From: Nitrospira sp.
Lineage (GTDB): Bacteria; Nitrospirota; Nitrospiria; Nitrospirales; Nitrospiraceae
Assembly (NCBI GenBank): GCA_024998565.1
Contig: JACOEM010000011.1
Location: 62,001-126,000, forward strand
Direction of reading: 5' to 3'
Length of the DNA: 64,000 bases
Made by a program: the position numbers and the translations under genes. The notes under the pieces were generated by a model. It ran no database searches. It saw nothing but the letters and a program-made list of their open reading frames with translations, and was not told the DNA's origin. This document shows positions 1-64,000 of the stretch, in pieces. Within the stretch, counting starts at the first letter, position 1, and every line of letters begins with the position of its first letter.

Positions 1-177
1 GAGGTCGGGATCGTGAGTGCCGGAATCTTCAACAAGAAGAAGGCGGGCGCTCCCGAAGAGGCGCTTGTGCCGGCGGTTGCCACGGCGGGCCCCGGTCTCG
101 GGAAGCCGGGACCGTCCATGCCGTCCGGCGGCGGGGATAGTGAATATGTCGGTGTGCCGACTGGTCGTCGAGGGTAA
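1..177 (+). CDS. C-terminal fragment of an unknown protein (left edge)
   Basis: An open frame enters from the left edge and stops at 175-177. The visible 58 residues start with a lysine-rich patch (NKKKAG), then a Gly/Pro/Ala-rich low-complexity tail that looks disordered. There is no recognisable domain, so no function can be given. It lies 80 bp upstream of the Mrp-type ATPase on the same strand and may share its transcript. A shorter ATG-started frame over the same bases is a less likely alternative. Confidence 0.4.
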   Translation, partial: EVGIVSAGIFNKKKAGAPEEALVPAVATAGPGLGKPGPSMPSGGGDSEYVGVPTGRRG

Positions 178-257
178 CGCAGGGCAGGAATCAGCAACGT
201 GACGAACGCACATGTTTGTCCCACGCATCATGATATACGCTTTATGAGGAGTCTAGG

Positions 258-1214
258 ATGCCACGTGAGTTAAACGTCATTTCACAGCCCGGTTCCAGCA
301 GCGGCGGAGATGCCTGCACCTATATGTGGGCCTGCGCCATTTGCGACGAGAATGAAACCTGTCAGAAAGACAAGGAAGGCCACAGCCGGTGGCTCGTCGC
401 CAAACGCATGGAACGGATCGAATATAAGGTCCTGGTCATGAGCAACAAGGGTGGAGTGGGGAAAAGTACCTGCACCACCAACCTGGCGGTCAGCCTCGCG
501 CTCAAAGGCTGGCATGTCGGGATTTGCGACATGGATATCCATGGTCCCAACATTCCCAAGATGGTCGGGGCGGAAGGGCAGAAGCTGAAAATCAGCACGT
601 CCGGGGGAATCATTCCGTTTCAAGCCTACAACATGAAGATTGCGTCGATGTCGTTCCTGTTGCAGAACTCCGATGATCCGATCATCTGGCGCGACGCGTA
701 TAAGTATGAGTTCATCAATCAGTTGCTGGGGGGGGTGGAATGGCAGGATCTCAATTTCCTGTTGATCGATCTACCCCCAGGCACCGGCAATGAGTCGGTG
801 ACGACCATCGATCTCTTAGGCGGAGTCAGCGGAGCGGTCATCATTACGACGCCGCAAGAAGTCGCACTGCTCGATTCCCGCAAGTCCGTGACCTTCTGTA
901 AAGACAGCGAAGTGCCGATTATTGGCATCGTCGAGAACATGAGCGGGCTGGAATGCCCTCATTGCCACAAGGAAGTGAATGTGTTCCGCAAGGGCGGGGG
1001 CGAAGCGTCGGCTTCGGATATGGGCGTCCCGTTCCTGGGCCGGATTCCGCTCGATCCCGATGTCGTGACACAAAGTGATGCCGGTGAGCCATTCGCGCTC
1101 TTTAATTCCGATTCGGCGACCGCGCAGGCCTATCACGACATCGCAAATCAGGTCGAAGCGTTCTGTAAGAAGAGCGGATCGCTGGTCAAGCTGGCGCCGC
1201 GTCAACAGCATTGA
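258..1214 (+). CDS. mrp: Mrp/NBP35-family Fe-S cluster carrier ATPase
   Basis: A cytosolic P-loop ATPase of the Mrp/ApbC/NBP35 family, which carries or assembles Fe-S clusters for apo-proteins. The deviant Walker A motif NKGGVGKST lies near residues 62-71, the switch motif LLIDLPPGTG follows in mid-protein, and the family CxxC is seen as ECPHC near residue 233. The N-terminus has four cysteines (C20, C26, C29, C35); the last three have the C-x2-C-x5-C spacing of the eukaryotic NBP35 N-terminal 4Fe-4S site, which most bacterial Mrp proteins lack. AGGAG at 247-251 supports the ATG. It sits 14 bp before moeA, which fits a role in maturing Fe-S/molybdenum enzymes (inference). Confidence 0.92.
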   Translation: MPRELNVISQPGSSSGGDACTYMWACAICDENETCQKDKEGHSRWLVAKRMERIEYKVLVMSNKGGVGKSTCTTNLAVSLALKGWHVGICDMDIHGPNIPKMVGAEGQKLKISTSGGIIPFQAYNMKIASMSFLLQNSDDPIIWRDAYKYEFINQLLGGVEWQDLNFLLIDLPPGTGNESVTTIDLLGGVSGAVIITTPQEVALLDSRKSVTFCKDSEVPIIGIVENMSGLECPHCHKEVNVFRKGGGEASASDMGVPFLGRIPLDPDVVTQSDAGEPFALFNSDSATAQAYHDIANQVEAFCKKSGSLVKLAPRQQH

Positions 1215-1228
1215 TGGGACGGTGACGC

Positions 1229-2527
1229 GTGAAAGCTCCTGATGCGACAACCGGATTGACTCCGCTCCACGAAGCTCAGCGCATTGTGCTGGACGCCGCG
1301 ACTCCGCTGGGGCTTGAAAAGATCTCGATTCTGGATACCCTGGGGCGCGTGCTCGGCGAAGATATCATCGCTGAGCGCCATAATCCGCCGTGGGACAATT
1401 CCGCGATGGACGGATTCGCGGTGCGGGCGGAGGACATTCAGCAGGAGCACCCGATCTCCAAGCCGGTCACGTTGACGGTGATCGAGGATGTGCCGGCCGG
1501 AAAGATGCCCACCAAATCCGTGGGGCGGGGCCAAGCCATCCGGATCATGACCGGCGCGCCGATTCCGAAGGGCGCGGATACCGTACTCAAGGTCGAGGAC
1601 ACGGAACATACGCCCGATTCGGTGCGCGTCTTCAAGCCGGAACCCCGTGGCTCAAATATCAGGCCGCAGGGTGAGGATGTGAAAAAGGGCGATTGCATCA
1701 TTCCAAAAGGAACGACAATCCGTTCCGGCGAAGCGGGGATGCTGGCCATTCTGGCCAAATCGTTCGTGCTGGTCTATCAGCGTCCGCGTGTCGCGATTTT
1801 ATCGACCGGCGATGAGTTGGCCGACCTCGATGAACGATTCAGCGAAGAGAAGATCATCAACTCGAACAGCTATGGGATTGCCGCTGCGGTGCAGGAAGCC
1901 GGTGGCGTGCCGATCCTGCTGGGGATTGCGCGGGACACGCCGGCTGCGTTGAAGGAAAAGATTTCGCACGGATTGAATGCCGATATTCTGGTGCTCTCAG
2001 GCGGCGTGTCGATGGGGGACTACGACTTCACGAAAGCGGTCTTCCGGGATTTAGGCGCCGAAATGAATTTCTGGAAGCTGGCGATCCGTCCAGGCCAGCC
2101 CCTTGCGTTTGGAAAGATTCAGGGCAAATTGGCATTCGGACTACCGGGAAATCCCGTCTCCTCAATGGTGACCTTCGAACAACTGGTTCGGCCTGCCATG
2201 CTGAAGCTGGCCGGGGCGCGAGGATATGGGCGACCGCTGCTTGAAGCGGTGTTTCAGGAGAAGTTTTCGAAGCGAACCGATCGCCGTCATTTTCTCCGCG
2301 GGGTCTTGTGGCGGGAAGACGGGGTCTTCAAAGTCCGGACGACGGGCGATCAGGGGTCCGGCATCCTCACCTCCATGGTCAAAGCCAATTGTCTGATCGA
2401 CATTCCCGTCGATGTGGAGCGGGTCAATCCCGGCGACTCAGTCACCGTACAGCTTCTCAGTGGATCGGCATGGCTGGAGCAGGCGGCCCCGATGGCCTCG
2501 ACCGGTCATCGTCCTTCCTGTTGTTGA
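1229..2527 (+). CDS. moeA: Molybdopterin molybdenumtransferase MoeA
   Basis: Inserts molybdate into adenylylated molybdopterin to form molybdenum cofactor in the cytosol. The 432 residues match the normal MoeA length. The N-terminal MoeA domain has the 'PPWDNSAMDGFAVR' block near residues 51-64, and the MogA-like MPT-binding domain has STGDEL, 'NSNSYG' and 'LSGGVSMGDYD'. A C-terminal beta-barrel domain follows. The start is GTG at 1229, 14 bp after mrp. mobB follows on the same strand, so this is a molybdenum-cofactor operon; a nitrite-oxidising organism needs the cofactor for nitrite oxidoreductase (established for that enzyme; the link here is inferred). Confidence 0.96.
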   Translation: MKAPDATTGLTPLHEAQRIVLDAATPLGLEKISILDTLGRVLGEDIIAERHNPPWDNSAMDGFAVRAEDIQQEHPISKPVTLTVIEDVPAGKMPTKSVGRGQAIRIMTGAPIPKGADTVLKVEDTEHTPDSVRVFKPEPRGSNIRPQGEDVKKGDCIIPKGTTIRSGEAGMLAILAKSFVLVYQRPRVAILSTGDELADLDERFSEEKIINSNSYGIAAAVQEAGGVPILLGIARDTPAALKEKISHGLNADILVLSGGVSMGDYDFTKAVFRDLGAEMNFWKLAIRPGQPLAFGKIQGKLAFGLPGNPVSSMVTFEQLVRPAMLKLAGARGYGRPLLEAVFQEKFSKRTDRRHFLRGVLWREDGVFKVRTTGDQGSGILTSMVKANCLIDIPVDVERVNPGDSVTVQLLSGSAWLEQAAPMASTGHRPSCC

Positions 2528-2541
2528 GCCGCGAAAGGAAC

Positions 2542-3057
2542 ATGTTCATGTCCGTGCCGATTTTATCTTTTGTCGGGCGATCCAACAGCGGTAAGACGAC
2601 GCTGATCGAGCGTGTCATCCCGGAACTGGTGCGGGCGGGATATAAGGTGGCGACCGTCAAACATGCCGGGCATGGGTTCGATTTGGATACTGAAGGAAAA
2701 GACAGCTGGCGGCACAAACAAGCCGGGGCGAGCAGTGTCGTCATCATTTCCAAGAGCAGCCTCGCCATGTTCGCCGATGTGTCGGACCATATGAACGTCG
2801 AGGATGTTCGTGAACGGTATCTGGATGCGTCCTACGACTTGATCCTCGCTGAAGGCTGGCGGAGCGAAGGGTATGCCAAGATTGTGGTGGTTCGCGACCA
2901 GATCGGCGAGGTGCCGGTGTCGCAGGACGGTCTACTGGCTGTGGTGTCCAATAAGCCGGTCGAGACCTCGGTCCCACTTCTCGACCCCGACGATGTCGCC
3001 GGTGTCGCGGCGTTGATCATCCGACACTTTCCCAAATCTCAACGGGACGATGCGTAA
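2542..3057 (+). CDS. mobB: Molybdopterin-guanine dinucleotide biosynthesis adaptor MobB
   Basis: A small GTP-binding P-loop protein that assists MobA in making bis-MGD cofactor. The Walker A motif GRSNSGKTT is at the N-terminus, followed by the MobB-typical 'VKHAGHGFDLDTEGKDS' region and 'LILAEGWRSEGYAKI'. An in-frame ATG at 2548 is an equally good start, because the AAGG at about 2534-2537 is better spaced for it. The longer open frame reaching back to 2308 only overlaps moeA and is not credible. The last 8 bp overlap the cytochrome gene at 3050. The matching mobA is 54 kb away at 57523. Confidence 0.93.
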   Translation: MFMSVPILSFVGRSNSGKTTLIERVIPELVRAGYKVATVKHAGHGFDLDTEGKDSWRHKQAGASSVVIISKSSLAMFADVSDHMNVEDVRERYLDASYDLILAEGWRSEGYAKIVVVRDQIGEVPVSQDGLLAVVSNKPVETSVPLLDPDDVAGVAALIIRHFPKSQRDDA

Positions 3058-3754
3058 ATCCTCCGTCATTGTGCTCGGAGCGATTGTGGCCGGCGCAGTG
3101 GCAGTAGGGGGAGTTGCGGTTCCGCTGACCAACCACCCGAAGTTTTGTGCCAGTTGCCACACCATTCAGCCGGCCTATGAGCGCTGGCTGGAATCATCGC
3201 ACAAAGAGGTGGAGTGTGTGGCCTGCCATGTCAGGCCCGGCGTCTCCGGTTGGTTGCAGGACAAGGCATGGCATGGAACCAGGGATGTGGCCATCTATCT
3301 CTTCGGCAAACCGACCGAGCCTCACAATCTGCAAGCGCATGTTGATTCAGGCGTGTGTCTGAGTTGTCATCGGAACATCCTTCGGGTGTCGGAGATTGCG
3401 ACTCGTGATCTGCCTGCGCCTGTGAAGGATGTGGGCTTGGTCATGAGCCATCGCAAGCATATGGACGCATTCGGGCAGCGAGGGCAGGGCGAGGGCTGCA
3501 CGACCTGTCACGCAGCGGTCGTGCACGAGAGGCCGATCAAAGGCTACCCTATCGTGATTCCTCGCGGGCACGTGTCGGCCGATAGCCGGCCCTGGAAGCC
3601 GGAGCATCCGGAAGGTTCCGTCCTGCACAAGCGGGCGCAGGCGGATTGTTTCCGCTGCCATGATAATAAAACCGAGTATGAAGGTAGAGTCCTGAGCCGG
3701 AAGTGCGAGACGTGCCATCTGCCTGAGAAACTCACAGAATTCTTGTCGTTTTAA
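3050..3754 (+). CDS. NapC/NirT-like membrane-anchored hexahaem c-type cytochrome
   Basis: The protein has one N-terminal membrane anchor (about residues 5-25) and a periplasmic part with six CxxCH haem sites starting at residues 33, 56, 103, 150, 200 and 219. This resembles the NapC/NrfH/NirT quinol dehydrogenase family, which passes electrons from the quinone pool to periplasmic reductases. Most NapC/NrfH members have four haems; the two extra C-terminal sites make this an extended or distant member. It begins inside the end of mobB (8 bp overlap), suggesting co-translation with molybdenum-cofactor genes. No dedicated reductase partner gene lies next to it. Confidence 0.85.
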   Translation: MRKSSVIVLGAIVAGAVAVGGVAVPLTNHPKFCASCHTIQPAYERWLESSHKEVECVACHVRPGVSGWLQDKAWHGTRDVAIYLFGKPTEPHNLQAHVDSGVCLSCHRNILRVSEIATRDLPAPVKDVGLVMSHRKHMDAFGQRGQGEGCTTCHAAVVHERPIKGYPIVIPRGHVSADSRPWKPEHPEGSVLHKRAQADCFRCHDNKTEYEGRVLSRKCETCHLPEKLTEFLSF

Positions 3755-3774
3755 TCCACGGGAATACTCGCTCC

Positions 3775-4503
3775 ATGTCGCCCTCGGTCGTCGAAGTGCG
3801 CAATCTGACCAAACGCTTCGGCGGGTTCACGGCAGTAGACGGGATTTCGTTCGACATCGGCCGGGGTGAGATTCTCGGGCTGTTGGGCCCAAATGGCGCC
3901 GGAAAAACGACGACGTTTCAGATGATGCTGGGACTGGTCACACCCAGTTCCGGCTCGATCCGGATGTTCGGACTCGACTTGCAGACCAATCGGGAGGCGA
4001 TTCTTCAGCAGGTGAACTTTTCCTCCACGTACATCTCGTTGCCCTATTCTCTGACGGTGGAGGAAAATCTCAGCGTCGTCGCTCGGTTGTACGGAATGTC
4101 CAACATTGCCGGCCGAATCGATGACATGGTGAAGAAGCTGGAGATGGGCGAGTGGCGAAACAAGCTCACCCGCAAACTTTCGTCCGGGCAGATGACCAGG
4201 CTCACCCTGGCCAAAGCGCTGCTCACAGAGCCCAAGGTGCTGTTTCTCGATGAGCCCACGGCCAGCCTGGATCCGGATATCGCGCACAAAATCCGTGCGA
4301 TCCTCCTGGAAGAACGGCAGGCCACCGGGCTCAGCATTCTCTACACCTCCCACAACATGCGGGAGATGGAGGAAATGTCGGATCGTATTATCTTCCTGCA
4401 GCGGGGCAAAATCGTTGCGGAGGGCACGGCGAAGGACATTGTCGCCAGATTCGGACAGGCCGATCTGGAAGAGGTGTTTCTCAAGTTAGCTCGCGAGCAG
4501 TAG
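3775..4503 (+). CDS. ABC transporter ATP-binding protein
   Basis: A cytosolic ATPase subunit of an ABC-2-type exporter. Walker A (GPNGAGKTT) lies near residues 39-47, the signature LSSGQMTRL and Walker B VLFLDEPTASLD are in the second half, and the H-loop is in 'TSHNM'. The 242-residue length is normal for the family. It forms a unit with the permease at 5026, with a small membrane protein gene placed between them. The substrate is unknown; the adjacent multihaem cytochrome and Cys/His-rich protein make a link to metal or cytochrome biogenesis possible, but this is inference. Confidence 0.93.
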   Translation: MSPSVVEVRNLTKRFGGFTAVDGISFDIGRGEILGLLGPNGAGKTTTFQMMLGLVTPSSGSIRMFGLDLQTNREAILQQVNFSSTYISLPYSLTVEENLSVVARLYGMSNIAGRIDDMVKKLEMGEWRNKLTRKLSSGQMTRLTLAKALLTEPKVLFLDEPTASLDPDIAHKIRAILLEERQATGLSILYTSHNMREMEEMSDRIIFLQRGKIVAEGTAKDIVARFGQADLEEVFLKLAREQ

Positions 4504-4548
4504 CGGCAGATCGGGATCGCGGCTTCGTGGAAGGGAGTATGGGCAGTC

Positions 4549-5019
4549 ATGGTTGACGCAGGAGTGTCCTTCGGAGTGGGTCTGCTCATCGGCGGGTTGG
4601 GCCTGATGTTGGGGTGGGGATTGTTGTGGCTCGCCGTCGGCGCCATCGGCCTGGCACGACAGACGTGCGGGTGGGCGATCTTCATGAGCAGCGTCAGCAG
4701 CACGGTCATCGCGGGGCTGTCGATGGCGGGAGTATTCTGGATGGTGGATTCGGCGAGGCTAGGTAGTTCTGCGCTGCATGCCGGTCTGGCCGGGGTGCCG
4801 CTGGCGCTGCTTGTCGCAGGGTTCTGCCGTTTGGAGGATGGACGGCAGATCGGTCCGGCCTTCCTGGAAGGCAGCCGTCTCATGTTGCATCAACTGCTTG
4901 GTGTGCATGACGAGGGATGCGGTCATTGCCACGAGAAACCTGTCGAGGAGCCGCCCTGTCACCAGAAACCCTGTTACGAGCAGTCCTGCCACGAGAAACC
5001 TTGCGAGGGGAAGCTCTAG
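4549..5019 (+). CDS. Small membrane protein with Cys/His-rich repeated tail
   Basis: The family is not recognised. The first ~110 residues contain two or three hydrophobic, glycine-rich segments likely to span the membrane. The last ~35 residues form a soluble tail with repeated C-H-x-K-P units and one CGHCH motif, giving six cysteines and several histidines: a probable metal-binding tail, and formally one haem c site. AAGGGAG at 4531-4537 supports the ATG at 4549. The gene sits between the ATPase (3775) and permease (5026) of an ABC exporter with tight spacing, so it is probably an accessory or metal-sensing subunit (inference). Confidence 0.8.
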   Translation: MVDAGVSFGVGLLIGGLGLMLGWGLLWLAVGAIGLARQTCGWAIFMSSVSSTVIAGLSMAGVFWMVDSARLGSSALHAGLAGVPLALLVAGFCRLEDGRQIGPAFLEGSRLMLHQLLGVHDEGCGHCHEKPVEEPPCHQKPCYEQSCHEKPCEGKL

Positions 5020-5025
5020 CTGCCG

Positions 5026-5817
5026 ATGGCCTATCATCGTATTGCAGCCCTGGTGATCCGCCACCTGTATCTCTACCGTCGCAGTCTGCCGCGGGTGATG
5101 GAGATCATCTACTGGCCGTTTCTGGACCTCGTGGTCTGGGGATTCATCACCGTTTATCTGGCGACGTTTCAAGGGCAGATGCCGGCGGTGGTCACGTTCC
5201 TCCTCGGGGCGTTGATTCTCTGGGACGTGTTATTTCGTTCGCAGCAGGGTATCACCATTTCGTTTCTCGAAGAAATCTGGGCGCGTAATCTGATGAACCT
5301 GTTCGCCAGCCCGCTCACGCCGAGCGAATTTCTGGCGGCCACCATGGTGATGAGCCTGTTTAAAGTGACCGCGGTGTCGATGGTCATGTCGGTCTGCGCC
5401 TGGATCTTTTACGGGTACAACGTCTTTATCATCGGGCTCTGGCTGATGCCGTTCATCGTGAATCTGGTGCTGACAGGCTGGATCATCGGTGTGTTCACGA
5501 CGTCGCTGATCATGCGGTTCGGACAGGAGGCGGAAGTGTTGGCCTGGAGCATGGTCTTTCTGTTTCAGCCGATCTCCTGCGTCTTTTATCCCATGGAGGT
5601 CCTGCCGTCCTGGCTGAGAGCTGTGGCTTCGATCAACCCGGCCGCCCATGTGTTTGAGGGCATGCGCGGCCTGCTGGCCACCCATGCGGCTCCCCTGAGC
5701 AGCCTGAGTCTGGCCAGCGGGTTGAATCTTGTGTATCTTGGAGCGGTCATCCTGTGGTTTCATCACACCTTCAGTGTGTGCAAGGACCGTGGATCGTTGG
5801 TGCGGGTCGGTGAGTAG
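5026..5817 (+). CDS. ABC-2 type transporter permease
   Basis: An integral membrane protein of 263 residues with about six hydrophobic spans, of the ABC-2 permease family. It starts 7 bp after the Cys/His-tail gene and pairs with the ATPase at 3775. The family exports drugs, polysaccharides, lipids or, as in NosFY, helps copper/sulfur delivery; nothing in the sequence fixes the substrate. The motif 'PISCVFYPMEVLPSWLR' before the last spans is typical of this permease class. Confidence 0.9.
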   Translation: MAYHRIAALVIRHLYLYRRSLPRVMEIIYWPFLDLVVWGFITVYLATFQGQMPAVVTFLLGALILWDVLFRSQQGITISFLEEIWARNLMNLFASPLTPSEFLAATMVMSLFKVTAVSMVMSVCAWIFYGYNVFIIGLWLMPFIVNLVLTGWIIGVFTTSLIMRFGQEAEVLAWSMVFLFQPISCVFYPMEVLPSWLRAVASINPAAHVFEGMRGLLATHAAPLSSLSLASGLNLVYLGAVILWFHHTFSVCKDRGSLVRVGE

Positions 5818-5851
5818 GTGATCTATCGGACAGGGAAGTGGGAGTAGCGGG

Positions 5852-6526
5852 ATGAATATCACGTCAGGGCAAGTCAGGCAGGCACTGCTGCCGGTCGGTC
5901 TCGAATCGTTTTCGTTTCATCAGACACCGGTCCTCGTCATCGAGAATTTCTGGTCCGCCGAGGAGCGGGCCCAGTTTCGGCAGGCGATGAACCGGGCGAA
6001 TTGGAATCAACTTCAAGACATGTCGTACGTGCGGCAGGACTTCCCCAATTCCGGGAACTGGGCGAAGGCCGAGATCGCCCAGCCACAAGGCCAGCTTCTG
6101 CTGAGCCGATTGGAGATGCCTTGCATTCAGCAGTATATCGAGTCATTTCCGAACATCACCAGGCGGCATTTGGGCTTCAGCTATTACTCCTACGGTGTCG
6201 GTGACTGTCTTCTGACCCACGATGATACGGATCAAGGTCGTCCGGTCGGTGGGAAGCCCGCTCCCCGTCGCCGTCTCGCAATGGTCAGTTATTTCCATGA
6301 AGAATGGGAATGTGATTGGGGCGGAGAGTTGATGATCTACTCAGCGACCGGCGAACCCACGAACGGAAAGCCGGATCTGGCCATTACGCATTGCATCGCT
6401 CCCAAGCCGGGATCATTGGTCATGTTTACCGTACCGCGGTTCCATCGGGTGTGCCGGGTGGATCAAACGGCGGGAGACCACAAGCGCCTCTCGATTGCCG
6501 GCTGGTTCATGACCGAACATGCCTGA
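5852..6526 (+). CDS. 2-oxoglutarate/Fe(II)-dependent oxygenase
   Basis: A cytosolic non-haem iron dioxygenase of 224 residues. The facial triad can be read as H123-x-D125 (in THDDTD) and H198 (in PRFHRV), with R212 positioned to bind 2-oxoglutarate. The layout fits the prolyl-hydroxylase-like (P4Hc) or SM-20 subgroup that hydroxylates protein side chains. It follows the ABC permease by 34 bp on the same strand. The substrate is unknown. It converges with the XRE-cupin regulator gene at 6643. Confidence 0.85.
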   Translation: MNITSGQVRQALLPVGLESFSFHQTPVLVIENFWSAEERAQFRQAMNRANWNQLQDMSYVRQDFPNSGNWAKAEIAQPQGQLLLSRLEMPCIQQYIESFPNITRRHLGFSYYSYGVGDCLLTHDDTDQGRPVGGKPAPRRRLAMVSYFHEEWECDWGGELMIYSATGEPTNGKPDLAITHCIAPKPGSLVMFTVPRFHRVCRVDQTAGDHKRLSIAGWFMTEHA

Positions 6527-6642
6527 GCATGCATTCTGTTGAAGCAGAATCGAGTGCAGCGTGAGCCGAGATTGCCGGGGGGTGTTTACGGGCCAACGAA
6601 GCAGAGCGAACTTTGTAATAGAAGCTGAGAGGGGCGGTGGGG

Positions 6643-7251
6643 TTACAAGTGCCGATGGGCGGTCACGATGAGGACTTGGGCCGGTTTTCGGCTCGTGTTG
6701 CGCCAACAATGATGGATGTCAGAAGGAATGCAGGCGGCATCCCCTCGTTTGAGGCTGTACGTGTTTTCTTCCAAGGTCAGTTCGACGGTACCCTGAAGCA
6801 CGACGGCCAACTGTTCCGCGCGTCGTACATACGGACGTGATCCGCTGGCCCCACCAGACTCCAGTGTAATGACCATGGGCTCCAGCTGACTGTCTTCGCT
6901 GATCGGCCCGATCGCTTCGATTCTGGCCCGAGACCATTCGCTTTCCACTACCGGCCGGGCATCGGCGCGGATGACCGCTGCATGTGATGGACTGGTCGTT
7001 CTGAAAAATTCTCCGAGGGTTACGCCGAGCGCCGACGCAATCCGTTCGGTGGACGCAATAGACGGTGAGGCCTGCCGGAGTTCGACCTGTGAGATAAAAC
7101 TAGGGGAGAAGCCGCATTTGTCCGCTAGGGTTCGGACGGAGAGGTGTCGGCTTTTACGGAGACGGCGGACGATGTCGCCGACATGCGTTTTCTTCCGATC
7201 CTCCGTTGGGACGCTCTTTCCGGGGGACTTTTTCTGGGTCTTTTTCTCCAC
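6643..7251 (-). CDS. XRE-family regulator with cupin sensor domain
   Basis: A transcriptional regulator of 202 residues: a lysine-rich N-terminus, a helix-turn-helix of the XRE type at about residues 24-78 ('LSVRTLADKCGFSPSFISQVE'), a linker, and a cupin_2 barrel at about residues 120-195. Proteins of this build sense small metabolites and control nearby transport or redox genes. The start is GTG at 7251 with AGGA just upstream. It is transcribed toward the oxygenase gene and away from the polysaccharide cluster, so its target is unclear. Confidence 0.9.
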   Translation of the reverse strand: MEKKTQKKSPGKSVPTEDRKKTHVGDIVRRLRKSRHLSVRTLADKCGFSPSFISQVELRQASPSIASTERIASALGVTLGEFFRTTSPSHAAVIRADARPVVESEWSRARIEAIGPISEDSQLEPMVITLESGGASGSRPYVRRAEQLAVVLQGTVELTLEENTYSLKRGDAACIPSDIHHCWRNTSRKPAQVLIVTAHRHL

Positions 7252-7383
7252 CTCGTCCTATCCTTTGAGGCCTACCCAGGCCTTGCGCGGTTGGTGTAGC
7301 ACGTTTATGGGCCTGTCGCAAGCCGGCCGAAGGGGCAGAGTTTTCGCAGGCATACCTGCGGTTGGCTTCCAATAGGGAGACGC

Positions 7384-8655
7384 TCATCCCGGCAGATACT
7401 TGGTTCTCCACTCCAACAACGGCCGAACGACTCCCGGCCACCGACCGTGAAAGTCTCCTCGCGCCGAATCTCCGGTCCCGCTGTCGTCCACACGAAAGCC
7501 AATTGCCCGGGGAGCATGGACATGCATGCGAAATGGATCTTCGGTCATCATGAGCGACGACACGGACATCATACCTTCGGCAAGCCAGTTTCCAGGAATT
7601 CTGGCCGTGGAAGTGTATCGACCGGTCGGGCGAAGGGTCCGCTGCCAGGCCCGGTCCCGGTCATGTGCAATAAAAACAAGGACATCTTCCTCATTGTAGA
7701 GATTGAAAACCGGCACGAAGATATGGCCGGCTTTCACGACGTCAAATTCCACTTCGAGATCAATCGGTTTTCGAATGTCAAAGCGGTCCGTGATGATGCC
7801 GGACTCAGTTCGGACCCGCACGGCGCGTAAGCGGACGACGTCATTGCCCGGGGCCTGGGTGGGATCCAGCCATTCGACTTCAGGCTGGATGTGTCCGGCA
7901 TGGAGGTAGTGATTCACCACTTCATGTGCCGGGCCAGCCTGCACTATCTCGCCCTTGTTCAGCAGAATCGCGCGGGAACACATCCGGGTAATCGCCGGCA
8001 TGTCGTGGGAGACGAGGATCACCGTCCGCCCGTGCTGCCCCACATCTTCCATCTTTCCCATGCACTTCTTTTGAAACCGGACGTCCCCGACTGCCAACAC
8101 CTCATCGACGATCAGAATATCCGGATCCATATGGGCCAGCACGGAGAAGCCTAACCGGACATACATGCCGCTGGAATAATGTTTCACTGGCGTGTCGATA
8201 AACTGCTCCACTTCGGCAAACGCCACGATCTCGTCGAACTTGAGGGCGATCTCCTGCCGCTTCATGCCGAGAATCGCGCCGCTCATGAAGACGTTATCGC
8301 GACCGGTCAGTTCCGGATGAAAGCCCGTGCCCACTTCCAATAAGCCACAAAATCGGCCGTTGATGAGCGCACGGCCTTTGGTGGGTTCCGTCACTCGCGA
8401 GAGGATCTTGAGAAGCGTGCTTTTGCCCGAGCCGTTGGTGCCGATGACCCCGAAGACTTCGCCTTTCTTGATCTCGAACGACACGTCGCGTAGCGCCCAC
8501 AGGGTGTCATGGGGCTGGGGGGACGCCGACTTCCCACCGATGAGGCGGCGGAGTCCACGCGTCAAGGCTCCGGCCAGGGAGCCGTCTTGAGCATGCGTCG
8601 TCCCCAGGCGATAGCGCTTGGAGAGACCGGTGACGCTGACAGCGGTGTCACTCAT
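7384..8655 (-). CDS. wzt: Polysaccharide ABC exporter ATPase with Wzt-type C-terminal domain
   Basis: The ATPase subunit of an O-antigen/capsule ABC exporter. Walker A GTNGSGKST, signature YSSGMYVRL and Walker B ILIVDEVLAVGD mark the nucleotide-binding domain (residues ~1-250). The last ~170 residues form the beta-sandwich Wzt-C domain that in characterised systems recognises the modified end of the glycan chain. It overlaps or abuts the permease gene at 8656, the last pair in a minus-strand operon. The presence of the C-terminal domain implies export of a chain with a terminal modification (family knowledge; its identity here is unknown). Confidence 0.93.
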   Translation of the reverse strand: MSDTAVSVTGLSKRYRLGTTHAQDGSLAGALTRGLRRLIGGKSASPQPHDTLWALRDVSFEIKKGEVFGVIGTNGSGKSTLLKILSRVTEPTKGRALINGRFCGLLEVGTGFHPELTGRDNVFMSGAILGMKRQEIALKFDEIVAFAEVEQFIDTPVKHYSSGMYVRLGFSVLAHMDPDILIVDEVLAVGDVRFQKKCMGKMEDVGQHGRTVILVSHDMPAITRMCSRAILLNKGEIVQAGPAHEVVNHYLHAGHIQPEVEWLDPTQAPGNDVVRLRAVRVRTESGIITDRFDIRKPIDLEVEFDVVKAGHIFVPVFNLYNEEDVLVFIAHDRDRAWQRTLRPTGRYTSTARIPGNWLAEGMMSVSSLMMTEDPFRMHVHAPRAIGFRVDDSGTGDSARGDFHGRWPGVVRPLLEWRTKYLPG

Positions 8656-9621
8656 CTAAATTAAATCGGCGAAGGTACGCTCCACCCTCCGAAAAAACAT
8701 GACGCCTCCGATCAATAAAAAAGTCACAACACCCAAACTCGCAGCCACCATAGTCCAGTCGGGAGCCGTCTTGCCAAGTAGCGCCCATCGAAATCCCTCA
8801 ATGACCCCCGCCATGGGGTTCAGGCCGTAATACCACCGCAGCGACTCAGGCACCAGGGACGCCGGGTAGAGGACCGGAGAGGCAAACATCCATAACTGCG
8901 TCATCAAGGGGACGACCGAAGCTACATCTCGGTACTTGACGTTGAGGGCCGACAACCATAGGCTCACCGACAGAGCGGTAGCTAGGGCGACAGTTACTAA
9001 CAATGGAAGGAACACGATTGTCCATTGGGGGACAATCTGATACCACAGCATCATCCCAACCAAAATCAACAGTCCGACGGCAAAATCAACCAGATTGATG
9101 AATGTAGCCGCAATCGGAATAATTAGACGGGGGAAGTAGACCTTCTTAATCAGCCCGCCTTCTGTCACCACACTTAGGGTGCTGCGTTCGAGGCTTTTTG
9201 AAAATAGCGACCAGGGCAGTATCGCAGCGAATGCAAAGATTGGATAGGGCAACCCATCCGACGGCACTTTTGCCAAATACCCGAACACAAGCGTGAAGAT
9301 GAGCGTACTGAGCAAGGGTTGCATAAGAGCCCAGCCGGCTCCGATTGCTGTCTGCGCGTATCTCGTTTTGAGATCTCGCCACGCGAGAAAGTAGAATAAT
9401 TCACGGGCAGCCCACAGCTCGCGCCACCCTATCTGGACATAGCCCGTACTGGGTTGGATCACAATTGATGATGGATTGCTCTGAGGAAATGCGCTGGCCA
9501 TAGTTACGTGTGCTCTATTGTCGAAAAGAGTCCGCTCTGAGTCGCGAGCATGGAACTGGGTCCGGTATTGACGTTCCTCTGTGCCGATCGAAATGTGAAT
9601 ATCTGGCCTAGGAGGATGCAT
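8656..9621 (-). CDS. wzm: Polysaccharide ABC exporter permease (Wzm-like)
   Basis: An ABC-2 permease with about six membrane spans, partner of the ATPase at 7384. The conserved cytoplasmic start 'ELWAARELFYFLAWRDLKTRYAQT' is typical of Wzm/RfbA/TagG proteins, and the C-terminal 'YYGLNPMAGVIEGFRWAL' is the family hallmark. The start at 9621 has GGTGA six bases upstream; an internal ATG at 9501 would remove 40 residues that lie before the conserved region, so either start is possible. The preceding ACP gene is 52 bp away. Confidence 0.92.
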   Translation of the reverse strand: MHPPRPDIHISIGTEERQYRTQFHARDSERTLFDNRAHVTMASAFPQSNPSSIVIQPSTGYVQIGWRELWAARELFYFLAWRDLKTRYAQTAIGAGWALMQPLLSTLIFTLVFGYLAKVPSDGLPYPIFAFAAILPWSLFSKSLERSTLSVVTEGGLIKKVYFPRLIIPIAATFINLVDFAVGLLILVGMMLWYQIVPQWTIVFLPLLVTVALATALSVSLWLSALNVKYRDVASVVPLMTQLWMFASPVLYPASLVPESLRWYYGLNPMAGVIEGFRWALLGKTAPDWTMVAASLGVVTFLLIGGVMFFRRVERTFADLI

Positions 9622-9673
9622 CGTTTCACCAGAGCCATCACTGCTTGGTGCGAACGATAGTCAATCGCTACGT

Positions 9674-9901
9674 TCATTTTCCATTCAGAAACTGCTTGAG
9701 TTCACCGATATTCTTCATTTCGGCCAACTCATTGCCCTTGAAGCGAACTCCGAAGGCCTGTTCGATGCCGAACATCAAATTGATATGGGCTACGGAGTCC
9801 CAGCCTTCGATATCGGGTGCCGTCATCTCATTGGTCAACGTGAGGGTCTCGTTGTCGAACACCTGGCGAAACACTTCTTCGAGTCGATCGTGCAGATCCA
9901 T
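9674..9901 (-). CDS. Acyl carrier protein
   Basis: A 75-residue acidic acyl carrier protein. The phosphopantetheine attachment serine is in 'GWDSVAHINL' near residue 36, and the sequence is otherwise typical of stand-alone carrier proteins in FkbH pathways. GGGGG six bases upstream supports the ATG. It lies between the MaoC-SDR fusion and the exporter permease in one minus-strand group with an FkbH-like gene, so it probably carries a small acyl group (glyceryl or a derivative) made by that enzyme (inference). Confidence 0.9.
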   Translation of the reverse strand: MDLHDRLEEVFRQVFDNETLTLTNEMTAPDIEGWDSVAHINLMFGIEQAFGVRFKGNELAEMKNIGELKQFLNGK

Positions 9902-10005
9902 TCATTCCCCCAACTCTCAGTGGTATAGGTACCTGTCTGTCATCGTGTCGTGGCCGGAAAGACATCTTCCTGTCACCCCTGCTTCTGTGACGCTGTTTCA
10001 GGAAG

Positions 10006-10032
10006 CCGCAGCAGGCGGCCGACCTGCTGCGG
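10006..10032. repeat. Strong inverted repeat between the MaoC-SDR and ACP genes
   Basis: Ten-base arms CCGCAGCAGG and CCTGCTGCGG flank a seven-base loop. The hairpin lies just after the stop of the MaoC-SDR gene (10053, minus strand) and about 100 bases before the ACP start. There is no U-run, so it is more likely an RNA-stability or attenuation element within the operon than a simple terminator. Confidence 0.55.
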
Positions 10033-10052
10033 CGCACAATGGTTCCGGAGGT

Positions 10053-11624
10053 TCATCGCGAAGCCTCAGGATTCAGCTCAAAAGTCTCAAGTATCTCTCC
10101 AGTAGGTGCTGATTCGGGGTAGGCGATCCGTGTGACGATCGCTGCCGCGGCTTGTTCGATCTCCATCGCTCCCTGTCGTCCCACCGTGGTGTTGGTTTGG
10201 TCTGTCAACAATTTCGGTGGCCTGACGATAAGGGTATGGACCTTCGGATACTGAACCGACGCCCACTGTGCCAGGCCCTCGATCGCACATTTCGCAGTGA
10301 CGTAATGGGGCCATTCCGCAGGACGATCTTTCACAAATGCCGAAGAGACCAGCACGTTCCAGCCTGAGCGTTCGGACAAGTCGTGGAGAAACGTGGATAT
10401 GGGCATACTGGCCAGTGCGACACTCTGCGCGAGGAATTTCTGAAACTGGGCGAGCTTCTCAGGCACGAACGACAGCGGGCGAATGGGCGGCGATGCATTG
10501 CCTATGAGCAGATCAAGTCCGCCGTATTGCTCGACAATTCTCTGCCGTAACGTGCGGCACCATTCGATCTCCGACGCATCCCCCTGAGCCAACTCAATGA
10601 GGCTGGAGGTGTCTCCAAGGCTCGCCCGAATTTTTTCCGCCTCCGCCTTGCATTGACGATAGTTCAGAACCACCGCGCAGCCCTGCAAGGCCAGCGCCTG
10701 AGTGATTGCCGCACCGAGTCCACGACTTCCACCGATGACTAACGCGACCTTCCCCTTCAGCCGGTCTGAGCTCGGTATCAGATCGGTAAGCCGACGAAGG
10801 GAGGGCTGCGGAGAATCCTGTCGTACAAAAGCCCACATGTCGGCCGTCGCACAACGGGTTCCGGCTGCCGAGAGAGTGCCCGCACTGTGCAAGAGATCGA
10901 ATCGTTCGTCGAAGTCTTGAACCGCCACATCATAGGAAAGCAGCGTGTTCTGTGGTTCGTCCTCAGGATGAAAGGTGAGTTCCAATCGCCAGAAGACGGC
11001 GCGCTTGCCGGGGAGCTTCATTCCGACGACAAAGCTGGCCCACAGCATCGCCGCGAGCTGTCTCGTTGTGGCGCCTTTTTCGGAGAGTCTCCATTGAGTG
11101 ATGAGCTGTACCAGTTCGCTGGTGGCCGGCCCGTAGACGCCGGTCACACGGGTACCTGCCGGAAGGTCCTCCTTCTTCCGATCCTCTGCTTCCGTAAAAC
11201 AGGCCGCTTCAGGAACGCGCGTCTCACGTGTCTTTTTATACCCAGGAACAAATGTGAATGTCGCCTTCAGCATCAGGCGCGTGACGTCATAGAGTTTGAC
11301 GCACGCCCGTTCTGCCGAGGTTTCAAGCGCTTCCAGGCGATAAGGTATGCCGACGGAGAGGGGATTTCGAAACTCGACCGAGAGGCGTTGCAGGAGCCGA
11401 TCCTGGCGGTCGGCGAGATGGCCGAGGGCCGCCAGCACGCCAAGCAAGCCGAATACCACGCGCTCGCCGTAGGGTGTGGCTCGCGCATATTCTTCGGAGA
11501 GATGCAGGGGGTTTCTATCCCCGCTGGCTGCGCTGAACCGGGCAAGATCCTGCGTCGTGAAACAGACTGTGCTCACATGTGGCGGGGAGGGGCGAGCCCC
11601 GGACGGCGCTTCAGCAGGGGCCAT
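10053..11624 (-). CDS. MaoC-like hydratase / short-chain dehydrogenase fusion
   Basis: A 523-residue two-domain enzyme. The N-terminal part (about 15-130) has the MaoC hot-dog motif 'FSAASGDRNPLHLSEEYA' expected of acyl-thioester hydratases. The C-terminal part (about 290-523) is a short-chain dehydrogenase with the cofactor loop GGSRGLG, an 'NAS' motif and the catalytic Y-x3-K in 'HYVTAK', so it looks active. The product is probably an enzyme acting on an ACP- or CoA-bound hydroxyacyl/ketoacyl group. It overlaps the FkbH-like gene by 14 bp and precedes the ACP gene, which suggests it works on the FkbH-loaded acyl carrier. Confidence 0.87.
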   Translation of the reverse strand: MAPAEAPSGARPSPPHVSTVCFTTQDLARFSAASGDRNPLHLSEEYARATPYGERVVFGLLGVLAALGHLADRQDRLLQRLSVEFRNPLSVGIPYRLEALETSAERACVKLYDVTRLMLKATFTFVPGYKKTRETRVPEAACFTEAEDRKKEDLPAGTRVTGVYGPATSELVQLITQWRLSEKGATTRQLAAMLWASFVVGMKLPGKRAVFWRLELTFHPEDEPQNTLLSYDVAVQDFDERFDLLHSAGTLSAAGTRCATADMWAFVRQDSPQPSLRRLTDLIPSSDRLKGKVALVIGGSRGLGAAITQALALQGCAVVLNYRQCKAEAEKIRASLGDTSSLIELAQGDASEIEWCRTLRQRIVEQYGGLDLLIGNASPPIRPLSFVPEKLAQFQKFLAQSVALASMPISTFLHDLSERSGWNVLVSSAFVKDRPAEWPHYVTAKCAIEGLAQWASVQYPKVHTLIVRPPKLLTDQTNTTVGRQGAMEIEQAAAAIVTRIAYPESAPTGEILETFELNPEASR

Positions 11625-13608
11625 CCGCGAGCTCCCAGGAATCGACAGGTTTCACGAACGTATTGGCGATCAGGCCTTTGGCCGTCAGGTCGTAGGTCCA
11701 GACTTCGGATCCTTGATCGTCTCCGACTCGCTTGAAGCCATGCTTGGCATAGGCGTCCGCCGCCATCGTATTCTTCTGTGTCGGAATGTAGGTGCCTCGC
11801 AGCGAAGTGCATCCCAGCTGTGCGGCGCGCCGACAGAGCTGTTCCAGCATCGTCGTCTCCACGGTCCGGCCGATGACACGGCAGCTCATGAGCCACGTGT
11901 CGATCTCGAGGATGTCTCCCTGTTGTCGCGCGATCATCACACTGACCAGTCCATGGTCGGTGTAGCGATCACGCAACCGTAGCGCCAAATGGACATAACT
12001 TTCGTCCCGGACGAAGGCGTCCAGCTGCGCCATCCCGTGGCGTCGAGTGGTGAGATTGAATTGGTTGGTTTTGCCGATGAGTTGGGCAATGCGCGGCAAC
12101 TGTGAGGCATCGAACGGCCCCACGATGGCCTGCATCCGAAGGCTGCGGTAAAAATCTTCAATGGAACCGGCAGCCGCTTCCAACTCCATGATTTGCGCTC
12201 TGGCCCGATATTGGTCGGTCCGCTCCGCGTCTTCGGCGGTCAATGAGCTCGTCTCGAGCAGGAGATAGTCCGACAGAGTTCTGAGGTAATAGGAGGGGTC
12301 TTCCGGCAGCGGGATGACATCGACTTCGGGCAAGAACTTGCGCACGATCTCGCGCTCGACAGGGTTGTCATCGACGAAGACCAATGTATCCAAACCGATT
12401 TGCAGCGTCTTGGAGATGGTGCGGATGTTGTCGGGCTTGGACTCCCAATTGGCAATGAAGAGGGCGATGTCCTGCAGCTTCAGTCGCATCTCCGGATGTT
12501 TCTCGAAGGGTTGTATGGCATCGGCGTGGTTATTCTTTGAGCAGACCGTCAGGATCACTCCTTTGCGTTTGAGCTTCAGCAGATACTCCTGAAATGCCAC
12601 AAACGCCTCGCCGTCCGGCCCTTGCCCCAACTTGATGCCCCCTAATCCGTCTTCGGCAATGACACCGCCCCACAACGTGTTGTCTAAATCCAGCACCAGA
12701 CATTTACGGCTGAGCCCGAGATCTGCAGCTATCACAGCCGCGGTATGTCTTCCGAGCAGAGGCAGAGCCTCCAGTGCGACCGCTTGTTTCGACATATTCC
12801 AATAGCGTGGATCGCACCATCGTTGCTTTCCAATGAGTGCCGAAAGACGCTCGCAATCTACCAGAGAGACGGCGTTCGCAGCCGCTCCCCCCAGCCTCGT
12901 ATTGACGGCCTGCGTCATCATGTATCGAGAGCCGGGCAGCCTGGTGGTGAGGTGGCCTGTGGGGACCTCGCAGGGCAGTGCAAAGTTATGCTGAACGATT
13001 CGGGCGCGGGAGCGTTCGGTGACCATCTGCCAGAGGCCGGTCCAACGCGTCACTTCTTTGTGAACGTCCTCTTCAGGGCGATGGCTGTATTCAGGCAGAT
13101 GGAGGTCACCCTCGTGAACCGCAAGAACGACGACATTCGGGTTAAACGCATAGAGTCCGCTCTTGTGGTCGAGAATGTCCTGCTGGTATTGCCCGTATCG
13201 GCTTTCGTACAGGTCGATGTGGATGCCGAGTTTTCCCGCCGCAAGGCACAACATCGGGCCCAGTTGGGTTGTGGTATAGCTTCCGAGGAGCGCGACTTTG
13301 ACCGACCTGACCGCCGGTCGTTGGGCTTTCGGTGCATTGCGTTGAAACAATACCCAGCCGGCCTGCCAGGACGTAAAATCATCGCCTGCCTCGACAATGG
13401 AAAGAGCCCATCGACAGGCTTCCGCATAGTTCGTCATCTGCTCGTAACATCGCGCAAGTTTGAGGCACAGCGCCGCCGATGGGGGAGCCGCCACACCCTC
13501 CAGATAGGCCTCGATCGCCTGTTCGATCTGCCCCTTCTTACGGAATGCGTCGCCACGTGTCTCAGGGGTGATAGATGAAGCGGCGCATTGTGCCCGGGCA
13601 ATATTCAT
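11611..13608 (-). CDS. FkbH-like HAD-IIIC phosphatase/acyl-ACP loading enzyme
   Basis: A 665-residue modular protein. A TPR-like N-terminus is followed by an SGNH-like region (about 100-300), a HAD-IIIC catalytic domain with DLDNTLWGG near residue 310, and a C-terminal GNAT-like domain with 'FNLTTRRH'. FkbH enzymes take 1,3-bisphosphoglycerate and load glyceryl onto an ACP. The DxD catalytic motif is intact. It heads the minus-strand set FkbH - MaoC/SDR - ACP - Wzm - Wzt. The start ATG at 13608 is assumed from the ORF limit. Confidence 0.88.
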   Translation of the reverse strand: MNIARAQCAASSITPETRGDAFRKKGQIEQAIEAYLEGVAAPPSAALCLKLARCYEQMTNYAEACRWALSIVEAGDDFTSWQAGWVLFQRNAPKAQRPAVRSVKVALLGSYTTTQLGPMLCLAAGKLGIHIDLYESRYGQYQQDILDHKSGLYAFNPNVVVLAVHEGDLHLPEYSHRPEEDVHKEVTRWTGLWQMVTERSRARIVQHNFALPCEVPTGHLTTRLPGSRYMMTQAVNTRLGGAAANAVSLVDCERLSALIGKQRWCDPRYWNMSKQAVALEALPLLGRHTAAVIAADLGLSRKCLVLDLDNTLWGGVIAEDGLGGIKLGQGPDGEAFVAFQEYLLKLKRKGVILTVCSKNNHADAIQPFEKHPEMRLKLQDIALFIANWESKPDNIRTISKTLQIGLDTLVFVDDNPVEREIVRKFLPEVDVIPLPEDPSYYLRTLSDYLLLETSSLTAEDAERTDQYRARAQIMELEAAAGSIEDFYRSLRMQAIVGPFDASQLPRIAQLIGKTNQFNLTTRRHGMAQLDAFVRDESYVHLALRLRDRYTDHGLVSVMIARQQGDILEIDTWLMSCRVIGRTVETTMLEQLCRRAAQLGCTSLRGTYIPTQKNTMAADAYAKHGFKRVGDDQGSEVWTYDLTAKGLIANTFVKPVDSWELADGPC

Positions 13609-13732
13609 GAGGGACAGCCTGTCATTTCTCTAAGCAGTACACTCACCGGACAAGAGGTGTCTGTAGTCGAATCAAACCCTGGATGCTGAATAGCGCGAGA
13701 TTCCTTCGTAGTCATTCTCCGGCTGTAGGGCG

Positions 13733-14353
13733 CTATTTCTTGCGAGCTACTTGATGAAGGGTCGGCAAATGTATGACCCGAGGCGCCTCGGCAAACACTC
13801 TTGCGCCGGCCGGAACATCCGACATCACCACCGCATTCGGGCCGATGACCGCGTCGTCCCCGATTTTGACTCCGGCAAAGATCACGGCGCCGGGGCCCAC
13901 TTCCACCCGTTGTCCAAGTTTGGGACCCTTGTGCAACGTCTTTTGCCCGCCATATCCAGCTCCGATTGTGGCGCCGTGGCGGATCAGGCAGTCATCTCCA
14001 ATCTCGGATTTCCAATGAAAGATGATTCCGTGTTGGTGGACAAGCCAGAGTCTCCGGCCGAGTGTGACCGTTAATGGAATTTCGATCCCGTAATGATTGC
14101 GCACATAGCGATAGAGCACACGGTACACCATGAGCAGCCCGGATTTGACAACGCCGCTGCGTCGGTTCGCGAGCCAGGTGCCGAGGCGATGCACGGCGAT
14201 CGCTCGAAAGCCTGGCATCGTCCAATCGCGGCTGTTCACGGTCCAGTCTTCAACGACCTGCTTTCGTAGTTCCTGTATGCCTTGATAGAGCCTGACGAGT
14301 GTCCCCAGCATCGGCACCTCGGTCACGTGTATGAGTATGGATCGAACGCTCAT
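13733..14353 (-). CDS. Serine O-acetyltransferase-like hexapeptide acyltransferase
   Basis: A left-handed beta-helix acyltransferase of 206 residues. The hexapeptide repeats begin near residue 95 ('LVHQHGIIFHWKSEIGDDCLIRHGATIGAG') and run to 'GPNAVVMSDVPAGARV', as in CysE. The N-terminal helical part is short, as in stand-alone CysE-like or sugar O-acetyltransferases linked to polysaccharide loci. It sits 124 bp upstream of the FkbH-like gene on the same strand. It may acetylate serine or a glycan; the location favours the latter (inference). Confidence 0.83.
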   Translation of the reverse strand: MSVRSILIHVTEVPMLGTLVRLYQGIQELRKQVVEDWTVNSRDWTMPGFRAIAVHRLGTWLANRRSGVVKSGLLMVYRVLYRYVRNHYGIEIPLTVTLGRRLWLVHQHGIIFHWKSEIGDDCLIRHGATIGAGYGGQKTLHKGPKLGQRVEVGPGAVIFAGVKIGDDAVIGPNAVVMSDVPAGARVFAEAPRVIHLPTLHQVARKK

Positions 14354-15054
14354 GTGGTGCTGTCTTGTCGCTGAGTCTTCGTAGGTGAGGAACCCAACGA
14401 CATCTGAGCAGTCGGCGAAGCTGCTGGAGCTCCGGCCGTGTGAGCGATGCTCAGTGGGGCTTCGCGAGTTGTAGAGAATTCTCCGAGCAGGGCGCTAGGC
14501 GTCATGATCCGGTCGCTGTGCTAACGAGTGGGCGCGGGCGAAGTCGCTCGGCATAGTTCCATTCGGCAAGAGCCTGTCAGGCCTGATACTCCATGTTGGA
14601 TACATAGGCGTATCTTAGCATATGTCCAGTATTACTGGACAAGATAAAATCGGCGGTACGGGCAAGGAATGAGATGTTTTTTGGTGTGCGCTTGTTTTGC
14701 AGTCGGTTTCTGTGGCCAGTGTGACCTCTGTGTCAGGTTCGGCCGTCGTTCTTTTTATGCCTGGTTGTCGAGTATGATGTGACAGTCAATCCCGGTCGCG
14801 ACGGTAGACCAGCACCTTAGTAGGCCTATTTCATGGCTTGTATGGCGGGGGGACGCGTGGTACTATTCCGCGTCTCCCGCTGGGGCCTGGTGAGAGATGC
14901 GTTGAAATAGTTCAGGCCTGACTCGATGTTGCCTTGCCCGGGAATCTAATCGAAAGCCAGACCCAAGTCGCCCCGTTGTCTAGCGTCTTCGGCCCGTCCT
15001 TTCCCTTTCTTTCCTTCGTTCAAGACAATGTCACTACCCAAGAGGAGGACCCAC
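14354..15054. other. 700-bp gene-free region between the acetyltransferase and RRM genes
   Basis: No convincing gene is seen. It must hold the divergent promoters of the acetyltransferase (minus) and RRM protein (plus). Visible structures are a perfect odd-length palindrome at 14623-14641 and a GC-rich hairpin at about 14846-14880 (GGACGCG/CGCGTC core), with a pyrimidine-rich stretch just before the RRM ribosome-binding site. RRM/cold-shock-type genes often have long regulatory leaders, so part of this may be an untranslated leader (inference). Confidence 0.6.
14623..14641. promoter_or_regulatory. Operator-like palindrome
   Basis: Nine-base perfect arms TGTCCAGTA and TACTGGACA surround a single T. 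The compact symmetric form is typical of a dimeric repressor or activator site. It lies 270 bp upstream of the acetyltransferase start and 414 bp upstream of the RRM start, with an A/T-rich stretch (about 14641-14650) beside it. The binding protein is unknown. Confidence 0.5.
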
Positions 15055-15381
15055 ATGGGTTCTAAAATTTATGTTGGCGGGTTGCCCTATTCGGCAACCG
15101 AACAGCAGTTAAGCGATTTGTTCGCGGTGCACGGGGCGGTTGAATCGGCCCGTATCATCACGGACAAGTTTACCGGCCAATCGAGAGGTTTCGGATTCGT
15201 CGAAATGGCCTCTTCAGACGAGGCGCAGAAGGCGATTTCGGCTCTCAATGGGACGGACATGGGTGGCCGGACATTGACGGTCAATGAAGCGCGTCCTCAG
15301 GAACCCCGATCTGGCGGTGGACCTGGGCGGAGCGGCGGCGGGGGATTCAACGATCGCGGGGGCAAGCGCGATCGCTGGTAA
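15055..15381 (+). CDS. Glycine-rich RRM RNA-binding protein
   Basis: A 108-residue single-RRM protein like the cold-inducible Rbp proteins of cyanobacteria and other bacteria. RNP2 is IYVGGL (residues 5-10) and RNP1 is RGFGFVEM (about 44-51). A Gly/Arg/Ser-rich tail follows from about residue 85. AGGAGG at 15043-15048 sits six bases before the ATG at 15055, so the in-frame ATG at 15028 is rejected. A clear terminator follows at 15406. It probably acts as an RNA chaperone (family knowledge). Confidence 0.95.
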   Translation: MGSKIYVGGLPYSATEQQLSDLFAVHGAVESARIITDKFTGQSRGFGFVEMASSDEAQKAISALNGTDMGGRTLTVNEARPQEPRSGGGPGRSGGGGFNDRGGKRDRW

Positions 15382-15405
15382 CGCCTAATTTCGTATCAGC
15401 TTCTG

Positions 15406-15439
15406 GGGCAGTCATCCTTGTGGTGGCTGCCCTTTTTTT
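15406..15439 (+). terminator. Rho-independent terminator of the RRM gene
   Basis: A nine-base stem GGGCAGTCA/TGGCTGCCC (two G-T pairs) with a nine-base loop is followed by seven Ts. It lies 25 bp after the RRM stop codon. Confidence 0.9.
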
Positions 15440-15502
15440 ATGCGCGGAGAGGGTGTGATGCCGTAAAGGTCAGGCCGTGCGAAGAATGGTGATCAGTAGA
15501 GG

Positions 15503-16225
15503 TTAGTCGAGGCGCCGAAGAAGCAGGTCGTCAAAATAGGTCACGGCATCGGCTTTCGTCCAGAGCCCGATCCGTCCGTTTGAGAACGTCTGGTCGCACA
15601 CGCGAAAAAGCACGGCATCGTCATAGAGAGCCTTGATCTCGCATCCACGTTGCACAATGCGCAATTTGTGCCACCCGTTTGCGGGGAGCGGGCGGTCGAG
15701 CTGCTTGACGATCTGCTGGACACCCTTCACGACGCGATAGAGCCTGACTTTCTGTTCAACGGAGCTGGCTCTCAAAAGATAGTAGTTGCGGTCATCCGCG
15801 GCATGCCACACAAGTCCGCCGCCGAAATCGGCTTTCCCGGCCACGGCCAAATACGAGACCTCGATATCAATGTTGCCGCTGTCGGTCCCTTCCATCAGCA
15901 GCAGTTTGTGCGCCTGATCAGTTCCTTTCGGCTGTAGCTGAGCGAGCACTTGGGAGGGGCTCTTCGCACGGTCGGTGATGAGAATTTTCCACTCGCCGGC
16001 CGGGCGGCCGTCGAAGAGTGTGCCGATCACGAACGAGCCAGGGAGCGTTCCCGGAGCGATGGAGTCAAAATCCCATTGCCTGGTATGGGATGTTTCCGGA
16101 TCGTCCTGCTCTGCCGGAAGGGATTGGCCGGGCCACAGTGTTATCGAGCACAGGACGGCCAGGATCCAGCCTCTTACCAGTGTGAATCTGCCGATGGCGG
16201 GCCCGGTTAAATGGTTGTGCATCAC
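15503..16225 (-). CDS. Secreted LamG/DUF1080-like protein
   Basis: A 240-residue protein with an N-terminal hydrophobic signal segment (about residues 17-38, ending near 'SLPAE'). The body resembles a concanavalin-like/3-keto-disaccharide hydrolase (DUF1080) fold: 'WDFDSIAPGTLPGSF' at the start, 'GGLVWHAADDRNYYLLRA' in the middle, and 'NGRIGLWTKADAVTYFDDLLLR' at the end. Such proteins are periplasmic or surface carbohydrate-binding proteins. It converges with the RRM gene. No catalytic role can be assigned. Confidence 0.75.
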   Translation of the reverse strand: MMHNHLTGPAIGRFTLVRGWILAVLCSITLWPGQSLPAEQDDPETSHTRQWDFDSIAPGTLPGSFVIGTLFDGRPAGEWKILITDRAKSPSQVLAQLQPKGTDQAHKLLLMEGTDSGNIDIEVSYLAVAGKADFGGGLVWHAADDRNYYLLRASSVEQKVRLYRVVKGVQQIVKQLDRPLPANGWHKLRIVQRGCEIKALYDDAVLFRVCDQTFSNGRIGLWTKADAVTYFDDLLLRRLD

Positions 16226-16369
16226 AGTACCCCGTCTGAACGGAAGCGTTGAGGACTCTACACTAAATGGGCTGGGATCGGCGAGAGGGGAATGTGACCA
16301 TTCAGTCAGATCGGCGATGACTCCCGGTTAGAGGTTCCGGCCTCGCCGGACCGGCGATCGAGGTGCGGG

Positions 16370-17266
16370 TTACGGCATCTCCAGTTCACGGAGTTTCGCT
16401 TCGGCCTGTTCCAACCACCGACGATTGGCGGGCGTGTCCAGTTCAAGGCGCAGGTACTGTCTCAATTCCTGGGCCGCTTCCATCCGCTGCCCCAAGCCTG
16501 CCAGGGCATTGCCGAGGTTGAGACGGATCTTCGCATCGTTGGGCCGCAGGTGCAGGGCGGTGCGGAACTCGTTGACAGCCGCTTCCGGCTGGCGTTTCTC
16601 CATCAGTCCAAGACCTAAATTAAAATGCGCGTTGACGTCGTTCGGTTGAAGGCTCGCGGCGGTGCGATACTCGGCGATAGCCCCATCGAGATCACCCATG
16701 GCTTTGAGCGTCACGCCGAGGTTGTTGTGTGCGTTGACATCACTGGGGTTGTGGCGCAAGACCGTTCGAAACTCCGCAATCGCGCCTTCCAGGTTCCCCA
16801 TTTCTTTGAGCGCGACCCCCAGATCATTGTGGGTTTTGGGGTCGTCGGGTTTGAGGCGTAGGGCTTCTTTGAATTCAACCATCGCTGCGTCGTTCCGCCC
16901 GACATCGAGCAGGGTATTGGCCAGGTTAAGGTGGGCGGCGAAGTAGTTGGGCTGGAGTCGGAGCGCATGTTTGAATTCATCGATGGCTTGCCCCAGGTCG
17001 CCCTTGAAAACAAAGGCCACGCCGAGATCGTTGTGGCGCATCGCTTCCGCGTCTGTGTCTACCGGTTGCGTGATTTTATCGGTGGTCGAAAGAATCTGCT
17101 CTTCTGCCAGTCCCGGCTTGTCGTCCATCCCGGGTTTGGAAACCGGTTTGTCGACAGGTACAGCCAGCACCTCTACTGTGACGGGCGTCGTGAGCCCGAG
17201 TGCCAGGAGAATAAGCGTAGGAGAAACCCGGCGTGCCAGGGACTGGCCGCGGACACCGTCGTGCAT
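16370..17266 (-). CDS. Secreted tetratricopeptide-repeat protein
   Basis: A 298-residue protein with a signal sequence (about residues 8-30) and six to seven consecutive TPR units ('HNDLGVALKEMGNLEGAIAEF', and close copies) covering about residues 70-285. TPRs form a superhelical scaffold for protein binding. The start at 17266 is supported by GGAAGGAG seven bases upstream; the longer open frame reaching 17665 lacks such a site. The repeats are unusually similar to each other. It is separated by 229 bp from the efflux operon and its partner is unknown. Confidence 0.85.
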   Translation of the reverse strand: MHDGVRGQSLARRVSPTLILLALGLTTPVTVEVLAVPVDKPVSKPGMDDKPGLAEEQILSTTDKITQPVDTDAEAMRHNDLGVAFVFKGDLGQAIDEFKHALRLQPNYFAAHLNLANTLLDVGRNDAAMVEFKEALRLKPDDPKTHNDLGVALKEMGNLEGAIAEFRTVLRHNPSDVNAHNNLGVTLKAMGDLDGAIAEYRTAASLQPNDVNAHFNLGLGLMEKRQPEAAVNEFRTALHLRPNDAKIRLNLGNALAGLGQRMEAAQELRQYLRLELDTPANRRWLEQAEAKLRELEMP

Positions 17267-17495
17267 GAAAGGCTCCTTCCGAGAAGTCGTACGAAGAATT
17301 CGGCGAGAGAGCGGGACCGGTGTCTGATCCGCGACTCTATCGAGGAATTCGGATTGCATTCCGTCAAATAGCCCTATCCGCGCGAAAAATTCAAGTTGAA
17401 AGTCCCTGCTGTTGTGGCGGTGCGAGCGTGAGATGGCCGGCAATGCGATTGTTGACCGCTCCAGATGAGGGACTGACACTGACCGTGTGGATGAC

Positions 17496-19016
17496 TTAAT
17501 GGGCTGCGGAGCCGGCCGGCATCGCAGGAGGATTGTCGCCCGGCGTCTGCCATCCGCCGCCAAGCGCTTTGTAGAGGCCGACCATGTCGGTGAGGCGGGC
17601 GCGCTCGGTTTGCGCAAGCTGTGTTTCTGCGGCCAGCATCGTTCGTTGGGCATCGAGCACGTCAAGGTAGTTCACCAACCCCTTGCGATAGCGTACCTCC
17701 GCCAGCCCTACGGCCGCGGTGGCCGCCGTCGCCTGTTCACGCTGTCGTGCAAGTTGTTCCGAACGCGATTGTATCGACACCAGGAGGTCCGCTACTTCGC
17801 GGAAGGCGAGCAGGATCGTCTGTTGGTAACCTTCCAACATTTGTTGATATCGGGATTCGGCCGCCTCCAGTCTCGCGACGTTGGTCCCGCCCAGGAAAAT
17901 GGGGAGGGTGACCGATGGACCGATACTGAAATTCGCGCTGTTTCCCGAGAACCAGTTTGCGAATTCGGCGCTTTGTAAGCCTCCCTGTCCCGTGATGGAC
18001 AATGTGGGAAAGAAATAGGCCCGCGCTTGACCGATGCGGGCGTTGGCCGCCACGAGGGAGGCCTCCGCCTGCAGGATGTCGGGTCGCCGCTCCAACAATT
18101 GCGACGGGAGACCGACGGGGATTTCGGGTTGAACGATGACCTTCCGCAATGACGTCGGCGCCAGGACTATGCTGCCCGGCGCCGATCCCGTCAACACTTC
18201 CAACCGGTGTAATTCGACGGCGCGTAGACGAGTCAGATCCGGGATCTGTCCCGCGCTTTCCGCGACGAGAACTTCCGTTCGTTTTACGTCCAGGTCGGAG
18301 GCCAGGCCCACGGATGCCCGCTTGGTAATGATGTCGAGCGAATCTCGTCTGAGGGTCAGGGCGCGTTGGGCGATTTCAATTTGCTCATCCAGTTCACGGA
18401 TTCGAAAGTAGGACTGTCCCACATCCCCAATCAGGGTCAGCGCAATCGCGCGGGCATCCTGTTCGATGGCTTGCGCATCTGCCGAGGCGGCTTCCATTCC
18501 GCGACGGATGCGACCCCAGACATCCAGTTCCCATCGGAGATCCGCCGCCCCGTTCCAGAGATCGAAACTGCTTCCGGGCTTGGCAAAGACCTGCGGCCCC
18601 GGTTGTTGGCCGGTGGCTAAGCCCAATCCTGCCAGGGTGTTTTTTGACACCACGATATTGCTGTAGCTGCCCTGCACATTCAGTTGTGGATAGAGGCCGG
18701 CGCCGGCGGTGGTAACAGACGCCCGTCCTTCGAGCACGCGTGACACGGCGCGGCGGACGTCGTGGTTTTGTGCGAGCGCGCGTTCCACGAACTGGGTCAA
18801 CTCCTGGTTGTGGAAGGCCTGCCACCAGTCCGCTTCCGGCATCGTATCGGTCGCTCCGGCAGCCAATGGGCCGGAAGCCATGCGTGTCCAGTCGGCCGGT
18901 GTTTCGACCGGTGGACGATGGTAATTCGAGCCCTGTAGGCACCCGCTGGCGGACAGCGACAACATAACGAGGACGGTGGAAATGGCGAGCTGTCGGCGGG
19001 ACGTGACTCGTTTCAT
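17496..19016 (-). CDS. Outer-membrane efflux lipoprotein (NodT/TolC family)
   Basis: The outer-membrane channel of a tripartite efflux system, 506 residues. The N-terminal signal ends with a lipobox, SASGC, so Cys26 is probably lipidated. Two OEP-family repeats follow, with the typical 'YHRPPVETPADW' start and 'ARAYFFPTLSITGQGG' in the middle. It overlaps the HlyD gene by 4 bp and is the last gene of the minus-strand operon that begins near 22309. Confidence 0.94.
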   Translation of the reverse strand: MKRVTSRRQLAISTVLVMLSLSASGCLQGSNYHRPPVETPADWTRMASGPLAAGATDTMPEADWWQAFHNQELTQFVERALAQNHDVRRAVSRVLEGRASVTTAGAGLYPQLNVQGSYSNIVVSKNTLAGLGLATGQQPGPQVFAKPGSSFDLWNGAADLRWELDVWGRIRRGMEAASADAQAIEQDARAIALTLIGDVGQSYFRIRELDEQIEIAQRALTLRRDSLDIITKRASVGLASDLDVKRTEVLVAESAGQIPDLTRLRAVELHRLEVLTGSAPGSIVLAPTSLRKVIVQPEIPVGLPSQLLERRPDILQAEASLVAANARIGQARAYFFPTLSITGQGGLQSAEFANWFSGNSANFSIGPSVTLPIFLGGTNVARLEAAESRYQQMLEGYQQTILLAFREVADLLVSIQSRSEQLARQREQATAATAAVGLAEVRYRKGLVNYLDVLDAQRTMLAAETQLAQTERARLTDMVGLYKALGGGWQTPGDNPPAMPAGSAAH

Positions 19017-20005
19017 TTGCTCGGTTCCTCAGCAGAACGTGCGCTGCCCGGTGCTGGTGCCGGTGTTCCGGCCGGTGCGCGTTCGATGAACACATCGACC
19101 TGCTGTCCGGCATAGATCGGAAACGCCGGCCGTTCGAAGCGATAGATGATCTGGAGAACCCGCGTATCAACTCGCTCGCTGTTGTCTCCGGTCAGGGATT
19201 TTTTGGGGACAATATAAGGCTCGATGCGCACGAATGTCAGCGGAATGGCCTGGGCCGTATTGCCCTTCAGGTAGGCGATCCCGGGTCGGTTGGGAGCCAC
19301 CAATGGAGCATTGACCTCATCGACCTCTGCGCGGACTTGCAGTTGCTGCATGTCGCCCAGGAGCATGAGCGGCTCGGTCGCACCGGTGGTCAGGGCGAAT
19401 TCACCGGCCCGGACATTGACCTGCAAAATCGTCGCGGCCCGCGGCGCACGGACTGTCAGGCGGTCCAGGAGCATCTGTGTTTCGTCGCGCTGGGCGATGA
19501 CTTGTTTGAGGGTGGCCTCGTAGCGGCTCAGTGCGCGTTTTGCCATTTCCGAGGCGTACCAGGTACGCTTCACGTCGTCTTCGCTGACCGCCCGGCTGTC
19601 CCGAACCGATTTCAGCCGCTTGAGCTGTGTGTCGAGATCGCCGATGCGATATTTCTGCTCTTCGACTTGGGCCTCGGCCGGTGGAATCGCGGCCTGGCGA
19701 GCCACCAGTTGCGCGCGAAGGTCTCGATCATCCAATTGAAGCAAGGGATCGCCCTCACGAACCCGGTCGCCGACCGCCACGAACACTTTTGTCACCAGTC
19801 CCGCCATCGGCGGCCCGATACGGACGTTTTCGTTGGCCGCTTCGATAATGCCGGTCGCAGCGACGGTCGTTTCATAGGGAGACCGGGGCGGCTCTACTAT
19901 CGGCTTCGGCATAGGCTGGTTCTTGCCGGCGGTCAGGACGACCCAGGCAGCCAGCATCGCGCCTGCGACGGCGAGCCAGACACTAACGCGGTTGAGAATG
20001 GTCAT
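19013..20005 (-). CDS. HlyD-family periplasmic adaptor
   Basis: The membrane-fusion protein of an ABC efflux complex (330 residues). It has an N-terminal membrane anchor (about 7-25), a biotinyl-lipoyl-like domain ('VKTF..VAVGDRVREGDPLLQLDDRDL' region), a predicted coiled-coil hairpin (about 95-165) and beta-barrel domains. It bridges the FtsX-like permease and the NodT channel. Its start overlaps the ATPase gene by 4 bp. Confidence 0.92.
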   Translation of the reverse strand: MTILNRVSVWLAVAGAMLAAWVVLTAGKNQPMPKPIVEPPRSPYETTVAATGIIEAANENVRIGPPMAGLVTKVFVAVGDRVREGDPLLQLDDRDLRAQLVARQAAIPPAEAQVEEQKYRIGDLDTQLKRLKSVRDSRAVSEDDVKRTWYASEMAKRALSRYEATLKQVIAQRDETQMLLDRLTVRAPRAATILQVNVRAGEFALTTGATEPLMLLGDMQQLQVRAEVDEVNAPLVAPNRPGIAYLKGNTAQAIPLTFVRIEPYIVPKKSLTGDNSERVDTRVLQIIYRFERPAFPIYAGQQVDVFIERAPAGTPAPAPGSARSAEEPSK

Positions 20006-20769
20006 GCGGTGGCCTCTCTCTGAATCGGGTGAATGCCGACAATGCGGCCGTCGGTCAATTCCGCCATGCGATCACCGAACTGAAAAATCCGGCTGTCATG
20101 GGTGACGACGATGACGCAGCGATCGGGGGCACGCCCCACATCCCGAATCAATTCCATGATCTTCTGCCCATTGGGCCCGTCCAGCGCGGCGGTGGGTTCG
20201 TCGCACACCAGCAGTTGCGGCTCATTGACCAACGCCCGGGCAATGGCGACGCGCTGCTGCTGGCCGCCGGAGAGGTTGCGTGGCAAAAACTCGGTCCGGT
20301 CGCCGAGCCCGACACGTTCAAGCATCAGCCGCCCTCGTGAGATCGCCTCCTTCTTCCGACTGCCTTGGATCAAGAGCGGAATGGCGACATTCTCCGCCGC
20401 CGTCAAGGCGGGCAGGAGATTGAATTGTTGGTAGATGAACCCCATCGTTTGTCCACGAAAGCGGGTGCGCGTGCCCGGCGACATGTTGGTCAGTGAGGCT
20501 CCCAACACATCGAGCTCACCGGCATCGATATCCAGGATTCCGGCGATGGCCGACAGCAGCGTGGTCTTTCCTCCCCCCGATTCTCCGACGAGGAGCAGCA
20601 GCTCGCCGAAATACACGTCGAGGTCGATGCCCTTGAGCACCGTGACGGTGGTCTCGCCGGACCCGAACGACTTGACGAGTCCTCGGACCTGCACGGCGAT
20701 GGCTTGCTCGGCTCCGTTGCCTTCCGTTGTGCGGCCCTGTGACTGTGACGAACCATCCATGGCGGTCAT
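20002..20769 (-). CDS. MacB/LolD-type ABC transporter ATPase
   Basis: A 255-residue ATPase of the MacB/LolD/DevA class. Walker A GESGGGKTT, the signature LSGGQQQRV, Walker B LLVCDEPTAALD and the H-loop 'VVTHDSR' are all present. It pairs with the FtsX-like permease encoded immediately upstream (4-bp overlap). With the adaptor and outer-membrane channel it completes a drug, lipid or glycolipid exporter like DevBCA (family comparison). Confidence 0.94.
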   Translation of the reverse strand: MTAMDGSSQSQGRTTEGNGAEQAIAVQVRGLVKSFGSGETTVTVLKGIDLDVYFGELLLLVGESGGGKTTLLSAIAGILDIDAGELDVLGASLTNMSPGTRTRFRGQTMGFIYQQFNLLPALTAAENVAIPLLIQGSRKKEAISRGRLMLERVGLGDRTEFLPRNLSGGQQQRVAIARALVNEPQLLVCDEPTAALDGPNGQKIMELIRDVGRAPDRCVIVVTHDSRIFQFGDRMAELTDGRIVGIHPIQREATA

Positions 20770-21896
20770 CGAAACACAATTGCCGGTTCAAGCCGGGCCA
20801 GTTTGATGATGCTGATCAGCGCCGATAACGTGCAGATCATGAGCAGGGCAACAAAAACTAACAGGAGCAGCGGCCAGGTTTCCAGGAACGGGAGCTGACC
20901 TTCTTGTGCCGTCAGGAGACCGAAGACGGTGGCGAGTCCGATTCCCACCCCATACCCGGTGATTCCCACGGTAAACGCTTGCAGGAGAATCATGCGGGCC
21001 AGAGTCGCGGTGGACGCGCCCATGGCTTTGAGCGCGCCGAACTGCCGCAGGTTTTCGACGGTAAAGAGGTAAAACGTTTGCCCCGCGATGGCCATCCCGA
21101 CCACGAACCCCAACAGAATCGTGGTGCCGAAATTGATTCCGATGCCGGTGTTCTTCAGCACCCAGCCGATTGTTTTCCATCCGAACGCGTCGGCGGTGTA
21201 GGCGCCCAGTCCCGTGTGGTCGCGAATACGTTGGATCACCTCGTCCACCGGCGCGCCGTCTTTGGCTTTTGCGAGGACGTACGAGAGGGTGCGCCGTTCT
21301 CGCGGCACATATCGCAAGGCCCGCTCGTAGGTGGTGTAGACGACAGGAATGTTGGTGAAGGTCTTTTGCGTCTTGGCAATGGCGACGACGCGGGCCAGCT
21401 TGTCGTTGAGTTCGAAGACTGTCCCGACCGCGATGACCGTTGGCCCGCCCATGCGTTCGACGGCCCATTGATCAAGCGCCACGGCGTCAGGTTGCCGGAG
21501 GTCTTCGAATCGTCCCTCCAGTACTTCTGCCGGCCGGCCGATCAAGCTGGCAGCGTCCAGTCCGGTCAAGGTGATCTGGTGATACTCGCCGTTCGCAAGC
21601 CTGGCCCGTAAGAGCCCCTTATACAGGGGAACGGCCCATTCCACACCGGGGATGCTACGGACGCGATCGACCGTGGTGTCGGCAATCGGTTTGACTTCAT
21701 CGACCTGCGCAATGCCGGGATCCGTGACCCAGATCGGCACGTTGAGATTACTGATACTCGATTGGGACCAGATCATGAGCCCCCAAAAAATTGAGCCTTG
21801 CTGCACGATCAGCATGACCGCAAAGGTGAGGCCGCACAGCAGCATGAGGTATTTCGCTCGATCGCCGAAGAGCATTCTGAGGGCGACGTAATTCAT
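20766..21896 (-). CDS. FtsX-like/DevC-type ABC permease
   Basis: A 376-residue permease with one N-terminal span (about 18-38), a large periplasmic domain (about 40-240) and three C-terminal spans. This is the MacB_PCD plus FtsX layout seen in DevC of cyanobacterial glycolipid exporters. It overlaps both neighbours by 4 bp, so all five genes are probably translated from one mRNA. Confidence 0.92.
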   Translation of the reverse strand: MNYVALRMLFGDRAKYLMLLCGLTFAVMLIVQQGSIFWGLMIWSQSSISNLNVPIWVTDPGIAQVDEVKPIADTTVDRVRSIPGVEWAVPLYKGLLRARLANGEYHQITLTGLDAASLIGRPAEVLEGRFEDLRQPDAVALDQWAVERMGGPTVIAVGTVFELNDKLARVVAIAKTQKTFTNIPVVYTTYERALRYVPRERRTLSYVLAKAKDGAPVDEVIQRIRDHTGLGAYTADAFGWKTIGWVLKNTGIGINFGTTILLGFVVGMAIAGQTFYLFTVENLRQFGALKAMGASTATLARMILLQAFTVGITGYGVGIGLATVFGLLTAQEGQLPFLETWPLLLLVFVALLMICTLSALISIIKLARLEPAIVFR

Positions 21897-22309
21897 TCGT
21901 GCTCTTCCTGCGCCGGGCCGGTCGGGGCATAGGCCACCACGCGCGGCAATTGCGGAAGGCTCACTTGATCATGTCGATGGAAAAAATAGGTGCAGATCCT
22001 GGCGATGGGACAGCCATGGTGCAGGGCGACGGTCCAGAAACGCCGCACATGTTGGCCGTTCGGCTGTTGGTCTTCGTCCATCAGCCGTAAAGGGCCGGGA
22101 AAGGCATCGGTAAAAGTAATGCCTTTAGCGGCGAATCGCTCCGTAAGTCCTTCGGTCAGAAAGTCTAGAATTTCCCCGCACCAGGAGAACCGGCGCCCGT
22201 CTTTGCTTGCCTCGCCCGACGGGAGCAATTCGGCCTGTCTTGCGGCTACGTAGGCCTCGATGTCACGGCTGACGGTGTCTGGTGTCAGTCCCGGAGCGAC
22301 GATCTTCAT
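21893..22309 (-). CDS. Small unknown protein leading the efflux operon
   Basis: A 138-residue soluble protein with no recognised domain. Notable residues are 'HHGCPIARICTYFFHRHDQ' near the C-terminus, rich in His and Cys and possibly metal-binding. Its stop overlaps the permease start by 4 bp, so it is co-translated. No Shine-Dalgarno sequence is seen before the ATG; the sigma-54 promoter at 22323-22338 would start transcription about three bases before this ATG, predicting an almost leaderless message. Possibly a regulator or small accessory of the exporter. Confidence 0.7.
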   Translation of the reverse strand: MKIVAPGLTPDTVSRDIEAYVAARQAELLPSGEASKDGRRFSWCGEILDFLTEGLTERFAAKGITFTDAFPGPLRLMDEDQQPNGQHVRRFWTVALHHGCPIARICTYFFHRHDQVSLPQLPRVVAYAPTGPAQEEHE

Positions 22310-22322
22310 GTAGGCATACTAG

Positions 22323-22338
22323 AGCAGGCGGGATGCCA
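22323..22338 (-). promoter_or_regulatory. Sigma-54 (-24/-12) promoter of the efflux operon
   Basis: Read on the minus strand, TGGCATCCCGCCTGCT has the invariant GG and GC exactly ten bases apart and matches most of the consensus (TGGCAC-N5-TTGC). The predicted transcription start is about 22312, directly before the ATG at 22309. The neighbouring gene encodes a sigma-54 activator and an enhancer-like palindrome lies about 160 bp upstream, which strongly supports the call. Confidence 0.75.
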
Positions 22339-22468
22339 GCGAGGATGGCGGGGTCACTTTTGTGAGTAAGTTACTGAAAGATAAGGAGAATGGAGAGTAA
22401 TCGAGACACGTGACCGGAGTAGATGATTAGGGGGAAGTGCCGAGATTTCGGCAAGGCTTAGAGTGGCA

Positions 22469-22484
22469 TGCCCACATACGGGCA
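22469..22484. promoter_or_regulatory. Enhancer-like palindrome upstream of the efflux operon
   Basis: TGCCCACATACGGGCA: arms TGCCCA and (C/T)GGGCA around CATA. It starts two bases beyond the stop codon of the sigma-54 activator gene, at about -157 to -172 relative to the predicted efflux start, a normal distance for an activator site. A better copy lies in the activator gene's own start region (24522-24537), as expected for the site of that activator. Confidence 0.65.
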
Positions 22485-22485
22485 C

Positions 22486-24546
22486 TCACGAGGCCTGTCG
22501 AGGCGGGCGGCTGATGTCGAGTTTTTTCATGCGGTGTTGGAGCGTGGACCGCTTCAGTCCCAATTTCTCCGCCGCTCCTTGTTTACCGGCCAGGATCCAA
22601 TTGGTTCGAGAGAGTGTCTCAACGATGTGCGCGCGTTCGGCTTCTGCGAGCGTCCGCGGCTCGGGGGACGGGTCCTGTCCGAGGCCCAATCCATCCAGTT
22701 CATTGACGGTGATCATCGAGCCTTGGCTCACGATGACGGTGCGCTCGATCACATGTTCCAGCTCCCGGACATTCCCGGGCCAGTCGTAGCCGGACAGGGC
22801 GTTCAGGGCCGCACTGTTGATTCGGGTGACCGGCTTCCGGTGGCGCTGGCTGTATTTTTTCACAAAGTGGCGGGCCAGCAGTGGGATGTCCTCGCGGCGT
22901 TCCCGCAAGGTCGGAAGGCGCAGCGGGAAGACGTTGAGGCGATAAAAGAGATCGGTCCGAAACGAGCCCCGTTTGATGGCCTGATGCAGATCGACGTTGG
23001 TGGCGGCAAGCACGCGTACATCGACTCGAATGGTGTGGCTTCCCCCGACCCGGTTGAATTCCTGGGCCTCCAGCACGCGCAGGAGTTTCATTTGCAGATC
23101 GATCGGAAGTTCTCCCACTTCATCGAGGAAAATCGTACCGCCGTGCGCCAGTTCAAAGCGCCCCAATTTGCGGGATGTTGCGTTGGTGAAGGCGCCCCGC
23201 TCGTGACCAAAGAGTTCGGATTCGATGAGTGTGGGCGGGAGCGCGGCGCAGTTCACGGTGATCAGCGCCTTGTGTTGGCGCGGCGAGAGTCGATGAATGG
23301 CTTGAGCCACCAGTTCCTTGCCTGTCCCGGTTTCCCCGGTGATGAGGACGGTGGAATCGGTCGGCGCGACTTGCTCAATGGCCTTCAGCGATTTCTGCAG
23401 CGCGGCGCTGTTGCCGATCAGGCTTGTCAAGTCGAGAGAGGCACCCATCTCCTCACGCAGATAGACATTTTCCTGTTCCAGCTGATCCTTGAGCTGACGG
23501 ATCTGGTCATAGGCCGAGAGATTGGCGATGGCGTGCGACAAGTGAAAGCCGATCTGTTCGGCCAGCGCCAGGTCGCGTTCGGAGAAGGCGTTCCGCCGTT
23601 TGCTTCCGATCGCCAGAAAGCCGTAGGGCGCCCCGCGGACCAGCAGCGGGCAGAGCATGGCCGAGAACACGCCGAGTGACTCGAAATACGTATGTTCCGC
23701 AAACCGTTCCTGGTTGTATCCGGTGAGCAGCAGGGGCTTCCCGGTGGCCAGGATTTCGGCCGGCGCCATCCGTTCGAAGGGAAATTGCCTCAACGCCTCC
23801 TGATCGACGGCGACGCCTTCACAGGACACGATCTCGAACCAGGGGCCGTGGGGGGCGCCGATGAACCTCACGAGGCCGGTCGTGTCGTGAGGGATAACCT
23901 CACGGAGAATGGGCTGTATCGAGCTCAGGAGATTATCCAGGGTCATGGTGCCCAGTACGACCTGGCTGTTGATGGCGACCAGGGTGTCGCGTTCTTCGGC
24001 GGCCAGGACCGCAGTCAGGACCGGTGCGATATGAAGGCCGAGCATGTCGAGAAACACCCGGTCCTCTTCAGAAAAGAGACCGGGCCTTCCCGGCGAGACG
24101 GCGACCATCACGGCCAAGGTCTTGGCGGTTCCGCAGGGCCGGGATTCAGCCGGTATCCTGATCGGGGACACCAGGACCGAGGTCGCGTGGCAGCTTGTAG
24201 TGTCGATGGCCTGCGCCTCGGCCCAGGGCGAGGCACTCAAGTCGTGTGTGAAGATGGCCTGCCCGGCAAGCACGGCTGCTTCTTTAATGGTGCCGGCGGC
24301 GGGCAACTGATCGATCGGATAGGCGGGCGACGCCGGTGTGCGGAGGCTTTCCGAGACGGGCGAGAAGGCTGCCGTGCTTTCACTGTACAGGTAGAGGCCG
24401 ATGATCTCGCAGCCCAGGAGGGGTGCAAGTTCCTGCTGGAGACGTTCATCGAACTGCCGAAGCGTTTTTGCCTGGAGCAGCGCATTCAGGATGCGAAATC
24501 GATCTCGCCTGTCTGTGCCGGTGCCCATATGTGGGCACTCTATCAT
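22486..24546 (-). CDS. GAF-domain sigma-54-dependent transcriptional activator
   Basis: A 686-residue enhancer-binding protein of FhlA type. Two GAF-like sensor regions (about 20-180 and 185-350), a coiled linker, an AAA+ sigma-54 interaction domain (about 375-610; Walker A GETGTGKE, GAFTNA in place of the usual GAFTGA, Walker B 'GTIFLDEVGELP') and a Fis-type HTH at the end (about 640-680). The sensors imply a small-molecule ligand. The gene sits directly upstream of the efflux operon on the same strand. No good ribosome-binding site precedes the ATG at 24546; ATG at 24528 is an alternative. Confidence 0.93.
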   Translation of the reverse strand: MIECPHMGTGTDRRDRFRILNALLQAKTLRQFDERLQQELAPLLGCEIIGLYLYSESTAAFSPVSESLRTPASPAYPIDQLPAAGTIKEAAVLAGQAIFTHDLSASPWAEAQAIDTTSCHATSVLVSPIRIPAESRPCGTAKTLAVMVAVSPGRPGLFSEEDRVFLDMLGLHIAPVLTAVLAAEERDTLVAINSQVVLGTMTLDNLLSSIQPILREVIPHDTTGLVRFIGAPHGPWFEIVSCEGVAVDQEALRQFPFERMAPAEILATGKPLLLTGYNQERFAEHTYFESLGVFSAMLCPLLVRGAPYGFLAIGSKRRNAFSERDLALAEQIGFHLSHAIANLSAYDQIRQLKDQLEQENVYLREEMGASLDLTSLIGNSAALQKSLKAIEQVAPTDSTVLITGETGTGKELVAQAIHRLSPRQHKALITVNCAALPPTLIESELFGHERGAFTNATSRKLGRFELAHGGTIFLDEVGELPIDLQMKLLRVLEAQEFNRVGGSHTIRVDVRVLAATNVDLHQAIKRGSFRTDLFYRLNVFPLRLPTLRERREDIPLLARHFVKKYSQRHRKPVTRINSAALNALSGYDWPGNVRELEHVIERTVIVSQGSMITVNELDGLGLGQDPSPEPRTLAEAERAHIVETLSRTNWILAGKQGAAEKLGLKRSTLQHRMKKLDISRPPRQAS
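24522..24537. promoter_or_regulatory. Palindrome over the start of the sigma-54 activator gene
   Basis: TGCCCATATGTGGGCA, with perfect six-base arms around ATAT/CATA, covers codons 4-9 of the activator. It matches the site at 22469-22484 in 15 of 16 bases when read on the minus strand. It is probably the activator's own binding site used for autoregulation, although its position inside the coding region leaves open that the true start is further downstream. Confidence 0.55.
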
Positions 24547-24596
24547 TTCTCGAACATTGAGGGAAAGGCGACGCGGAGCAGGTTGAAGTGTTTCGT

Positions 24597-26060
24597 CTAG
24601 AGCCCTCCTTCGGTGTTACGCGCCTTGAGCGCCGCCAGGCGCGTTTTGTCGAGGGTGACGTAGACGGTCTTCTCCTGGGTCACAGTCACCGCGCCCGGTG
24701 CCTGGCCCTTGGCTTTCTTGACCCATTTGCGTCGAGTGTAAATGACATCGCCCTTCCCGCTTTTCTTTAGATCGCTATACAGCAGGGCGAGCGTGGCTGC
24801 GTCCCGTATCGTCTCAGGCGGCGGATCAGTGCCCTTCTCCAGGCGCACGACGACATGCGAGCCCGGTGTGCCCCGGGCATGCAGCCAAAGATCCTCGCTC
24901 TTAGCCAGGCCGAAGGTGAGTTCGTCATTTTCGCGGGCGTTGCGCCCGACAAAGATCGGATGGCCGTCCGATGAGATGAAGCGTCGAAATGGTCCCCGGC
25001 GTTTCTCGTCGGCAGCGTTTTTCCGACCGGGGCGTGGCATCGCGCCAGCTGTCGCTCGTCGCTCACTACTCGGTGCCTGCCAGGTTCCATTCTTGATGGT
25101 CTCCAGCTCGGCCTGAAGTTGTTGGGCTTCCGTCTCGATGGCCGCCACGCGCGGTGAAATTTCTCGTTGGGCAGAGACGAATTTCCGATATTTTGCGAAG
25201 TACGCATCCATGTTGGCCTGTGGACCCTTGGTGGCATCGAGCGGAATCGTCAATTCCGGTAGACGCTCATCGTAATAGTCCACCACCGAGAAGGCGGTCA
25301 TGCCTTTCTTCAGAAATCCGAGATTGGCTTTCAACAGTTCGCCGTATCGTGCGTAGGGCTCGTAGCGTCCAGCCTGTTCGAGGTCGCGGCGGAGACCTTC
25401 CGTCCGACGCAGAAGATTTTTGAGGGCTTTTCGTAGTGCCGATTCGCGCTGTCGGACCTGGGCGAGGTGCGACAGTTCTGCTTCGCGCTCCCGGTAGAGA
25501 CTGTCCAGCCTGGATGAGAGTGGAAATGGATCAGCCTCCGTCGGAGGCTGAGGTTTCAGCGCGGGAGTCGCTGTGTCTGAGGGCGATGATCGTACCGGTA
25601 CCGAGGCCGGTGCCTGGTAGATCTGGCCCACCCGCTCTCTATTGTGTCGAAGCGTTGCGAGCACACGTGTCTCTCCATCCAGGAATAACAGGTCGGCGTT
25701 CCGGCCGAACAGTTCTGCAACCAGCGCTACCGGTCCATCCCGGCTTGTCAGGTCCAGTCGAACGATCCGATCGCCGGGGACATGTGTGATGCCGTCGATA
25801 CGCGCGCCTTGTATGCGTGCCCGCAGCAGCTGGCAAAACGAGGGCGGGGTTGGCGGATTGGGAAGGCTCTCGCGCACGAGGTGTATCCGTGCCGTTCCGT
25901 CGCGCAGGGAACAGAGCAAACGACGAGTGTGGCCGGGCACACGAATCTCCAGCAACAGGCCGTCGGGGAGTGGTTGGGAGATCTTCTGAATCCAGCCCTC
26001 GGCCAGGGCCGACGCCAGTTCCTGAACAATGGAACCAATTTCTGTCGCGCTGAGCGCCAT
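24597..26060 (-). CDS. rqcH: NFACT-family protein (RqcH/FbpA-like)
   Basis: A 487-residue NFACT protein: NFACT-N domain (about 1-190, with 'LFGRNADLLFLDG'), a helical coiled-coil middle (about 205-340), a basic linker and the NFACT-R/DUF814 domain ('FVGRNARENDELTFGLAKSEDLWLHARGTPGSH'). Bacterial RqcH binds split 50S subunits and adds alanine tails to stalled peptides (established in Bacillus). The N-terminal part is shorter than in Firmicutes homologues, so the tailing activity is not certain. It lies 50 bp upstream of the activator gene on the same strand. Confidence 0.88.
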   Translation of the reverse strand: MALSATEIGSIVQELASALAEGWIQKISQPLPDGLLLEIRVPGHTRRLLCSLRDGTARIHLVRESLPNPPTPPSFCQLLRARIQGARIDGITHVPGDRIVRLDLTSRDGPVALVAELFGRNADLLFLDGETRVLATLRHNRERVGQIYQAPASVPVRSSPSDTATPALKPQPPTEADPFPLSSRLDSLYREREAELSHLAQVRQRESALRKALKNLLRRTEGLRRDLEQAGRYEPYARYGELLKANLGFLKKGMTAFSVVDYYDERLPELTIPLDATKGPQANMDAYFAKYRKFVSAQREISPRVAAIETEAQQLQAELETIKNGTWQAPSSERRATAGAMPRPGRKNAADEKRRGPFRRFISSDGHPIFVGRNARENDELTFGLAKSEDLWLHARGTPGSHVVVRLEKGTDPPPETIRDAATLALLYSDLKKSGKGDVIYTRRKWVKKAKGQAPGAVTVTQEKTVYVTLDKTRLAALKARNTEGGL

Positions 26061-26381
26061 TTTCGGTACGTGACTCCCGGTCCGCAGGGATAGATCTGAA
26101 CCCTGATTCAGCAGGGGTAGATAGGTTTTCAGCGGAGTTAGTCGATTCTACCCATTTTTGTCCCATGAGACCAATTCGGTCACAGCCGAGTCAATTCGGC
26201 GCGAGAGGATCGGTTTTGGTGTGATCGCATCCTTCGGCCAGGTGAAAAAATGGCCCGGTGCGATCAGTGGCATCCACATTGCTTCTATTCAGGCCTGACG
26301 GGTGTTGAGTTGTTCACATGGGCACGAGATCTTTCCAGGCAGGACGGGAGATCTCAGCAGCTGTCCGAAGGGAGGCGACTC
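26061..26381. other. 320-bp gap with a sigma-54 promoter
   Basis: This intergenic region divides the minus-strand NFACT gene from the plus-strand zinc-ribbon gene. No gene is seen in it. It contains the sigma-54 promoter at 26268-26283 and a pair of CAATTCGG copies around 26172-26210. No copy of the TGCCCA palindrome was found, so another activator may act here. Confidence 0.6.
26268..26283 (+). promoter_or_regulatory. Sigma-54 (-24/-12) promoter before the zinc-ribbon gene
   Basis: TGGCATCCACATTGCT matches the consensus closely: GG and GC are ten bases apart and the -12 element TTGCT is exact. The predicted start is near 26294, giving an 88-base leader for the gene at 26382. Confidence 0.75.
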
Positions 26382-26609
26382 ATGACGTGCACGCGATGTG
26401 AAGGTTTGATGGTGGCGGACGATTTGATCGATCTGCAGGAAAGTTATCACCCCATGCGGCTGAGTGCGCACCGGTGCCTGAGCTGCGGCAATGTGGTCGA
26501 TACGCTGATCCAGCGCCATCGGATGGTGCAGAATTCTCATCTCCATCCTGTTCCGGCCTCGGCTCCCGAGAAGCCGTTCCTCTTTGATCTCATCAAGCTG
26601 ACGGCGTAG
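26382..26609 (+). CDS. Small zinc-ribbon protein
   Basis: A 75-residue protein with two CxxC pairs: C3-x2-C6 (MTCTRCEG) and a second pair in 'HRCLSCGNVVD' near residues 32-35, which form a treble-clef/zinc-ribbon knuckle. The family is otherwise unknown. GGAGG at 26371-26375 is six bases before the ATG at 26382; a longer frame from 26250 lacks such a site. It is followed by a strong palindrome (26616) and, after 245 bp, the HExxH gene. A sigma-54-type promoter lies upstream, implying induction by a specific signal. Confidence 0.8.
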   Translation: MTCTRCEGLMVADDLIDLQESYHPMRLSAHRCLSCGNVVDTLIQRHRMVQNSHLHPVPASAPEKPFLFDLIKLTA

Positions 26610-26615
26610 GTTTTC

Positions 26616-26645
26616 CCCCGCGAAACCGGCGCCGGTTTCGCGGGG
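26616..26645 (+). terminator. Perfect 30-base palindrome after the zinc-ribbon gene
   Basis: Fifteen-base perfect arms, CCCCGCGAAACCGGC and its complement, directly abut one another. It begins seven bases after the stop codon and is very stable. There is no clear T-run after it (only TTG), so it may be an unusual terminator or a 3'-end stabiliser rather than a canonical rho-independent site. Confidence 0.6.
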
Positions 26646-26793
26646 TTGTCCCGCCGACGCAGCAGCCTCGACGAATCGTCCTCCGCCAGGCGTGGCCGCT
26701 CTCTCGACATTTCTTCCCCTGGTTGTTCCTATCGCTTCATCGGAGATGACTTCATTCCCGCAGTCGGTCGCCACCTGGCTGGCTTGTCAGTCG

Positions 26794-26818
26794 GCGGGCA
26801 CTCGCGTAGAGTGCCCGC
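26794..26818. repeat. Inverted repeat before the HExxH gene
   Basis: Ten-base perfect arms GCGGGCACTC and GAGTGCCCGC surround GCGTA. It lies 35 bp upstream of the preferred start at 26854. The GAGTGCCC half resembles the half-site of the nearby sigma-54 activator palindrome (GAGTGCCCA), so it could be a related operator; a leader hairpin is the other reading. Confidence 0.45.
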
Positions 26819-26853
26819 GCGACACCCTATGTGATCCAGAAAGGCTGCAGCGG

Positions 26854-28401
26854 ATGACGTTATTAGATGCGCGGGTACTGGAACAGCTGATGTCGGAATT
26901 CCGGCGCTCGATGCGAGGGTTGCTCAAGGAAGTATGTCAGGATTTTGAACGGAATTATGCCGACGCTGTCTGCACGTTCGGGTTGCCGGTCGATTGGTTT
27001 CGTACGTTGGGACAGTCGTTCGAATCCGAGGACTACGGCAATTGGAAGGTGGTCGGGTGGATCGAGTCGCTGAACGACTTGCTGTATTTTGTCGACATCC
27101 TGGTGCAGGTGCGGCAGGAGCGATCTCGCGGAGAGATTGCCGCGCAGCTCCGCGCGGAGTTTAGGGAAAAATTCTACGAGCACGGGTATGCCGATGAGAT
27201 TTTCCCCAACGGCAAGCCTGAGCCTCGCCTCCTGCTTTCTCGACTGACCGCCTTTTGCCAGCGGTTGGCGCGGGAAATCACGCAAGAGTCTGTCTGCCTC
27301 GCTCCCCAGCTGGCTTGTGCGTGGGTAGCCGGGCAGGGTAAGGACGCGTGGCTGGTGCCCTGTGATTTGAATGCGAATGTGGAACGTGTCGAATTGCCCT
27401 GGGTCTGTGCGGTCGGCACGGCAGGCTTGTCCTATGTGGCTCCAGCCCCGGTCCGATCGGCGCTCAAACGGACAGGAGGGCAGGGTGAATTTCTGATCAA
27501 GCCGTCCGGGATCGATCTGCTGGTCGGCGATCAAGACTATGCCCTGGTTGCATACGGCAAGAAGGCGCGGTGGCATTGGCGGCGTCTCGAGCCCCTGTGC
27601 CTCAGGGAGAGCCAATATGGCGCGCTTGTACTCGGGCCGACACTGGTCTATGGAAAAGACAAGACGCCGGTGGCGGTGCGGCCGACGAGGCCGGAGATTG
27701 CCGCACGCATGCGACGGGCACTGTCTGTTATTGCGTCGGCCTGGCCGGAGGGGGATCGGCTGCTGGCGTTATTGACCTCGCGTGTCGTACCGCTCAAAGC
27801 CTCCGGTGTAGTGAGCTTCAGCTACCGGCATCGTCCCGGGCTCTCTGCCATCAATTGTTTTGACCGTGACCGGCTCGATTTGATCGACGATCTGATCCAC
27901 GAGAACAGCCACCATCACCTCAATTTGCTGCTGCGCAAAGACGCGATGTATCAACACGATCACAACCAGGAGATTTTTTATTCACCCTGGCGGCGCAGTC
28001 TGCGGCCGCTGAGAGGGATTCTTCACGCGACCTTCACGTTCACCATGGGGGCGATGCTGTTCGAGAGGCTGTCTACGTGGGCATCCAGTCGGGCGGGGAC
28101 TGCACGATGGAAAAGGGCTGGCCTCAGCCCGCGCGATCTTGAGCGGGCCCGCTATCGCTGTCTCGAAGAAATCGATTCGGTGCGGTACTCGTTGAACGAT
28201 CTCGATCTTGCGGGCGGCCATTTCAAATGGCTGACTCGCGGAGGTAAGCAAGTGGTGACGCAATTGGCCGATGCGCTGGCACACATTGAACAACAGATGC
28301 TGACCCATGAGAAAGATGTGAGCCGGTCGTCGTTCGGTCCCGCCTTGCGCCGCCATCGAGCCGAGTTGGCCCGTGCGCGCGAGTTGTTTAGCCTGATGTA
28401 A
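26854..28401 (+). CDS. Large HExxH-motif protein, possible aKG-HExxH-type hydroxylase
   Basis: A 515-residue protein whose C-terminal half has HENSH at residues 349-353 in 'DDLIHENSHHHLNLLL', followed by 'YSPWRRSLRPLRGILHATFTF'. This arrangement resembles the 'HExxH motif-containing' family now called aKG-HExxH-type peptide beta-hydroxylases, which modify ribosomal peptides; a zinc peptidase is the alternative. The N-terminal ~250 residues are unrecognised. The ATG at 26854 is preferred over GTG at 26692 because the longer frame would cover a hairpin and adds a non-conserved-looking stretch. No peptide precursor or radical-SAM gene is adjacent. Confidence 0.7.
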   Translation: MTLLDARVLEQLMSEFRRSMRGLLKEVCQDFERNYADAVCTFGLPVDWFRTLGQSFESEDYGNWKVVGWIESLNDLLYFVDILVQVRQERSRGEIAAQLRAEFREKFYEHGYADEIFPNGKPEPRLLLSRLTAFCQRLAREITQESVCLAPQLACAWVAGQGKDAWLVPCDLNANVERVELPWVCAVGTAGLSYVAPAPVRSALKRTGGQGEFLIKPSGIDLLVGDQDYALVAYGKKARWHWRRLEPLCLRESQYGALVLGPTLVYGKDKTPVAVRPTRPEIAARMRRALSVIASAWPEGDRLLALLTSRVVPLKASGVVSFSYRHRPGLSAINCFDRDRLDLIDDLIHENSHHHLNLLLRKDAMYQHDHNQEIFYSPWRRSLRPLRGILHATFTFTMGAMLFERLSTWASSRAGTARWKRAGLSPRDLERARYRCLEEIDSVRYSLNDLDLAGGHFKWLTRGGKQVVTQLADALAHIEQQMLTHEKDVSRSSFGPALRRHRAELARARELFSLM

Positions 28402-28461
28402 GCACTGTCATGTCGCCTGCCCGGCAGTGACTGCTAACGCCACGGCATTTCGTGTGGAGAA

Positions 28462-28611
28462 TTAGTTCTCTGGGTCCGGTAGCACGATGCGGATTTCCAC
28501 CGCCGCGTGATGGACGTGATTCGAGCAGATTGTCCCGTCATACTTCCAGTCGTCGTATCCAGCAAGATACGATGAGTATCCAAGAAGATACGGTAGGCGG
28601 AGTCTTGGACT
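28462..28611 (-). pseudogene. Possible remnant of a small gene
   Basis: The last ~45 residues of this frame read as ordinary protein ('YDGTICSNHVHHAAVEIRIV...PDPEN') with mostly G/C third positions, ending in TAA at 28462-28464. Upstream in the frame the residues become Arg/Ser/Thr-rich and unprotein-like and I see no ribosome-binding site, so a 5'-truncated gene is the best reading. The start given is only approximate. Confidence 0.25.
28555..28591. repeat. Two tandem copies of a 16-base dyad
   Basis: GTATCCAGCAAGATAC (28555-28570) and GTATCCAAGAAGATAC (28576-28591) are spaced with a 21-base period. Each has five-base arms GTATC/GATAC. They may be paired regulator sites or small RNA hairpins at the convergent 3' ends. 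Confidence 0.5.
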
Positions 28612-28844
28612 GAATGTCCTGGCCGCATGTCTCCTGTAGACCTTGCCAGGAGAGCGAACCTGTCTCGCAGTACTCGCTGTTGTCGGAACGAAGGGTCGTT
28701 GATTTAATCGGTGGTGAGTGCCTCGGTTCGGATTCTGCCAGGTGTCTGCCACTCCGCGCACTTCAGAACTGAGGCGTACCTTTATGGTACGTTGCAAGGA
28801 AGGGCACGACTGAGAACGCCGCCGGGGACCTTTTTCAGCAACCG

Positions 28845-29966
28845 TCAAGGCTCGACGGTGACGTCGACATATGCCGGCACACTATCGGCACCCTTTTTAT
28901 CCGTCACGCGCAGCTTGAAGCGAAAGGTGCGGGTTTCTGAGACGTAGGGCGCGGTAAACGAGGGTTCGGCCATGTTGACATCGAGCATCGCCACTTTGCT
29001 TCCGCGCACCTGACTCCAGGCATAGAACAAGGCTTCGCCTTCCGGGTCGCGACTTTGCAATCCGTTCAAGCGTACCTTCGCGCCGGACTTGACCGTTTTC
29101 GGGGCGCCGGCATCTGCGATCGGTGCTGCGTTCGGCTCAGGATTAACCTCCACCCGGATATCGAGCGTGGCCTGTTTGCCGCTATTGGTGACGGTGAGCG
29201 AGGTTTTGCCGTTGCCGACAATCCGTAGCAGCCCATCCGGTAGGACTTTGAGGATGTGGTCGTCGCCGGAGCTGTATTCCGTGCCCGTGCTGGGGGAGGA
29301 GAGGGGACGCATCACGCCGTCGGCGAATTCTCCCACGACGGGAAGTTCGAAGATCTTGCCGAGGGAGTCGACGTGTCCGTAGGCGGAGGATTGTCCCGTG
29401 CGACCAAGTTGCAGCGGTTTCTCGGTCTCGAAGTCGATGGACAGCAGGTCTGCTGTAGGTCGGACGGTGACAAAGACTTCATCAAACACGGTTTTGCGGC
29501 CCAACCGGCCTTGTGAAATATCGGCGATCGCCAGGAGTCGCATGCGGCCGATGGCATCTGACGGGACAGGCAAGGCGCCACCATAGGGGGGGACGCGGTC
29601 GACGTTGGAGGTCAACGCGGGTAGGGCCACGACAGGCGCTCCGGTGATGCTGTCTTTCCGCCAATACTTCTCTGTGGCCATGCTTCCTTGGGAAGCCTTC
29701 CCTGCTCGATCTTCTCCCTGTTCCACCAGGGCCTCGGTCTGCTCCGGATACCAGTAATAGCGCACTTCGACGAGGCCTGCTTCTCTCCCTGCTTCAACCT
29801 CGACAGGAACTGCCTGGCCGGAGGTCAAGACTGCACCGTCGGACGGAGCAACAATCTTAAAGGCCAATGCCGGCCACACCTGGAGGGAAAGCAAAAGGGT
29901 GAGCGCAACCAGGCACGCACCCGCCTTCTGCCTGTTCGCTGAACCTCTGGATGGTGTCTGTCGCAT
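28845..29966 (-). CDS. Secreted PKD/Ig-like domain protein
   Basis: A periplasmic or surface protein of 373 residues with a signal sequence (about 12-36, ending 'PALA'). A beta-rich body follows, and the last ~90 residues ('NAAPIADAGAPKTVKSGAKVRLNGLQSRDPEGEALFYAW') form a PKD/K319-like Ig domain. Such domains mediate protein or carbohydrate binding. ATG at 29966 has GAGG five bases upstream and is preferred over GTG at 29972. It starts two bases after the permease stop, so the two are translationally linked. Confidence 0.82.
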   Translation of the reverse strand: MRQTPSRGSANRQKAGACLVALTLLLSLQVWPALAFKIVAPSDGAVLTSGQAVPVEVEAGREAGLVEVRYYWYPEQTEALVEQGEDRAGKASQGSMATEKYWRKDSITGAPVVALPALTSNVDRVPPYGGALPVPSDAIGRMRLLAIADISQGRLGRKTVFDEVFVTVRPTADLLSIDFETEKPLQLGRTGQSSAYGHVDSLGKIFELPVVGEFADGVMRPLSSPSTGTEYSSGDDHILKVLPDGLLRIVGNGKTSLTVTNSGKQATLDIRVEVNPEPNAAPIADAGAPKTVKSGAKVRLNGLQSRDPEGEALFYAWSQVRGSKVAMLDVNMAEPSFTAPYVSETRTFRFKLRVTDKKGADSVPAYVDVTVEP

Positions 29967-29968
29967 GC

Positions 29969-31783
29969 TCACCTCGTGAGGTGGTAGGGCACGTCGGTTA
30001 GGATGACGCGATCCTTAAACAGGAGGGCGCCTTTCAGCATGAAGGCCCGTTGATTGTGGAGAATATTTTGCCACCAACGGGCGGGCAGAATTTCCGGGAT
30101 CACCACCGTGACCCAGCATTCCTGATCTTTCTGCAACACCTGTTCGAGATAATCGAGCAACGAGCTCAATACTGATCGATAAGGTGAGGGCAGCACCGTG
30201 AGCGGTACGCCGCAACCCCACTGGGCCCATTGGATTTCCACCCGGGCGGTCTCCTCCGGATCCACATCGACGAGAACCGCACGAATGTCTCCGGAACGGC
30301 TCCGCGCATAGTCCACGGCGCGAATAACGGCCCGATTGACCCCGCCGATCGGGAGGACGACGATGTTGCGCCGGGGCATGGGTGGGCGGTGTCCACGGGA
30401 CAGTGCGACCTGTTCCGAGACGGCCTTATAGTGGGAGCGGATCGCGCGAAAAAACGTAATGAGCAGCGGGATGAGCACGATGACGATCCATGCGCCATGG
30501 GCGAACTTGGTGCTGGCAATAATCAAGGTGGCGATGGCGGTGGTCACGGCGCCGATGCCGTTGACCAACAGCTTCTTTTCCCAGTGCGGCCCCTTCTTGA
30601 CGAGCCAGCGTTTCACCATTCCGGCCTGGGAGATTGTGAAGGAGAGGAACACACCGACGGCATAGAGGGGGATCAGCGCATGGGTGTCGCCGTTGAACAG
30701 GACGATCAGCAGGCAGGAGAAGACGCCGAGAATGATCACGCCGTTCGAAAAGACGAGCCGGTCGCCCATCATGGACATCTGGTGCGGCATATAGCTGTCG
30801 CGGGCCAGGATCGAGGCCAGGCGGGGGAATCCGTTAAAGCTGCTATTGGCGGCCAGAATCAAAATGACCATGGTCGATGCCTGCACGAGAAAATACAGCG
30901 GGCCGGTTCCGAATGTCGCGCGCGCGATTTGAGACACGACAGTCTCATCCTCTTTGGGGACGATGCCGAAGTAGTAGGCCATGGCGCTGATACCGATGAA
31001 CATGGTCCCGAGAATCGCCGCCATACCGATCATGGTAAATGCGGCGTTCTTCGGTTCAGGCTTCTTGAACGCGGAGACCCCGTTCGAGATGACCTCGACT
31101 CCGGTGAGCGCGGTACAGCCGGAAGAAAATGCGCGAAGCAGGAGAAACAGCGTCAACGGCTCCGTGGGCGCCATGCTGGGGAGCGGCTCGACACGTGCCG
31201 CATGGCCGAACAGAATCTGGACGGCGCCGACGCCGAGCATGGCCGTGATGGTTGCGATGAAGATATAGGTCGGCACGGCGAAGATTTGCCCCGACTCGCG
31301 GACACCTCGCAAGTTGACGACCGTCACCAGAAGGATTGCGGCGACGCAGAGAGCTTCACGATGGGGAAGGAGCGCCGGGACGGCTGAGGTGAGCGCGGCC
31401 ATTCCGGCCGCGACGCTGACGGCGACGGTCAACACATAGTCGATCATTAAGGCCGCAGCCGCGACCAGTCCCGGCCATTCGCCGAGGTTCGATTTGCCGA
31501 CAATGTAGGCGCCGCCACCCTCAGGGTATTCAAAAATAATCTGCCGATAGGACATCGTCAGGATAACCAGCAGCCCGATGATCGAGAGGCTGAGCGGGAT
31601 GGAGTAGCCGACCATGGCTGCGCCGGCCAGGGTCAGGACGAGCAGAATTTCCTCCGTGGCGTAAGCCACCGAGGACAAGGCATCGGACGAAAAGACGGCT
31701 AGGGCGAGTCGCTTAGAAAGGCGTTCGTGAGCGGCTTCCTTCGTCTTGAGTGGCAGGCCGACAAGCCAGCGTTTCAAGATCAT
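29969..31783 (-). CDS. APC-family permease related to potassium transporter KimA
   Basis: A 604-residue inner-membrane transporter with about twelve spans. The start 'LALAVFSSDALSSVAYATEEIL' and 'FEYPEGGGAYIVGKSNLGEWPGLVAA' match the KimA/YdaO branch of the APC superfamily, which in Bacillus is a high-affinity K+ importer. A C-terminal cytosolic domain (about 460-604, 'VVLPIGGVNRAVIRAVDYARS') resembles a USP-like fold, which is the c-di-AMP-binding region in KimA. Amino-acid transport cannot be excluded. It is divergent from the multicopper oxidase. Confidence 0.83.
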   Translation of the reverse strand: MILKRWLVGLPLKTKEAAHERLSKRLALAVFSSDALSSVAYATEEILLVLTLAGAAMVGYSIPLSLSIIGLLVILTMSYRQIIFEYPEGGGAYIVGKSNLGEWPGLVAAAALMIDYVLTVAVSVAAGMAALTSAVPALLPHREALCVAAILLVTVVNLRGVRESGQIFAVPTYIFIATITAMLGVGAVQILFGHAARVEPLPSMAPTEPLTLFLLLRAFSSGCTALTGVEVISNGVSAFKKPEPKNAAFTMIGMAAILGTMFIGISAMAYYFGIVPKEDETVVSQIARATFGTGPLYFLVQASTMVILILAANSSFNGFPRLASILARDSYMPHQMSMMGDRLVFSNGVIILGVFSCLLIVLFNGDTHALIPLYAVGVFLSFTISQAGMVKRWLVKKGPHWEKKLLVNGIGAVTTAIATLIIASTKFAHGAWIVIVLIPLLITFFRAIRSHYKAVSEQVALSRGHRPPMPRRNIVVLPIGGVNRAVIRAVDYARSRSGDIRAVLVDVDPEETARVEIQWAQWGCGVPLTVLPSPYRSVLSSLLDYLEQVLQKDQECWVTVVIPEILPARWWQNILHNQRAFMLKGALLFKDRVILTDVPYHLTR

Positions 31784-32139
31784 GGGTCATTATGCCCGAA
31801 GTTGCGGAAGAGAGACAATGGACCGGGAAATGTTGTTGGCGGTGATAGTGCGCGGCAACCTCAGAGTTCGCCCCGGTGGAGAACGTGTATGGAAGTCGAT
31901 CAAGTGAGCGCACGACCGCTTGGCAGCATATGTTGTACGAGCAGGTGAGGGGGTTGACAGAGACGGATCAGTTCAGTAATCTCCGGCACTTGTTTTCTAA
32001 AGGAGTGCCCTGCGTGCGTGATGCCGCAGGATTACAGCCAGAATGCGTATCTCCAGTGTTGAGGATGTCATGTTCTGATCGTAAGCGCTCATAACTTTTC
32101 ATCTGTTTCTTTCCAAACTCTATCCAAGGAGGCCGGTCC
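31784..32139. other. Divergent promoter region of the permease and multicopper oxidase
   Basis: There is no gene in these 356 bp. A candidate sigma-70 promoter for the oxidase gene is TTGACA (31954-31959), 17 bases, then TAATCT (31977-31982), leaving a leader of about 150 bases. AAGGAGG at about 32126-32132 is the ribosome-binding site of the oxidase. No permease promoter was recognised. Confidence 0.45.
31954..31982 (+). promoter_or_regulatory. Candidate sigma-70 promoter of the multicopper oxidase
   Basis: The -35 box TTGACA is perfect and is followed, after 17 bases, by TAATCT, which keeps only three of six consensus -10 bases. The call rests mainly on the -35 box and position. Confidence 0.35.
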
Positions 32140-35100
32140 ATGGATTGTCATTGGTTCACTCGTGTCACATCGCGCGCCCTCAGCGTCATCGCTGGTGGTG
32201 CGCTTGTGTGCCTTCCGCTAGCCGCATCGGCTGAAACTCAGCCGCATGTGGACCATGCGGCGCCGCAACAAACAGCGATGTCTCATCAACTCCCGTCTTG
32301 GGCGGAAAAGTTGAAGGGGCAGACGATCGTCGAAGATGCGATGGCTGGAAAGCCGGAGCGTTCTGCGATGGTTGAGCAGCAGCACCAACGGATCATGGAG
32401 CATTTAACGCATGATCCGCAGGCGCAGCAGGTCAATACGGGTATGTTCAATACCCAGACCATGATGCACCAATATGGAGCAGGCGGTCAGGACCTCCTGT
32501 TGATGTCCGACCCACGAGTGGAGCCAGTGGCACTTGCGGGAGGCGGGAAGTGCCCGGCCTCCGCACCAGTCAGGCAGTACAATGTGTCGGCGATCAATGT
32601 CGAGATCACGCTGAACCAGTGGCTCGATTTTTATCCCGGCTACATGTACACCCTGGATGAGAATCTCGACAAGGTCCGGGCGGAGGAAACGAAAAATCGG
32701 GAAGCGCGTGAGAAAGAGGGCTTTGACCCCGGCGCGGTGATTCCCGGTGTGCAAGCCCAGTGGATTCAGCCGTTGACGATTCGCGGCAACCAGGGGGATT
32801 GCGTCAAGATCAAGTTGAGCAACAAGTTGGAGGGTGGCGAAGACGTCAGCCTTCATATCCATGGCTCCAGCATGGTGGTGAGCGCCACCGGTGCCGCAGC
32901 CGCCACGACGAACTCCGACAGCATCGTTCAGAAGGATAAGAGCGGAGAGTTCGAGTGGTACATTCATCCGAGCACCCAGGAGGGTGTCCGGCAGTTCCAC
33001 ACCTTCGCCAATGACCGCGAGTTGACCGTGATGGGTCTCTTCGGGTCCTTCGTCGTCGAGCCGCGCGGATCCGAATACCTGGAAGCGCTGGGGAGCGGGG
33101 CGCCCACGCCCGCCTCAAGCGGCTGGCAGGTCATGATCAAGAACGGGACCGGACCGGACTTCCGTGAATTCGTCCTGTACTACCACGAGGTCGGCGACGA
33201 GGCCTTCCGCCCCGTCAACAAGAAGGGCGACTTTCTTCCTCAGCGTGATCCGCTGACCGACGCCTATCGCCCTGGCGGTCGTGCGATCAACTATCGCAGC
33301 GAGCCGTTCGGAATCAACAACATGCACGTGCAGCACGAGTACTTCGGATTCGAAGACGAGTCGATGGGCTACAGCTCGTACACCTTCGGGGATCCGTCTC
33401 CCACGATCCCGCGCTCGTACATGGGCGACCCGGCGAAGTTCCGCCTGGTCCACGGCGGATCGGAAGTGTTCCATAGCCACCATCCGCATGGCGGCACCAT
33501 CCGGTGGCCGCGCAGCCCGCGCGCCATCGATGACATGAATCTGTGGACGACCGCCGGAAACGGACCGGTCAAATATCCCGTCATTCGTGCCAAGACCGAC
33601 CGTGTCGACGTGGAAGTCATCGGGCCGTCGGAAGCGTTGGACCTCGAGACGGAATGTGGATCCGGCCTGTGCCAGCAGCTGGCCGGCGATTTCCTCTTCC
33701 ATTGCCATGTAGCTCACCATTATGTGGCGGGTATGTGGGGATACTGGCGCGTGTACAATACCCTTCAACAGGGCGACATGCGTAATGACGTCATGCCGGA
33801 TCTGCTTGAGCTGCCTGATCGGAAAGGTCGCATCAAGGGTCCGATCACGTCGGACAAGTTAGTTGGTCAGACCGTGGATTGGTTCGGCAAGTCCTTCAAG
33901 ATCGTCGAGAAGGGCAAGAGCGATTGGAAGTCCAATCCGGCTACCGTCACGATCAAGGACTGGGTCGAAATGCAGCTCCCGACGATGGGCAAACCGGGAC
34001 ACAAGAACGATGAAAAGGGACAGACCGTGTCCTACGATGCCACGGTGTTGGATTGGGCTTGGGAAGGCACCCGTGCATTGAGCGAGCCGGAAAGCACGAT
34101 CGACAACCCGAAGTATAAGTCGACCCATCCGGGCAAGCGGCATCCGATCACGTTCGAGCCGTTGACCGGTAAAGTGGCCTGGCCTCACCTCACCCCGCAT
34201 TTCGGGAGACGCGTCATGTTCTCCCCGAACCATGTGGGTGCGCCCTGGTTGGAGATGATCCGCCGGGATGCCAACGGCGAGGAAAGTGTCGATCAGGCTC
34301 TGCCTGGCGAGAACGGTAACTGGAGTCTCTGCCCGGAGAATGCCGGACGGAAGCACTACAATGTCCACTTCATTAAGCTCCCGATCACCATCGCCAAGAA
34401 GACGGGCAAGGAGCCGCCGGTCATCGATCCGAACGGCTTGATCTATGTCTTGCACGAAGAAGAGGCGGAGATTCGGAAGAACGATGACCTGAAGTATCCG
34501 TTGGTCGTCCGCGGCAACATTTACGATTGCGTGGACTGGACCCTGACCAGCGAGTGGGACGACGATGACTACACCAACTTCCAGTCGTCGAAGATCAACA
34601 CCCACTGGCATTTCCTGCAGTTCGACAACCAGGCGTCCGACGGCGTGATCACCGGATTCTCCTATGAACAATCGGTGCGTCCGTTCACGATGCTGGAAAA
34701 GAAGAACGCCAAGGGACTTCCTGTCCCGATGAACACCGTCGTAACCGCCGCCGCGAAGAAGGGCGCGAACACGATCACGGTGAAGAATGCTAAGCAGTTC
34801 CATGTCGGAACCCTGCTGCTTGTCGGGGCCGACAATGTGAAGGGAAATGAAATCTCCCGCATCAAGGCCATCAACGGCAATACGATTACGTTGGCCAAAG
34901 GGCTGAAGAACGATCACCCGGCCAATGACATCGTCACGGTCGAGTTCGTGCGTCAGCGGTTCTGGGTCGATGCGGACGTGGGGACCGTGTTCTGGCACGA
35001 TCACGCGTTCGGTGCGACCACCTGGCCGCACGGCGGCTTCGGCACCTTCATCGCCGAGCCGGTTGGATCGACGTATCATGACCCGAAGACCGGAAAGTTG

Positions 35101-37005
35101 ATTCGTAGCGGACCGATTGCGGACATTCACACGAATGAGCCGGTTGGTCATGGCGTGAACAACAGCTTCCGTGAATTGATGGTCCAGGTGCACGATACCG
35201 TGCCGCACACCGTCAATATTGTGACGGCGGGCAATCCTCCCGGGCAGCCGATTGAAGTGGCGCTCGAGGCGGGAAAGACCGTCTCCTTCATGATGCCGGA
35301 GAAGATCTACATGACGCCGATGCCGTTCTTGAACGGTGGAACGCACACCACCGGCAGCGGCTTGAACTTCAGGGCGGCGCCGGTTGCACAGCGGTTGGCG
35401 ACCAATCCTGATTCGTCACAGATTTTCAGCAGCCTGGTTCACGGTGATCCCTATACGCCGACCTTGCGTGCGTATGTCGGTGACACGATGGTCTTCCGTC
35501 TGTTGCACACCCTCATGAACGAGTCGATGGTCTGGACCCTGTCCGGCCACACGTTCTGGACCGAGCGGTATGCGGCGGATGCCAATCGGAAGAATTCCAT
35601 CCATATCGGTATCGCCGAGCGGTATGACCTGGTGGTTCCGGAAGCGGGTGGATCACGGCACCAGGCCGGCGACTACATCCATTTCAACGGCCGCTCCTCG
35701 AAGTTCTCCGAGGGTGGCTGGGGAATTATTCGGGTTTTGGACAAGGAGCAGGCTGATTTGAAGAAGCTGCCCGCGGGCTTCTCCAACAAGGGCGAGCTGC
35801 CGAAGCCTCTGCCGGTCTGTCCCGCCGATGCTCCCGTCAAGCAGTTCAACGTGGTGGCGATGGACTATGCCGGCATGAAGTTCAATGCCAAGGCACCGGA
35901 ATCCATCGAGGTGGACTTTGAGCGACGGATCCTCATGACCAATGCCGAAGCCAAGATCTATGCATTGGAAGAGGACACCGCGAAAGTCGCCGGCGGTGCG
36001 CATCCAATGCCGTTGACGCTCCGTGTGAACAGCGGTGATTGCGTCAAGGTCCATTTGAAGAACAAGATGAAGGACAGCAAAGCCTCCTTCTCTGCGATCG
36101 GCCTGGCCTTCGACCCGAAGGATTCCATGGGCGCAAACGTGGGGAACAATCCGGGTGACCAGACCGTGGCCCCGGGGGGCGAGCGTGAGTACACGTACTA
36201 CGCGGATCCGTTTAACGGTGAGACCACCTCGTTGGTGTGGGATTGGGGCAATGTGATGACCAATCCGCGGAACGGGTTGTTCGGTGCCGTCGTCGTCGGA
36301 CCCAAGGGATCGAAGTATCGCGATCCTAAGACCGGCGCAGATTTGTCCAATAAGAACGCCTGGGCGGCTGATGTCATCATCGATCGCTCGGTGCCGGGCA
36401 ATGAAATGCGGGCGAATTATCGTGACGTGGCGTTGTTCTTCCAGGATGAAGACAACATCATCGGCACGAGCTTCATGCCCTACGTGCAGAACGTGGCGGG
36501 TTTGACCGGCGTCAACTACCGGTCGGAACCGTACAAGTTCCGTGAAGAGCAGGGTTGCTCGCTCGGCAAGGTGTTCCAACCTTGCAAGGCGGACAAGCCG
36601 GAAGATCCGGCCACCCCGCTCATCGAGGCGCATGCTGGTGACCCGGTGCGCATCCATGTGCTGGGTGTGAGCAATGAGCAGAACGGCATGTTCAGCGTCG
36701 AGAAGCACGAATGGCCGATCGAGCCGTTCATGCGGGGCGCTGATCAGATCAGTGTCGTGGAATTCTCGGGTTCGGAAACGATCGATGCGTTCCTCCCTTC
36801 GGCGGGTGGAATGTATCGTTTGCCCGGGGATTATGTGTACAGCAACCAGCGCTTACCGTACTCGCAGTCCGGACAGTGGGGCTATGTGCGTGTATTGCCG
36901 TCCGGTGATACGCGACTGTTGCCATTGGCTGGCGCGAGCGCCGGTACCAAGAGTGCCGAGGTTGAGCAGCCGGTTGTGCACGCGATTCCTGTCGCGGCTA
37001 AGTAG
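32140..37005 (+). CDS. Giant secreted multicopper oxidase-like cupredoxin protein
   Basis: A 1621-residue protein with a signal peptide (cleaved near residue 31) and several cupredoxin domains. Copper-ligand motifs are HIH at 239-241, the FHxF and HSHHPHGG blocks, the HCHxxxHH block at 521-527 with a following Met (a type 1/type 3 set), HWH at 822-824 and HDH at 953-955. The last ~370 residues repeat the fold but lack most His ligands. At three to four times the length of a laccase it resembles MnxG-type oxidases. The substrate (Mn, Fe, Cu, or an electron-carrier role) is unknown. It heads a run of secreted copper-protein genes. RBS AAGGAGG is clear. Confidence 0.9.
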   Translation: MDCHWFTRVTSRALSVIAGGALVCLPLAASAETQPHVDHAAPQQTAMSHQLPSWAEKLKGQTIVEDAMAGKPERSAMVEQQHQRIMEHLTHDPQAQQVNTGMFNTQTMMHQYGAGGQDLLLMSDPRVEPVALAGGGKCPASAPVRQYNVSAINVEITLNQWLDFYPGYMYTLDENLDKVRAEETKNREAREKEGFDPGAVIPGVQAQWIQPLTIRGNQGDCVKIKLSNKLEGGEDVSLHIHGSSMVVSATGAAAATTNSDSIVQKDKSGEFEWYIHPSTQEGVRQFHTFANDRELTVMGLFGSFVVEPRGSEYLEALGSGAPTPASSGWQVMIKNGTGPDFREFVLYYHEVGDEAFRPVNKKGDFLPQRDPLTDAYRPGGRAINYRSEPFGINNMHVQHEYFGFEDESMGYSSYTFGDPSPTIPRSYMGDPAKFRLVHGGSEVFHSHHPHGGTIRWPRSPRAIDDMNLWTTAGNGPVKYPVIRAKTDRVDVEVIGPSEALDLETECGSGLCQQLAGDFLFHCHVAHHYVAGMWGYWRVYNTLQQGDMRNDVMPDLLELPDRKGRIKGPITSDKLVGQTVDWFGKSFKIVEKGKSDWKSNPATVTIKDWVEMQLPTMGKPGHKNDEKGQTVSYDATVLDWAWEGTRALSEPESTIDNPKYKSTHPGKRHPITFEPLTGKVAWPHLTPHFGRRVMFSPNHVGAPWLEMIRRDANGEESVDQALPGENGNWSLCPENAGRKHYNVHFIKLPITIAKKTGKEPPVIDPNGLIYVLHEEEAEIRKNDDLKYPLVVRGNIYDCVDWTLTSEWDDDDYTNFQSSKINTHWHFLQFDNQASDGVITGFSYEQSVRPFTMLEKKNAKGLPVPMNTVVTAAAKKGANTITVKNAKQFHVGTLLLVGADNVKGNEISRIKAINGNTITLAKGLKNDHPANDIVTVEFVRQRFWVDADVGTVFWHDHAFGATTWPHGGFGTFIAEPVGSTYHDPKTGKLIRSGPIADIHTNEPVGHGVNNSFRELMVQVHDTVPHTVNIVTAGNPPGQPIEVALEAGKTVSFMMPEKIYMTPMPFLNGGTHTTGSGLNFRAAPVAQRLATNPDSSQIFSSLVHGDPYTPTLRAYVGDTMVFRLLHTLMNESMVWTLSGHTFWTERYAADANRKNSIHIGIAERYDLVVPEAGGSRHQAGDYIHFNGRSSKFSEGGWGIIRVLDKEQADLKKLPAGFSNKGELPKPLPVCPADAPVKQFNVVAMDYAGMKFNAKAPESIEVDFERRILMTNAEAKIYALEEDTAKVAGGAHPMPLTLRVNSGDCVKVHLKNKMKDSKASFSAIGLAFDPKDSMGANVGNNPGDQTVAPGGEREYTYYADPFNGETTSLVWDWGNVMTNPRNGLFGAVVVGPKGSKYRDPKTGADLSNKNAWAADVIIDRSVPGNEMRANYRDVALFFQDEDNIIGTSFMPYVQNVAGLTGVNYRSEPYKFREEQGCSLGKVFQPCKADKPEDPATPLIEAHAGDPVRIHVLGVSNEQNGMFSVEKHEWPIEPFMRGADQISVVEFSGSETIDAFLPSAGGMYRLPGDYVYSNQRLPYSQSGQWGYVRVLPSGDTRLLPLAGASAGTKSAEVEQPVVHAIPVAAK

Positions 37006-37038
37006 ACTGATCGCATCTCTCGAGAGATGAGGTGAGGA

Positions 37039-37071
37039 GGGGGGAGCCTGAAAGGGCTCCCCCCTTTTGTT
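37039..37071 (+). terminator. Rho-independent terminator of the multicopper oxidase
   Basis: A ten-base stem GGGGGGAGCC/GGCTCCCCCC with a TGAAAG loop is followed by TTTTGTTG. It begins 33 bp after the stop codon, so the cupredoxin gene at 37164 needs its own promoter or read-through. Confidence 0.92.
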
Positions 37072-37163
37072 GTTCGCCGGGGATTGTGTATGATGAGCGG
37101 ATACGTCTGACTGTTTGTCGGCACTGTTTGTATCGATATCATACTTATTACTGGAGGAATGAC

Positions 37164-38072
37164 ATGCGACTAGTCGGCCTTGCCGTGCTCTGCGCTGTCA
37201 GTGTCTGCTGGTCTCCATCGTGGGCGTACGAGGAGATCGCGGTCACGGATGGCGGTACCATAAAAGGGACAGTCACCATGACCGGGGGAAAACCTACCCC
37301 GAAGGGATATAACCTGATCACATTCCCCGATCCGGTCTATTGCGGTCGCATTTCAACTGGAACGGGGTGGCGCATCCTCAATGAGTTTTCCCTGGCTTCC
37401 AGCCAGGGTCTCAAAGATGTGGTGGTCGTGCTGACCGATGTGACCAAGGGGAAGCCGTTCAAGTTTGAACCGTTGACTGTCGAGGCGCGGGATTGCCGGT
37501 TCCTTCCTTTTGTCACGGTTGTGAAAGATGGTTCTGAAGTAGCGGTCATGAACATGGATCCGGTCATGCACGATATTCAAGCCTATGAAACCTCGCAGCT
37601 CGGCCCTCGCGTCCTATTCAATACCCCGTTGCCGATGAATCCCCATCACAAACGTCTCGTGAGCGCGGAAAGTCATGAGCATCTGGCGGGAGAGCCGGTT
37701 ACGGAAGTGATTCATATGACCAAGGGGCGAAGAATTTTTCTGATGCAATGCGGGTTCCATGCCTATATGGAAAGCTGGGGATTCGCCGTCGATAACCCCT
37801 ATTTCACGCTGACGGGTGATGATGGCACCTTCAATTTGACGGATGTTCCGCCTGGCGACTATACGCTGATGGTCTGGCATCCCGGGGTCGGCACAATGTT
37901 GCAGAAGAAAGTGACCGTGACGGAAAAGGGCCTCTCGACCGTCGATTTCGACTTCAAGGCTCCGCAAGGACGTCGAAGCGTGCATGAAATCGAGCAGAAT
38001 CCGCATTACGGCCCCGAGTCGCTTGGAAAGGTTGTGGATATTCGTCCGACATTGCAGCGTCAGGTTCCCTAA
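37164..38072 (+). CDS. Secreted cupredoxin-like protein (paralogue 1)
   Basis: A 302-residue secreted protein (signal ends near 'SWAY'). It combines a cupredoxin-like half with a C-terminal carboxypeptidase-regulatory-like beta-sandwich ('DDGTFNLTDVPPGDYTLMVWHPG'). Candidate type 1 copper ligands are His in 'VMHDIQAYE' and Cys, His and Met in 'MQCGFHAYMESW'. GGAGG six bases before ATG 37164 sets the start; the longer frame from 37032 runs through the terminator. A close paralogue follows at 38102 and a third at 41302. Confidence 0.85.
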   Translation: MRLVGLAVLCAVSVCWSPSWAYEEIAVTDGGTIKGTVTMTGGKPTPKGYNLITFPDPVYCGRISTGTGWRILNEFSLASSQGLKDVVVVLTDVTKGKPFKFEPLTVEARDCRFLPFVTVVKDGSEVAVMNMDPVMHDIQAYETSQLGPRVLFNTPLPMNPHHKRLVSAESHEHLAGEPVTEVIHMTKGRRIFLMQCGFHAYMESWGFAVDNPYFTLTGDDGTFNLTDVPPGDYTLMVWHPGVGTMLQKKVTVTEKGLSTVDFDFKAPQGRRSVHEIEQNPHYGPESLGKVVDIRPTLQRQVP

Positions 38073-38101
38073 GGTCTCTTCGAAGAAGAAAGAGGGAGAT
38101 T

Positions 38102-39028
38102 ATGAGGGTGACTCGTTCCAGCCTGCTCCGTTGTCTTGCACTTATCGTCTGCTTGTCTCAGGTTGTGCCCCCGGTCTCTGCCTATGAGATTGTCGACGTT
38201 CAGCATGGCGGGACGCTGGAAGGACGAGTCACTTTGTCGGGCGCCGTTCCGGATCCGAAGGCCTTTAATCTCATTACCTTCCCGGACCCCACCTATTGTG
38301 GAAGGATCTCGAATGGGAAGGGGTGGCGTCTGCTGCGCGACTTCATGGTAAACGCCGAGGGCGGATTGAAAAATGCCGTCGTGCTGCTCGAAGGGGTCGA
38401 GTCCGGGAAGCCGTTTGATCTTTCGGTGCCGCTCATCGAGGCGCGGGATTGCATGTTCGGTCCCTGGATGACGATCGTGCGCAATGGCCATGCGGTGGAA
38501 GTGGTGAATATGGATCCGGTGATGCACGACATTCAGGGCTATGAAACTTCTCCCGAGGCCGGGGCCCGGGTGCTGTTTAATACGCCTCTGATCTTGAATC
38601 AACAGCATCAACGCGGAAATATGCACGCGATTCACAATCATGCGCCAGGAAAATCTCTGGTGGGACCGGTCTACCTCAACAAAGGGCGGCGGACGTTCTA
38701 CATGCAGTGCGGTTTTCACGCCTACATGGAAAGTTGGGCGATGGCCGTGAACAATCCGTATTATGCGGTGACCGACGACCAGGGTGCGTTCAAGATCGAC
38801 AATGTCCCGCCGGGGACCTATCAGATGGTGGTCTGGCATCCGCAGTCAGGGCCTGGGGTGACGCGGACGATCATGGTCGGTCCGGACGGGACGACGGTAG
38901 AACAAGTGGCACTGCCGGCTCCCAGGGGAACCCGGACGGCCTACAGGGTCATGGACAATCCCCGTTTCGGGCTGGAGTCCCTTGGCCATCCCGTGGAGAT
39001 CGAGCCCCTGGTGGAGCATCAGCGCTAA
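38102..39028 (+). CDS. Secreted cupredoxin-like protein (paralogue 2)
   Basis: A 308-residue paralogue of the preceding gene, with the same signal sequence, 'LITFPDPTYCGRIS' block, His in 'VMHDIQGYE' and C-x2-H-x2-M motif in 'MQCGFHAYMESW', followed by the beta-sandwich 'GAFKIDNVPPGTYQMVVWHP'. The gap of 29 bp suggests one transcript. The pair probably arose by tandem duplication and could carry electrons in the periplasm (inference). Confidence 0.85.
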   Translation: MRVTRSSLLRCLALIVCLSQVVPPVSAYEIVDVQHGGTLEGRVTLSGAVPDPKAFNLITFPDPTYCGRISNGKGWRLLRDFMVNAEGGLKNAVVLLEGVESGKPFDLSVPLIEARDCMFGPWMTIVRNGHAVEVVNMDPVMHDIQGYETSPEAGARVLFNTPLILNQQHQRGNMHAIHNHAPGKSLVGPVYLNKGRRTFYMQCGFHAYMESWAMAVNNPYYAVTDDQGAFKIDNVPPGTYQMVVWHPQSGPGVTRTIMVGPDGTTVEQVALPAPRGTRTAYRVMDNPRFGLESLGHPVEIEPLVEHQR

Positions 39029-39665
39029 GCCCAGGTGGGAGGACCTCTCACGGTGGTGCGTGGGAGTGTTTCTTTCGGCGTGTCTCTGTTGGCCCGGTGT
39101 CAGTGATGCCGCGGATACGAATCGCATATCCCCCGCCGTTCCGGCGGAATTTTCTGCCTCTGCTGTGAAGCGGGTGGAAGGGCGTCGTTTCGAGGCCCAG
39201 GTGTTTGTAAAGGGCGACCGCATCCGACTGGAGTACAAGTATGCGGTCAAGACTGAGCTCGGCTATTCCAGTATAGAAATCGTTCGATTGGATAAGCACG
39301 AGTCGTGGTTCTTGCTGGCCCAGCGCCGGCAAATTCTTCCGGTTCCCGTCAAGCCTGAAGAAATCCTGCCGATTCAACCCAGCCTTCCGGGAGAAAAGAG
39401 CCGGACGTTAGTGGGCGATGCCACCATGATCGGGCGCGCATCCCAGCTGTACGAGGTGCGGGTGGACTACAACGGCCGGGATGAACGATTTTACGAATGG
39501 GTGGATGGTGAGACCGGGGTGGTCCTGAAACTGGTCAGCCAGGACCGGGATTGGTCCATTGAGTATTCACGGATCCGGTTTTCTCCGCAGCCGGACTACT
39601 ATTTCGAAGAACCGACGGGATATCGACGCTGGGCCCCGGCATCCGCAACACAAGAAAGAGGGTAG
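38982..39665 (+). CDS. Secreted protein of unknown function, LolA/LolB-like
   Basis: About 205 residues after a signal-like hydrophobic stretch (CVGVFLSACLCWPGVSDA). The body is beta-rich ('RFEAQVFVKGDRIRLEYKYAVKTE', 'YEWVDGETGVVLKLVSQDRDW') and recalls outer-membrane lipoprotein-sorting-like (DUF4412/LolA) folds. The start is uncertain: ATG at 38982 overlaps the previous gene by 47 bp, whereas GTG at 39060 would give a short signal lacking basic residues. It is in the same run as the cupredoxins. Function unknown. Confidence 0.6.
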   Translation: MAIPWRSSPWWSISAKPRWEDLSRWCVGVFLSACLCWPGVSDAADTNRISPAVPAEFSASAVKRVEGRRFEAQVFVKGDRIRLEYKYAVKTELGYSSIEIVRLDKHESWFLLAQRRQILPVPVKPEEILPIQPSLPGEKSRTLVGDATMIGRASQLYEVRVDYNGRDERFYEWVDGETGVVLKLVSQDRDWSIEYSRIRFSPQPDYYFEEPTGYRRWAPASATQERG

Positions 39666-39694
39666 CGTTCGTGGTACGACCAGGAAGGGATTGC

Positions 39695-41092
39695 ATGGCA
39701 TTGCACGGTGAGTCGCGTTGGCGTCGAATGGCAATTGGGTGGATGGCAGTGGCGGTTGCGTCCGGGGTGCTCCTGTGTCTCTGGCCGTCGGCGGCATCAG
39801 CGCGTTCGCTGAAGGAAGCGCAGGCGGCGTTCGACAAGAAGCAGTACCAGGAGGCCCTAGACCTCGTCGAGCAGCTGAATAAGGAGCAGGGACCCCAACC
39901 AGAGGCCCGGCGGCTCAAGACTCGTGCACTAATTTTTTTAGGAAAGCCCAAGGACGCATTAGTTGAGTACGAGCGCCTGGAGCAGGACTTGAAGCAGGAG
40001 GACCGGACGCTGCTGAAAGACGTGGCGTTGGGCTTCGTATACGTGCTGATTAAGGACATGCGGGAGCAGATGCGCGGGGCGGCCTACACGGCGCTGAAAG
40101 ACGTGGATTCTCCGGAGACGATTCCTGCGCTCGAGGACGGATTAAGTGACGGATCCGGGCTGGTGCGCGCCTTGGCGGCAGAAGCTCTTGGAAGGCTGGA
40201 GGCGGGACGCCGTTCGCCGCGCTTGCGGAATGCCTTGGAAGATCAGGCCGGGCTGGTCAAGGCCACTGTACTGAAGGTGCTGGGGAAGAGCGGGGACCGC
40301 TCGGTGATTCCGCTACTTGAGAATGCCCTGAAGGACGAACAGCCGGCGGTGCGGCTTGCGGCGGCGGGAGCGTTGTACCATACGGGGCAGACGGCGATGT
40401 GGGACACGATACTGAAGGCCGCCTCCGCCCCGAATCCGGAAGAACGCGCCACAGCGCTGCGGATGGTGGGGGAGCTAAAGGACGCGCGCGGGCTGTCGGT
40501 TCTGCTGGAGGCCATCACCAATACGCAGCCATCTGTGCGCGGGGCCGCCGCTTCAGCCTTGGGGGACCTTGGGAAGGTGCAGGGGATCCCCGCGTTGGAG
40601 CATGCGCTGGAGGATAAAATTCCAGCCGTGAAAACGTCGGCGGCGATCAGCCTGGGCGAATTAGGCGTGAAAGATTCACTGGTTGCCCTGAGGAAGGCGC
40701 TGGCTGATCCGAACCCGGTGGTCAAGGCAGCCGTCATATCGGCGTTGTTACGGGTCGAGGAACCGTTTGAATCCGTTGGAGAGGAACTGTACGAATTGGC
40801 GCAAAATCATGATCCCGGAACCCGCTCCGCAGCCGGTAAGGCAGCAGGGAGGGCGCATGGCGCCAATATGAAGGCTGCGATTGAGTTTCTTTCCGGCGTG
40901 CTGAAAGATCCCATTCCGCGCCCTCGGATCGCCGCAGCCAGGGCACTCGGGCAGATCGGAGGCGTAGACCTATTGCCGATGTTGAAGCTGGCCCTGCATG
41001 ACGAAGACGATGCCGTTCGGGCTACTGTGGGAGGGTCGATTGCTCGCATTCTCACTCATGCCAAGTCATCCCCTAATCATGCGAAATCGTAG
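39695..41092 (+). CDS. Secreted TPR/HEAT-repeat protein
   Basis: A 465-residue protein with a signal sequence (about 12-34, ending 'SAASA'). A TPR-like stretch (about 35-100) is followed by roughly nine HEAT/PBS-lyase repeats ('PSVRGAAASALGDLGKVQGIPALEHAL' and close copies) to the C-terminus. It is a scaffold probably located in the periplasm. ATG at 39695 is preferred over GTG at 39671 because AGGAAGG lies seven bases upstream. It may organise the copper proteins encoded around it (inference). Confidence 0.85.
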   Translation: MALHGESRWRRMAIGWMAVAVASGVLLCLWPSAASARSLKEAQAAFDKKQYQEALDLVEQLNKEQGPQPEARRLKTRALIFLGKPKDALVEYERLEQDLKQEDRTLLKDVALGFVYVLIKDMREQMRGAAYTALKDVDSPETIPALEDGLSDGSGLVRALAAEALGRLEAGRRSPRLRNALEDQAGLVKATVLKVLGKSGDRSVIPLLENALKDEQPAVRLAAAGALYHTGQTAMWDTILKAASAPNPEERATALRMVGELKDARGLSVLLEAITNTQPSVRGAAASALGDLGKVQGIPALEHALEDKIPAVKTSAAISLGELGVKDSLVALRKALADPNPVVKAAVISALLRVEEPFESVGEELYELAQNHDPGTRSAAGKAAGRAHGANMKAAIEFLSGVLKDPIPRPRIAAARALGQIGGVDLLPMLKLALHDEDDAVRATVGGSIARILTHAKSSPNHAKS

Positions 41093-41117
41093 GGGGCTTT
41101 GGCGGCTGGATTTCAAG

Positions 41118-41147
41118 TTGACAGTGTGAGTATGATTCCAGTATAGA
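41118..41147 (+). promoter_or_regulatory. Sigma-70 promoter of cupredoxin paralogue 3
   Basis: Perfect -35 TTGACA (41118-41123), an 18-base spacer, then TATAGA (41142-41147). It precedes the gene at 41302 with a leader of about 145 bases, which includes a hairpin (GTCACCA 41223-41229 / TGGTGAC 41245-41251). Confidence 0.65.
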
Positions 41148-41301
41148 GAAATGTTCAGAGGCCTAAGCGTAGTCGACGTGGAGCCACGTCAAGTGAATGC
41201 GACTGTTATAACAAGGGTACGGGTCACCAGCCCTTGTGATTGCGTGGTGACGGAGTAGGTGTTCGGTTTCGGTTAATGTTCATTACTAAGGAGGCAGTGA
41301 C

Positions 41302-42099
41302 ATGAAGAAGGGTGCGATGAAAGTAGTATTCGGCGTTGCGGCCGCAGCATTTTTGGCTGCGCCCCTCGTCTCGTTTGCCGGAGGCACGATTGCCGGGAAA
41401 GTGACCTATGCCGGGAAGGCCGAGCAGAAGGAGTTCTCCTTCTCCAAGTTCCCGAACCCGAAGTTCTGCCCGAAGAACCCGAACAAGAGCCTCATGGATG
41501 GCGACAAGCGCTTTCTCAAGACCATTGAAGTTGCCAAGGATGGTGGTCTGAAGGGTGCGATCGTCTCCGTGGTCGATATCGAAGATCAGGCGTTCCAGGA
41601 TGGGTTCAAGGGCACCGACGTGACGGCGGAATTCTGCGAATTCTTGCCCTTCAGCGGCGTGGTGGTGAACAACAAGAACTTCCGTGCAGAGAATAAGGAT
41701 GCCGATCCCGATGATCCCAAGTCCGTGCTGGGCGTGTTGCACAACCCGCACAGCTTCGTGGTGAAGGGCTCCAGCTCGGCCACCGGTTTCAACATCGGTT
41801 TGGCGAAGAAGGGCGACAAGTTGGAGAAGCCGGTGACCTTCCGTGGCGGCGCGGAAAAGCAGGGCTTCTATCGTTTGCAGTGCGACCAGCACGAGTTCAT
41901 GCAGTCTTTCTTCCTCCCTGTCTGGAATCCGTACCATGCAGTGGTGAAGGATGATGGATCGTTCGAGATTCAGGGCGTTCCTGCCGGAAAGCACAAAGTG
42001 GTGGTTTGGCACCCGTTTGTCGGCAAGGGCAAGCTGAATGAATTCGAGGTCGAGGTTGCAGAGGGTGGATCGGCCACGTTGAAGGCCGAGATCAAGTAG
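41302..42099 (+). CDS. Secreted cupredoxin-like protein (paralogue 3)
   Basis: A 265-residue member of the same family as 37164 and 38102. It has a signal sequence (ending 'SFAG'), His in 'VLHNPHSFVVKG', and the C-x2-H-x2-M motif in 'LQCDQHEFMQSFF' as likely type 1 copper ligands, then the beta-sandwich 'GSFEIQGVPAGKHKVVVWHP'. The N-terminal half has diverged (two extra Cys blocks, 'PKFCPKNP'). AAGGAGG sits eight bases upstream of the ATG. It has its own promoter and a strong terminator, so it is probably highly expressed as a single gene. Confidence 0.85.
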   Translation: MKKGAMKVVFGVAAAAFLAAPLVSFAGGTIAGKVTYAGKAEQKEFSFSKFPNPKFCPKNPNKSLMDGDKRFLKTIEVAKDGGLKGAIVSVVDIEDQAFQDGFKGTDVTAEFCEFLPFSGVVVNNKNFRAENKDADPDDPKSVLGVLHNPHSFVVKGSSSATGFNIGLAKKGDKLEKPVTFRGGAEKQGFYRLQCDQHEFMQSFFLPVWNPYHAVVKDDGSFEIQGVPAGKHKVVVWHPFVGKGKLNEFEVEVAEGGSATLKAEIK

Positions 42100-42134
42100 G
42101 TTCGCTTACCACGGTGGGATAGCCCGCTGACTGA

Positions 42135-42173
42135 GGGGCAGTGGTCCAAGTCGGATCACTGCCCCTTTCGTTT
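42135..42173 (+). terminator. Rho-independent terminator after cupredoxin paralogue 3
   Basis: Nine-base stem GGGGCAGTG/CACTGCCCC with a 13-base loop, followed by TTTCGTTT. It lies 36 bp beyond the stop codon. Confidence 0.88.
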
Positions 42174-42381
42174 GTGCCCCCTCGTGTTCGGCCTTCCGTT
42201 CGACCTCCTCATCTGTGTCCCCTGTTGAGTTCATCGATTCCATCCGTAAGATCGTGTCGGCCGACCCGCATCGTTATTGGTGTTCAGAGGTTCTTTCCTG
42301 CCCGCTCCTCGCCTTGCGTTTCCCTTTCTGAACTGGGTAAGATGCCAAATTTCAACACCACATTATCTGAGTGGGTGATCT

Positions 42382-43371
42382 GTGCCTCGTGAATTGTCTC
42401 TCGCCGAAGTCTTCCAGTTGGGCTACTACTGGGAAACGAAAATCCTTTTGACAGCCGTGAAATTAGACGTCTTTTCGGTGCTGAATGGACGAGGCCGTAC
42501 CGCCTCTGAAGCGGCCGAAAAACTCGGCGCCGATGTGCGCGCGCTGGAGTTACTTCTAAATGCGCTGGTGGCGATCAGGCTGCTGTCGAAGACCGGCGAT
42601 CTCTATGCCAATACGCCGGTCGCCACGACGCATCTCGTCAAGCATGGGCCGCAATATATTGGGCACTTGCTGCTGTTGCATGATGCCGAATGGGGGAATT
42701 GGGGCAAGCTGGAGGAGGCGGTGAAAACCGGCCGATCGCCGGTGACGCAACATGTATTTGAGACGGATCCAGCGCTTGGCGCCAATGTGTTGTCCGTGTT
42801 GCACCGGATCGGGCAGCAAAGTGGTCCGGACTTGGCGAAACGGCTTGCGCTCGGTCAGGCGCGGACGATGCTCGATCTCGGGGGCGGAGCCGGGACCAAC
42901 GCCATTGCGTTTTGCCGGGTGTATCCGCAACTTTCGGCGACGGTCTTCGATCTGCAGACGACGCTCCCGTTGACCGAACGGACCGTAAAGGATACGGGGC
43001 TTGAGGGCAGGATTTCCCTGAAGGCCGGCGACTTCAACCGCGATTCGTTGGGTGGTCCCTATGACGTGGTGTTGATGTCCGATATCCTTCACTATCAGGA
43101 TCTGGCCACCAATGCCGCGCTGGTGAAGAAAATCCATAGCCACCTGAATCCCGGCGGGCGCTTGATCATCAAAGACCGGTTCTTGGATGCTTCGGGTACG
43201 AGCCCCGCCTGGACGGCGGCGTTTGCCGTTCATATTCTCGTCAATACGGAACAAGGTGCCTGCTACCGCACCGCAGAAGCCATGCAGTGGATGCACGATG
43301 GGGGATATGTCTCGGTTGATGAAATCGAGCGCACGGCGGTGGTGCAAGGTGTCAGACCCACGGTCGGGTAA
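42382..43371 (+). CDS. SAM-dependent O-methyltransferase (plant-type family 2)
   Basis: A 329-residue methyltransferase. The N-terminal dimerisation/winged-helix domain (about 1-115) is followed by the SAM-binding fold ('MLDLGGGAGTNAIAFCRVYP' near residue 165, 'VVLMSDILHYQD' near 230). This two-domain form is shared with acetylserotonin and spheroidene O-methyltransferases; the substrate cannot be told. It starts GTG at 42382 with only a weak ribosome site, and 8 bp separate it from the DUF420 gene. Confidence 0.88.
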   Translation: MPRELSLAEVFQLGYYWETKILLTAVKLDVFSVLNGRGRTASEAAEKLGADVRALELLLNALVAIRLLSKTGDLYANTPVATTHLVKHGPQYIGHLLLLHDAEWGNWGKLEEAVKTGRSPVTQHVFETDPALGANVLSVLHRIGQQSGPDLAKRLALGQARTMLDLGGGAGTNAIAFCRVYPQLSATVFDLQTTLPLTERTVKDTGLEGRISLKAGDFNRDSLGGPYDVVLMSDILHYQDLATNAALVKKIHSHLNPGGRLIIKDRFLDASGTSPAWTAAFAVHILVNTEQGACYRTAEAMQWMHDGGYVSVDEIERTAVVQGVRPTVG

Positions 43372-43379
43372 GATGTACC

Positions 43380-44096
43380 ATGTTTGAATTTTTGCGCCAG
43401 CCGGGATTCTTCGGCACCCATGCCACGATGGGGGCCGATCTCAGCCAGTTGATGGCCACGTTGTTTACCGGCCTCTTCATCATCGGATGGTTGCAGGCCA
43501 AGCAGCATCGTGGACACCACCATCACTGGCTCATGTTGGGCGGGATGGTGACCATGGTCGGATTCTTCACCGCCTACTATCTGTTTCGGCAGTTGGGGGT
43601 GTTGGCGTTCGAAGGAAAAGAAGGCTTCGGTGGTTCTCAGGCCTTGTATGACTACGTGTTCATCCCTGTGCTGACAATCCATATCATTCTGGTGATCATC
43701 GGGCTGGTCATGGCTGTGTACATGATCGTGCTGGGGTTCCGTTCGCAGCAGTTTCTGGGCGGGGCACGGGTGCTGAGCGTATCTCGGTTGCAGACATCGT
43801 GGAAAAAGGTGAGCCTGATATTTGCGGTGCTCCTGGCGGTGGTGATGCTGTTGTTCGGGACACGCGTCATGTCTGCCGGGTTTTCCATGCGCAAGCTGGA
43901 GGTCTATATCGGGTTTCTCACCCTGGTCGCGATCGTGTTTGCTGTGGAGATGGGCATTCAACGGATCTGGCCCGATGGGGGGCAGCGGCACCGCGCCCTT
44001 GGCCGGTTCACGATGATCGTCTACTGCATCCTTTTTCTGACCGGGACCTTTACCTATGCCATGTTGTACATCCTCTATCCCGGGAAAATCGGCTAG
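43380..44096 (+). CDS. DUF420-like membrane protein
   Basis: A 238-residue inner-membrane protein with about six spans and several conserved histidines, including an RGHHHHW run near residue 45 and 'LTIHIILV'. It resembles the DUF420 family, whose members (CtaM/YozB) take part in haem-copper oxidase assembly. The genes following include a bd-like oxidase, so a role in its assembly or as a small haem-binding subunit is plausible (inference). Confidence 0.75.
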   Translation: MFEFLRQPGFFGTHATMGADLSQLMATLFTGLFIIGWLQAKQHRGHHHHWLMLGGMVTMVGFFTAYYLFRQLGVLAFEGKEGFGGSQALYDYVFIPVLTIHIILVIIGLVMAVYMIVLGFRSQQFLGGARVLSVSRLQTSWKKVSLIFAVLLAVVMLLFGTRVMSAGFSMRKLEVYIGFLTLVAIVFAVEMGIQRIWPDGGQRHRALGRFTMIVYCILFLTGTFTYAMLYILYPGKIG

Positions 44097-44131
44097 GAAC
44101 GTCGAGCGGAGATAAGGGGCTGAGGACCGAT

Positions 44132-44632
44132 ATGCTTGTGTGCGGGTGCGGCGGATGGATGCATACCGAGGGTGTTGAGGAGCGTAGCTCCCGTGAGGGC
44201 GATCCCACGTGGTTTGTCCGTTCGGAATGTCGGTCCTGCCAGTGGGTAGTGGGGGTCGATGTGCCGGTGGGACAGGTCGAGGGGTTGGTCGATCGGCTGA
44301 TGTGGACTGATGATGCCCGGCATCGGCTGGATCGTGTTCCTCCCTATGCCGTTCCAGTCCTGCGTGAACTGGTGGAGGGGTTTGCCCGGACCAGACGGCA
44401 GCGAGTGATTACCTACGATTTGATCGATCAGGCGAAAACGGGCGATATGGTCTCATGGGACCCGGATGCGGAGCAGCGCCTCGCCAATGTGCCGGCGCCG
44501 GTTCGGGCCATGGCTCGGGTTGAGTTGGAACGAACGGCGGTGGATCGTGGTGAGGGCTCTGTGACCGTCGCGCTGATGGAAGAAGTGAAGGCGCGGTATT
44601 TCGGCATGGCGGCTCAGCGTGATGACGCGTAA
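44132..44632 (+). CDS. Zinc-finger/PCP_red-domain protein
   Basis: A 166-residue protein with two halves. The first has CGCGG and 'CRSCQW', which looks like a small metal-binding knuckle. The second ('WDPDAEQRLANVPAPVRAMARVELERTA...VTVALMEEVKARYFG') is the PCP_red domain found at the C-terminus of BchB/ChlB and in stand-alone proteins near respiratory genes. GAGGA five bases before ATG 44132 sets the start; the longer frame from 43799 is a shadow of the DUF420 gene. Confidence 0.82.
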   Translation: MLVCGCGGWMHTEGVEERSSREGDPTWFVRSECRSCQWVVGVDVPVGQVEGLVDRLMWTDDARHRLDRVPPYAVPVLRELVEGFARTRRQRVITYDLIDQAKTGDMVSWDPDAEQRLANVPAPVRAMARVELERTAVDRGEGSVTVALMEEVKARYFGMAAQRDDA

Positions 44633-44708
44633 ATGCTAAGGCAGCTCTTATGCAGAGTCCCCGGAGTCGTTCTCGCGCCCTCTATCATTGTGCTGGGCGA
44701 CTGACAAC

Positions 44709-45794
44709 ATGTTGCACCGATTGGCATTACGAGTCCTTCCAAGTTTGACGCTGGCTGTCACCGAAGATTCGGTTCGCACAAGAAAGCGCCTGGTGATGTT
44801 TGTCCCGGGGCTGGTGGCGTTTGCGGTGTACCGGGCGGCGAAGCATGGCATGTCGCTGGCAGAGCCGGTCACGCTGCTGATCCTGAGTGGCCTGGTGTCC
44901 CTGGTGACGGCGATATGCGCCTATCGTGTCGGTCGAGCGGTGCCGTTTGCACGACTGATGAGCATGGATGGCGCCAGACGTATCGGATGGATTCTCGCCT
45001 GGATCGGTTTTGTCTACGGAGTGCAGTTGTCGCTGCTCGTGCTGGCGCTGCTCTGGCTGGTGGGCTATGACTATGCCAAGCATCCGGATGGTCCGGCCAT
45101 GATGGCGATGATTATTCCCAGTACGGCCGTCGCGCGCGATGCATTTGAGATCGGGTATGTGCGATGGCTTGAAGCCAGCGGGCGGCCGTTCGTCACGTTT
45201 CCTGACGGCGCGGGACTTCGTGCGTTGCTGGCGCGAGTGAGTCCGGCACTGGCTGGGTGGGTGGCGGCGGGAGTCGTCGGCTGTGTGGGGCTCTCGATGT
45301 TCCTAGCGGCGGTCGTCGGCGGAGAGCTGGCCGTGTTGGCGCAAGGCGCTGTCGTGACGATGGCGGCGGGAACAGTTGGTCTCCTGGCGTTTTTCGCCGG
45401 GCAGGGGAACGGGACAGCCTGGATGGCCGGATTGACCGCGACTCGATGGGGTGAATTGGTGAAGTTTTGGTGGTGGCCCGGGTTGGCCTTTGCCTCGACC
45501 TACTATCTGGTGTTGGTCGGCGGTTGTCTGTATGTGTTGAAACAGCCGATGAGTTCCCCCGGACTCTTCGCTGGCGTCGCCGGCCTCGTCGGTGGCGTGA
45601 TGGCGCTGTACTGCTATTACCTGGGACATCGGCGGGAGATTGAAAATCGTCAGCCTGGAGGAGTGCCCAGCGCCTTGTTGCGCTGCCCATTCGTCATGGG
45701 CATTCTCGGCAAGTCCCGTGAAGCCATTGCTGGTACGGCATTGACTGGGTCTGCGGCTGTCTTCGAGAAGAATAGCCAGAGAGCGTCGTCATGA
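44709..45794 (+). CDS. Polytopic membrane protein of unknown function
   Basis: About 361 residues with seven to eight hydrophobic segments and few polar loops; no family is recognised. It ends four bases into the start of the first bd-like oxidase (45791), so the two are translationally coupled and it may be a subunit or assembly factor. The start ATG at 44709 has no clear ribosome-binding site; TTG at 44688 is the other choice. Confidence 0.7.
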   Translation: MLHRLALRVLPSLTLAVTEDSVRTRKRLVMFVPGLVAFAVYRAAKHGMSLAEPVTLLILSGLVSLVTAICAYRVGRAVPFARLMSMDGARRIGWILAWIGFVYGVQLSLLVLALLWLVGYDYAKHPDGPAMMAMIIPSTAVARDAFEIGYVRWLEASGRPFVTFPDGAGLRALLARVSPALAGWVAAGVVGCVGLSMFLAAVVGGELAVLAQGAVVTMAAGTVGLLAFFAGQGNGTAWMAGLTATRWGELVKFWWWPGLAFASTYYLVLVGGCLYVLKQPMSSPGLFAGVAGLVGGVMALYCYYLGHRREIENRQPGGVPSALLRCPFVMGILGKSREAIAGTALTGSAAVFEKNSQRASS

Positions 45795-47656
45795 TCAAAC
45801 GCCTTCCGCTTCCGTCCGTGATTCTGTTGCTGTGTGGGTTGCTGGTGGCCGCGAGTGTGCTGCTGCTGAATCCACCATTGCTGGTGGCCGCCGACCCCTC
45901 CGCAGATGTCTATTTCCATACGCCGGGGGTTCCGGACGGTCCCTCGGCGCCGACGGCGAATGAGAACCATTACCCACAAGTCGGGTCGCTCGATAGCCGG
46001 TTGCTGATGTGGTTTATCATTCAGCAGCATACGTACTTTGGTGGTTTCGTCTTGGCCCTGCCGATCTTTTGCGTCCTCTTGGAATTCCTGGGGCTGGTGG
46101 CGAGGAATCCCGCGATGGCTGTGCGTTATGACGGGTTGGCGCAAGATCTGTTGAAGGTGGCGCTGCTTGCACTGTCCGTGACCGCGGCGGTCGGGAGCGT
46201 GATGCTGACGATGTTTATCACGCTCTATCCCAGCTTCATGCAGTACATGGGCGGCACCTTTAAAGTCATGATGCCCCTCTATGCGCTAGTGTTTGTCGGG
46301 ACGACGTTTCTGACGATCGCGTACTACTACAGTTGGGATCGGATGGCAGCGCCGGGATCGAAGTGGGTCCATCTGTCGATCGGTGTGCTGGCGGTGGTGT
46401 TCGGCACGTCGTTGCTGTTGTTGGCCAATGCCTGGTCGGCCTTCATGATGGCGCCGTCCGGCGTCGACGGGCAGGGGCGGTATTTGGGGAATCCCTGGCA
46501 TCTGCTTCGCTCTGCACTCTGGAATCCATTGAACTTGCATCGATTCCTCGCGGACATCATGTCGGGTGGCGCGGTGGTCCTGGCCTACGCCTGTTATCGG
46601 TTCTTTTCCGGGAAGAGCCAGGAGGAGCGGGCCTACTACGACTGGGTTGGCTACGTGTTTTTGTTTGTGACGGTCTGCGCATTGCTGCCGATGCCGTTCG
46701 CCGGCTATTGGTTGATGCGTTCCGTCTATGCGTACAGTCAGAGCATGGGTGTCACGATGATGGGCGGGTTGCTGACCTGGCTCTTCGTGGTGCAGGCGTT
46801 GTTGATCGGCGCTCTCTTTCTCGGGGTGAATTACTATCTGTGGCAGAGTATGGGGCGGATTCGTGGTGGAGAGCGTTATCAGCCCTACTATCAATATTTG
46901 CTGCTCGCCCTGACGGGTTGTCTGTTTATCTGGTTGACGCCGCACACGATTCTGATGACCGGGACGGAAGTCAAAGCCATGGGCGGGGCACAGCATCCCG
47001 TAATTGGAAACTACGGTGTCATGTCGTCGAAGAACGGGGCGGTCAATGTGATGATCTGCATCACTGCGTTGAGTTACATCTTTTATCGACGCGCAAATCG
47101 AACGATGACGATCTCATGGGCCAAAGCAGGAAACGTCATTCTGGGGGCTCTGTTCGGCCTCGGAACCGCGCACATCATCGGCCTATCGGTCTATGGATTC
47201 TATCTTCCCGCCAGTCTCCGCGTCGGGCTGTCGGGTCCACAGGCCGTCACCACGTTACTCGTAGTCACACTGGGCTTGCTGTTGAACCGGCGTATGTTGC
47301 GCGGTGCCACGATTCACGGTCCTGTGCAATGGGGGCAGATTTCGGTTCGCGGCATGGTGGGCTTGTTCGGGTTGGCGGCGGCGTTTACCTGGGTGATGGG
47401 GTTGATGGGGTATATCCGCTCTTCCGGCCGGTTGGCCTGGCATGTCAATGAGTTGATGCCGGATACGTCGCCGTGGGCGTTTACGCCATCGCTCGGGTTC
47501 GCTGCCAAAATGGTCACGATCAATATGGCCTTGTTTTGGGGGGCGGTATTTTTCCTGTTCTGGGTCTGTCAGCGCGGACAGCAGCCGGTGATGCATGAGG
47601 ATGTGAGTGCGGAGAAGGAGGCAGGCTTTCTGCCGTCTCCGTCTCATGAGGGCTAA
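45791..47656 (+). CDS. bd-like oxidase, divergent paralogue
   Basis: A 621-residue membrane protein with about 14 spans, of the Nitrospira 'bd-like oxidase' family (CydA-like N-terminal half). Compared with the copy at 51186 it keeps the histidines in QQH, KWVHLS, 'NPLNLHR', 'TPHTI', 'AQHPV' and 'AWHVNE', but loses two: H182 there is Pro162 here, and H260 there is Arg240. If those residues bind a metal, the active site differs. The N-terminal signal-like span is followed by a short periplasmic segment. It overlaps the preceding gene by 4 bp. Confidence 0.85.
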   Translation: MIKRLPLPSVILLLCGLLVAASVLLLNPPLLVAADPSADVYFHTPGVPDGPSAPTANENHYPQVGSLDSRLLMWFIIQQHTYFGGFVLALPIFCVLLEFLGLVARNPAMAVRYDGLAQDLLKVALLALSVTAAVGSVMLTMFITLYPSFMQYMGGTFKVMMPLYALVFVGTTFLTIAYYYSWDRMAAPGSKWVHLSIGVLAVVFGTSLLLLANAWSAFMMAPSGVDGQGRYLGNPWHLLRSALWNPLNLHRFLADIMSGGAVVLAYACYRFFSGKSQEERAYYDWVGYVFLFVTVCALLPMPFAGYWLMRSVYAYSQSMGVTMMGGLLTWLFVVQALLIGALFLGVNYYLWQSMGRIRGGERYQPYYQYLLLALTGCLFIWLTPHTILMTGTEVKAMGGAQHPVIGNYGVMSSKNGAVNVMICITALSYIFYRRANRTMTISWAKAGNVILGALFGLGTAHIIGLSVYGFYLPASLRVGLSGPQAVTTLLVVTLGLLLNRRMLRGATIHGPVQWGQISVRGMVGLFGLAAAFTWVMGLMGYIRSSGRLAWHVNELMPDTSPWAFTPSLGFAAKMVTINMALFWGAVFFLFWVCQRGQQPVMHEDVSAEKEAGFLPSPSHEG

Positions 47657-47679
47657 GGACGTTGATGAAGGAATGTGAA

Positions 47680-48342
47680 ATGACTATGAGGAAGTTTGTC
47701 GCGGCGATCGGCTTCTTGGGTGTGGTGGGAGTGTGCAGTGTGACGGGATCCGTTGCTCCGGCCTATGCAGGTGAGGCCGGCGTGTTGGTGCTGGAGGATT
47801 TTCAGTCGGCGGATCAGGATGGGTTTCCGATCGATTGGCAGCATGAGAACCAGCGTAGTCAGGCCAAGGGGCGCGATGCCTACAAGATTCAGTCGCAGGA
47901 CGGGAAAAAGTTTCTCGCTGCCAAGGATGCCGGGCAGCGTGTGAAGAAACGCAAAATCGACTGGGACCCGAAGGTCTACCCGGTACTGACCTGGCGGTGG
48001 CGTCTCCATAAGGCACCAACCGGGTCGGAGCCGATTGCCGCGCTCTATGCTTCCCTGGATACTGATTTGATGTTCATCCCGGTATTTACGAAATACATCT
48101 GGAGCGCCGGAAAGCCGGAGGGGACGTTTGTTGAGGGGGGGATGTTCAGTGGATCCGAGTTGGTCGTGCAGAGCGGGGTGGTTCCGGTCGGGGAATGGGT
48201 CGAAGAGCGCGTGAATGTCTACGAGGACTTCAAGCGTATTCATAAGCATGAACCCGCGGAGAAAGCCTGGGGAATTTCGCTGTTTGCCGGCCCCGGTGTC
48301 GAGATCGATTTTGGCGCGGTTACGGTCAGTCAGGCCAAGTGA
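47680..48342 (+). CDS. Secreted DUF3047 protein
   Basis: A 220-residue secreted protein with a signal sequence (ending 'PAYA') and a DUF3047 fold: 'VLEDFQSADQDGFPIDWQ', 'VLTWRWRLHKAPTGSEP' and 'GISLFAGPGVEIDFGAVTV'. DUF3047 proteins are of unknown function, often near cytochrome genes. The start is one of three close ATGs (47665, 47680, 47686); 47680 has AAGGA well placed. It follows the bd-like oxidase by 23 bp. Confidence 0.78.
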   Translation: MTMRKFVAAIGFLGVVGVCSVTGSVAPAYAGEAGVLVLEDFQSADQDGFPIDWQHENQRSQAKGRDAYKIQSQDGKKFLAAKDAGQRVKKRKIDWDPKVYPVLTWRWRLHKAPTGSEPIAALYASLDTDLMFIPVFTKYIWSAGKPEGTFVEGGMFSGSELVVQSGVVPVGEWVEERVNVYEDFKRIHKHEPAEKAWGISLFAGPGVEIDFGAVTVSQAK

Positions 48343-48376
48343 GTGTCTCCGCGGTTTCTACAACGATGAGGTCTGC

Positions 48377-48778
48377 ATGTCAGCGTTGAACCGACCTTCG
48401 ACCAGCGCGCTGGTCGACGTCGTATTCGGTGTCGTCGTCATGGGCACCGTCGGTGCCCTGATCGGCACGATTTTGGGCGGCTCGTCCATTCCCCTGGCAT
48501 CCGGATTAGGATTGGTGCTTGGCGCGGTGGTTGGTTTTCTCGGTGGGCGCCGCTTCCTGGTCAGTATCCTGGTCGGTACGGTACTCGGTGGCCTGTTGGC
48601 GTGGTTTATTGCCGGAATTGAGAAGGTCTCGTTCGGGGCAGGGGCCGGCGCGGCGATGGGGGGATTTCTCGGCGTGCAGATTTCGATGTTGTTGGATGTG
48701 CGGGCAGCGAGAAAGGCTGCGGCACTGGAAGCGAGTAGTGACGAGGCTTCGGCTGACTCGGCGGTTATTAAATCCTGA
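48377..48778 (+). CDS. Small glycine-zipper membrane protein
   Basis: A 133-residue protein with three to four glycine-rich hydrophobic segments ('GTVGALIGTILGG', 'GLVLGAVVGFLGG', 'GAGAGAAMGGFLG') and a polar, Ala/Ser-rich C-terminal tail. It is a membrane-embedded glycine-zipper type protein of unknown role. GAGG five bases before ATG 48377 sets the start. It is in the run between the two bd-like oxidases. Confidence 0.72.
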   Translation: MSALNRPSTSALVDVVFGVVVMGTVGALIGTILGGSSIPLASGLGLVLGAVVGFLGGRRFLVSILVGTVLGGLLAWFIAGIEKVSFGAGAGAAMGGFLGVQISMLLDVRAARKAAALEASSDEASADSAVIKS

Positions 48779-48793
48779 GGTGCGAGTAACGAG

Positions 48794-49708
48794 ATGGAAA
48801 ATAGGGGTGTGCTGATCGGGTCGATCATCTTTGTGTTCGGGTCGTTTATTTTGATGATTGGCGGGCTGGTCTACGAATCCTATAAGGCGAAGCAGTTGCG
48901 CCAGCAGGTGCTTTCGATCACCACGGAGGTCAAGCCGGTTGCCGCGGCCGCCGCGCAGGACTTCTCGATGTATAAGACGCTTGTCGGCGATGACGGACGT
49001 GAGATGGTGCAAGTGTCTGAAGGGCCGTTTGTGATGGGCAGTCGAGATAACGATAGTGATCCGGATGAAAAGCCTGAGCATCAGGTCTACTTGAAATCGT
49101 ATTTCCTGGACAGGCACGAGGTCACGCAGGATGCCTATGATCGTTTCGCCAAGATGACGAAGCGAATCAAGCGGAAGATCGAAGTGTTTGAAGAGGACCC
49201 TGCCAAATTGTTGAAGCCGGAATATCCGATGATCGCCGTGACATGGGACGATGCCGAGGCCTATTGCAAATGGGCCGGCAAGCGGCTGCCGACGGAAGCG
49301 GAGTGGGAGAAGGCCGCTCGTGGAGAGGGGAAGCGCCGCTATGCCTGGGGTGAGGAGTTTATGGTGGGCTACGCGAACATCGATGGCAATGAGGATGGGT
49401 TTCGTTACCTTGCCCCGCCCGGGTCGTTCGAGTCTGGCCGCAGTCCCTACGGAATCTACGATATGACGGGCAACGTCGGTGAATGGGTCGCGGATTTTTA
49501 TGACGAAAATTCGTATCGGGGTTCTCCGTATCGTGATCCGAAGGGGCCTGACCAGGGCGAGCAACGGGTTATCCGCGGCGGTTCCTGGCGGGAGACCAAA
49601 CGAAACGTGCGTGCGTCCAAGCGATTCCAGGCAAAGCCGTGGCGGCATGACATAACGGTCGGCTTTCGCTGCGCGAAAGACATCGAGGCTGATGTGGTCG
49701 TTAAGTAG
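48794..49708 (+). CDS. Membrane-anchored SUMF1/FGE-domain protein 1
   Basis: A 304-residue protein with one N-terminal span (about 8-28) and a formylglycine-generating-enzyme-type domain (about 70-300): 'PFVMGS', 'RHEVTQDAYDRF', 'AVTWDDAEAYCKWAGKRLPTEAEWEKAARG', 'YDMTGNVGEWV' and 'RVIRGGSW...VGFRCA'. The domain faces the periplasm. No sulfatase substrate gene lies nearby, so it is probably a binding/assembly protein or modifies another target. A paralogue follows at 49720. Confidence 0.88.
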   Translation: MENRGVLIGSIIFVFGSFILMIGGLVYESYKAKQLRQQVLSITTEVKPVAAAAAQDFSMYKTLVGDDGREMVQVSEGPFVMGSRDNDSDPDEKPEHQVYLKSYFLDRHEVTQDAYDRFAKMTKRIKRKIEVFEEDPAKLLKPEYPMIAVTWDDAEAYCKWAGKRLPTEAEWEKAARGEGKRRYAWGEEFMVGYANIDGNEDGFRYLAPPGSFESGRSPYGIYDMTGNVGEWVADFYDENSYRGSPYRDPKGPDQGEQRVIRGGSWRETKRNVRASKRFQAKPWRHDITVGFRCAKDIEADVVVK

Positions 49709-49719
49709 TCGGTTGCATC

Positions 49720-50673
49720 ATGCTCGAAACGCGATTCAAAGTGATCTTTCTTCTGGTGGTGTTGTTTGCCGCCAGCTTGCCCATCATAGCAATTCTTCGC
49801 GGGACGATATCCACCCCGTTCGAAGCTGAGCCTCAATCGGCCGAGCAGGATCAGAGCGCCTCCAATCCTGAGTCGGCCTCCGTTGAAGAACCCCTTGAAG
49901 AAGAACTCGTTGTGATTCCTGCGGGGCCGTTTGTGCTCGGGACCAACCGGGGCGGGTTCGACGAGCAGCCTGAGCGGACGATTTACCTCGACCAGTTTCT
50001 GATTGATCGTTACGAGGTGACTAATGCGCAATATGCCGCGTTTGTGAAGGCAACGGGACATCGAAAGTCAGGACCGCCCTCACGGTATGCGAAAAATACG
50101 CTGCGCATGCGAGGTGTGAATCAGCCTGCGGTCTATGTCTCCTGGGAGGATGCCAAAGCTTATTGTGAGTGGCGTGGAAGGCGGCTGCCTTCTGAGGCGG
50201 AGTGGGAAAAGGCCATGCGTGGGCCGGATGGTCGCCTGTGGCCATGGGGAAACGTGGAAGTGCCGAATGCGGCGAATTGGGCTCGCGTAGACGACGGGTT
50301 TGACGTGGCGGCGCCGGTGGGGCGGGTGAAGAGTGACGCCAGTCCCTATGGTGTAATGGACGGCGCGGGCAATGTGATGGAATGGGTGAACGATTGGTAC
50401 CTTGAGGGGGCCTATGCCGCAGCTTCGGAGCGCAATCCGGAAAGTCCTGAATACGGGACCTACAAGGTGCTGCGCGGGGCTGCGTATACCAGTTCGGGAT
50501 CTGATTTACGCATTACCGCGCGCAGCAAGATGATGCAGGATTTTCGGGATGAAACAATCGGCTTTCGTTGCGCTCAATCCAGTGCGGAAAATGGCCGGTT
50601 GTCTGGAGGCGTGGGGGCGGAGAAAATCACAGGAAATCGAAGTAGTAGAGGATCAGAAACACGGCCAAAATGA
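49720..50673 (+). CDS. Membrane-anchored SUMF1/FGE-domain protein 2
   Basis: A 317-residue paralogue of the preceding protein with an N-terminal span (about 6-27), a Glu/Ser-rich linker and an FGE-type domain ('RYEVTNAQYAAFVKATGH', 'SWEDAKAYCEWRGRRLPSEAEWEKAMRG', 'MDGAGNVMEWVND', 'RITARSKMM...IGFRCAQ'). The last 47 bases are overlapped, on the other strand, by the small membrane-protein gene at 50627. It precedes the second bd-like oxidase locus. Confidence 0.87.
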   Translation: MLETRFKVIFLLVVLFAASLPIIAILRGTISTPFEAEPQSAEQDQSASNPESASVEEPLEEELVVIPAGPFVLGTNRGGFDEQPERTIYLDQFLIDRYEVTNAQYAAFVKATGHRKSGPPSRYAKNTLRMRGVNQPAVYVSWEDAKAYCEWRGRRLPSEAEWEKAMRGPDGRLWPWGNVEVPNAANWARVDDGFDVAAPVGRVKSDASPYGVMDGAGNVMEWVNDWYLEGAYAAASERNPESPEYGTYKVLRGAAYTSSGSDLRITARSKMMQDFRDETIGFRCAQSSAENGRLSGGVGAEKITGNRSSRGSETRPK

Positions 50674-50731
50674 TATTGACAACCATTCCAGCCAAAACTA
50701 TAATGTCGAACACTTTTGAATTTTTAGCCAT
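50627..50731 (-). CDS. 34-residue single-span micro-protein (antisense, overlaps SUMF1 gene end)
   Basis: An ATG at 50731 with AAAGGGA six bases upstream opens a 35-codon frame ending in TGA at 50627. The product has a basic start (MAKNSKVF), one hydrophobic span of about 20 residues and the end YYFDFL. This is the shape of small oxidase subunits such as CydX/CcoQ-type peptides. It is divergent from the two micro-protein genes at 50833 and 51000 and shares their promoter region. Its tail overlaps the SUMF1 gene by 47 bp. No family match is claimed. Confidence 0.6.
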   Translation of the reverse strand: MAKNSKVFDIIVLAGMVVNIILAVFLILYYFDFL

Positions 50732-50766
50732 AAAAATCCCTTTAAAAATCATGTGCGTGAGGGATT

Positions 50767-50801
50767 TTGATTAACACAGCGTAGTTGGTGTGTCAATTCA
50801 A
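50767..50801. promoter_or_regulatory. Imperfect dyad in the shared promoter region of the micro-protein genes
   Basis: TTGATTAACACA and TGTGTCAATTCAA face each other across ten bases, with one mismatch and one extra base. It sits between the divergent starts at 50731 (minus) and 50833 (plus), so it could be an operator controlling both. It lacks the exact half-sites of an FNR/CRP box. Confidence 0.4.
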
Positions 50802-50832
50802 AATACGTACTTAAACCGTTGGGAGAATCAAG

Positions 50833-50949
50833 ATGGAAGCTGCTCAGGATGACGTCCAAGTTAAGATCGGAAAAATGATTTTCTACATCACCCTGGCAGT
50901 GAGTCTTTGGTTTTTTTACTGGTTCGGCGGGATTCAGTGCCCTTGCTGA
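50833..50949 (+). CDS. 38-residue single-span micro-protein
   Basis: ATG at 50833 with GGGAG eight bases upstream, ending in TGA at 50947-50949. The product has an acidic start (MEAAQDDVQVKIGKM), one hydrophobic span (about 15-34) rich in Phe/Trp, and the C-terminal end 'GGIQCPC' with two cysteines. It is the first gene upstream of the bd-like oxidase on its strand, so it may be a small subunit of that enzyme (inference). Confidence 0.75.
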   Translation: MEAAQDDVQVKIGKMIFYITLAVSLWFFYWFGGIQCPC

Positions 50950-50999
50950 TCCGGTATTCTGGCCTGGGAAATCGTTTATCAAGTTGAGGGGGGTTTGAG

Positions 51000-51122
51000 A
51001 TGGGCCAAACAATTGTGTATGTCGTCGTATCCGTGCTGATCTGCGTCTCGTTTTTTGCAGCGGTTGATCATTTTCTGATGGATGCGCAGGGTTTGGACTT
51101 TTGGTATCTCCTTCGAAAGTAA
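51000..51122 (+). CDS. 40-residue single-span micro-protein
   Basis: ATG at 51000 with a GAGGGGGG purine run upstream, ending TAA at 51120-51122. The product is MGQTIVYVVV..., one hydrophobic span (about 4-22) and a polar end '...DFWYLLRK'. It lies 50 bp after the 38-residue gene and 63 bp before the bd-like oxidase, and is not in any longer open frame. It probably belongs to the same operon. Confidence 0.75.
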   Translation: MGQTIVYVVVSVLICVSFFAAVDHFLMDAQGLDFWYLLRK

Positions 51123-51185
51123 TTATTCGGAGGGTAGGGCTTTGAAGTTGTTGTTCACATACGCGATGTATCAAGGAGGTAACCC

Positions 51186-53105
51186 ATGGGCTCTGTAACC
51201 CGCACGAAGTTGATGTCGATCATGGCGCTAGGCGCAATGATCGGCCTCCTCCTCTTGCCTATTCTGGTTGCGATCCCTGCCCTTGCTAGCGACGGTGGCG
51301 CTCCTGCTGCCGGCGTGAAGAAAGAGGGTGGTGACGCAAAGGTTGAGAAGGGTAAGGACGTTTATTACAAGACGGAAGGTATTGTCTCGGGCCCGCCAGC
51401 TCCTAAGACAACGGACAGCGAGAAGGACTATCCGCGATACAACTTCGAGAGTCGCGTCCTGCTCTGGTTTGCCAATCAGCAGCACCTTTACTATGGTAGC
51501 TTCGTCTTGGCTGTTCCCATTTTCTGTATGGTCATCGAATTTATGGGTGTGGTGACCAAGGATAAGGCGATGGCCAAGCGGTATGACCAGCTGGCGTACG
51601 ACTTTATTAAGATCAGTTTGACGGCCTACTCTCTGACGGCCATTCTGGGCGGTATTCTGATCTTCACCTTCCTGACTCTCTATCCAGCCTTCTTCCAGTA
51701 TCTCTCGGGTATCTTTAGGCCGGTCATGCATATTTATGCATTGATGTTCGTGGCCGAAAGCGGAACCCTCTACATTTACTACTATGGCTGGGACAAGATG
51801 AAGGAGGGGTTCCTGAAATGGATTCACCTCAGCATGTCCGTCGTCCTGAACGTCATCGGCACCATCTTGATGTTCCTGGCGAATTCATGGATCGGCTTCA
51901 TGATGTCTCCTGCCGGCGTTGATGAGCAGGGCCGGTATCTGGGTAACATTTGGCACGTGATCCACACCGCATTGTGGAACCCGCTCAATCTCCATCGCAT
52001 TCTCGGTAATATGGCCTTCGGTGGTGGTGTCGTGGCGGCCTATGCGGCCTACCGTTTCTTGTCTGCTAAGACCGATGAGGAGCGTGCTCACTACGACTGG
52101 ATGGGTTATATCGCGATGGCTCTCGGTGTGGCGTTCCTGATTCCGTTGCCATTCGCCGGCTACTGGTTGATGCGCGAAGTCTATGCATATCGTCAGCAGA
52201 TGGGTATTACCTTGATGGGCGGTCTGCTGGCTTGGCTGTTTATCATTCAGGCCACCATGATCGGAATTCTGTTCCTGAGTACGAATTACTATCTCTGGCA
52301 AGCTCTCGGACGGATGCGTGGTGCGGAAAAGTATCAGCGCTACATCAAGTATCTCGTATTCCTGCTTACATGCGGATATCTGGTGTTTATTACGCCGCAC
52401 ACCATCGTCATGACTCCAGCCGAGTTGAAGGCAATGGGTGGTCAGCAGCATCCAGTGCTGGGTAACTATGGCGTGATGTCGGCCAAAAACGGTGGAATCA
52501 ACGTCATCATCACGACCACGGTCTTGAGCTTCGTGTGGTACATGCGAGGCAACAAGGTGTCCACGGTATCGTGGTCGAAGTTCGGCAATATCTTCATGGG
52601 CTGCTTTTTCTTCTTTGCGTACCTCAACATCATTATGTTGGCTGTGTATGGCTACTACATTCCGGCGAACGTACGAGTCGGGTTGTCCGTTCCGCAGGTG
52701 GCTACCACGCTGTCGTGCCTGTTCTTCATGTTCGCACTTAACAGCGTCATGATGAAGGGTGCCAAGCAGATGGGACCGATTGAGTGGGGCAAGATTTCTG
52801 CTCGCTCTCAATATGCGCTCATCATGTTGGCCACGGCCTTCACGTGGATGATGGGTCTGATGGGATACATCCGATCCTCCGTCCGCTTGTTCTGGCACGT
52901 CAACGAAATCATGCGTGACAATTCACCATGGGCGTATACCCACACGGTGGGTTTTGCCGCGAACATGATTTCTGCGAACGTACTGTTCTTCTGGATTTCA
53001 ATTATGTTCGTGTTTTGGTTGGGAGCCCTTGGTGCCAAGAAGGCGCCAGTCGAGGCGAAGGCAGCCGTGCCTGGTCGGGCGGCTGCGCCAGCGGTGGGTC
53101 ACTAG
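51186..53105 (+). CDS. bd-like oxidase (Nitrospira-type, candidate terminal oxidase)
   Basis: A 639-residue membrane protein with about 14 spans, CydA-like in the first half. Histidines available for haem or copper include those in QQHLYYG, H182 (VMHIYA), KWIHLS, H257 and H260 (WHVIH), H270 (NLHR), 'TPHTI', 'QQHPV' and 'FWHVNE'. Genome studies of Nitrospira suggested that such proteins are its terminal oxidase, in place of ordinary haem-copper oxidases. RBS AAGGAGG is strong. It is followed by three c-type cytochrome genes and preceded by two micro-protein genes, consistent with one complex. Confidence 0.88.
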   Translation: MGSVTRTKLMSIMALGAMIGLLLLPILVAIPALASDGGAPAAGVKKEGGDAKVEKGKDVYYKTEGIVSGPPAPKTTDSEKDYPRYNFESRVLLWFANQQHLYYGSFVLAVPIFCMVIEFMGVVTKDKAMAKRYDQLAYDFIKISLTAYSLTAILGGILIFTFLTLYPAFFQYLSGIFRPVMHIYALMFVAESGTLYIYYYGWDKMKEGFLKWIHLSMSVVLNVIGTILMFLANSWIGFMMSPAGVDEQGRYLGNIWHVIHTALWNPLNLHRILGNMAFGGGVVAAYAAYRFLSAKTDEERAHYDWMGYIAMALGVAFLIPLPFAGYWLMREVYAYRQQMGITLMGGLLAWLFIIQATMIGILFLSTNYYLWQALGRMRGAEKYQRYIKYLVFLLTCGYLVFITPHTIVMTPAELKAMGGQQHPVLGNYGVMSAKNGGINVIITTTVLSFVWYMRGNKVSTVSWSKFGNIFMGCFFFFAYLNIIMLAVYGYYIPANVRVGLSVPQVATTLSCLFFMFALNSVMMKGAKQMGPIEWGKISARSQYALIMLATAFTWMMGLMGYIRSSVRLFWHVNEIMRDNSPWAYTHTVGFAANMISANVLFFWISIMFVFWLGALGAKKAPVEAKAAVPGRAAAPAVGH

Positions 53106-53129
53106 TCAAAACGCAAGAAATGAATCAAT

Positions 53130-53183
53130 GAGGGAGGGCGTCTGGCTGTATCGGTGGCCAGCGCCTTCCCCTCCTGCAGGAGG
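53130..53183 (+). promoter_or_regulatory. Tandem hairpins including one that hides the cytochrome ribosome-binding site
   Basis: Hairpin A (53130-53173) pairs GGAGGGCG..TGGC with GCCAGCGCCTTCC with small bulges. Hairpin B is the palindrome CCTCCTGCAGGAGG at 53170-53183, which pairs the AGGAGG ribosome-binding site of the cytochrome gene (start 53192) with CCTCC. The two overlap at 53170-53173 and so may compete. There is no T-run, so this looks like a processing or translation-control site rather than a terminator. Confidence 0.55.
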
Positions 53184-53191
53184 TTTGAGCT

Positions 53192-54511
53192 GTGATTGAA
53201 CTCATTAAAGCGGCCTTAGCGATGGGCTGGCCAGCATTAGGCATCCTGGTTGGCCTAATGTTTTATTTCAAGGCCTCCATTTCAGACCCAGTTGCCAACA
53301 AGCGTGCGGTGTTCAAGACGTTCATCGGCATCATTGGCGCGATGCTACTTTTTATGGCAATCGCCAATTACAAGATGAACTTCTTCGAAGAGTCACGGCT
53401 CTTGCCGGTGTCTCTGGTTCTCATTACATCGATGACGTTCATGATGGCGCTGTATTTCACGAACATCAGCGCCTTGCTGAAAATCGGCGGCTTCATGTTT
53501 TTCATCGCCGCAGCACTTTCCGGTTACGGTAACTGGTTGCCCCAGGTGGAAGGTGGATTTCCGCCCATCGAAGAAAAGAAAGACTTCAGCAACATGCCCC
53601 AGACGGAGCTCGCTGACGAAGGCGAGAAGATTATCTTTGGCGGCGTTGGTCAGAACAAGGTTCAGGGGGCGATCGGTAAGGGACAGTGTCCGCTCTGCCA
53701 TGCTTTCCATAAAGGAATGTTGGGAGAGCGTGCGCCAAACCTCGACGGGTTGCCGGAGCGCGCGGGAACGCAGATCGACGATCCTCGTTATCATAAGGGA
53801 AATGCTGCAGCTCGTGATTCAGACCAGAAGGAAGCATTTCCTGGATCTGGAACCGCAGAGAATGGCCAAGAATACATTGCCGAGTCCCATGCCTGTCCGA
53901 GCTGTTTCGTGGTGGCTGGTTACGGTGTGAAGGGTACCAATGATAAAGTCAGCCCTATGCCGTCCATCCATAAGCCGCCGATCTCTTTGTCCTTGCCCGA
54001 GTTAGCGGCTGTCGACACCTGGCTGTATGTGCGTGAAGGGCGTGAGGCTCCGAGCTTTGATGAAATTGTGAAGTCCTATGAAAAGTTCATCCCGGATTCT
54101 GAGCGTCCAAAGCCGCCAACAGAGGGCGACAAGGCCGCCGGCGGGGGTGCATCCGCGCTCATGGCTGACGGGACTGAGCCTGTCGATCAGATTTTTGCGA
54201 AGGGACAATGTGTGGCATGCCATACGATCCCTGGTATCGCTGGAGCGACCGGCACGATTGGTCCGAAGCTGGTCGAGGGAACAAATGCTCCGCTACGCAT
54301 TAAAGACAAGGATTATAAGGGAAAGGCGAAGAGCGTCCCTGACTACATAATGGAATCCATTGTTGAGCCTAGCGCTTACGTTGTGAAAGGCTTCCCTGAC
54401 AATACCATGCCTAAGGTGTTCGGTCAGAAGCTTAGCGCCGGCGCGCTCAAGAAACTTGTAGATTACCTCTCGCAGGTGCAGGAAGGGAAAGAGCCACCCA
54501 AGGCCTCCTAG
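53192..54511 (+). CDS. Membrane-anchored dihaem c-type cytochrome
   Basis: A 439-residue protein with three or four N-terminal spans (to about residue 110) and a periplasmic part with two CxxCH haem sites, C166-H170 and C340-H344. A third cysteine pair, CPSCF near 235, lacks the haem His. The start is GTG at 53192, behind the RBS AGGAGG held in a palindrome. It directly follows the bd-like oxidase and probably feeds it electrons. Confidence 0.88.
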   Translation: MIELIKAALAMGWPALGILVGLMFYFKASISDPVANKRAVFKTFIGIIGAMLLFMAIANYKMNFFEESRLLPVSLVLITSMTFMMALYFTNISALLKIGGFMFFIAAALSGYGNWLPQVEGGFPPIEEKKDFSNMPQTELADEGEKIIFGGVGQNKVQGAIGKGQCPLCHAFHKGMLGERAPNLDGLPERAGTQIDDPRYHKGNAAARDSDQKEAFPGSGTAENGQEYIAESHACPSCFVVAGYGVKGTNDKVSPMPSIHKPPISLSLPELAAVDTWLYVREGREAPSFDEIVKSYEKFIPDSERPKPPTEGDKAAGGGASALMADGTEPVDQIFAKGQCVACHTIPGIAGATGTIGPKLVEGTNAPLRIKDKDYKGKAKSVPDYIMESIVEPSAYVVKGFPDNTMPKVFGQKLSAGALKKLVDYLSQVQEGKEPPKAS

Positions 54512-54559
54512 TTGCGATGGGTATCTGGTTGCTATTGCGGAAGAAAGGGAGATGAGGAC

Positions 54560-55597
54560 ATGAAAGCATTAATGTCAGTCGGGGCATTGATCGGCGTCCT
54601 GGGACTGCTCATGTTGATCGGCATGATCTTCGGAGTGATTCCCTCGAACACCGTCAGGCTCGTTGAGGGCTACATGCCCATGCAGGTCCTAAGTGAGCTA
54701 GCCGTATTCGTGGCTGGCTTCACCGGCCTGAGTTATCTAGCCAACTCGATGGGAATTGCTTTCCCTCGGTTTTGGCAGGGTGTGTTGTTTTGGGCCTTTA
54801 TCCAAACCTATCTCAAGTTCCGTATCTATCCGCCGATTCCGTTCAGCGTTCGTGCCATGTACGGAACCGTATCGTTCGTAGCCGTGTTCATGTGGGTGTC
54901 GGCCAATGAAGAGGATTGGAAGAAATTCCGTCAGCCGATTCTCAATGTTTTGGATGCCAACACCGGCTTCCATAAGGCACTACGCACGATGTATCTGATT
55001 CTTCTTCCGCTACTCATTGGCGGCTTCTCTTTCTTGACGATGAAGCCGAGTGTCGATGAGCCGATTGAGTTGCGGACCGTGCATCCTGCACCACCAGCAA
55101 GCACGAAGGTGCATGGCAAGACTTACACCCTCCAGACTTCTCAGAATCCTTACCGGGTCAATCTTGAAGGTAAGTACGATCAAGCCTATAGCAATAAGCT
55201 GATCGTGGAGCAAGGCATGGGACGACTGATGGCTCCCAACGCCAACCCATGGGATGACAAAGCTGAAGGATACCTGAAGTACGTTCGGGAAGGTGGCGAA
55301 ATATTCTTCCAGAATTGTCACTTCTGTCACGGCGACAATCTGAACGGTCGTGGTCTCCATGCCTTTGCGTTCAACCCGATTCCTGCTAACTTCACAGATC
55401 CAGGAACGATTGCGCAGTTGCAGGAAACCTTCATTTTCTGGCGGGTAGCGAAGGGCGGAATCGGTTTGCCGAACGAAGGATTCCCTTGGGCCTCGGTTAT
55501 GCCACCATGGGAACAGCACCTGACCACAGATGAAATTTGGAAGGTGATCCTGTTCGAATACTGGCACACGGGATACTATCCTCGGACATGGGACTAA
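54560..55597 (+). CDS. Membrane-anchored monohaem c-type cytochrome
   Basis: A 345-residue protein with about four or five N-terminal spans (residues 5-165) and a C-terminal cytochrome c domain with CHFCH at 253-257 and a likely Met ligand in 'ASVMPPWE'. GGGAG at about 54547-54551 is eight bases before ATG 54560, so the longer frame from 54512 is not used. It lies 48 bp after the dihaem cytochrome gene and 47 bp before the next cytochrome. Confidence 0.88.
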   Translation: MKALMSVGALIGVLGLLMLIGMIFGVIPSNTVRLVEGYMPMQVLSELAVFVAGFTGLSYLANSMGIAFPRFWQGVLFWAFIQTYLKFRIYPPIPFSVRAMYGTVSFVAVFMWVSANEEDWKKFRQPILNVLDANTGFHKALRTMYLILLPLLIGGFSFLTMKPSVDEPIELRTVHPAPPASTKVHGKTYTLQTSQNPYRVNLEGKYDQAYSNKLIVEQGMGRLMAPNANPWDDKAEGYLKYVREGGEIFFQNCHFCHGDNLNGRGLHAFAFNPIPANFTDPGTIAQLQETFIFWRVAKGGIGLPNEGFPWASVMPPWEQHLTTDEIWKVILFEYWHTGYYPRTWD

Positions 55598-55644
55598 TCC
55601 TGAATCTTACAAACAACCTGGGAGAACAGGTGGTGAGGTTAACA

Positions 55645-57429
55645 ATGAGCAAACTTCGTATGAACGTAAAGGCGACCCCGATTATCGGAGCGGCCTTAGG
55701 TGCCCTCATCCTCTCTGCAAGTGCGGTGGGATTGGGTCATGCTGGAGATCTTCCGGAAGGCTTTGCCAAGGGTGAATTGGCCCCGGCTCCGCCCGCCGAG
55801 ATGATCGAAGCCGGAAAGCGTGTCTATTTCACCAAGTGTGTCTGGTGTCATGGTGTGGACGGTGCGGGCGACGGGCCAGGTGCTGATCGTTTGTGGCCAC
55901 GTCCGCGTAACTTCAATCAGGGTACCTTCAAAATTCGCCATACGGCGAGTGGAGAGTTGCCGCTCTTCAATTACAACGAGAAGACTCCTGATTCCGGCAA
56001 GAATGACCTGTTCGACACCGTCACGCACGGTCTTCCTGGCTCGGCCATGCCACCCTGGGAAGGTATCTTGACCGAGGAGCAGCGTATCCAGGTTCTGTCC
56101 TTCGTCACAACGCAGCTGGTTAAGGATAGAAAATTTACCGACAAACAGTCTGAGACGCAGACGATCCTCCAGCTCGGAACTATTAAACCTGCTGAGGCGA
56201 CCGAGGACAGTATCAAGAAGGGCGCTCAGTTGATCGTGGACAAGAAGTGCATCGAGTGCCATGGTGTTGAAGGGCGTGGAGACGGAAACGCTTTCAATCT
56301 GAAAGATGATTGGGGGTTTTCGATTCAGCCGGCCAACTGGCACAAGTGCTGGAATTTCCGAGGAAGCCGGCAAGACCCTTACAACGTACGAAACATTTTC
56401 CGTACCTTCTCCACGGGTGTCAACGGAACGCCGATGCCGTCCTTTGCGGATAGCACGTCGGTCGAAGATCGCTGGAACATTGCGAACTTCGTGAACTCGT
56501 TGTGCGAACGCGATGAAGAGGGCAAGCCCCTGGGTATCGATCCTTTGACCGATAAGCCGAAGATCAACTTCGTTGTGCCTTCTGCGCCGGTCGAGGGTGA
56601 GATTTCAAACGACCCAGAAAATGAGATGTGGAAGAAGCAGGGCCGTCGTTATGTGGCGATGGGCGGTCAGATCACTCACAAACCTCGTAACTTCGTCAAT
56701 CGTATCGATGATATCTGGGTTAAATCACTGTACAACGACAAGAACGTGGTGTACCTGATCCAGTGGGATGACCGGACGAAGAGTGTCGCCGAGGGGAAAC
56801 TTCCTTGGGCGCCCACTCAAGTCAATGTCGAGAACTTTGGTGTGAAGGAGCAGGCACCTAAGACCGGAGAAGAAGGTTCAATTGCTGCAGCTCAGAACAA
56901 CTACGCCGTTTATAACGATGGTATTGCATTCCAATTCCCCATCAAGTGGCAGGAGATTCCTGCTCCGTTTAAGCCACGATATTTGTGGGGTGATGCGAAG
57001 TTCAACGCCGACATCTTGAAGTGGGAGGCGGATGGTTCCCTCCGGTCCTTCAAGGGAACCGGTTGGGATCAGGACTTCGAGGAACGCGATGACTTCGAAG
57101 AAAAAGTTAAGTTGTTAAAGTCAGAGTGGAAGAACGGACAGTGGACTGTCATGATCTCCCGTCCGCTTAAGGGCGACAAGGATGATTATGATGAGTACAC
57201 CCGGTTTGACATCGGTAAGTACATTCCGATGGTCTTCTTTGCCTGGGACGGACACAACGGGGATGCGGGACGGAAGATGGCCGTGTCGGCCTTCTATTAC
57301 ACAATCTTGCAGCCTCCGATTCCGCAGGAAGTGTACATTTACCCGGCCGTTATCGCAGTTGGCGTGGTGTTTTTGGAAGGGTGGATGCTGACCCGCCGGG
57401 CCAACAAGAAAAAGGGCAAGGTCCTCTAA
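55645..57429 (+). CDS. Dihaem cytochrome c with ethylbenzene-dehydrogenase/NXR-gamma-like haem-b domain
   Basis: A 594-residue protein: signal sequence (to about 33), two cytochrome c sites (CVWCH 65-69 and CIECH 202-206), then an EB_dh-type domain (about 340-555) like the gamma subunit of ethylbenzene dehydrogenase and nitrite oxidoreductase, which holds haem b between Met and Lys, and a C-terminal span (about 567-583). Fusion of this domain to cytochrome c in one chain is noteworthy. ATG 55645 is set by GGTGAGG upstream. A terminator follows, so it ends the cytochrome operon. Confidence 0.87.
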   Translation: MSKLRMNVKATPIIGAALGALILSASAVGLGHAGDLPEGFAKGELAPAPPAEMIEAGKRVYFTKCVWCHGVDGAGDGPGADRLWPRPRNFNQGTFKIRHTASGELPLFNYNEKTPDSGKNDLFDTVTHGLPGSAMPPWEGILTEEQRIQVLSFVTTQLVKDRKFTDKQSETQTILQLGTIKPAEATEDSIKKGAQLIVDKKCIECHGVEGRGDGNAFNLKDDWGFSIQPANWHKCWNFRGSRQDPYNVRNIFRTFSTGVNGTPMPSFADSTSVEDRWNIANFVNSLCERDEEGKPLGIDPLTDKPKINFVVPSAPVEGEISNDPENEMWKKQGRRYVAMGGQITHKPRNFVNRIDDIWVKSLYNDKNVVYLIQWDDRTKSVAEGKLPWAPTQVNVENFGVKEQAPKTGEEGSIAAAQNNYAVYNDGIAFQFPIKWQEIPAPFKPRYLWGDAKFNADILKWEADGSLRSFKGTGWDQDFEERDDFEEKVKLLKSEWKNGQWTVMISRPLKGDKDDYDEYTRFDIGKYIPMVFFAWDGHNGDAGRKMAVSAFYYTILQPPIPQEVYIYPAVIAVGVVFLEGWMLTRRANKKKGKVL

Positions 57430-57458
57430 GTCGATACTCGAGCTAGGGGTGGTGTCGC

Positions 57459-57491
57459 GAGGGGGTGGGGAAACTCACCCCCTCTTTTTTT
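57459..57491 (+). terminator. Rho-independent terminator of the bd-like oxidase operon
   Basis: Nine-base stem GAGGGGGTG/CACCCCCTC with an eight-base loop, followed by seven Ts. It lies 29 bp after the last cytochrome gene. Confidence 0.94.
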
Positions 57492-57522
57492 GTGGCGATG
57501 AGACTCTGGGGACTGAGTTGGG

Positions 57523-58143
57523 ATGAATGAGCGCAGCCTAGTCAATGCCACGGGAGTCCTCATTGCCGGTGGAAAGAGCCGTCGCATGGGGCGTGATAAG
57601 CGATTTCTGAAGGTAGGTGGGAAGAGTGTTTTTGACCGGACGCTCTCTCTCTTGATGGGTACTTTCGTGGAGACCATTATTGTTTTGGCTGAACCCATTG
57701 ATTCACTGGATGTGCGTGGCTGTAGGGTAGTCTATGATGTGATCCCGAATGCGGGTAGTTTGGGAGGTTTGTATACCGGGCTACTGGCGGCGTCGCAGCC
57801 GAGAATATTTGCCGTGGCCTGTGACATGCCGTTTCTTGACCTCGAGCTGATTCGTTTCATGGCCTCCTTCGATGACACGGCCGATGTCATTGTTGCGAAA
57901 CTCGAGGGACAGTTCCAACCCATGCACGCCATATATTCCAAGCGATGCGCCGAATTTCTCAAGGCGATGGCTGAGCGTCATGATCTGAAAATCCATGCGC
58001 TGTATCGAACGGAAGAACTACGAGTTGCGGTGGTAGGAGCAAATGACCTGTCATCTCTTGGTGGTGGTCTTCGTTCATTTCAGAATATCAATACGCCAGA
58101 CGATTTGACTCTCGCCGACTCAGCGATACCCGATAAGCCGTGA
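57523..58143 (+). CDS. mobA: Molybdenum cofactor guanylyltransferase MobA
   Basis: Transfers GMP to molybdopterin to make MGD cofactor for bis-MGD enzymes such as nitrite oxidoreductase. The nucleotidyltransferase motif 'GVLIAGGKSRRMGRDKRFL' opens the protein, and 'VACDMPFLDLELIRFM' is the metal/substrate motif. Length (206) is normal. It overlaps the glycosyltransferase gene by 4 bp and follows the cytochrome cluster; the rest of the pathway (moeA, mobB) lies at the other end of the window. Confidence 0.95.
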   Translation: MNERSLVNATGVLIAGGKSRRMGRDKRFLKVGGKSVFDRTLSLLMGTFVETIIVLAEPIDSLDVRGCRVVYDVIPNAGSLGGLYTGLLAASQPRIFAVACDMPFLDLELIRFMASFDDTADVIVAKLEGQFQPMHAIYSKRCAEFLKAMAERHDLKIHALYRTEELRVAVVGANDLSSLGGGLRSFQNINTPDDLTLADSAIPDKP

Positions 58144-59192
58144 CGAGCAAGGTACCACAGGGCGTGAATAGGCGCGGGGTGCTCGTGATTCATGCCGGGG
58201 CCATAGGCGATGTACTCTTGGCCCGCCCTGCCTTATTCGCAGTCCGATGCCAGTTTCCACAGCATGAGATCGCATTGTTGGCCGGACAGTCCGTAGGAGC
58301 ACTCTTGTGCGAAGCTCGTGAAGTTGATCGCCTCTTCCCTCTTGAATCGTCCTATTTCAGTGGGCTTTGGGTTGGGCCAGATAGTCTTTGCTCAGACTTC
58401 AGAGCCTGGCTCCGCAACTGCGATTTAGCAGTCGGGTGGCTACCGGACACAGAAGGGGCCCTCTCGGCTACACTGCGGGCCTCGGGTGTTCAGTATGTCT
58501 GCCTGCAATCTGCTTCATCTACCGACCTGCGTGCCGAGCACCAGGCGTCGCGGTATCTTGATGCCATTCAGGTCAGTGACACTCATCAGATACCCGGGAC
58601 GCCACAGATACACGGCGCCCCACTCGATCTCTCACCAGTCATTCGTGAACGCGGTAGGCGCATCGTTGAGAGGCTCCTTCAAGAGAGTCGGCACAAGGTG
58701 GTGGTGATGCATCCCGGGAGCGGGAGCCCGCATAAGTGTTTAGATGGACGGCTTCTCGTGCCTGTGATCGAGTGGTTATTTCAGGCTGACATGGCTCCCC
58801 TATTGCTGGAAGGCCCGGCTGATAGTGAGGCTGTGGAGCGCGTCCTCGAGACTACAAAGCTGGATGTTCCGGTCATCCGTGAGCTGGATTTGTCCACGGT
58901 GGCAGGGGTGCTGTCGCACGCGGAACTCTATGTGGGGCACGATTCCGGCATGACCCATCTTGCGGCTGCCTTGTCGGTTCCTACGATTGCCTGTTTTGGC
59001 CCTACTGATTCACGTCGTTGGGCTCCGCTTGGTCGCGCCGTGTCGATTGTATCTGGAGCGCCCTGTACCTGCCGGACTTGGAGTGCCGTGGCAGAGTGCC
59101 GTGAGCGCGTGTGTCTTCAGATCGCTCCGGAGCGCATCATCGAGGCCTGCCGACTATTGTTGGCAGAGCGACGGACCGTTCCTGCCACCTAA
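58140..59192 (+). CDS. Glycosyltransferase family 9 (heptosyltransferase-like)
   Basis: A 350-residue ADP-heptose:LPS heptosyltransferase-like enzyme. The start 'VLVIHAGAIGDVLLARPAL' and 'VVMHPGSGSPHKC' with 'YVGHDSGMTHLAAALSVPTIACFGPTDSRRW' are GT9 signatures. It works at the cytoplasmic face on lipopolysaccharide core. GTG start at 58140 overlaps mobA by 4 bp. The acceptor is not identified. No other LPS genes lie next to it. Confidence 0.9.
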   Translation: MTSKVPQGVNRRGVLVIHAGAIGDVLLARPALFAVRCQFPQHEIALLAGQSVGALLCEAREVDRLFPLESSYFSGLWVGPDSLCSDFRAWLRNCDLAVGWLPDTEGALSATLRASGVQYVCLQSASSTDLRAEHQASRYLDAIQVSDTHQIPGTPQIHGAPLDLSPVIRERGRRIVERLLQESRHKVVVMHPGSGSPHKCLDGRLLVPVIEWLFQADMAPLLLEGPADSEAVERVLETTKLDVPVIRELDLSTVAGVLSHAELYVGHDSGMTHLAAALSVPTIACFGPTDSRRWAPLGRAVSIVSGAPCTCRTWSAVAECRERVCLQIAPERIIEACRLLLAERRTVPAT

Positions 59193-59276
59193 CTCACGAT
59201 CTTGTCTCTCATGTCATGGTGTGTTAGATTCCCAGTTTGATTTTCGCTGTTTCCACGCAGACTTAGAGGGGTTTTT

Positions 59277-61031
59277 GTGACTCAGGGTGTGGTGCAAGAC
59301 AAGGTCAGTCAGGCGTTGGTCGGGGCACTTCGATCGGCGCAACAACGCGGGATGCTCAAGCTTGAGCAAATGCCGACGGTCAATCTCGAAGCCCCGAAGC
59401 GGCCCGAGTGGGGTGATGTGTCGTGCACCGTGGCCATGTCGTTGTCAGCATCGGAGCGTCGCCCTCCGTTTGAAATCGCCCAGATTATTGTCGATCACAT
59501 CGAGCAGCGCGAGGCATTGTTCAGTCGTGCAGAAATCGCGCGACCGGGCTTTCTGAACCTGACGGTCAAGCGGGAGCTCTGGATGGATGTTCTGCGCGAG
59601 ATTGAAGCGCAGGGCGAGCGGTATGGCTCCAGCCAAGTGGGGCAGGGGCAGCGAGTGCTCGTGGAGTATGTCAGCGCCAATCCGACCGGGCCGTTGCATG
59701 TCGGACATGGACGCGGCGCGGCTGTGGGGCAAGCCCTGGTCCGTCTCTTACGCGCTACCGGACATGATGTCGTCAGTGAGTACTACATTAACGATGCCGG
59801 CCGGCAAATGAAGTTGCTGGGACTGTCTGTTCTGGCGCGGTACCGGGAGGCTTGTGGGCAGACGGTGTCCTTTCCTGAAGACGGATACCATGGCGGGTAC
59901 ATTCGCACGGTCGCCGAGCAGGTGAAGGCGGAACAGGGCGCGGCGCTGCTCTCGCTTCCCGTCGCTGACGCGGAACAGCGGAGTAGGGAGTTCGCGTATC
60001 GGGAATTACTGGCACTCATCCGTCAGGATCTGGAGACGTTCGGGATCGCCTTTGAGTCCTGGTTCAGTGAAGCCTCGTTGTTGTCGTCTGGCGCCGTGGA
60101 GCAGGTACTGAATGAACTGCGAGCCAGGGACCTCTTGTTCGATCAGGAGGGCGCGCAATGGTTTCGATCGTCGGCGTTTGGTGATGAAAAGGATCGGGTG
60201 GTCCGCAAGCAGGAGGGGGACTATACCTATCTGGCTTCCGACATCGCCTACCATCGAGATAAGCTGCGACGGGGCTTTGATCTCCTGGTCGATGTGTGGG
60301 GCGCCGACCATCACGGGTATATTCCGAGGATGCAGGCGGTGGTGCAGGCCTACGGATACCCGAGGGAACGACTGAGGGTCGTGCTGGTGCAGATGGTGAA
60401 TCTCCTTCGTGGAGGCCAGAAGGTCGAAATGTCCAAGCGGTCCGGAGAGTTCATTACGCTGCGCGAGGTGATGGACGAGGTTGGGGCGGATGCCGCCAAG
60501 TTTTTCTTTCTCATGCGCGATTCCAGCACGCATCTGGACTTCGATTTGGAATTGGCCAAGCAGCAATCGCAGGAAAACCCGGTCTATTACGTGCAATATG
60601 TGCATGCGCGGATTGCCAGTCTCCGGCGTGTGGCGGCTTCGCGTGGCATTGCCTGTCCCCTTCCGAGTCAAGCCGATCTCAACGTATTGGAAGATCCTGA
60701 TGAACTCGCGCTCATTCGGAAACTGTCGGCCTTCCCGGTGGTATTGCAGGCGAGTGCCGTGGAGCTGGAGCCGCATCGAATGGCCTACTATCTTCGTGAG
60801 TTGGCCGGCATGGTGCATCCCTTTTATAACAAGCACCGGATTTTACCTCCGGCACCAGACAGCGATGCGGCAGCCGCCTCATCCACAGAGCAGTCGGGCT
60901 CCTCAGGCCGGACAACTGAGGTGATGACGCCGGGTCTGACGGGTGCCCGGCTGGCACTCATGTGGGCCGTGCAGCAGGTGGTCCGAAACGGGTTGAACGT
61001 GTTGGGCGTGTCAGCCCCCGAGCAGATGTAG
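59277..61031 (+). CDS. argS: Arginyl-tRNA synthetase
   Basis: Charges tRNA-Arg with arginine, a class I enzyme. 584 residues, normal length. The HIGH motif appears as HVGHGR ('PTGPLHVGHGRGA'), the KMSKS equivalent as 'EMSKRSG', and the DALR anticodon domain ends the protein. GTG start with GAGGGG upstream. It is 13 bp before tgt. Confidence 0.96.
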   Translation: MTQGVVQDKVSQALVGALRSAQQRGMLKLEQMPTVNLEAPKRPEWGDVSCTVAMSLSASERRPPFEIAQIIVDHIEQREALFSRAEIARPGFLNLTVKRELWMDVLREIEAQGERYGSSQVGQGQRVLVEYVSANPTGPLHVGHGRGAAVGQALVRLLRATGHDVVSEYYINDAGRQMKLLGLSVLARYREACGQTVSFPEDGYHGGYIRTVAEQVKAEQGAALLSLPVADAEQRSREFAYRELLALIRQDLETFGIAFESWFSEASLLSSGAVEQVLNELRARDLLFDQEGAQWFRSSAFGDEKDRVVRKQEGDYTYLASDIAYHRDKLRRGFDLLVDVWGADHHGYIPRMQAVVQAYGYPRERLRVVLVQMVNLLRGGQKVEMSKRSGEFITLREVMDEVGADAAKFFFLMRDSSTHLDFDLELAKQQSQENPVYYVQYVHARIASLRRVAASRGIACPLPSQADLNVLEDPDELALIRKLSAFPVVLQASAVELEPHRMAYYLRELAGMVHPFYNKHRILPPAPDSDAAAASSTEQSGSSGRTTEVMTPGLTGARLALMWAVQQVVRNGLNVLGVSAPEQM

Positions 61032-61044
61032 GACCGCCGATCCC

Positions 61045-62202
61045 ATGTTAACCTTCCGCATCACCCATGAAGAATCCGGCGGCCGTGCGCGCGTCGGTGT
61101 GTTGACGACCGCCCGCAGTGAGATCGCGACGCCGGCGTTTATGCCGGTCGGTTCGCTGGGCAATGTGCGCAGTGTCGATGGAGAGGAATTGCTCAAGATG
61201 GGATATGGCCTCATCTTGAATAACGCCTATCACTTATATCTTCGCCCCGGCCATAAAGTGGTGGAAGAGTTGGGCGGGGTGCATGGGTTTACGGCATGGC
61301 CCGGCGCGATTCTCACCGATAGTGGGGGGTTCCAGGTCTTCAGTTTGGCAAAGTTTTGCAAGGTCTCCGATGAAGGGGTGATGTTCCAATCTCATATCGA
61401 TGGGTCGTCGCGGTTTATCAGCCCGGAAACCTCCATCGAAATTCAGGAAGCCTTAGGCGCGGACATTATCATGGCGTTCGATCATGTCGTGGCATTGCCG
61501 TCCTCCCTGGATCAAGTTCGAGATGCCTCCAAGCGGACGTCGCTCTGGGCGCGCCGGTGCGTCAGTGCTAAGCGGCGGACGGATCAATCGTTATTTGGGA
61601 TCGTTCAGGGCGGCCTGGATGCCGGTTTGAGAGTGGAGTCGGCGCGTGATCTGGTCTCGGTGGGGTTTGACGGATATGCCGTCGGTGGATTGTCGGTAGG
61701 CGAGGACAAGGCCGACATGTATGGCATGTTGGATGTCACGGTGCCCGAGTTGCCGTCGGCCAAGCCTCGTTATTTGATGGGCGTGGGCATGCCCGAGGAT
61801 CTGGTTGAAGGGGTGGCGCGCGGGGTCGATATGTTCGATTGCGTCGTGCCGTCGCGTCATGGACGCACAGGCTGGTTGTTTACTTCGTTCGGGCGTGTGG
61901 TGATCAAGCAGGCTCGGTATGCGCGTGATGAACAGCCTATCGATCCGGCTTGCCGGTGTCCGGTGTGCACGCGGTACACCCGGGCGTACTTGCACCACTT
62001 GTTCGGCGTCAAAGAAATGTTGGGCGCCCGGCTGAATACGATTCACAACTTATGGTTTTTTGCGAAGTTGATGGAGGAGATCCGGAGCGCCGTTCGAGGC
62101 GGAACCTTTCAGGAGTTTCGCCGTGAATTTCATCGGACGTATGTCGTGGATCGGCCGGCCGATGATGGTCGATCGGACATTCAGAATACGAACGGGTCTT
62201 AA
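61045..62202 (+). CDS. tgt: Queuine/preQ1 tRNA-guanine transglycosylase
   Basis: Swaps guanine-34 for preQ1 in GUN anticodon tRNAs. 385 residues. Catalytic/nucleophile motifs 'TDSGGFQVFSL', 'GLSVGED' and 'FDCVVPSRHGRTG' are present, and the zinc site is C-x-C-x2-C plus His in 'CRCPVCTRYTRAYLHH'. It directly precedes yajC-secD, a common bacterial order. Confidence 0.97.
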   Translation: MLTFRITHEESGGRARVGVLTTARSEIATPAFMPVGSLGNVRSVDGEELLKMGYGLILNNAYHLYLRPGHKVVEELGGVHGFTAWPGAILTDSGGFQVFSLAKFCKVSDEGVMFQSHIDGSSRFISPETSIEIQEALGADIIMAFDHVVALPSSLDQVRDASKRTSLWARRCVSAKRRTDQSLFGIVQGGLDAGLRVESARDLVSVGFDGYAVGGLSVGEDKADMYGMLDVTVPELPSAKPRYLMGVGMPEDLVEGVARGVDMFDCVVPSRHGRTGWLFTSFGRVVIKQARYARDEQPIDPACRCPVCTRYTRAYLHHLFGVKEMLGARLNTIHNLWFFAKLMEEIRSAVRGGTFQEFRREFHRTYVVDRPADDGRSDIQNTNGS

Positions 62203-62225
62203 CGGCGGCACAGGCGGGGGACATT

Positions 62226-62546
62226 ATGTGGGATTCGGTGGCATGGGCTCAGGGAACATCGGGGAGCACAGGCGCAGGAGGTGGTCTTCTCTCGCTGGTC
62301 CCGTTCGTCCTGATTTTCGTCATTTTCTATTTCATGCTGATTCTGCCGCAGCAAAAACGCCAGAAGCAGTTGAAGACGATGATGGAAACGTTGAAGAAGG
62401 GCGACAAGGTGGTCACGGCATCCGGAATCTGGGGGACCATTACGAATTTAGGAAAAGACACGGTGACGCTCCAGATCGCGGACACGACCAAAATCAAAAT
62501 CCAGAAAGAGCATATCGCTCGGCTGCGCGGTGAAGAAGAAGACTGA
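62226..62546 (+). CDS. yajC: Preprotein translocase subunit YajC
   Basis: A 106-residue single-span membrane protein of the SecDF-YajC complex. It has the hydrophobic span 'LVPFVLIFVIFYFMLILPQQ' and the typical 'KKGDKVVTASGIWGTI' cytosolic domain. It sits between tgt and secD. Confidence 0.95.
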   Translation: MWDSVAWAQGTSGSTGAGGGLLSLVPFVLIFVIFYFMLILPQQKRQKQLKTMMETLKKGDKVVTASGIWGTITNLGKDTVTLQIADTTKIKIQKEHIARLRGEEED

Positions 62547-62581
62547 CGCACGCGACGGAGACGGGAAGGATTGGCGCACGT

Positions 62582-64000
62582 ATGAAAAAAGTCGGCGGAC
62601 GGTTGTTAGCCCTAGTGACGATGGTGGTCGCCTCGATCATCTTTTTCTTGCCCTCATACCAACCTCTGTACAAGGAACTGCCGCGGTGGGTGCGTGAGGT
62701 CCTGCCGGACAAGGGCGTCACCCTGGGGTTGGATTTACAAGGCGGCATTCACCTGGTGTTGGAGGTGGAGGAAGATCGGGCCGTCGAGATTGCCGTGGAG
62801 CGGACGGCGGCGGGGCTCCAGGATCTGTTAGTGGAAAAGAAAATCCCGGCGGAGTCGGTGAAACGTACCGGCTCGTCGCAGATCACCATCGGATTTCAAA
62901 ATGCCGAATTGAAGGCGCAGGTCCAGAAACTGTTGGACGATTTCCCGACCTATGTGGAGGTGGAGTCGGCCGGGTCTGCAAACAAGGTCGTCTGGGAGTT
63001 GCGGGATGCGGAGATCAAGCGCATCAAGGACTCCGCCATCAACCAGGCTCTGGAGACAATCCGGAATCGCATCGACCAGTTCGGTGTGGCAGAACCGTTA
63101 ATCCAGCGACAGGGGCTCAAGCAGGTGGTCGTCCAGTTGCCCGGTATCAAGGATGCCAAGCTTGCCAAGGATCTGATCAAGCAGACCGCGCTGCTCGAGT
63201 TCAAATTGTTGGACGATGAGAATCAGCTCAAGCTGGATCTGCCCGGCCGAATTCAGAAGGGCAAGGAGCGCGAGGACGCGTTCCTGAAGCAGGTTGAGGG
63301 GAAAGTGCCGGAAGGCGACCAGATTCTGTTCGAACGGATCGTCGAAAAAGACAGCGGGCAGGAATGGCTGGCGCCCTATCTGGTGAAAAAGCGGGTGATG
63401 CTGGCCGGCGACGTGTTGAGCGATGCGCGGGTCTCCATCGGCCAGTTCAATGAACCCTACGTGTCCGTGACGTTCGATGCGAAAGGCGCGCGGGAATTCG
63501 ACCGCATCACGGGCGAGAACGTGAAGAAGCGCATGGCGATCGTGCTCGACAATACCATCTATTCAGCGCCGGTCATTCAGGAACGAATCAGCGGCGGGCG
63601 AGCGCAGATCACAGGGACGTTTTCGATGGAAGAAGCGAACAACCTGTCGATCGTGTTGCGCGCCGGGGCGTTGCCTGCACCGCTTAAGATCATCCAGGAC
63701 CTGACCGTCGGTCCGTCTCTCGGGCAGGATTCCATCGAAAAAGGTGTGAAGGCCACGCTTTTTGCGGGCCTCCTTGTGATCGTGTTCATGGCCCTGTATT
63801 ACCGCCTCTCCGGCGTGATCGCAAACTTTGCGCTGTTGCTGAATCTGATCTGTCTGATCGGGGCTCTCGCCGGCTTGAACGCCACACTGACCTTGCCGGG
63901 CATCGCCGGTATCATTTTGACCATCGGTATGGGTGTGGACTCGAACGTGCTGATTTTTGAGCGCATCCGAGAAGAACTTCGGCAGGGCAAGGCGGTTCGG
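62582..64000 (+). CDS. secD: Protein translocase subunit SecD (right edge, partial)
   Basis: The frame runs to the window edge (473 codons so far). It has an N-terminal span, the SecD periplasmic region with 'GLDLQGGIHLVLEV' (about 47-60) and the start of the membrane core ('GPSLGQDSIEKGVKATLFAGLL' and 'GMGVDSNVLIFERIREE'). SecD uses the proton gradient to help release exported proteins. It follows yajC by 35 bp; secF presumably follows outside the window. Confidence 0.96.
   Translation, partial: MKKVGGRLLALVTMVVASIIFFLPSYQPLYKELPRWVREVLPDKGVTLGLDLQGGIHLVLEVEEDRAVEIAVERTAAGLQDLLVEKKIPAESVKRTGSSQITIGFQNAELKAQVQKLLDDFPTYVEVESAGSANKVVWELRDAEIKRIKDSAINQALETIRNRIDQFGVAEPLIQRQGLKQVVVQLPGIKDAKLAKDLIKQTALLEFKLLDDENQLKLDLPGRIQKGKEREDAFLKQVEGKVPEGDQILFERIVEKDSGQEWLAPYLVKKRVMLAGDVLSDARVSIGQFNEPYVSVTFDAKGAREFDRITGENVKKRMAIVLDNTIYSAPVIQERISGGRAQITGTFSMEEANNLSIVLRAGALPAPLKIIQDLTVGPSLGQDSIEKGVKATLFAGLLVIVFMALYYRLSGVIANFALLLNLICLIGALAGLNATLTLPGIAGIILTIGMGVDSNVLIFERIREELRQGKAVR

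Follow-up and report, generated by a model that had tools for sequence, protein, structure and literature searches.

We have identified three very small, single-span membrane protein genes, here called A, B and C, that lie in front of the putative cytochrome c oxidase (OX2) of nitrite-oxidising Nitrospira. They are kept beside it in the close relatives and most of the distant relatives examined, and they are probably overlooked small accessory subunits of this enzyme. Gene A also carries on its opposite strand a perfect TTGACA-N17-TATAAT promoter-like site that points at B, C and OX2, and that is the likely start signal of the oxidase operon. Nitrospira, including comammox organisms, are major nitrifiers, and their proposed main terminal oxidase is still described as putative (PMC6606698, PMC12342949, PMC10579370). 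Three linked microproteins provide a concrete parts list for purification, modelling and heterologous expression of this enzyme, which may fail if they are left out. The site within A is a clean natural case of one stretch of DNA kept for both a protein and a consensus promoter-like sequence on the other strand.

The locus was analyzed within a 64,000-nucleotide stretch of a 4.13-Mb Nitrospira sp. genome (GCA_024998565.1, contig JACOEM010000011.1, positions 62,001 to 126,000), referred to here as the window. The original prediction, made from sequence alone, held that three short, unannotated frames of 34 (minus), 38 (plus) and 40 (plus) amino acids, each with a purine-rich ribosome-binding site and one hydrophobic span, precede a bd-like oxidase gene, and that they may be small subunits of a novel respiratory complex by analogy to CydX and CcoQ. 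We confirmed the observation itself: all three frames are present at the stated coordinates, each with one hydrophobic span. The interpretation is only partly supported, in that the comparison with CydX is apt as a likeness of action, whereas membership of a known small-subunit family was not supported and physical membership in the complex remains inferred. The original prediction did not note the promoter-like site in A, nor that the 3′ end of A overlaps that of the convergent upstream gene. The features of the locus are as follows.

45791-47656, plus strand: OX1, a paralogous bd-like subunit (54% identical to OX2) with no A, B or C of its own.
49720-50673, plus strand: FGE-sulfatase-domain gene (Pfam FGE-sulfatase, E 7.2e-55), convergent with A, the 3′ ends overlapping by 47 bases; near A/B in many relatives.
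50627-50731, minus strand: gene A, a 34-aa single-span microprotein, MAKNSKVFDIIVLAGMVVNIILAVFLILYYFDFL.
50676-50704, plus strand: TTGACA-N17-TATAAT promoter-like site, antisense inside gene A, pointing at B-C-OX2.
50768-50796, minus strand: probable promoter of gene A (inferred), TTGACA (50796-50791), N17, TAATCA (50773-50768), the second hexamer being a weak match.
50833-50949, plus strand: gene B, a 38-aa single-span microprotein ending in Cys-Pro-Cys, first gene of the likely oxidase operon.
51000-51122, plus strand: gene C, a 40-aa single-span microprotein with a conserved Q-G-L-D tail.
51186-53105, plus strand: OX2, a bd-like oxidase subunit of 639 aa (putative cytochrome c oxidase, bd-like_2 / Nide0901 type; Pfam Cyt_bd_oxida_I, E 5.4e-20).
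53192-54511, plus strand: cytochrome c gene 1, downstream in the same run (Pfam Cytochrom_C), beside OX2 in diverged loci too.
54512-55597, plus strand: cytochrome c gene 2, start codon uncertain (Pfam Cytochrome_CBB3), also beside OX2 in diverged loci.
55537-57429, plus strand: cytochrome c / ethylbenzene-dehydrogenase-like gene, probably alt_nxrC_1, start uncertain (Pfam EB_dh and Cytochrom_C).

A DUF3047 gene and a second FGE-sulfatase-domain gene also lie upstream of OX2. This arrangement fits that described for bd-like_1, bd-like_2 (putative complex IV) and alt_nxrC_1 (PMC6606698), so OX2 is most likely bd-like_2, the Nide0901 type, although this naming rests on gene neighborhood and literature rather than on a tree. 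The frame of A has an earlier ATG at 50752 that would give 41 aa, but several loci lack that ATG and the 34-aa start is the conserved one, so the longer form was rejected. Each protein has one hydrophobic span, with best 19-residue Kyte-Doolittle means of 3.1 (A), 1.7 (B) and 2.6 (C).

In order to determine whether the frames are genes, a scan of named genomes was performed with OX2 and the best 80 of 434 matching loci, which are therefore the closest ones (OX2 at 88-99% identity; closest named relatives Nitrospira), were searched with the three peptides using tblastn. Gene A was found in 74 of 80 loci, B in 76 and C in 76. The four loci without B and C (L021, L068, L073 and L080; L numbers denote individual loci) begin at base 3-47 of the oxidase match, and the two further loci without A (L061 and L071) are cut 400-520 bases before it. 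Thus, none of the 80 loci with enough DNA lacks any of the three, and order and orientation are kept in each. In N. moscoviensis (L039, NZ_CP011801.1), by arithmetic from the locus, A lies at about 3444367-3444471, B at 3444127-3444249 and C at 3443937-3444059. Two copies are imperfect: L044 has no standard start for B and a frame change at the end of C, and C of L085 runs into unknown bases. Differences between loci fall mainly at third codon positions when summed over sequence pairs (A, 20265 of 29651; B, 33314 of 45717; C, 56983 of 104781). A has a dN/dS of 0.084, while B and C have pN of 0.076 and 0.198 against pS of 0.770 and 0.749, which are saturated and allow no dN/dS; 74 (A), 68 (B) and 76 (C) loci were used after leaving out those with gapped or uneven alignments. 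A purine-rich, SD-like 5-mer (permissive list) lies within 20 nt upstream in 63 of 74 (A), 72 of 76 (B) and 75 of 76 (C) loci, and start codon swaps occur with the SD mostly kept. As a control, 88 ORFs of 30-60 aa between 43300 and 57500 were tested against 46 loci with at most 92% oxidase identity. Only A, B and C recur (80% or more covered, 50% or more identical, no stop) in 46 of 46 loci, the next best being an antisense ORF inside OX1 in 44 of 46.

A lack of conservation in related genomes had been named beforehand as what would refute the original prediction, and this test did not refute it. Profiles of 18-20 sequences were run on 295 genomes of the phylum (order, class and phylum are taken here to be Nitrospirales, Nitrospiria and Nitrospirota). 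Of 98 genomes of the window's order, by our count, 96 have A, 94 have B and 93 have C. In genomes G179 and G268 no orthologous oxidase was found (best matches 43% and 52%, at paralog level, among the matches examined), and in G091, G254 and G210 the oxidase or the B gene lies, or seems to lie, at a contig end. Among 15 genomes of other families of the class, of which 14 have OX2 at 60-67% identity, A is found in 15, B in 14 and C in 13, several B and C being recognized by position and eye. The exceptions are G230, whose fetched locus holds no oxidase and in which B and C were not found, and G262, where a run of 100 unknown bases lies between B and OX2. In deeper relatives with OX2-like genes at 50-53% identity, B and C precede OX2 in 5 of 5 loci with upstream DNA (L139-L142 and L144), while L137 (the same place as L134) and L143 are cut by contig ends before B. 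In four of these five an A-like frame precedes them on the same strand (L140 and L142 by profile, E 0.014 and 0.0079; L139 by a motif search; L141 by eye), and this one-strand order, A-B-C-OX2-cytochrome c, is the best argument that A belongs with the others. No A was seen near the oxidase of L144, and L145, an OX2-like gene at 47% identity, has neither the trio nor cytochromes c nearby. Assignments outside the order rest partly on weak E-values, position and eye. Several class- and phylum-level B and C sequences were put into extended profiles, making E-values for those rows circular; rows outside the extended profiles are L103, L118, L120, L122, L124, L139-L142 and L144 for B, and L103, L119, L120, L121, L139-L142 and L144 for C. 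B of L123 was assigned by eye.

The trio goes with one oxidase locus. A, B and C each have a single match in their own genome, which holds four bd-like genes. Eight of eight second copies of OX2 (75-80% identical; L126-L133) have no A, B or C beside them, nor do OX1 (L138, L153 and L154) or the further bd-like paralogs fetched (L145-L152 and L155-L164) at E below 0.5, within the limited flanks of these loci. The second copies do without a neighboring trio, so it is not needed for the fold as such, unless it is shared. B has a second copy away from any recognized oxidase in 4 genomes (L105-L108), which counts against an exclusive role.

A promoter scan returned the 12-of-12 site at 50676-50704. 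Shuffled sequences gave 0.8 sites per region at the lower threshold of 9/12 used in the scan, and the count alone is therefore meaningless; it is the perfection and the conservation of the site that matter. The site is identical in 74 of 74 loci and is present at 12/12 in 7 of 7 further loci of the order (L109-L113, L135 and L136). It is the only site of 11/12 or better in the 64-kb window when A2 and T6 of the second hexamer are required. In the 80 loci (1,256,266 bases) there are exactly 74 perfect sites with 16-18 spacing, one in each of the 74 loci that hold A and none in the other six. The whole genome has four perfect N17 sites, whereas the reversed control pattern has none. The hexamers are under selection that freezes synonymous sites of A: codons 10, 11, 17 and 18 show zero entropy over 74 loci, including the codon ATA, which OX2 uses for 0 of 47 isoleucines. 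The other 28 codons tested average 0.72 bits, three of them (6, 12 and 13) also being zero, and the last 24 codons of B and C average 1.19 and 1.18 bits. In class relatives A has no 12/12 site (best 7-9 of 12 in most, 10 in L118, and 11 in L102 well upstream of the conserved part of the frame), but a 10-12 of 12 site lies upstream of B in 12 of 12 tested (L100-L102, L104 and L115-L122). No site of 10/12 or better was found before B in the four deep loci tested (L139, L141, L142 and L144); L140 has an 11-of-12 site upstream of A, and L142 at best 9. A minus-strand TTGACA with TA-rich but poor second hexamers, the probable promoter of A, is in the A-B gap in 73 of 74 loci (none in L059), among conserved intergenic blocks. 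The leader of the B-C-OX2 transcript (110-183 nt) would thus be antisense to the start of A, any interference between the two transcripts being inferred.

A structural model of OX2 was predicted with AF2 (37 sequences, pLDDT 81.8, pTM 0.80) and compared to the PDB using Foldseek. It matches CydA-type chains first, with probability 1.00, though with TM-scores by query of 0.36-0.43 and rmsd of 10-21 Å, in line with the extra helices reported for bd-like oxidases (PMC3578206). The predicted CydA-like fold and the Pfam match place OX2 in the cytochrome bd superfamily, subunit I. Known families were sought for the three peptides without a significant match. Pfam (E up to 10) returned only Syndecan (0.051) and Peptidase_M50 (0.085) for A, below cut-off, and NCBIfam (E up to 1) returned SecDF (0.43) for A and bfi_fam (0.041) for B, far below cut-off; neither returned anything for C. 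Profile searches of PDB sequences (E up to 10) gave best E-values of 0.057, 0.023 and 0.51 for A, B and C, the best for A being a 19-residue membrane span of a cytochrome c family protein in 6f0k, which is not significant.

It is our moderately confident hypothesis that A, B and C are accessory subunits of OX2, B and C being the first genes of a B-C-OX2-cytochrome c operon. A is on the opposite strand in the window's class, but on the same strand in front of B-C-OX2 in four deeper loci. In this view each would pack as one helix against the helical bundle of OX2, or of an OX1-OX2 pair, to stabilize heme binding and assembly and to shape access to the active site, as CydX and CydH do in E. coli cytochrome bd-I. 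In the window's order, one DNA stretch would then both code for a microprotein and start the oxidase transcript. What our analysis demonstrates is that the frames are under protein-level selection, that they are linked to OX2 and absent beside the paralogs fetched, and that the promoter-like site is conserved, while translation, physical association with the oxidase, role, the operon and promoter activity are all inferred from sequence. The tie of A to OX2 is looser than that of B and C, as A is on the opposite strand in the class and lies about 2 kb from B in some relatives.

Small single-span oxidase subunits are already known. CydX, AppX and CydS are encoded with a CydA-type subunit and are reported as crucial for assembly, stability and activity of cytochrome bd (PMC8951039). 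A, B and C resemble them in size (about 30-45 aa), in having one membrane span and in lying next to a CydA-type gene. However, the CydX motif YxxWxxGx15E/D (PMC4325964) is present in 0 of 29, 0 of 68 and 0 of 55 distinct A, B and C sequences, with a spacer of 13-17 allowed, and CydX membership was rejected on this basis. There are also three genes instead of one, the partner is the Nitrospira bd-like type, and the genes lie before the oxidase gene, whereas cydX lies after it. CydH/CydY, the second small subunit of E. coli bd-I, blocks an oxygen entry site and is encoded away from the cyd operon (PMC8951039), much as A would be transcribed apart from B-C-OX2, although A is linked to the oxidase locus; on sequence, the comparison rests on the absence of a significant PDB or Pfam match. 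CcoQ/FixQ and other small subunits of heme-copper oxidases are likewise small single-span subunits of cytochrome c oxidases, but no such Pfam family matched, and OX2 is bd-like, not a heme-copper oxidase. OX2 is most likely the OR-N2 subunit of the OR-N type CydAA′ oxidase of Nitrospirales (Nide0901-like OR-N2 with OR-N1), of which OX1 may be the partner (PMC6606698, PMC12342949); we found no small subunits described for it there. Literature searches on Nitrospira bd-like oxidases and small proteins showed no description of these genes in the part of the literature covered, which lacks most subscription papers, so that novelty is not proved. What appears to be new is three families without known relatives on this oxidase, with a promoter-like site kept inside one gene.

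Other explanations were weighed. It is possible, though unlikely, that the three are assembly or cofactor-insertion factors (heme or copper delivery) that do not stay in the finished enzyme. The Cys-Pro-Cys tail of B and its histidines in other lineages would suit metal handling, as would the second B copies away from recognized oxidases, but the chains are very short with almost no soluble domain, and A and C show no obvious metal-binding motif; position in an operon before OX2 is typical of subunits too. More doubtful is that they belong to a larger assembly at this locus (OX1, OX2, cytochromes c, FGE-domain proteins and complex III) rather than to OX2 itself. OX1, two FGE-domain genes, cytochromes c and the probable alt_nxrC lie in the same block, a complex III-IV supercomplex has been proposed there (PMC6606698), and A tracks the FGE genes as well as OX2, as in L125. 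Nevertheless, in class relatives B and C stay next to OX2, while OX1 is not seen beside them and the FGE genes vary in place.

That the frames are leader peptides or by-products of conserved regulatory DNA is very unlikely and already largely refuted. The promoter-like site inside A and the conserved intergenic blocks would favor it, but third-position bias and low pN hold in all three frames, and class relatives keep the A protein without a 12/12 site in it, on which the reading of A as promoter DNA only was rejected. Equally improbable are small hydrophobic toxins or unrelated membrane peptides. Single-span hydrophobic peptides can be type I toxins, but the long-lasting linkage to one respiratory locus and the strong purifying selection disfavor this.

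The tail of B is QCPC in 76 of 76 Nitrospira loci. It carries histidine in 11 of 14 class sequences and in 6 of 6 deeper B-like sequences, while L116, L117 and L123 have neither Cys nor His. With lysines before the span, the tail should face the periplasm by the positive-inside rule. A metal role for this tail is a guess. We consider it an unlikely but not excluded possibility that all three are stoichiometric subunits of a bd-type cytochrome c oxidase in which the outward tail of B is a metal ligand. A 38-residue microprotein would then supply a copper or heme site that lets a bd-like enzyme take electrons from cytochrome c, its operon being fired from a consensus promoter hidden antisense in the gene of another of its own subunits. 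At that promoter-like site, valine 17 of A has become threonine in L112 while the hexamer is kept.

Second copies of B with a longer N-terminus and the same GIQCPC tail were found in 4 genomes, in each case away from any recognised oxidase gene, at the following positions:
L105, 3957-4148, second copy of B
L106, 5677-5922, second copy of B
L107, 6141-6338, second copy of B
L108, 5957-6256, second copy of B

The extended profile of C also matched B weakly at two loci of the order (L135, 1064-1207, E 0.0013; L136, 1085-1207, E 0.0045), and B and C may therefore be distant paralogs, although shared composition could also account for these matches. In one family of the class, the gap between A and B (L100, 2814-3602, and L101, 6911-7710, two loci of that family) holds several small frames with a shared single-span pattern (FFYAVYVLFYTGAVFMAGIFIGQ and similar), which look related to each other.

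A second OX2-like oxidase, 75-80% identical, occurs in 8 genomes of the order (loci L126-L133) without the A/B/C trio nearby. An antisense ORF inside OX1 (window 46126-46221, minus strand) stays open and similar in 44 of 46 loci, and is probably a by-product of the conserved sense codons. Pairs of FGE-sulfatase-domain genes stay in the oxidase block (window 48794-50673), and in the deep locus L103 (1952-6315) they lie beside a frame that looks like cytochrome b by eye, which suggests that they belong to the respiratory complex. Apart from the site inside gene A, the only other perfect TTGACA-N17-TATAAT sites in the window's own genome (G000) are located on three of its contigs:
C1, 182321-182349, perfect TTGACA-N17-TATAAT site
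C4, 256561-256589, perfect TTGACA-N17-TATAAT site
C5, 185619-185647, perfect TTGACA-N17-TATAAT site
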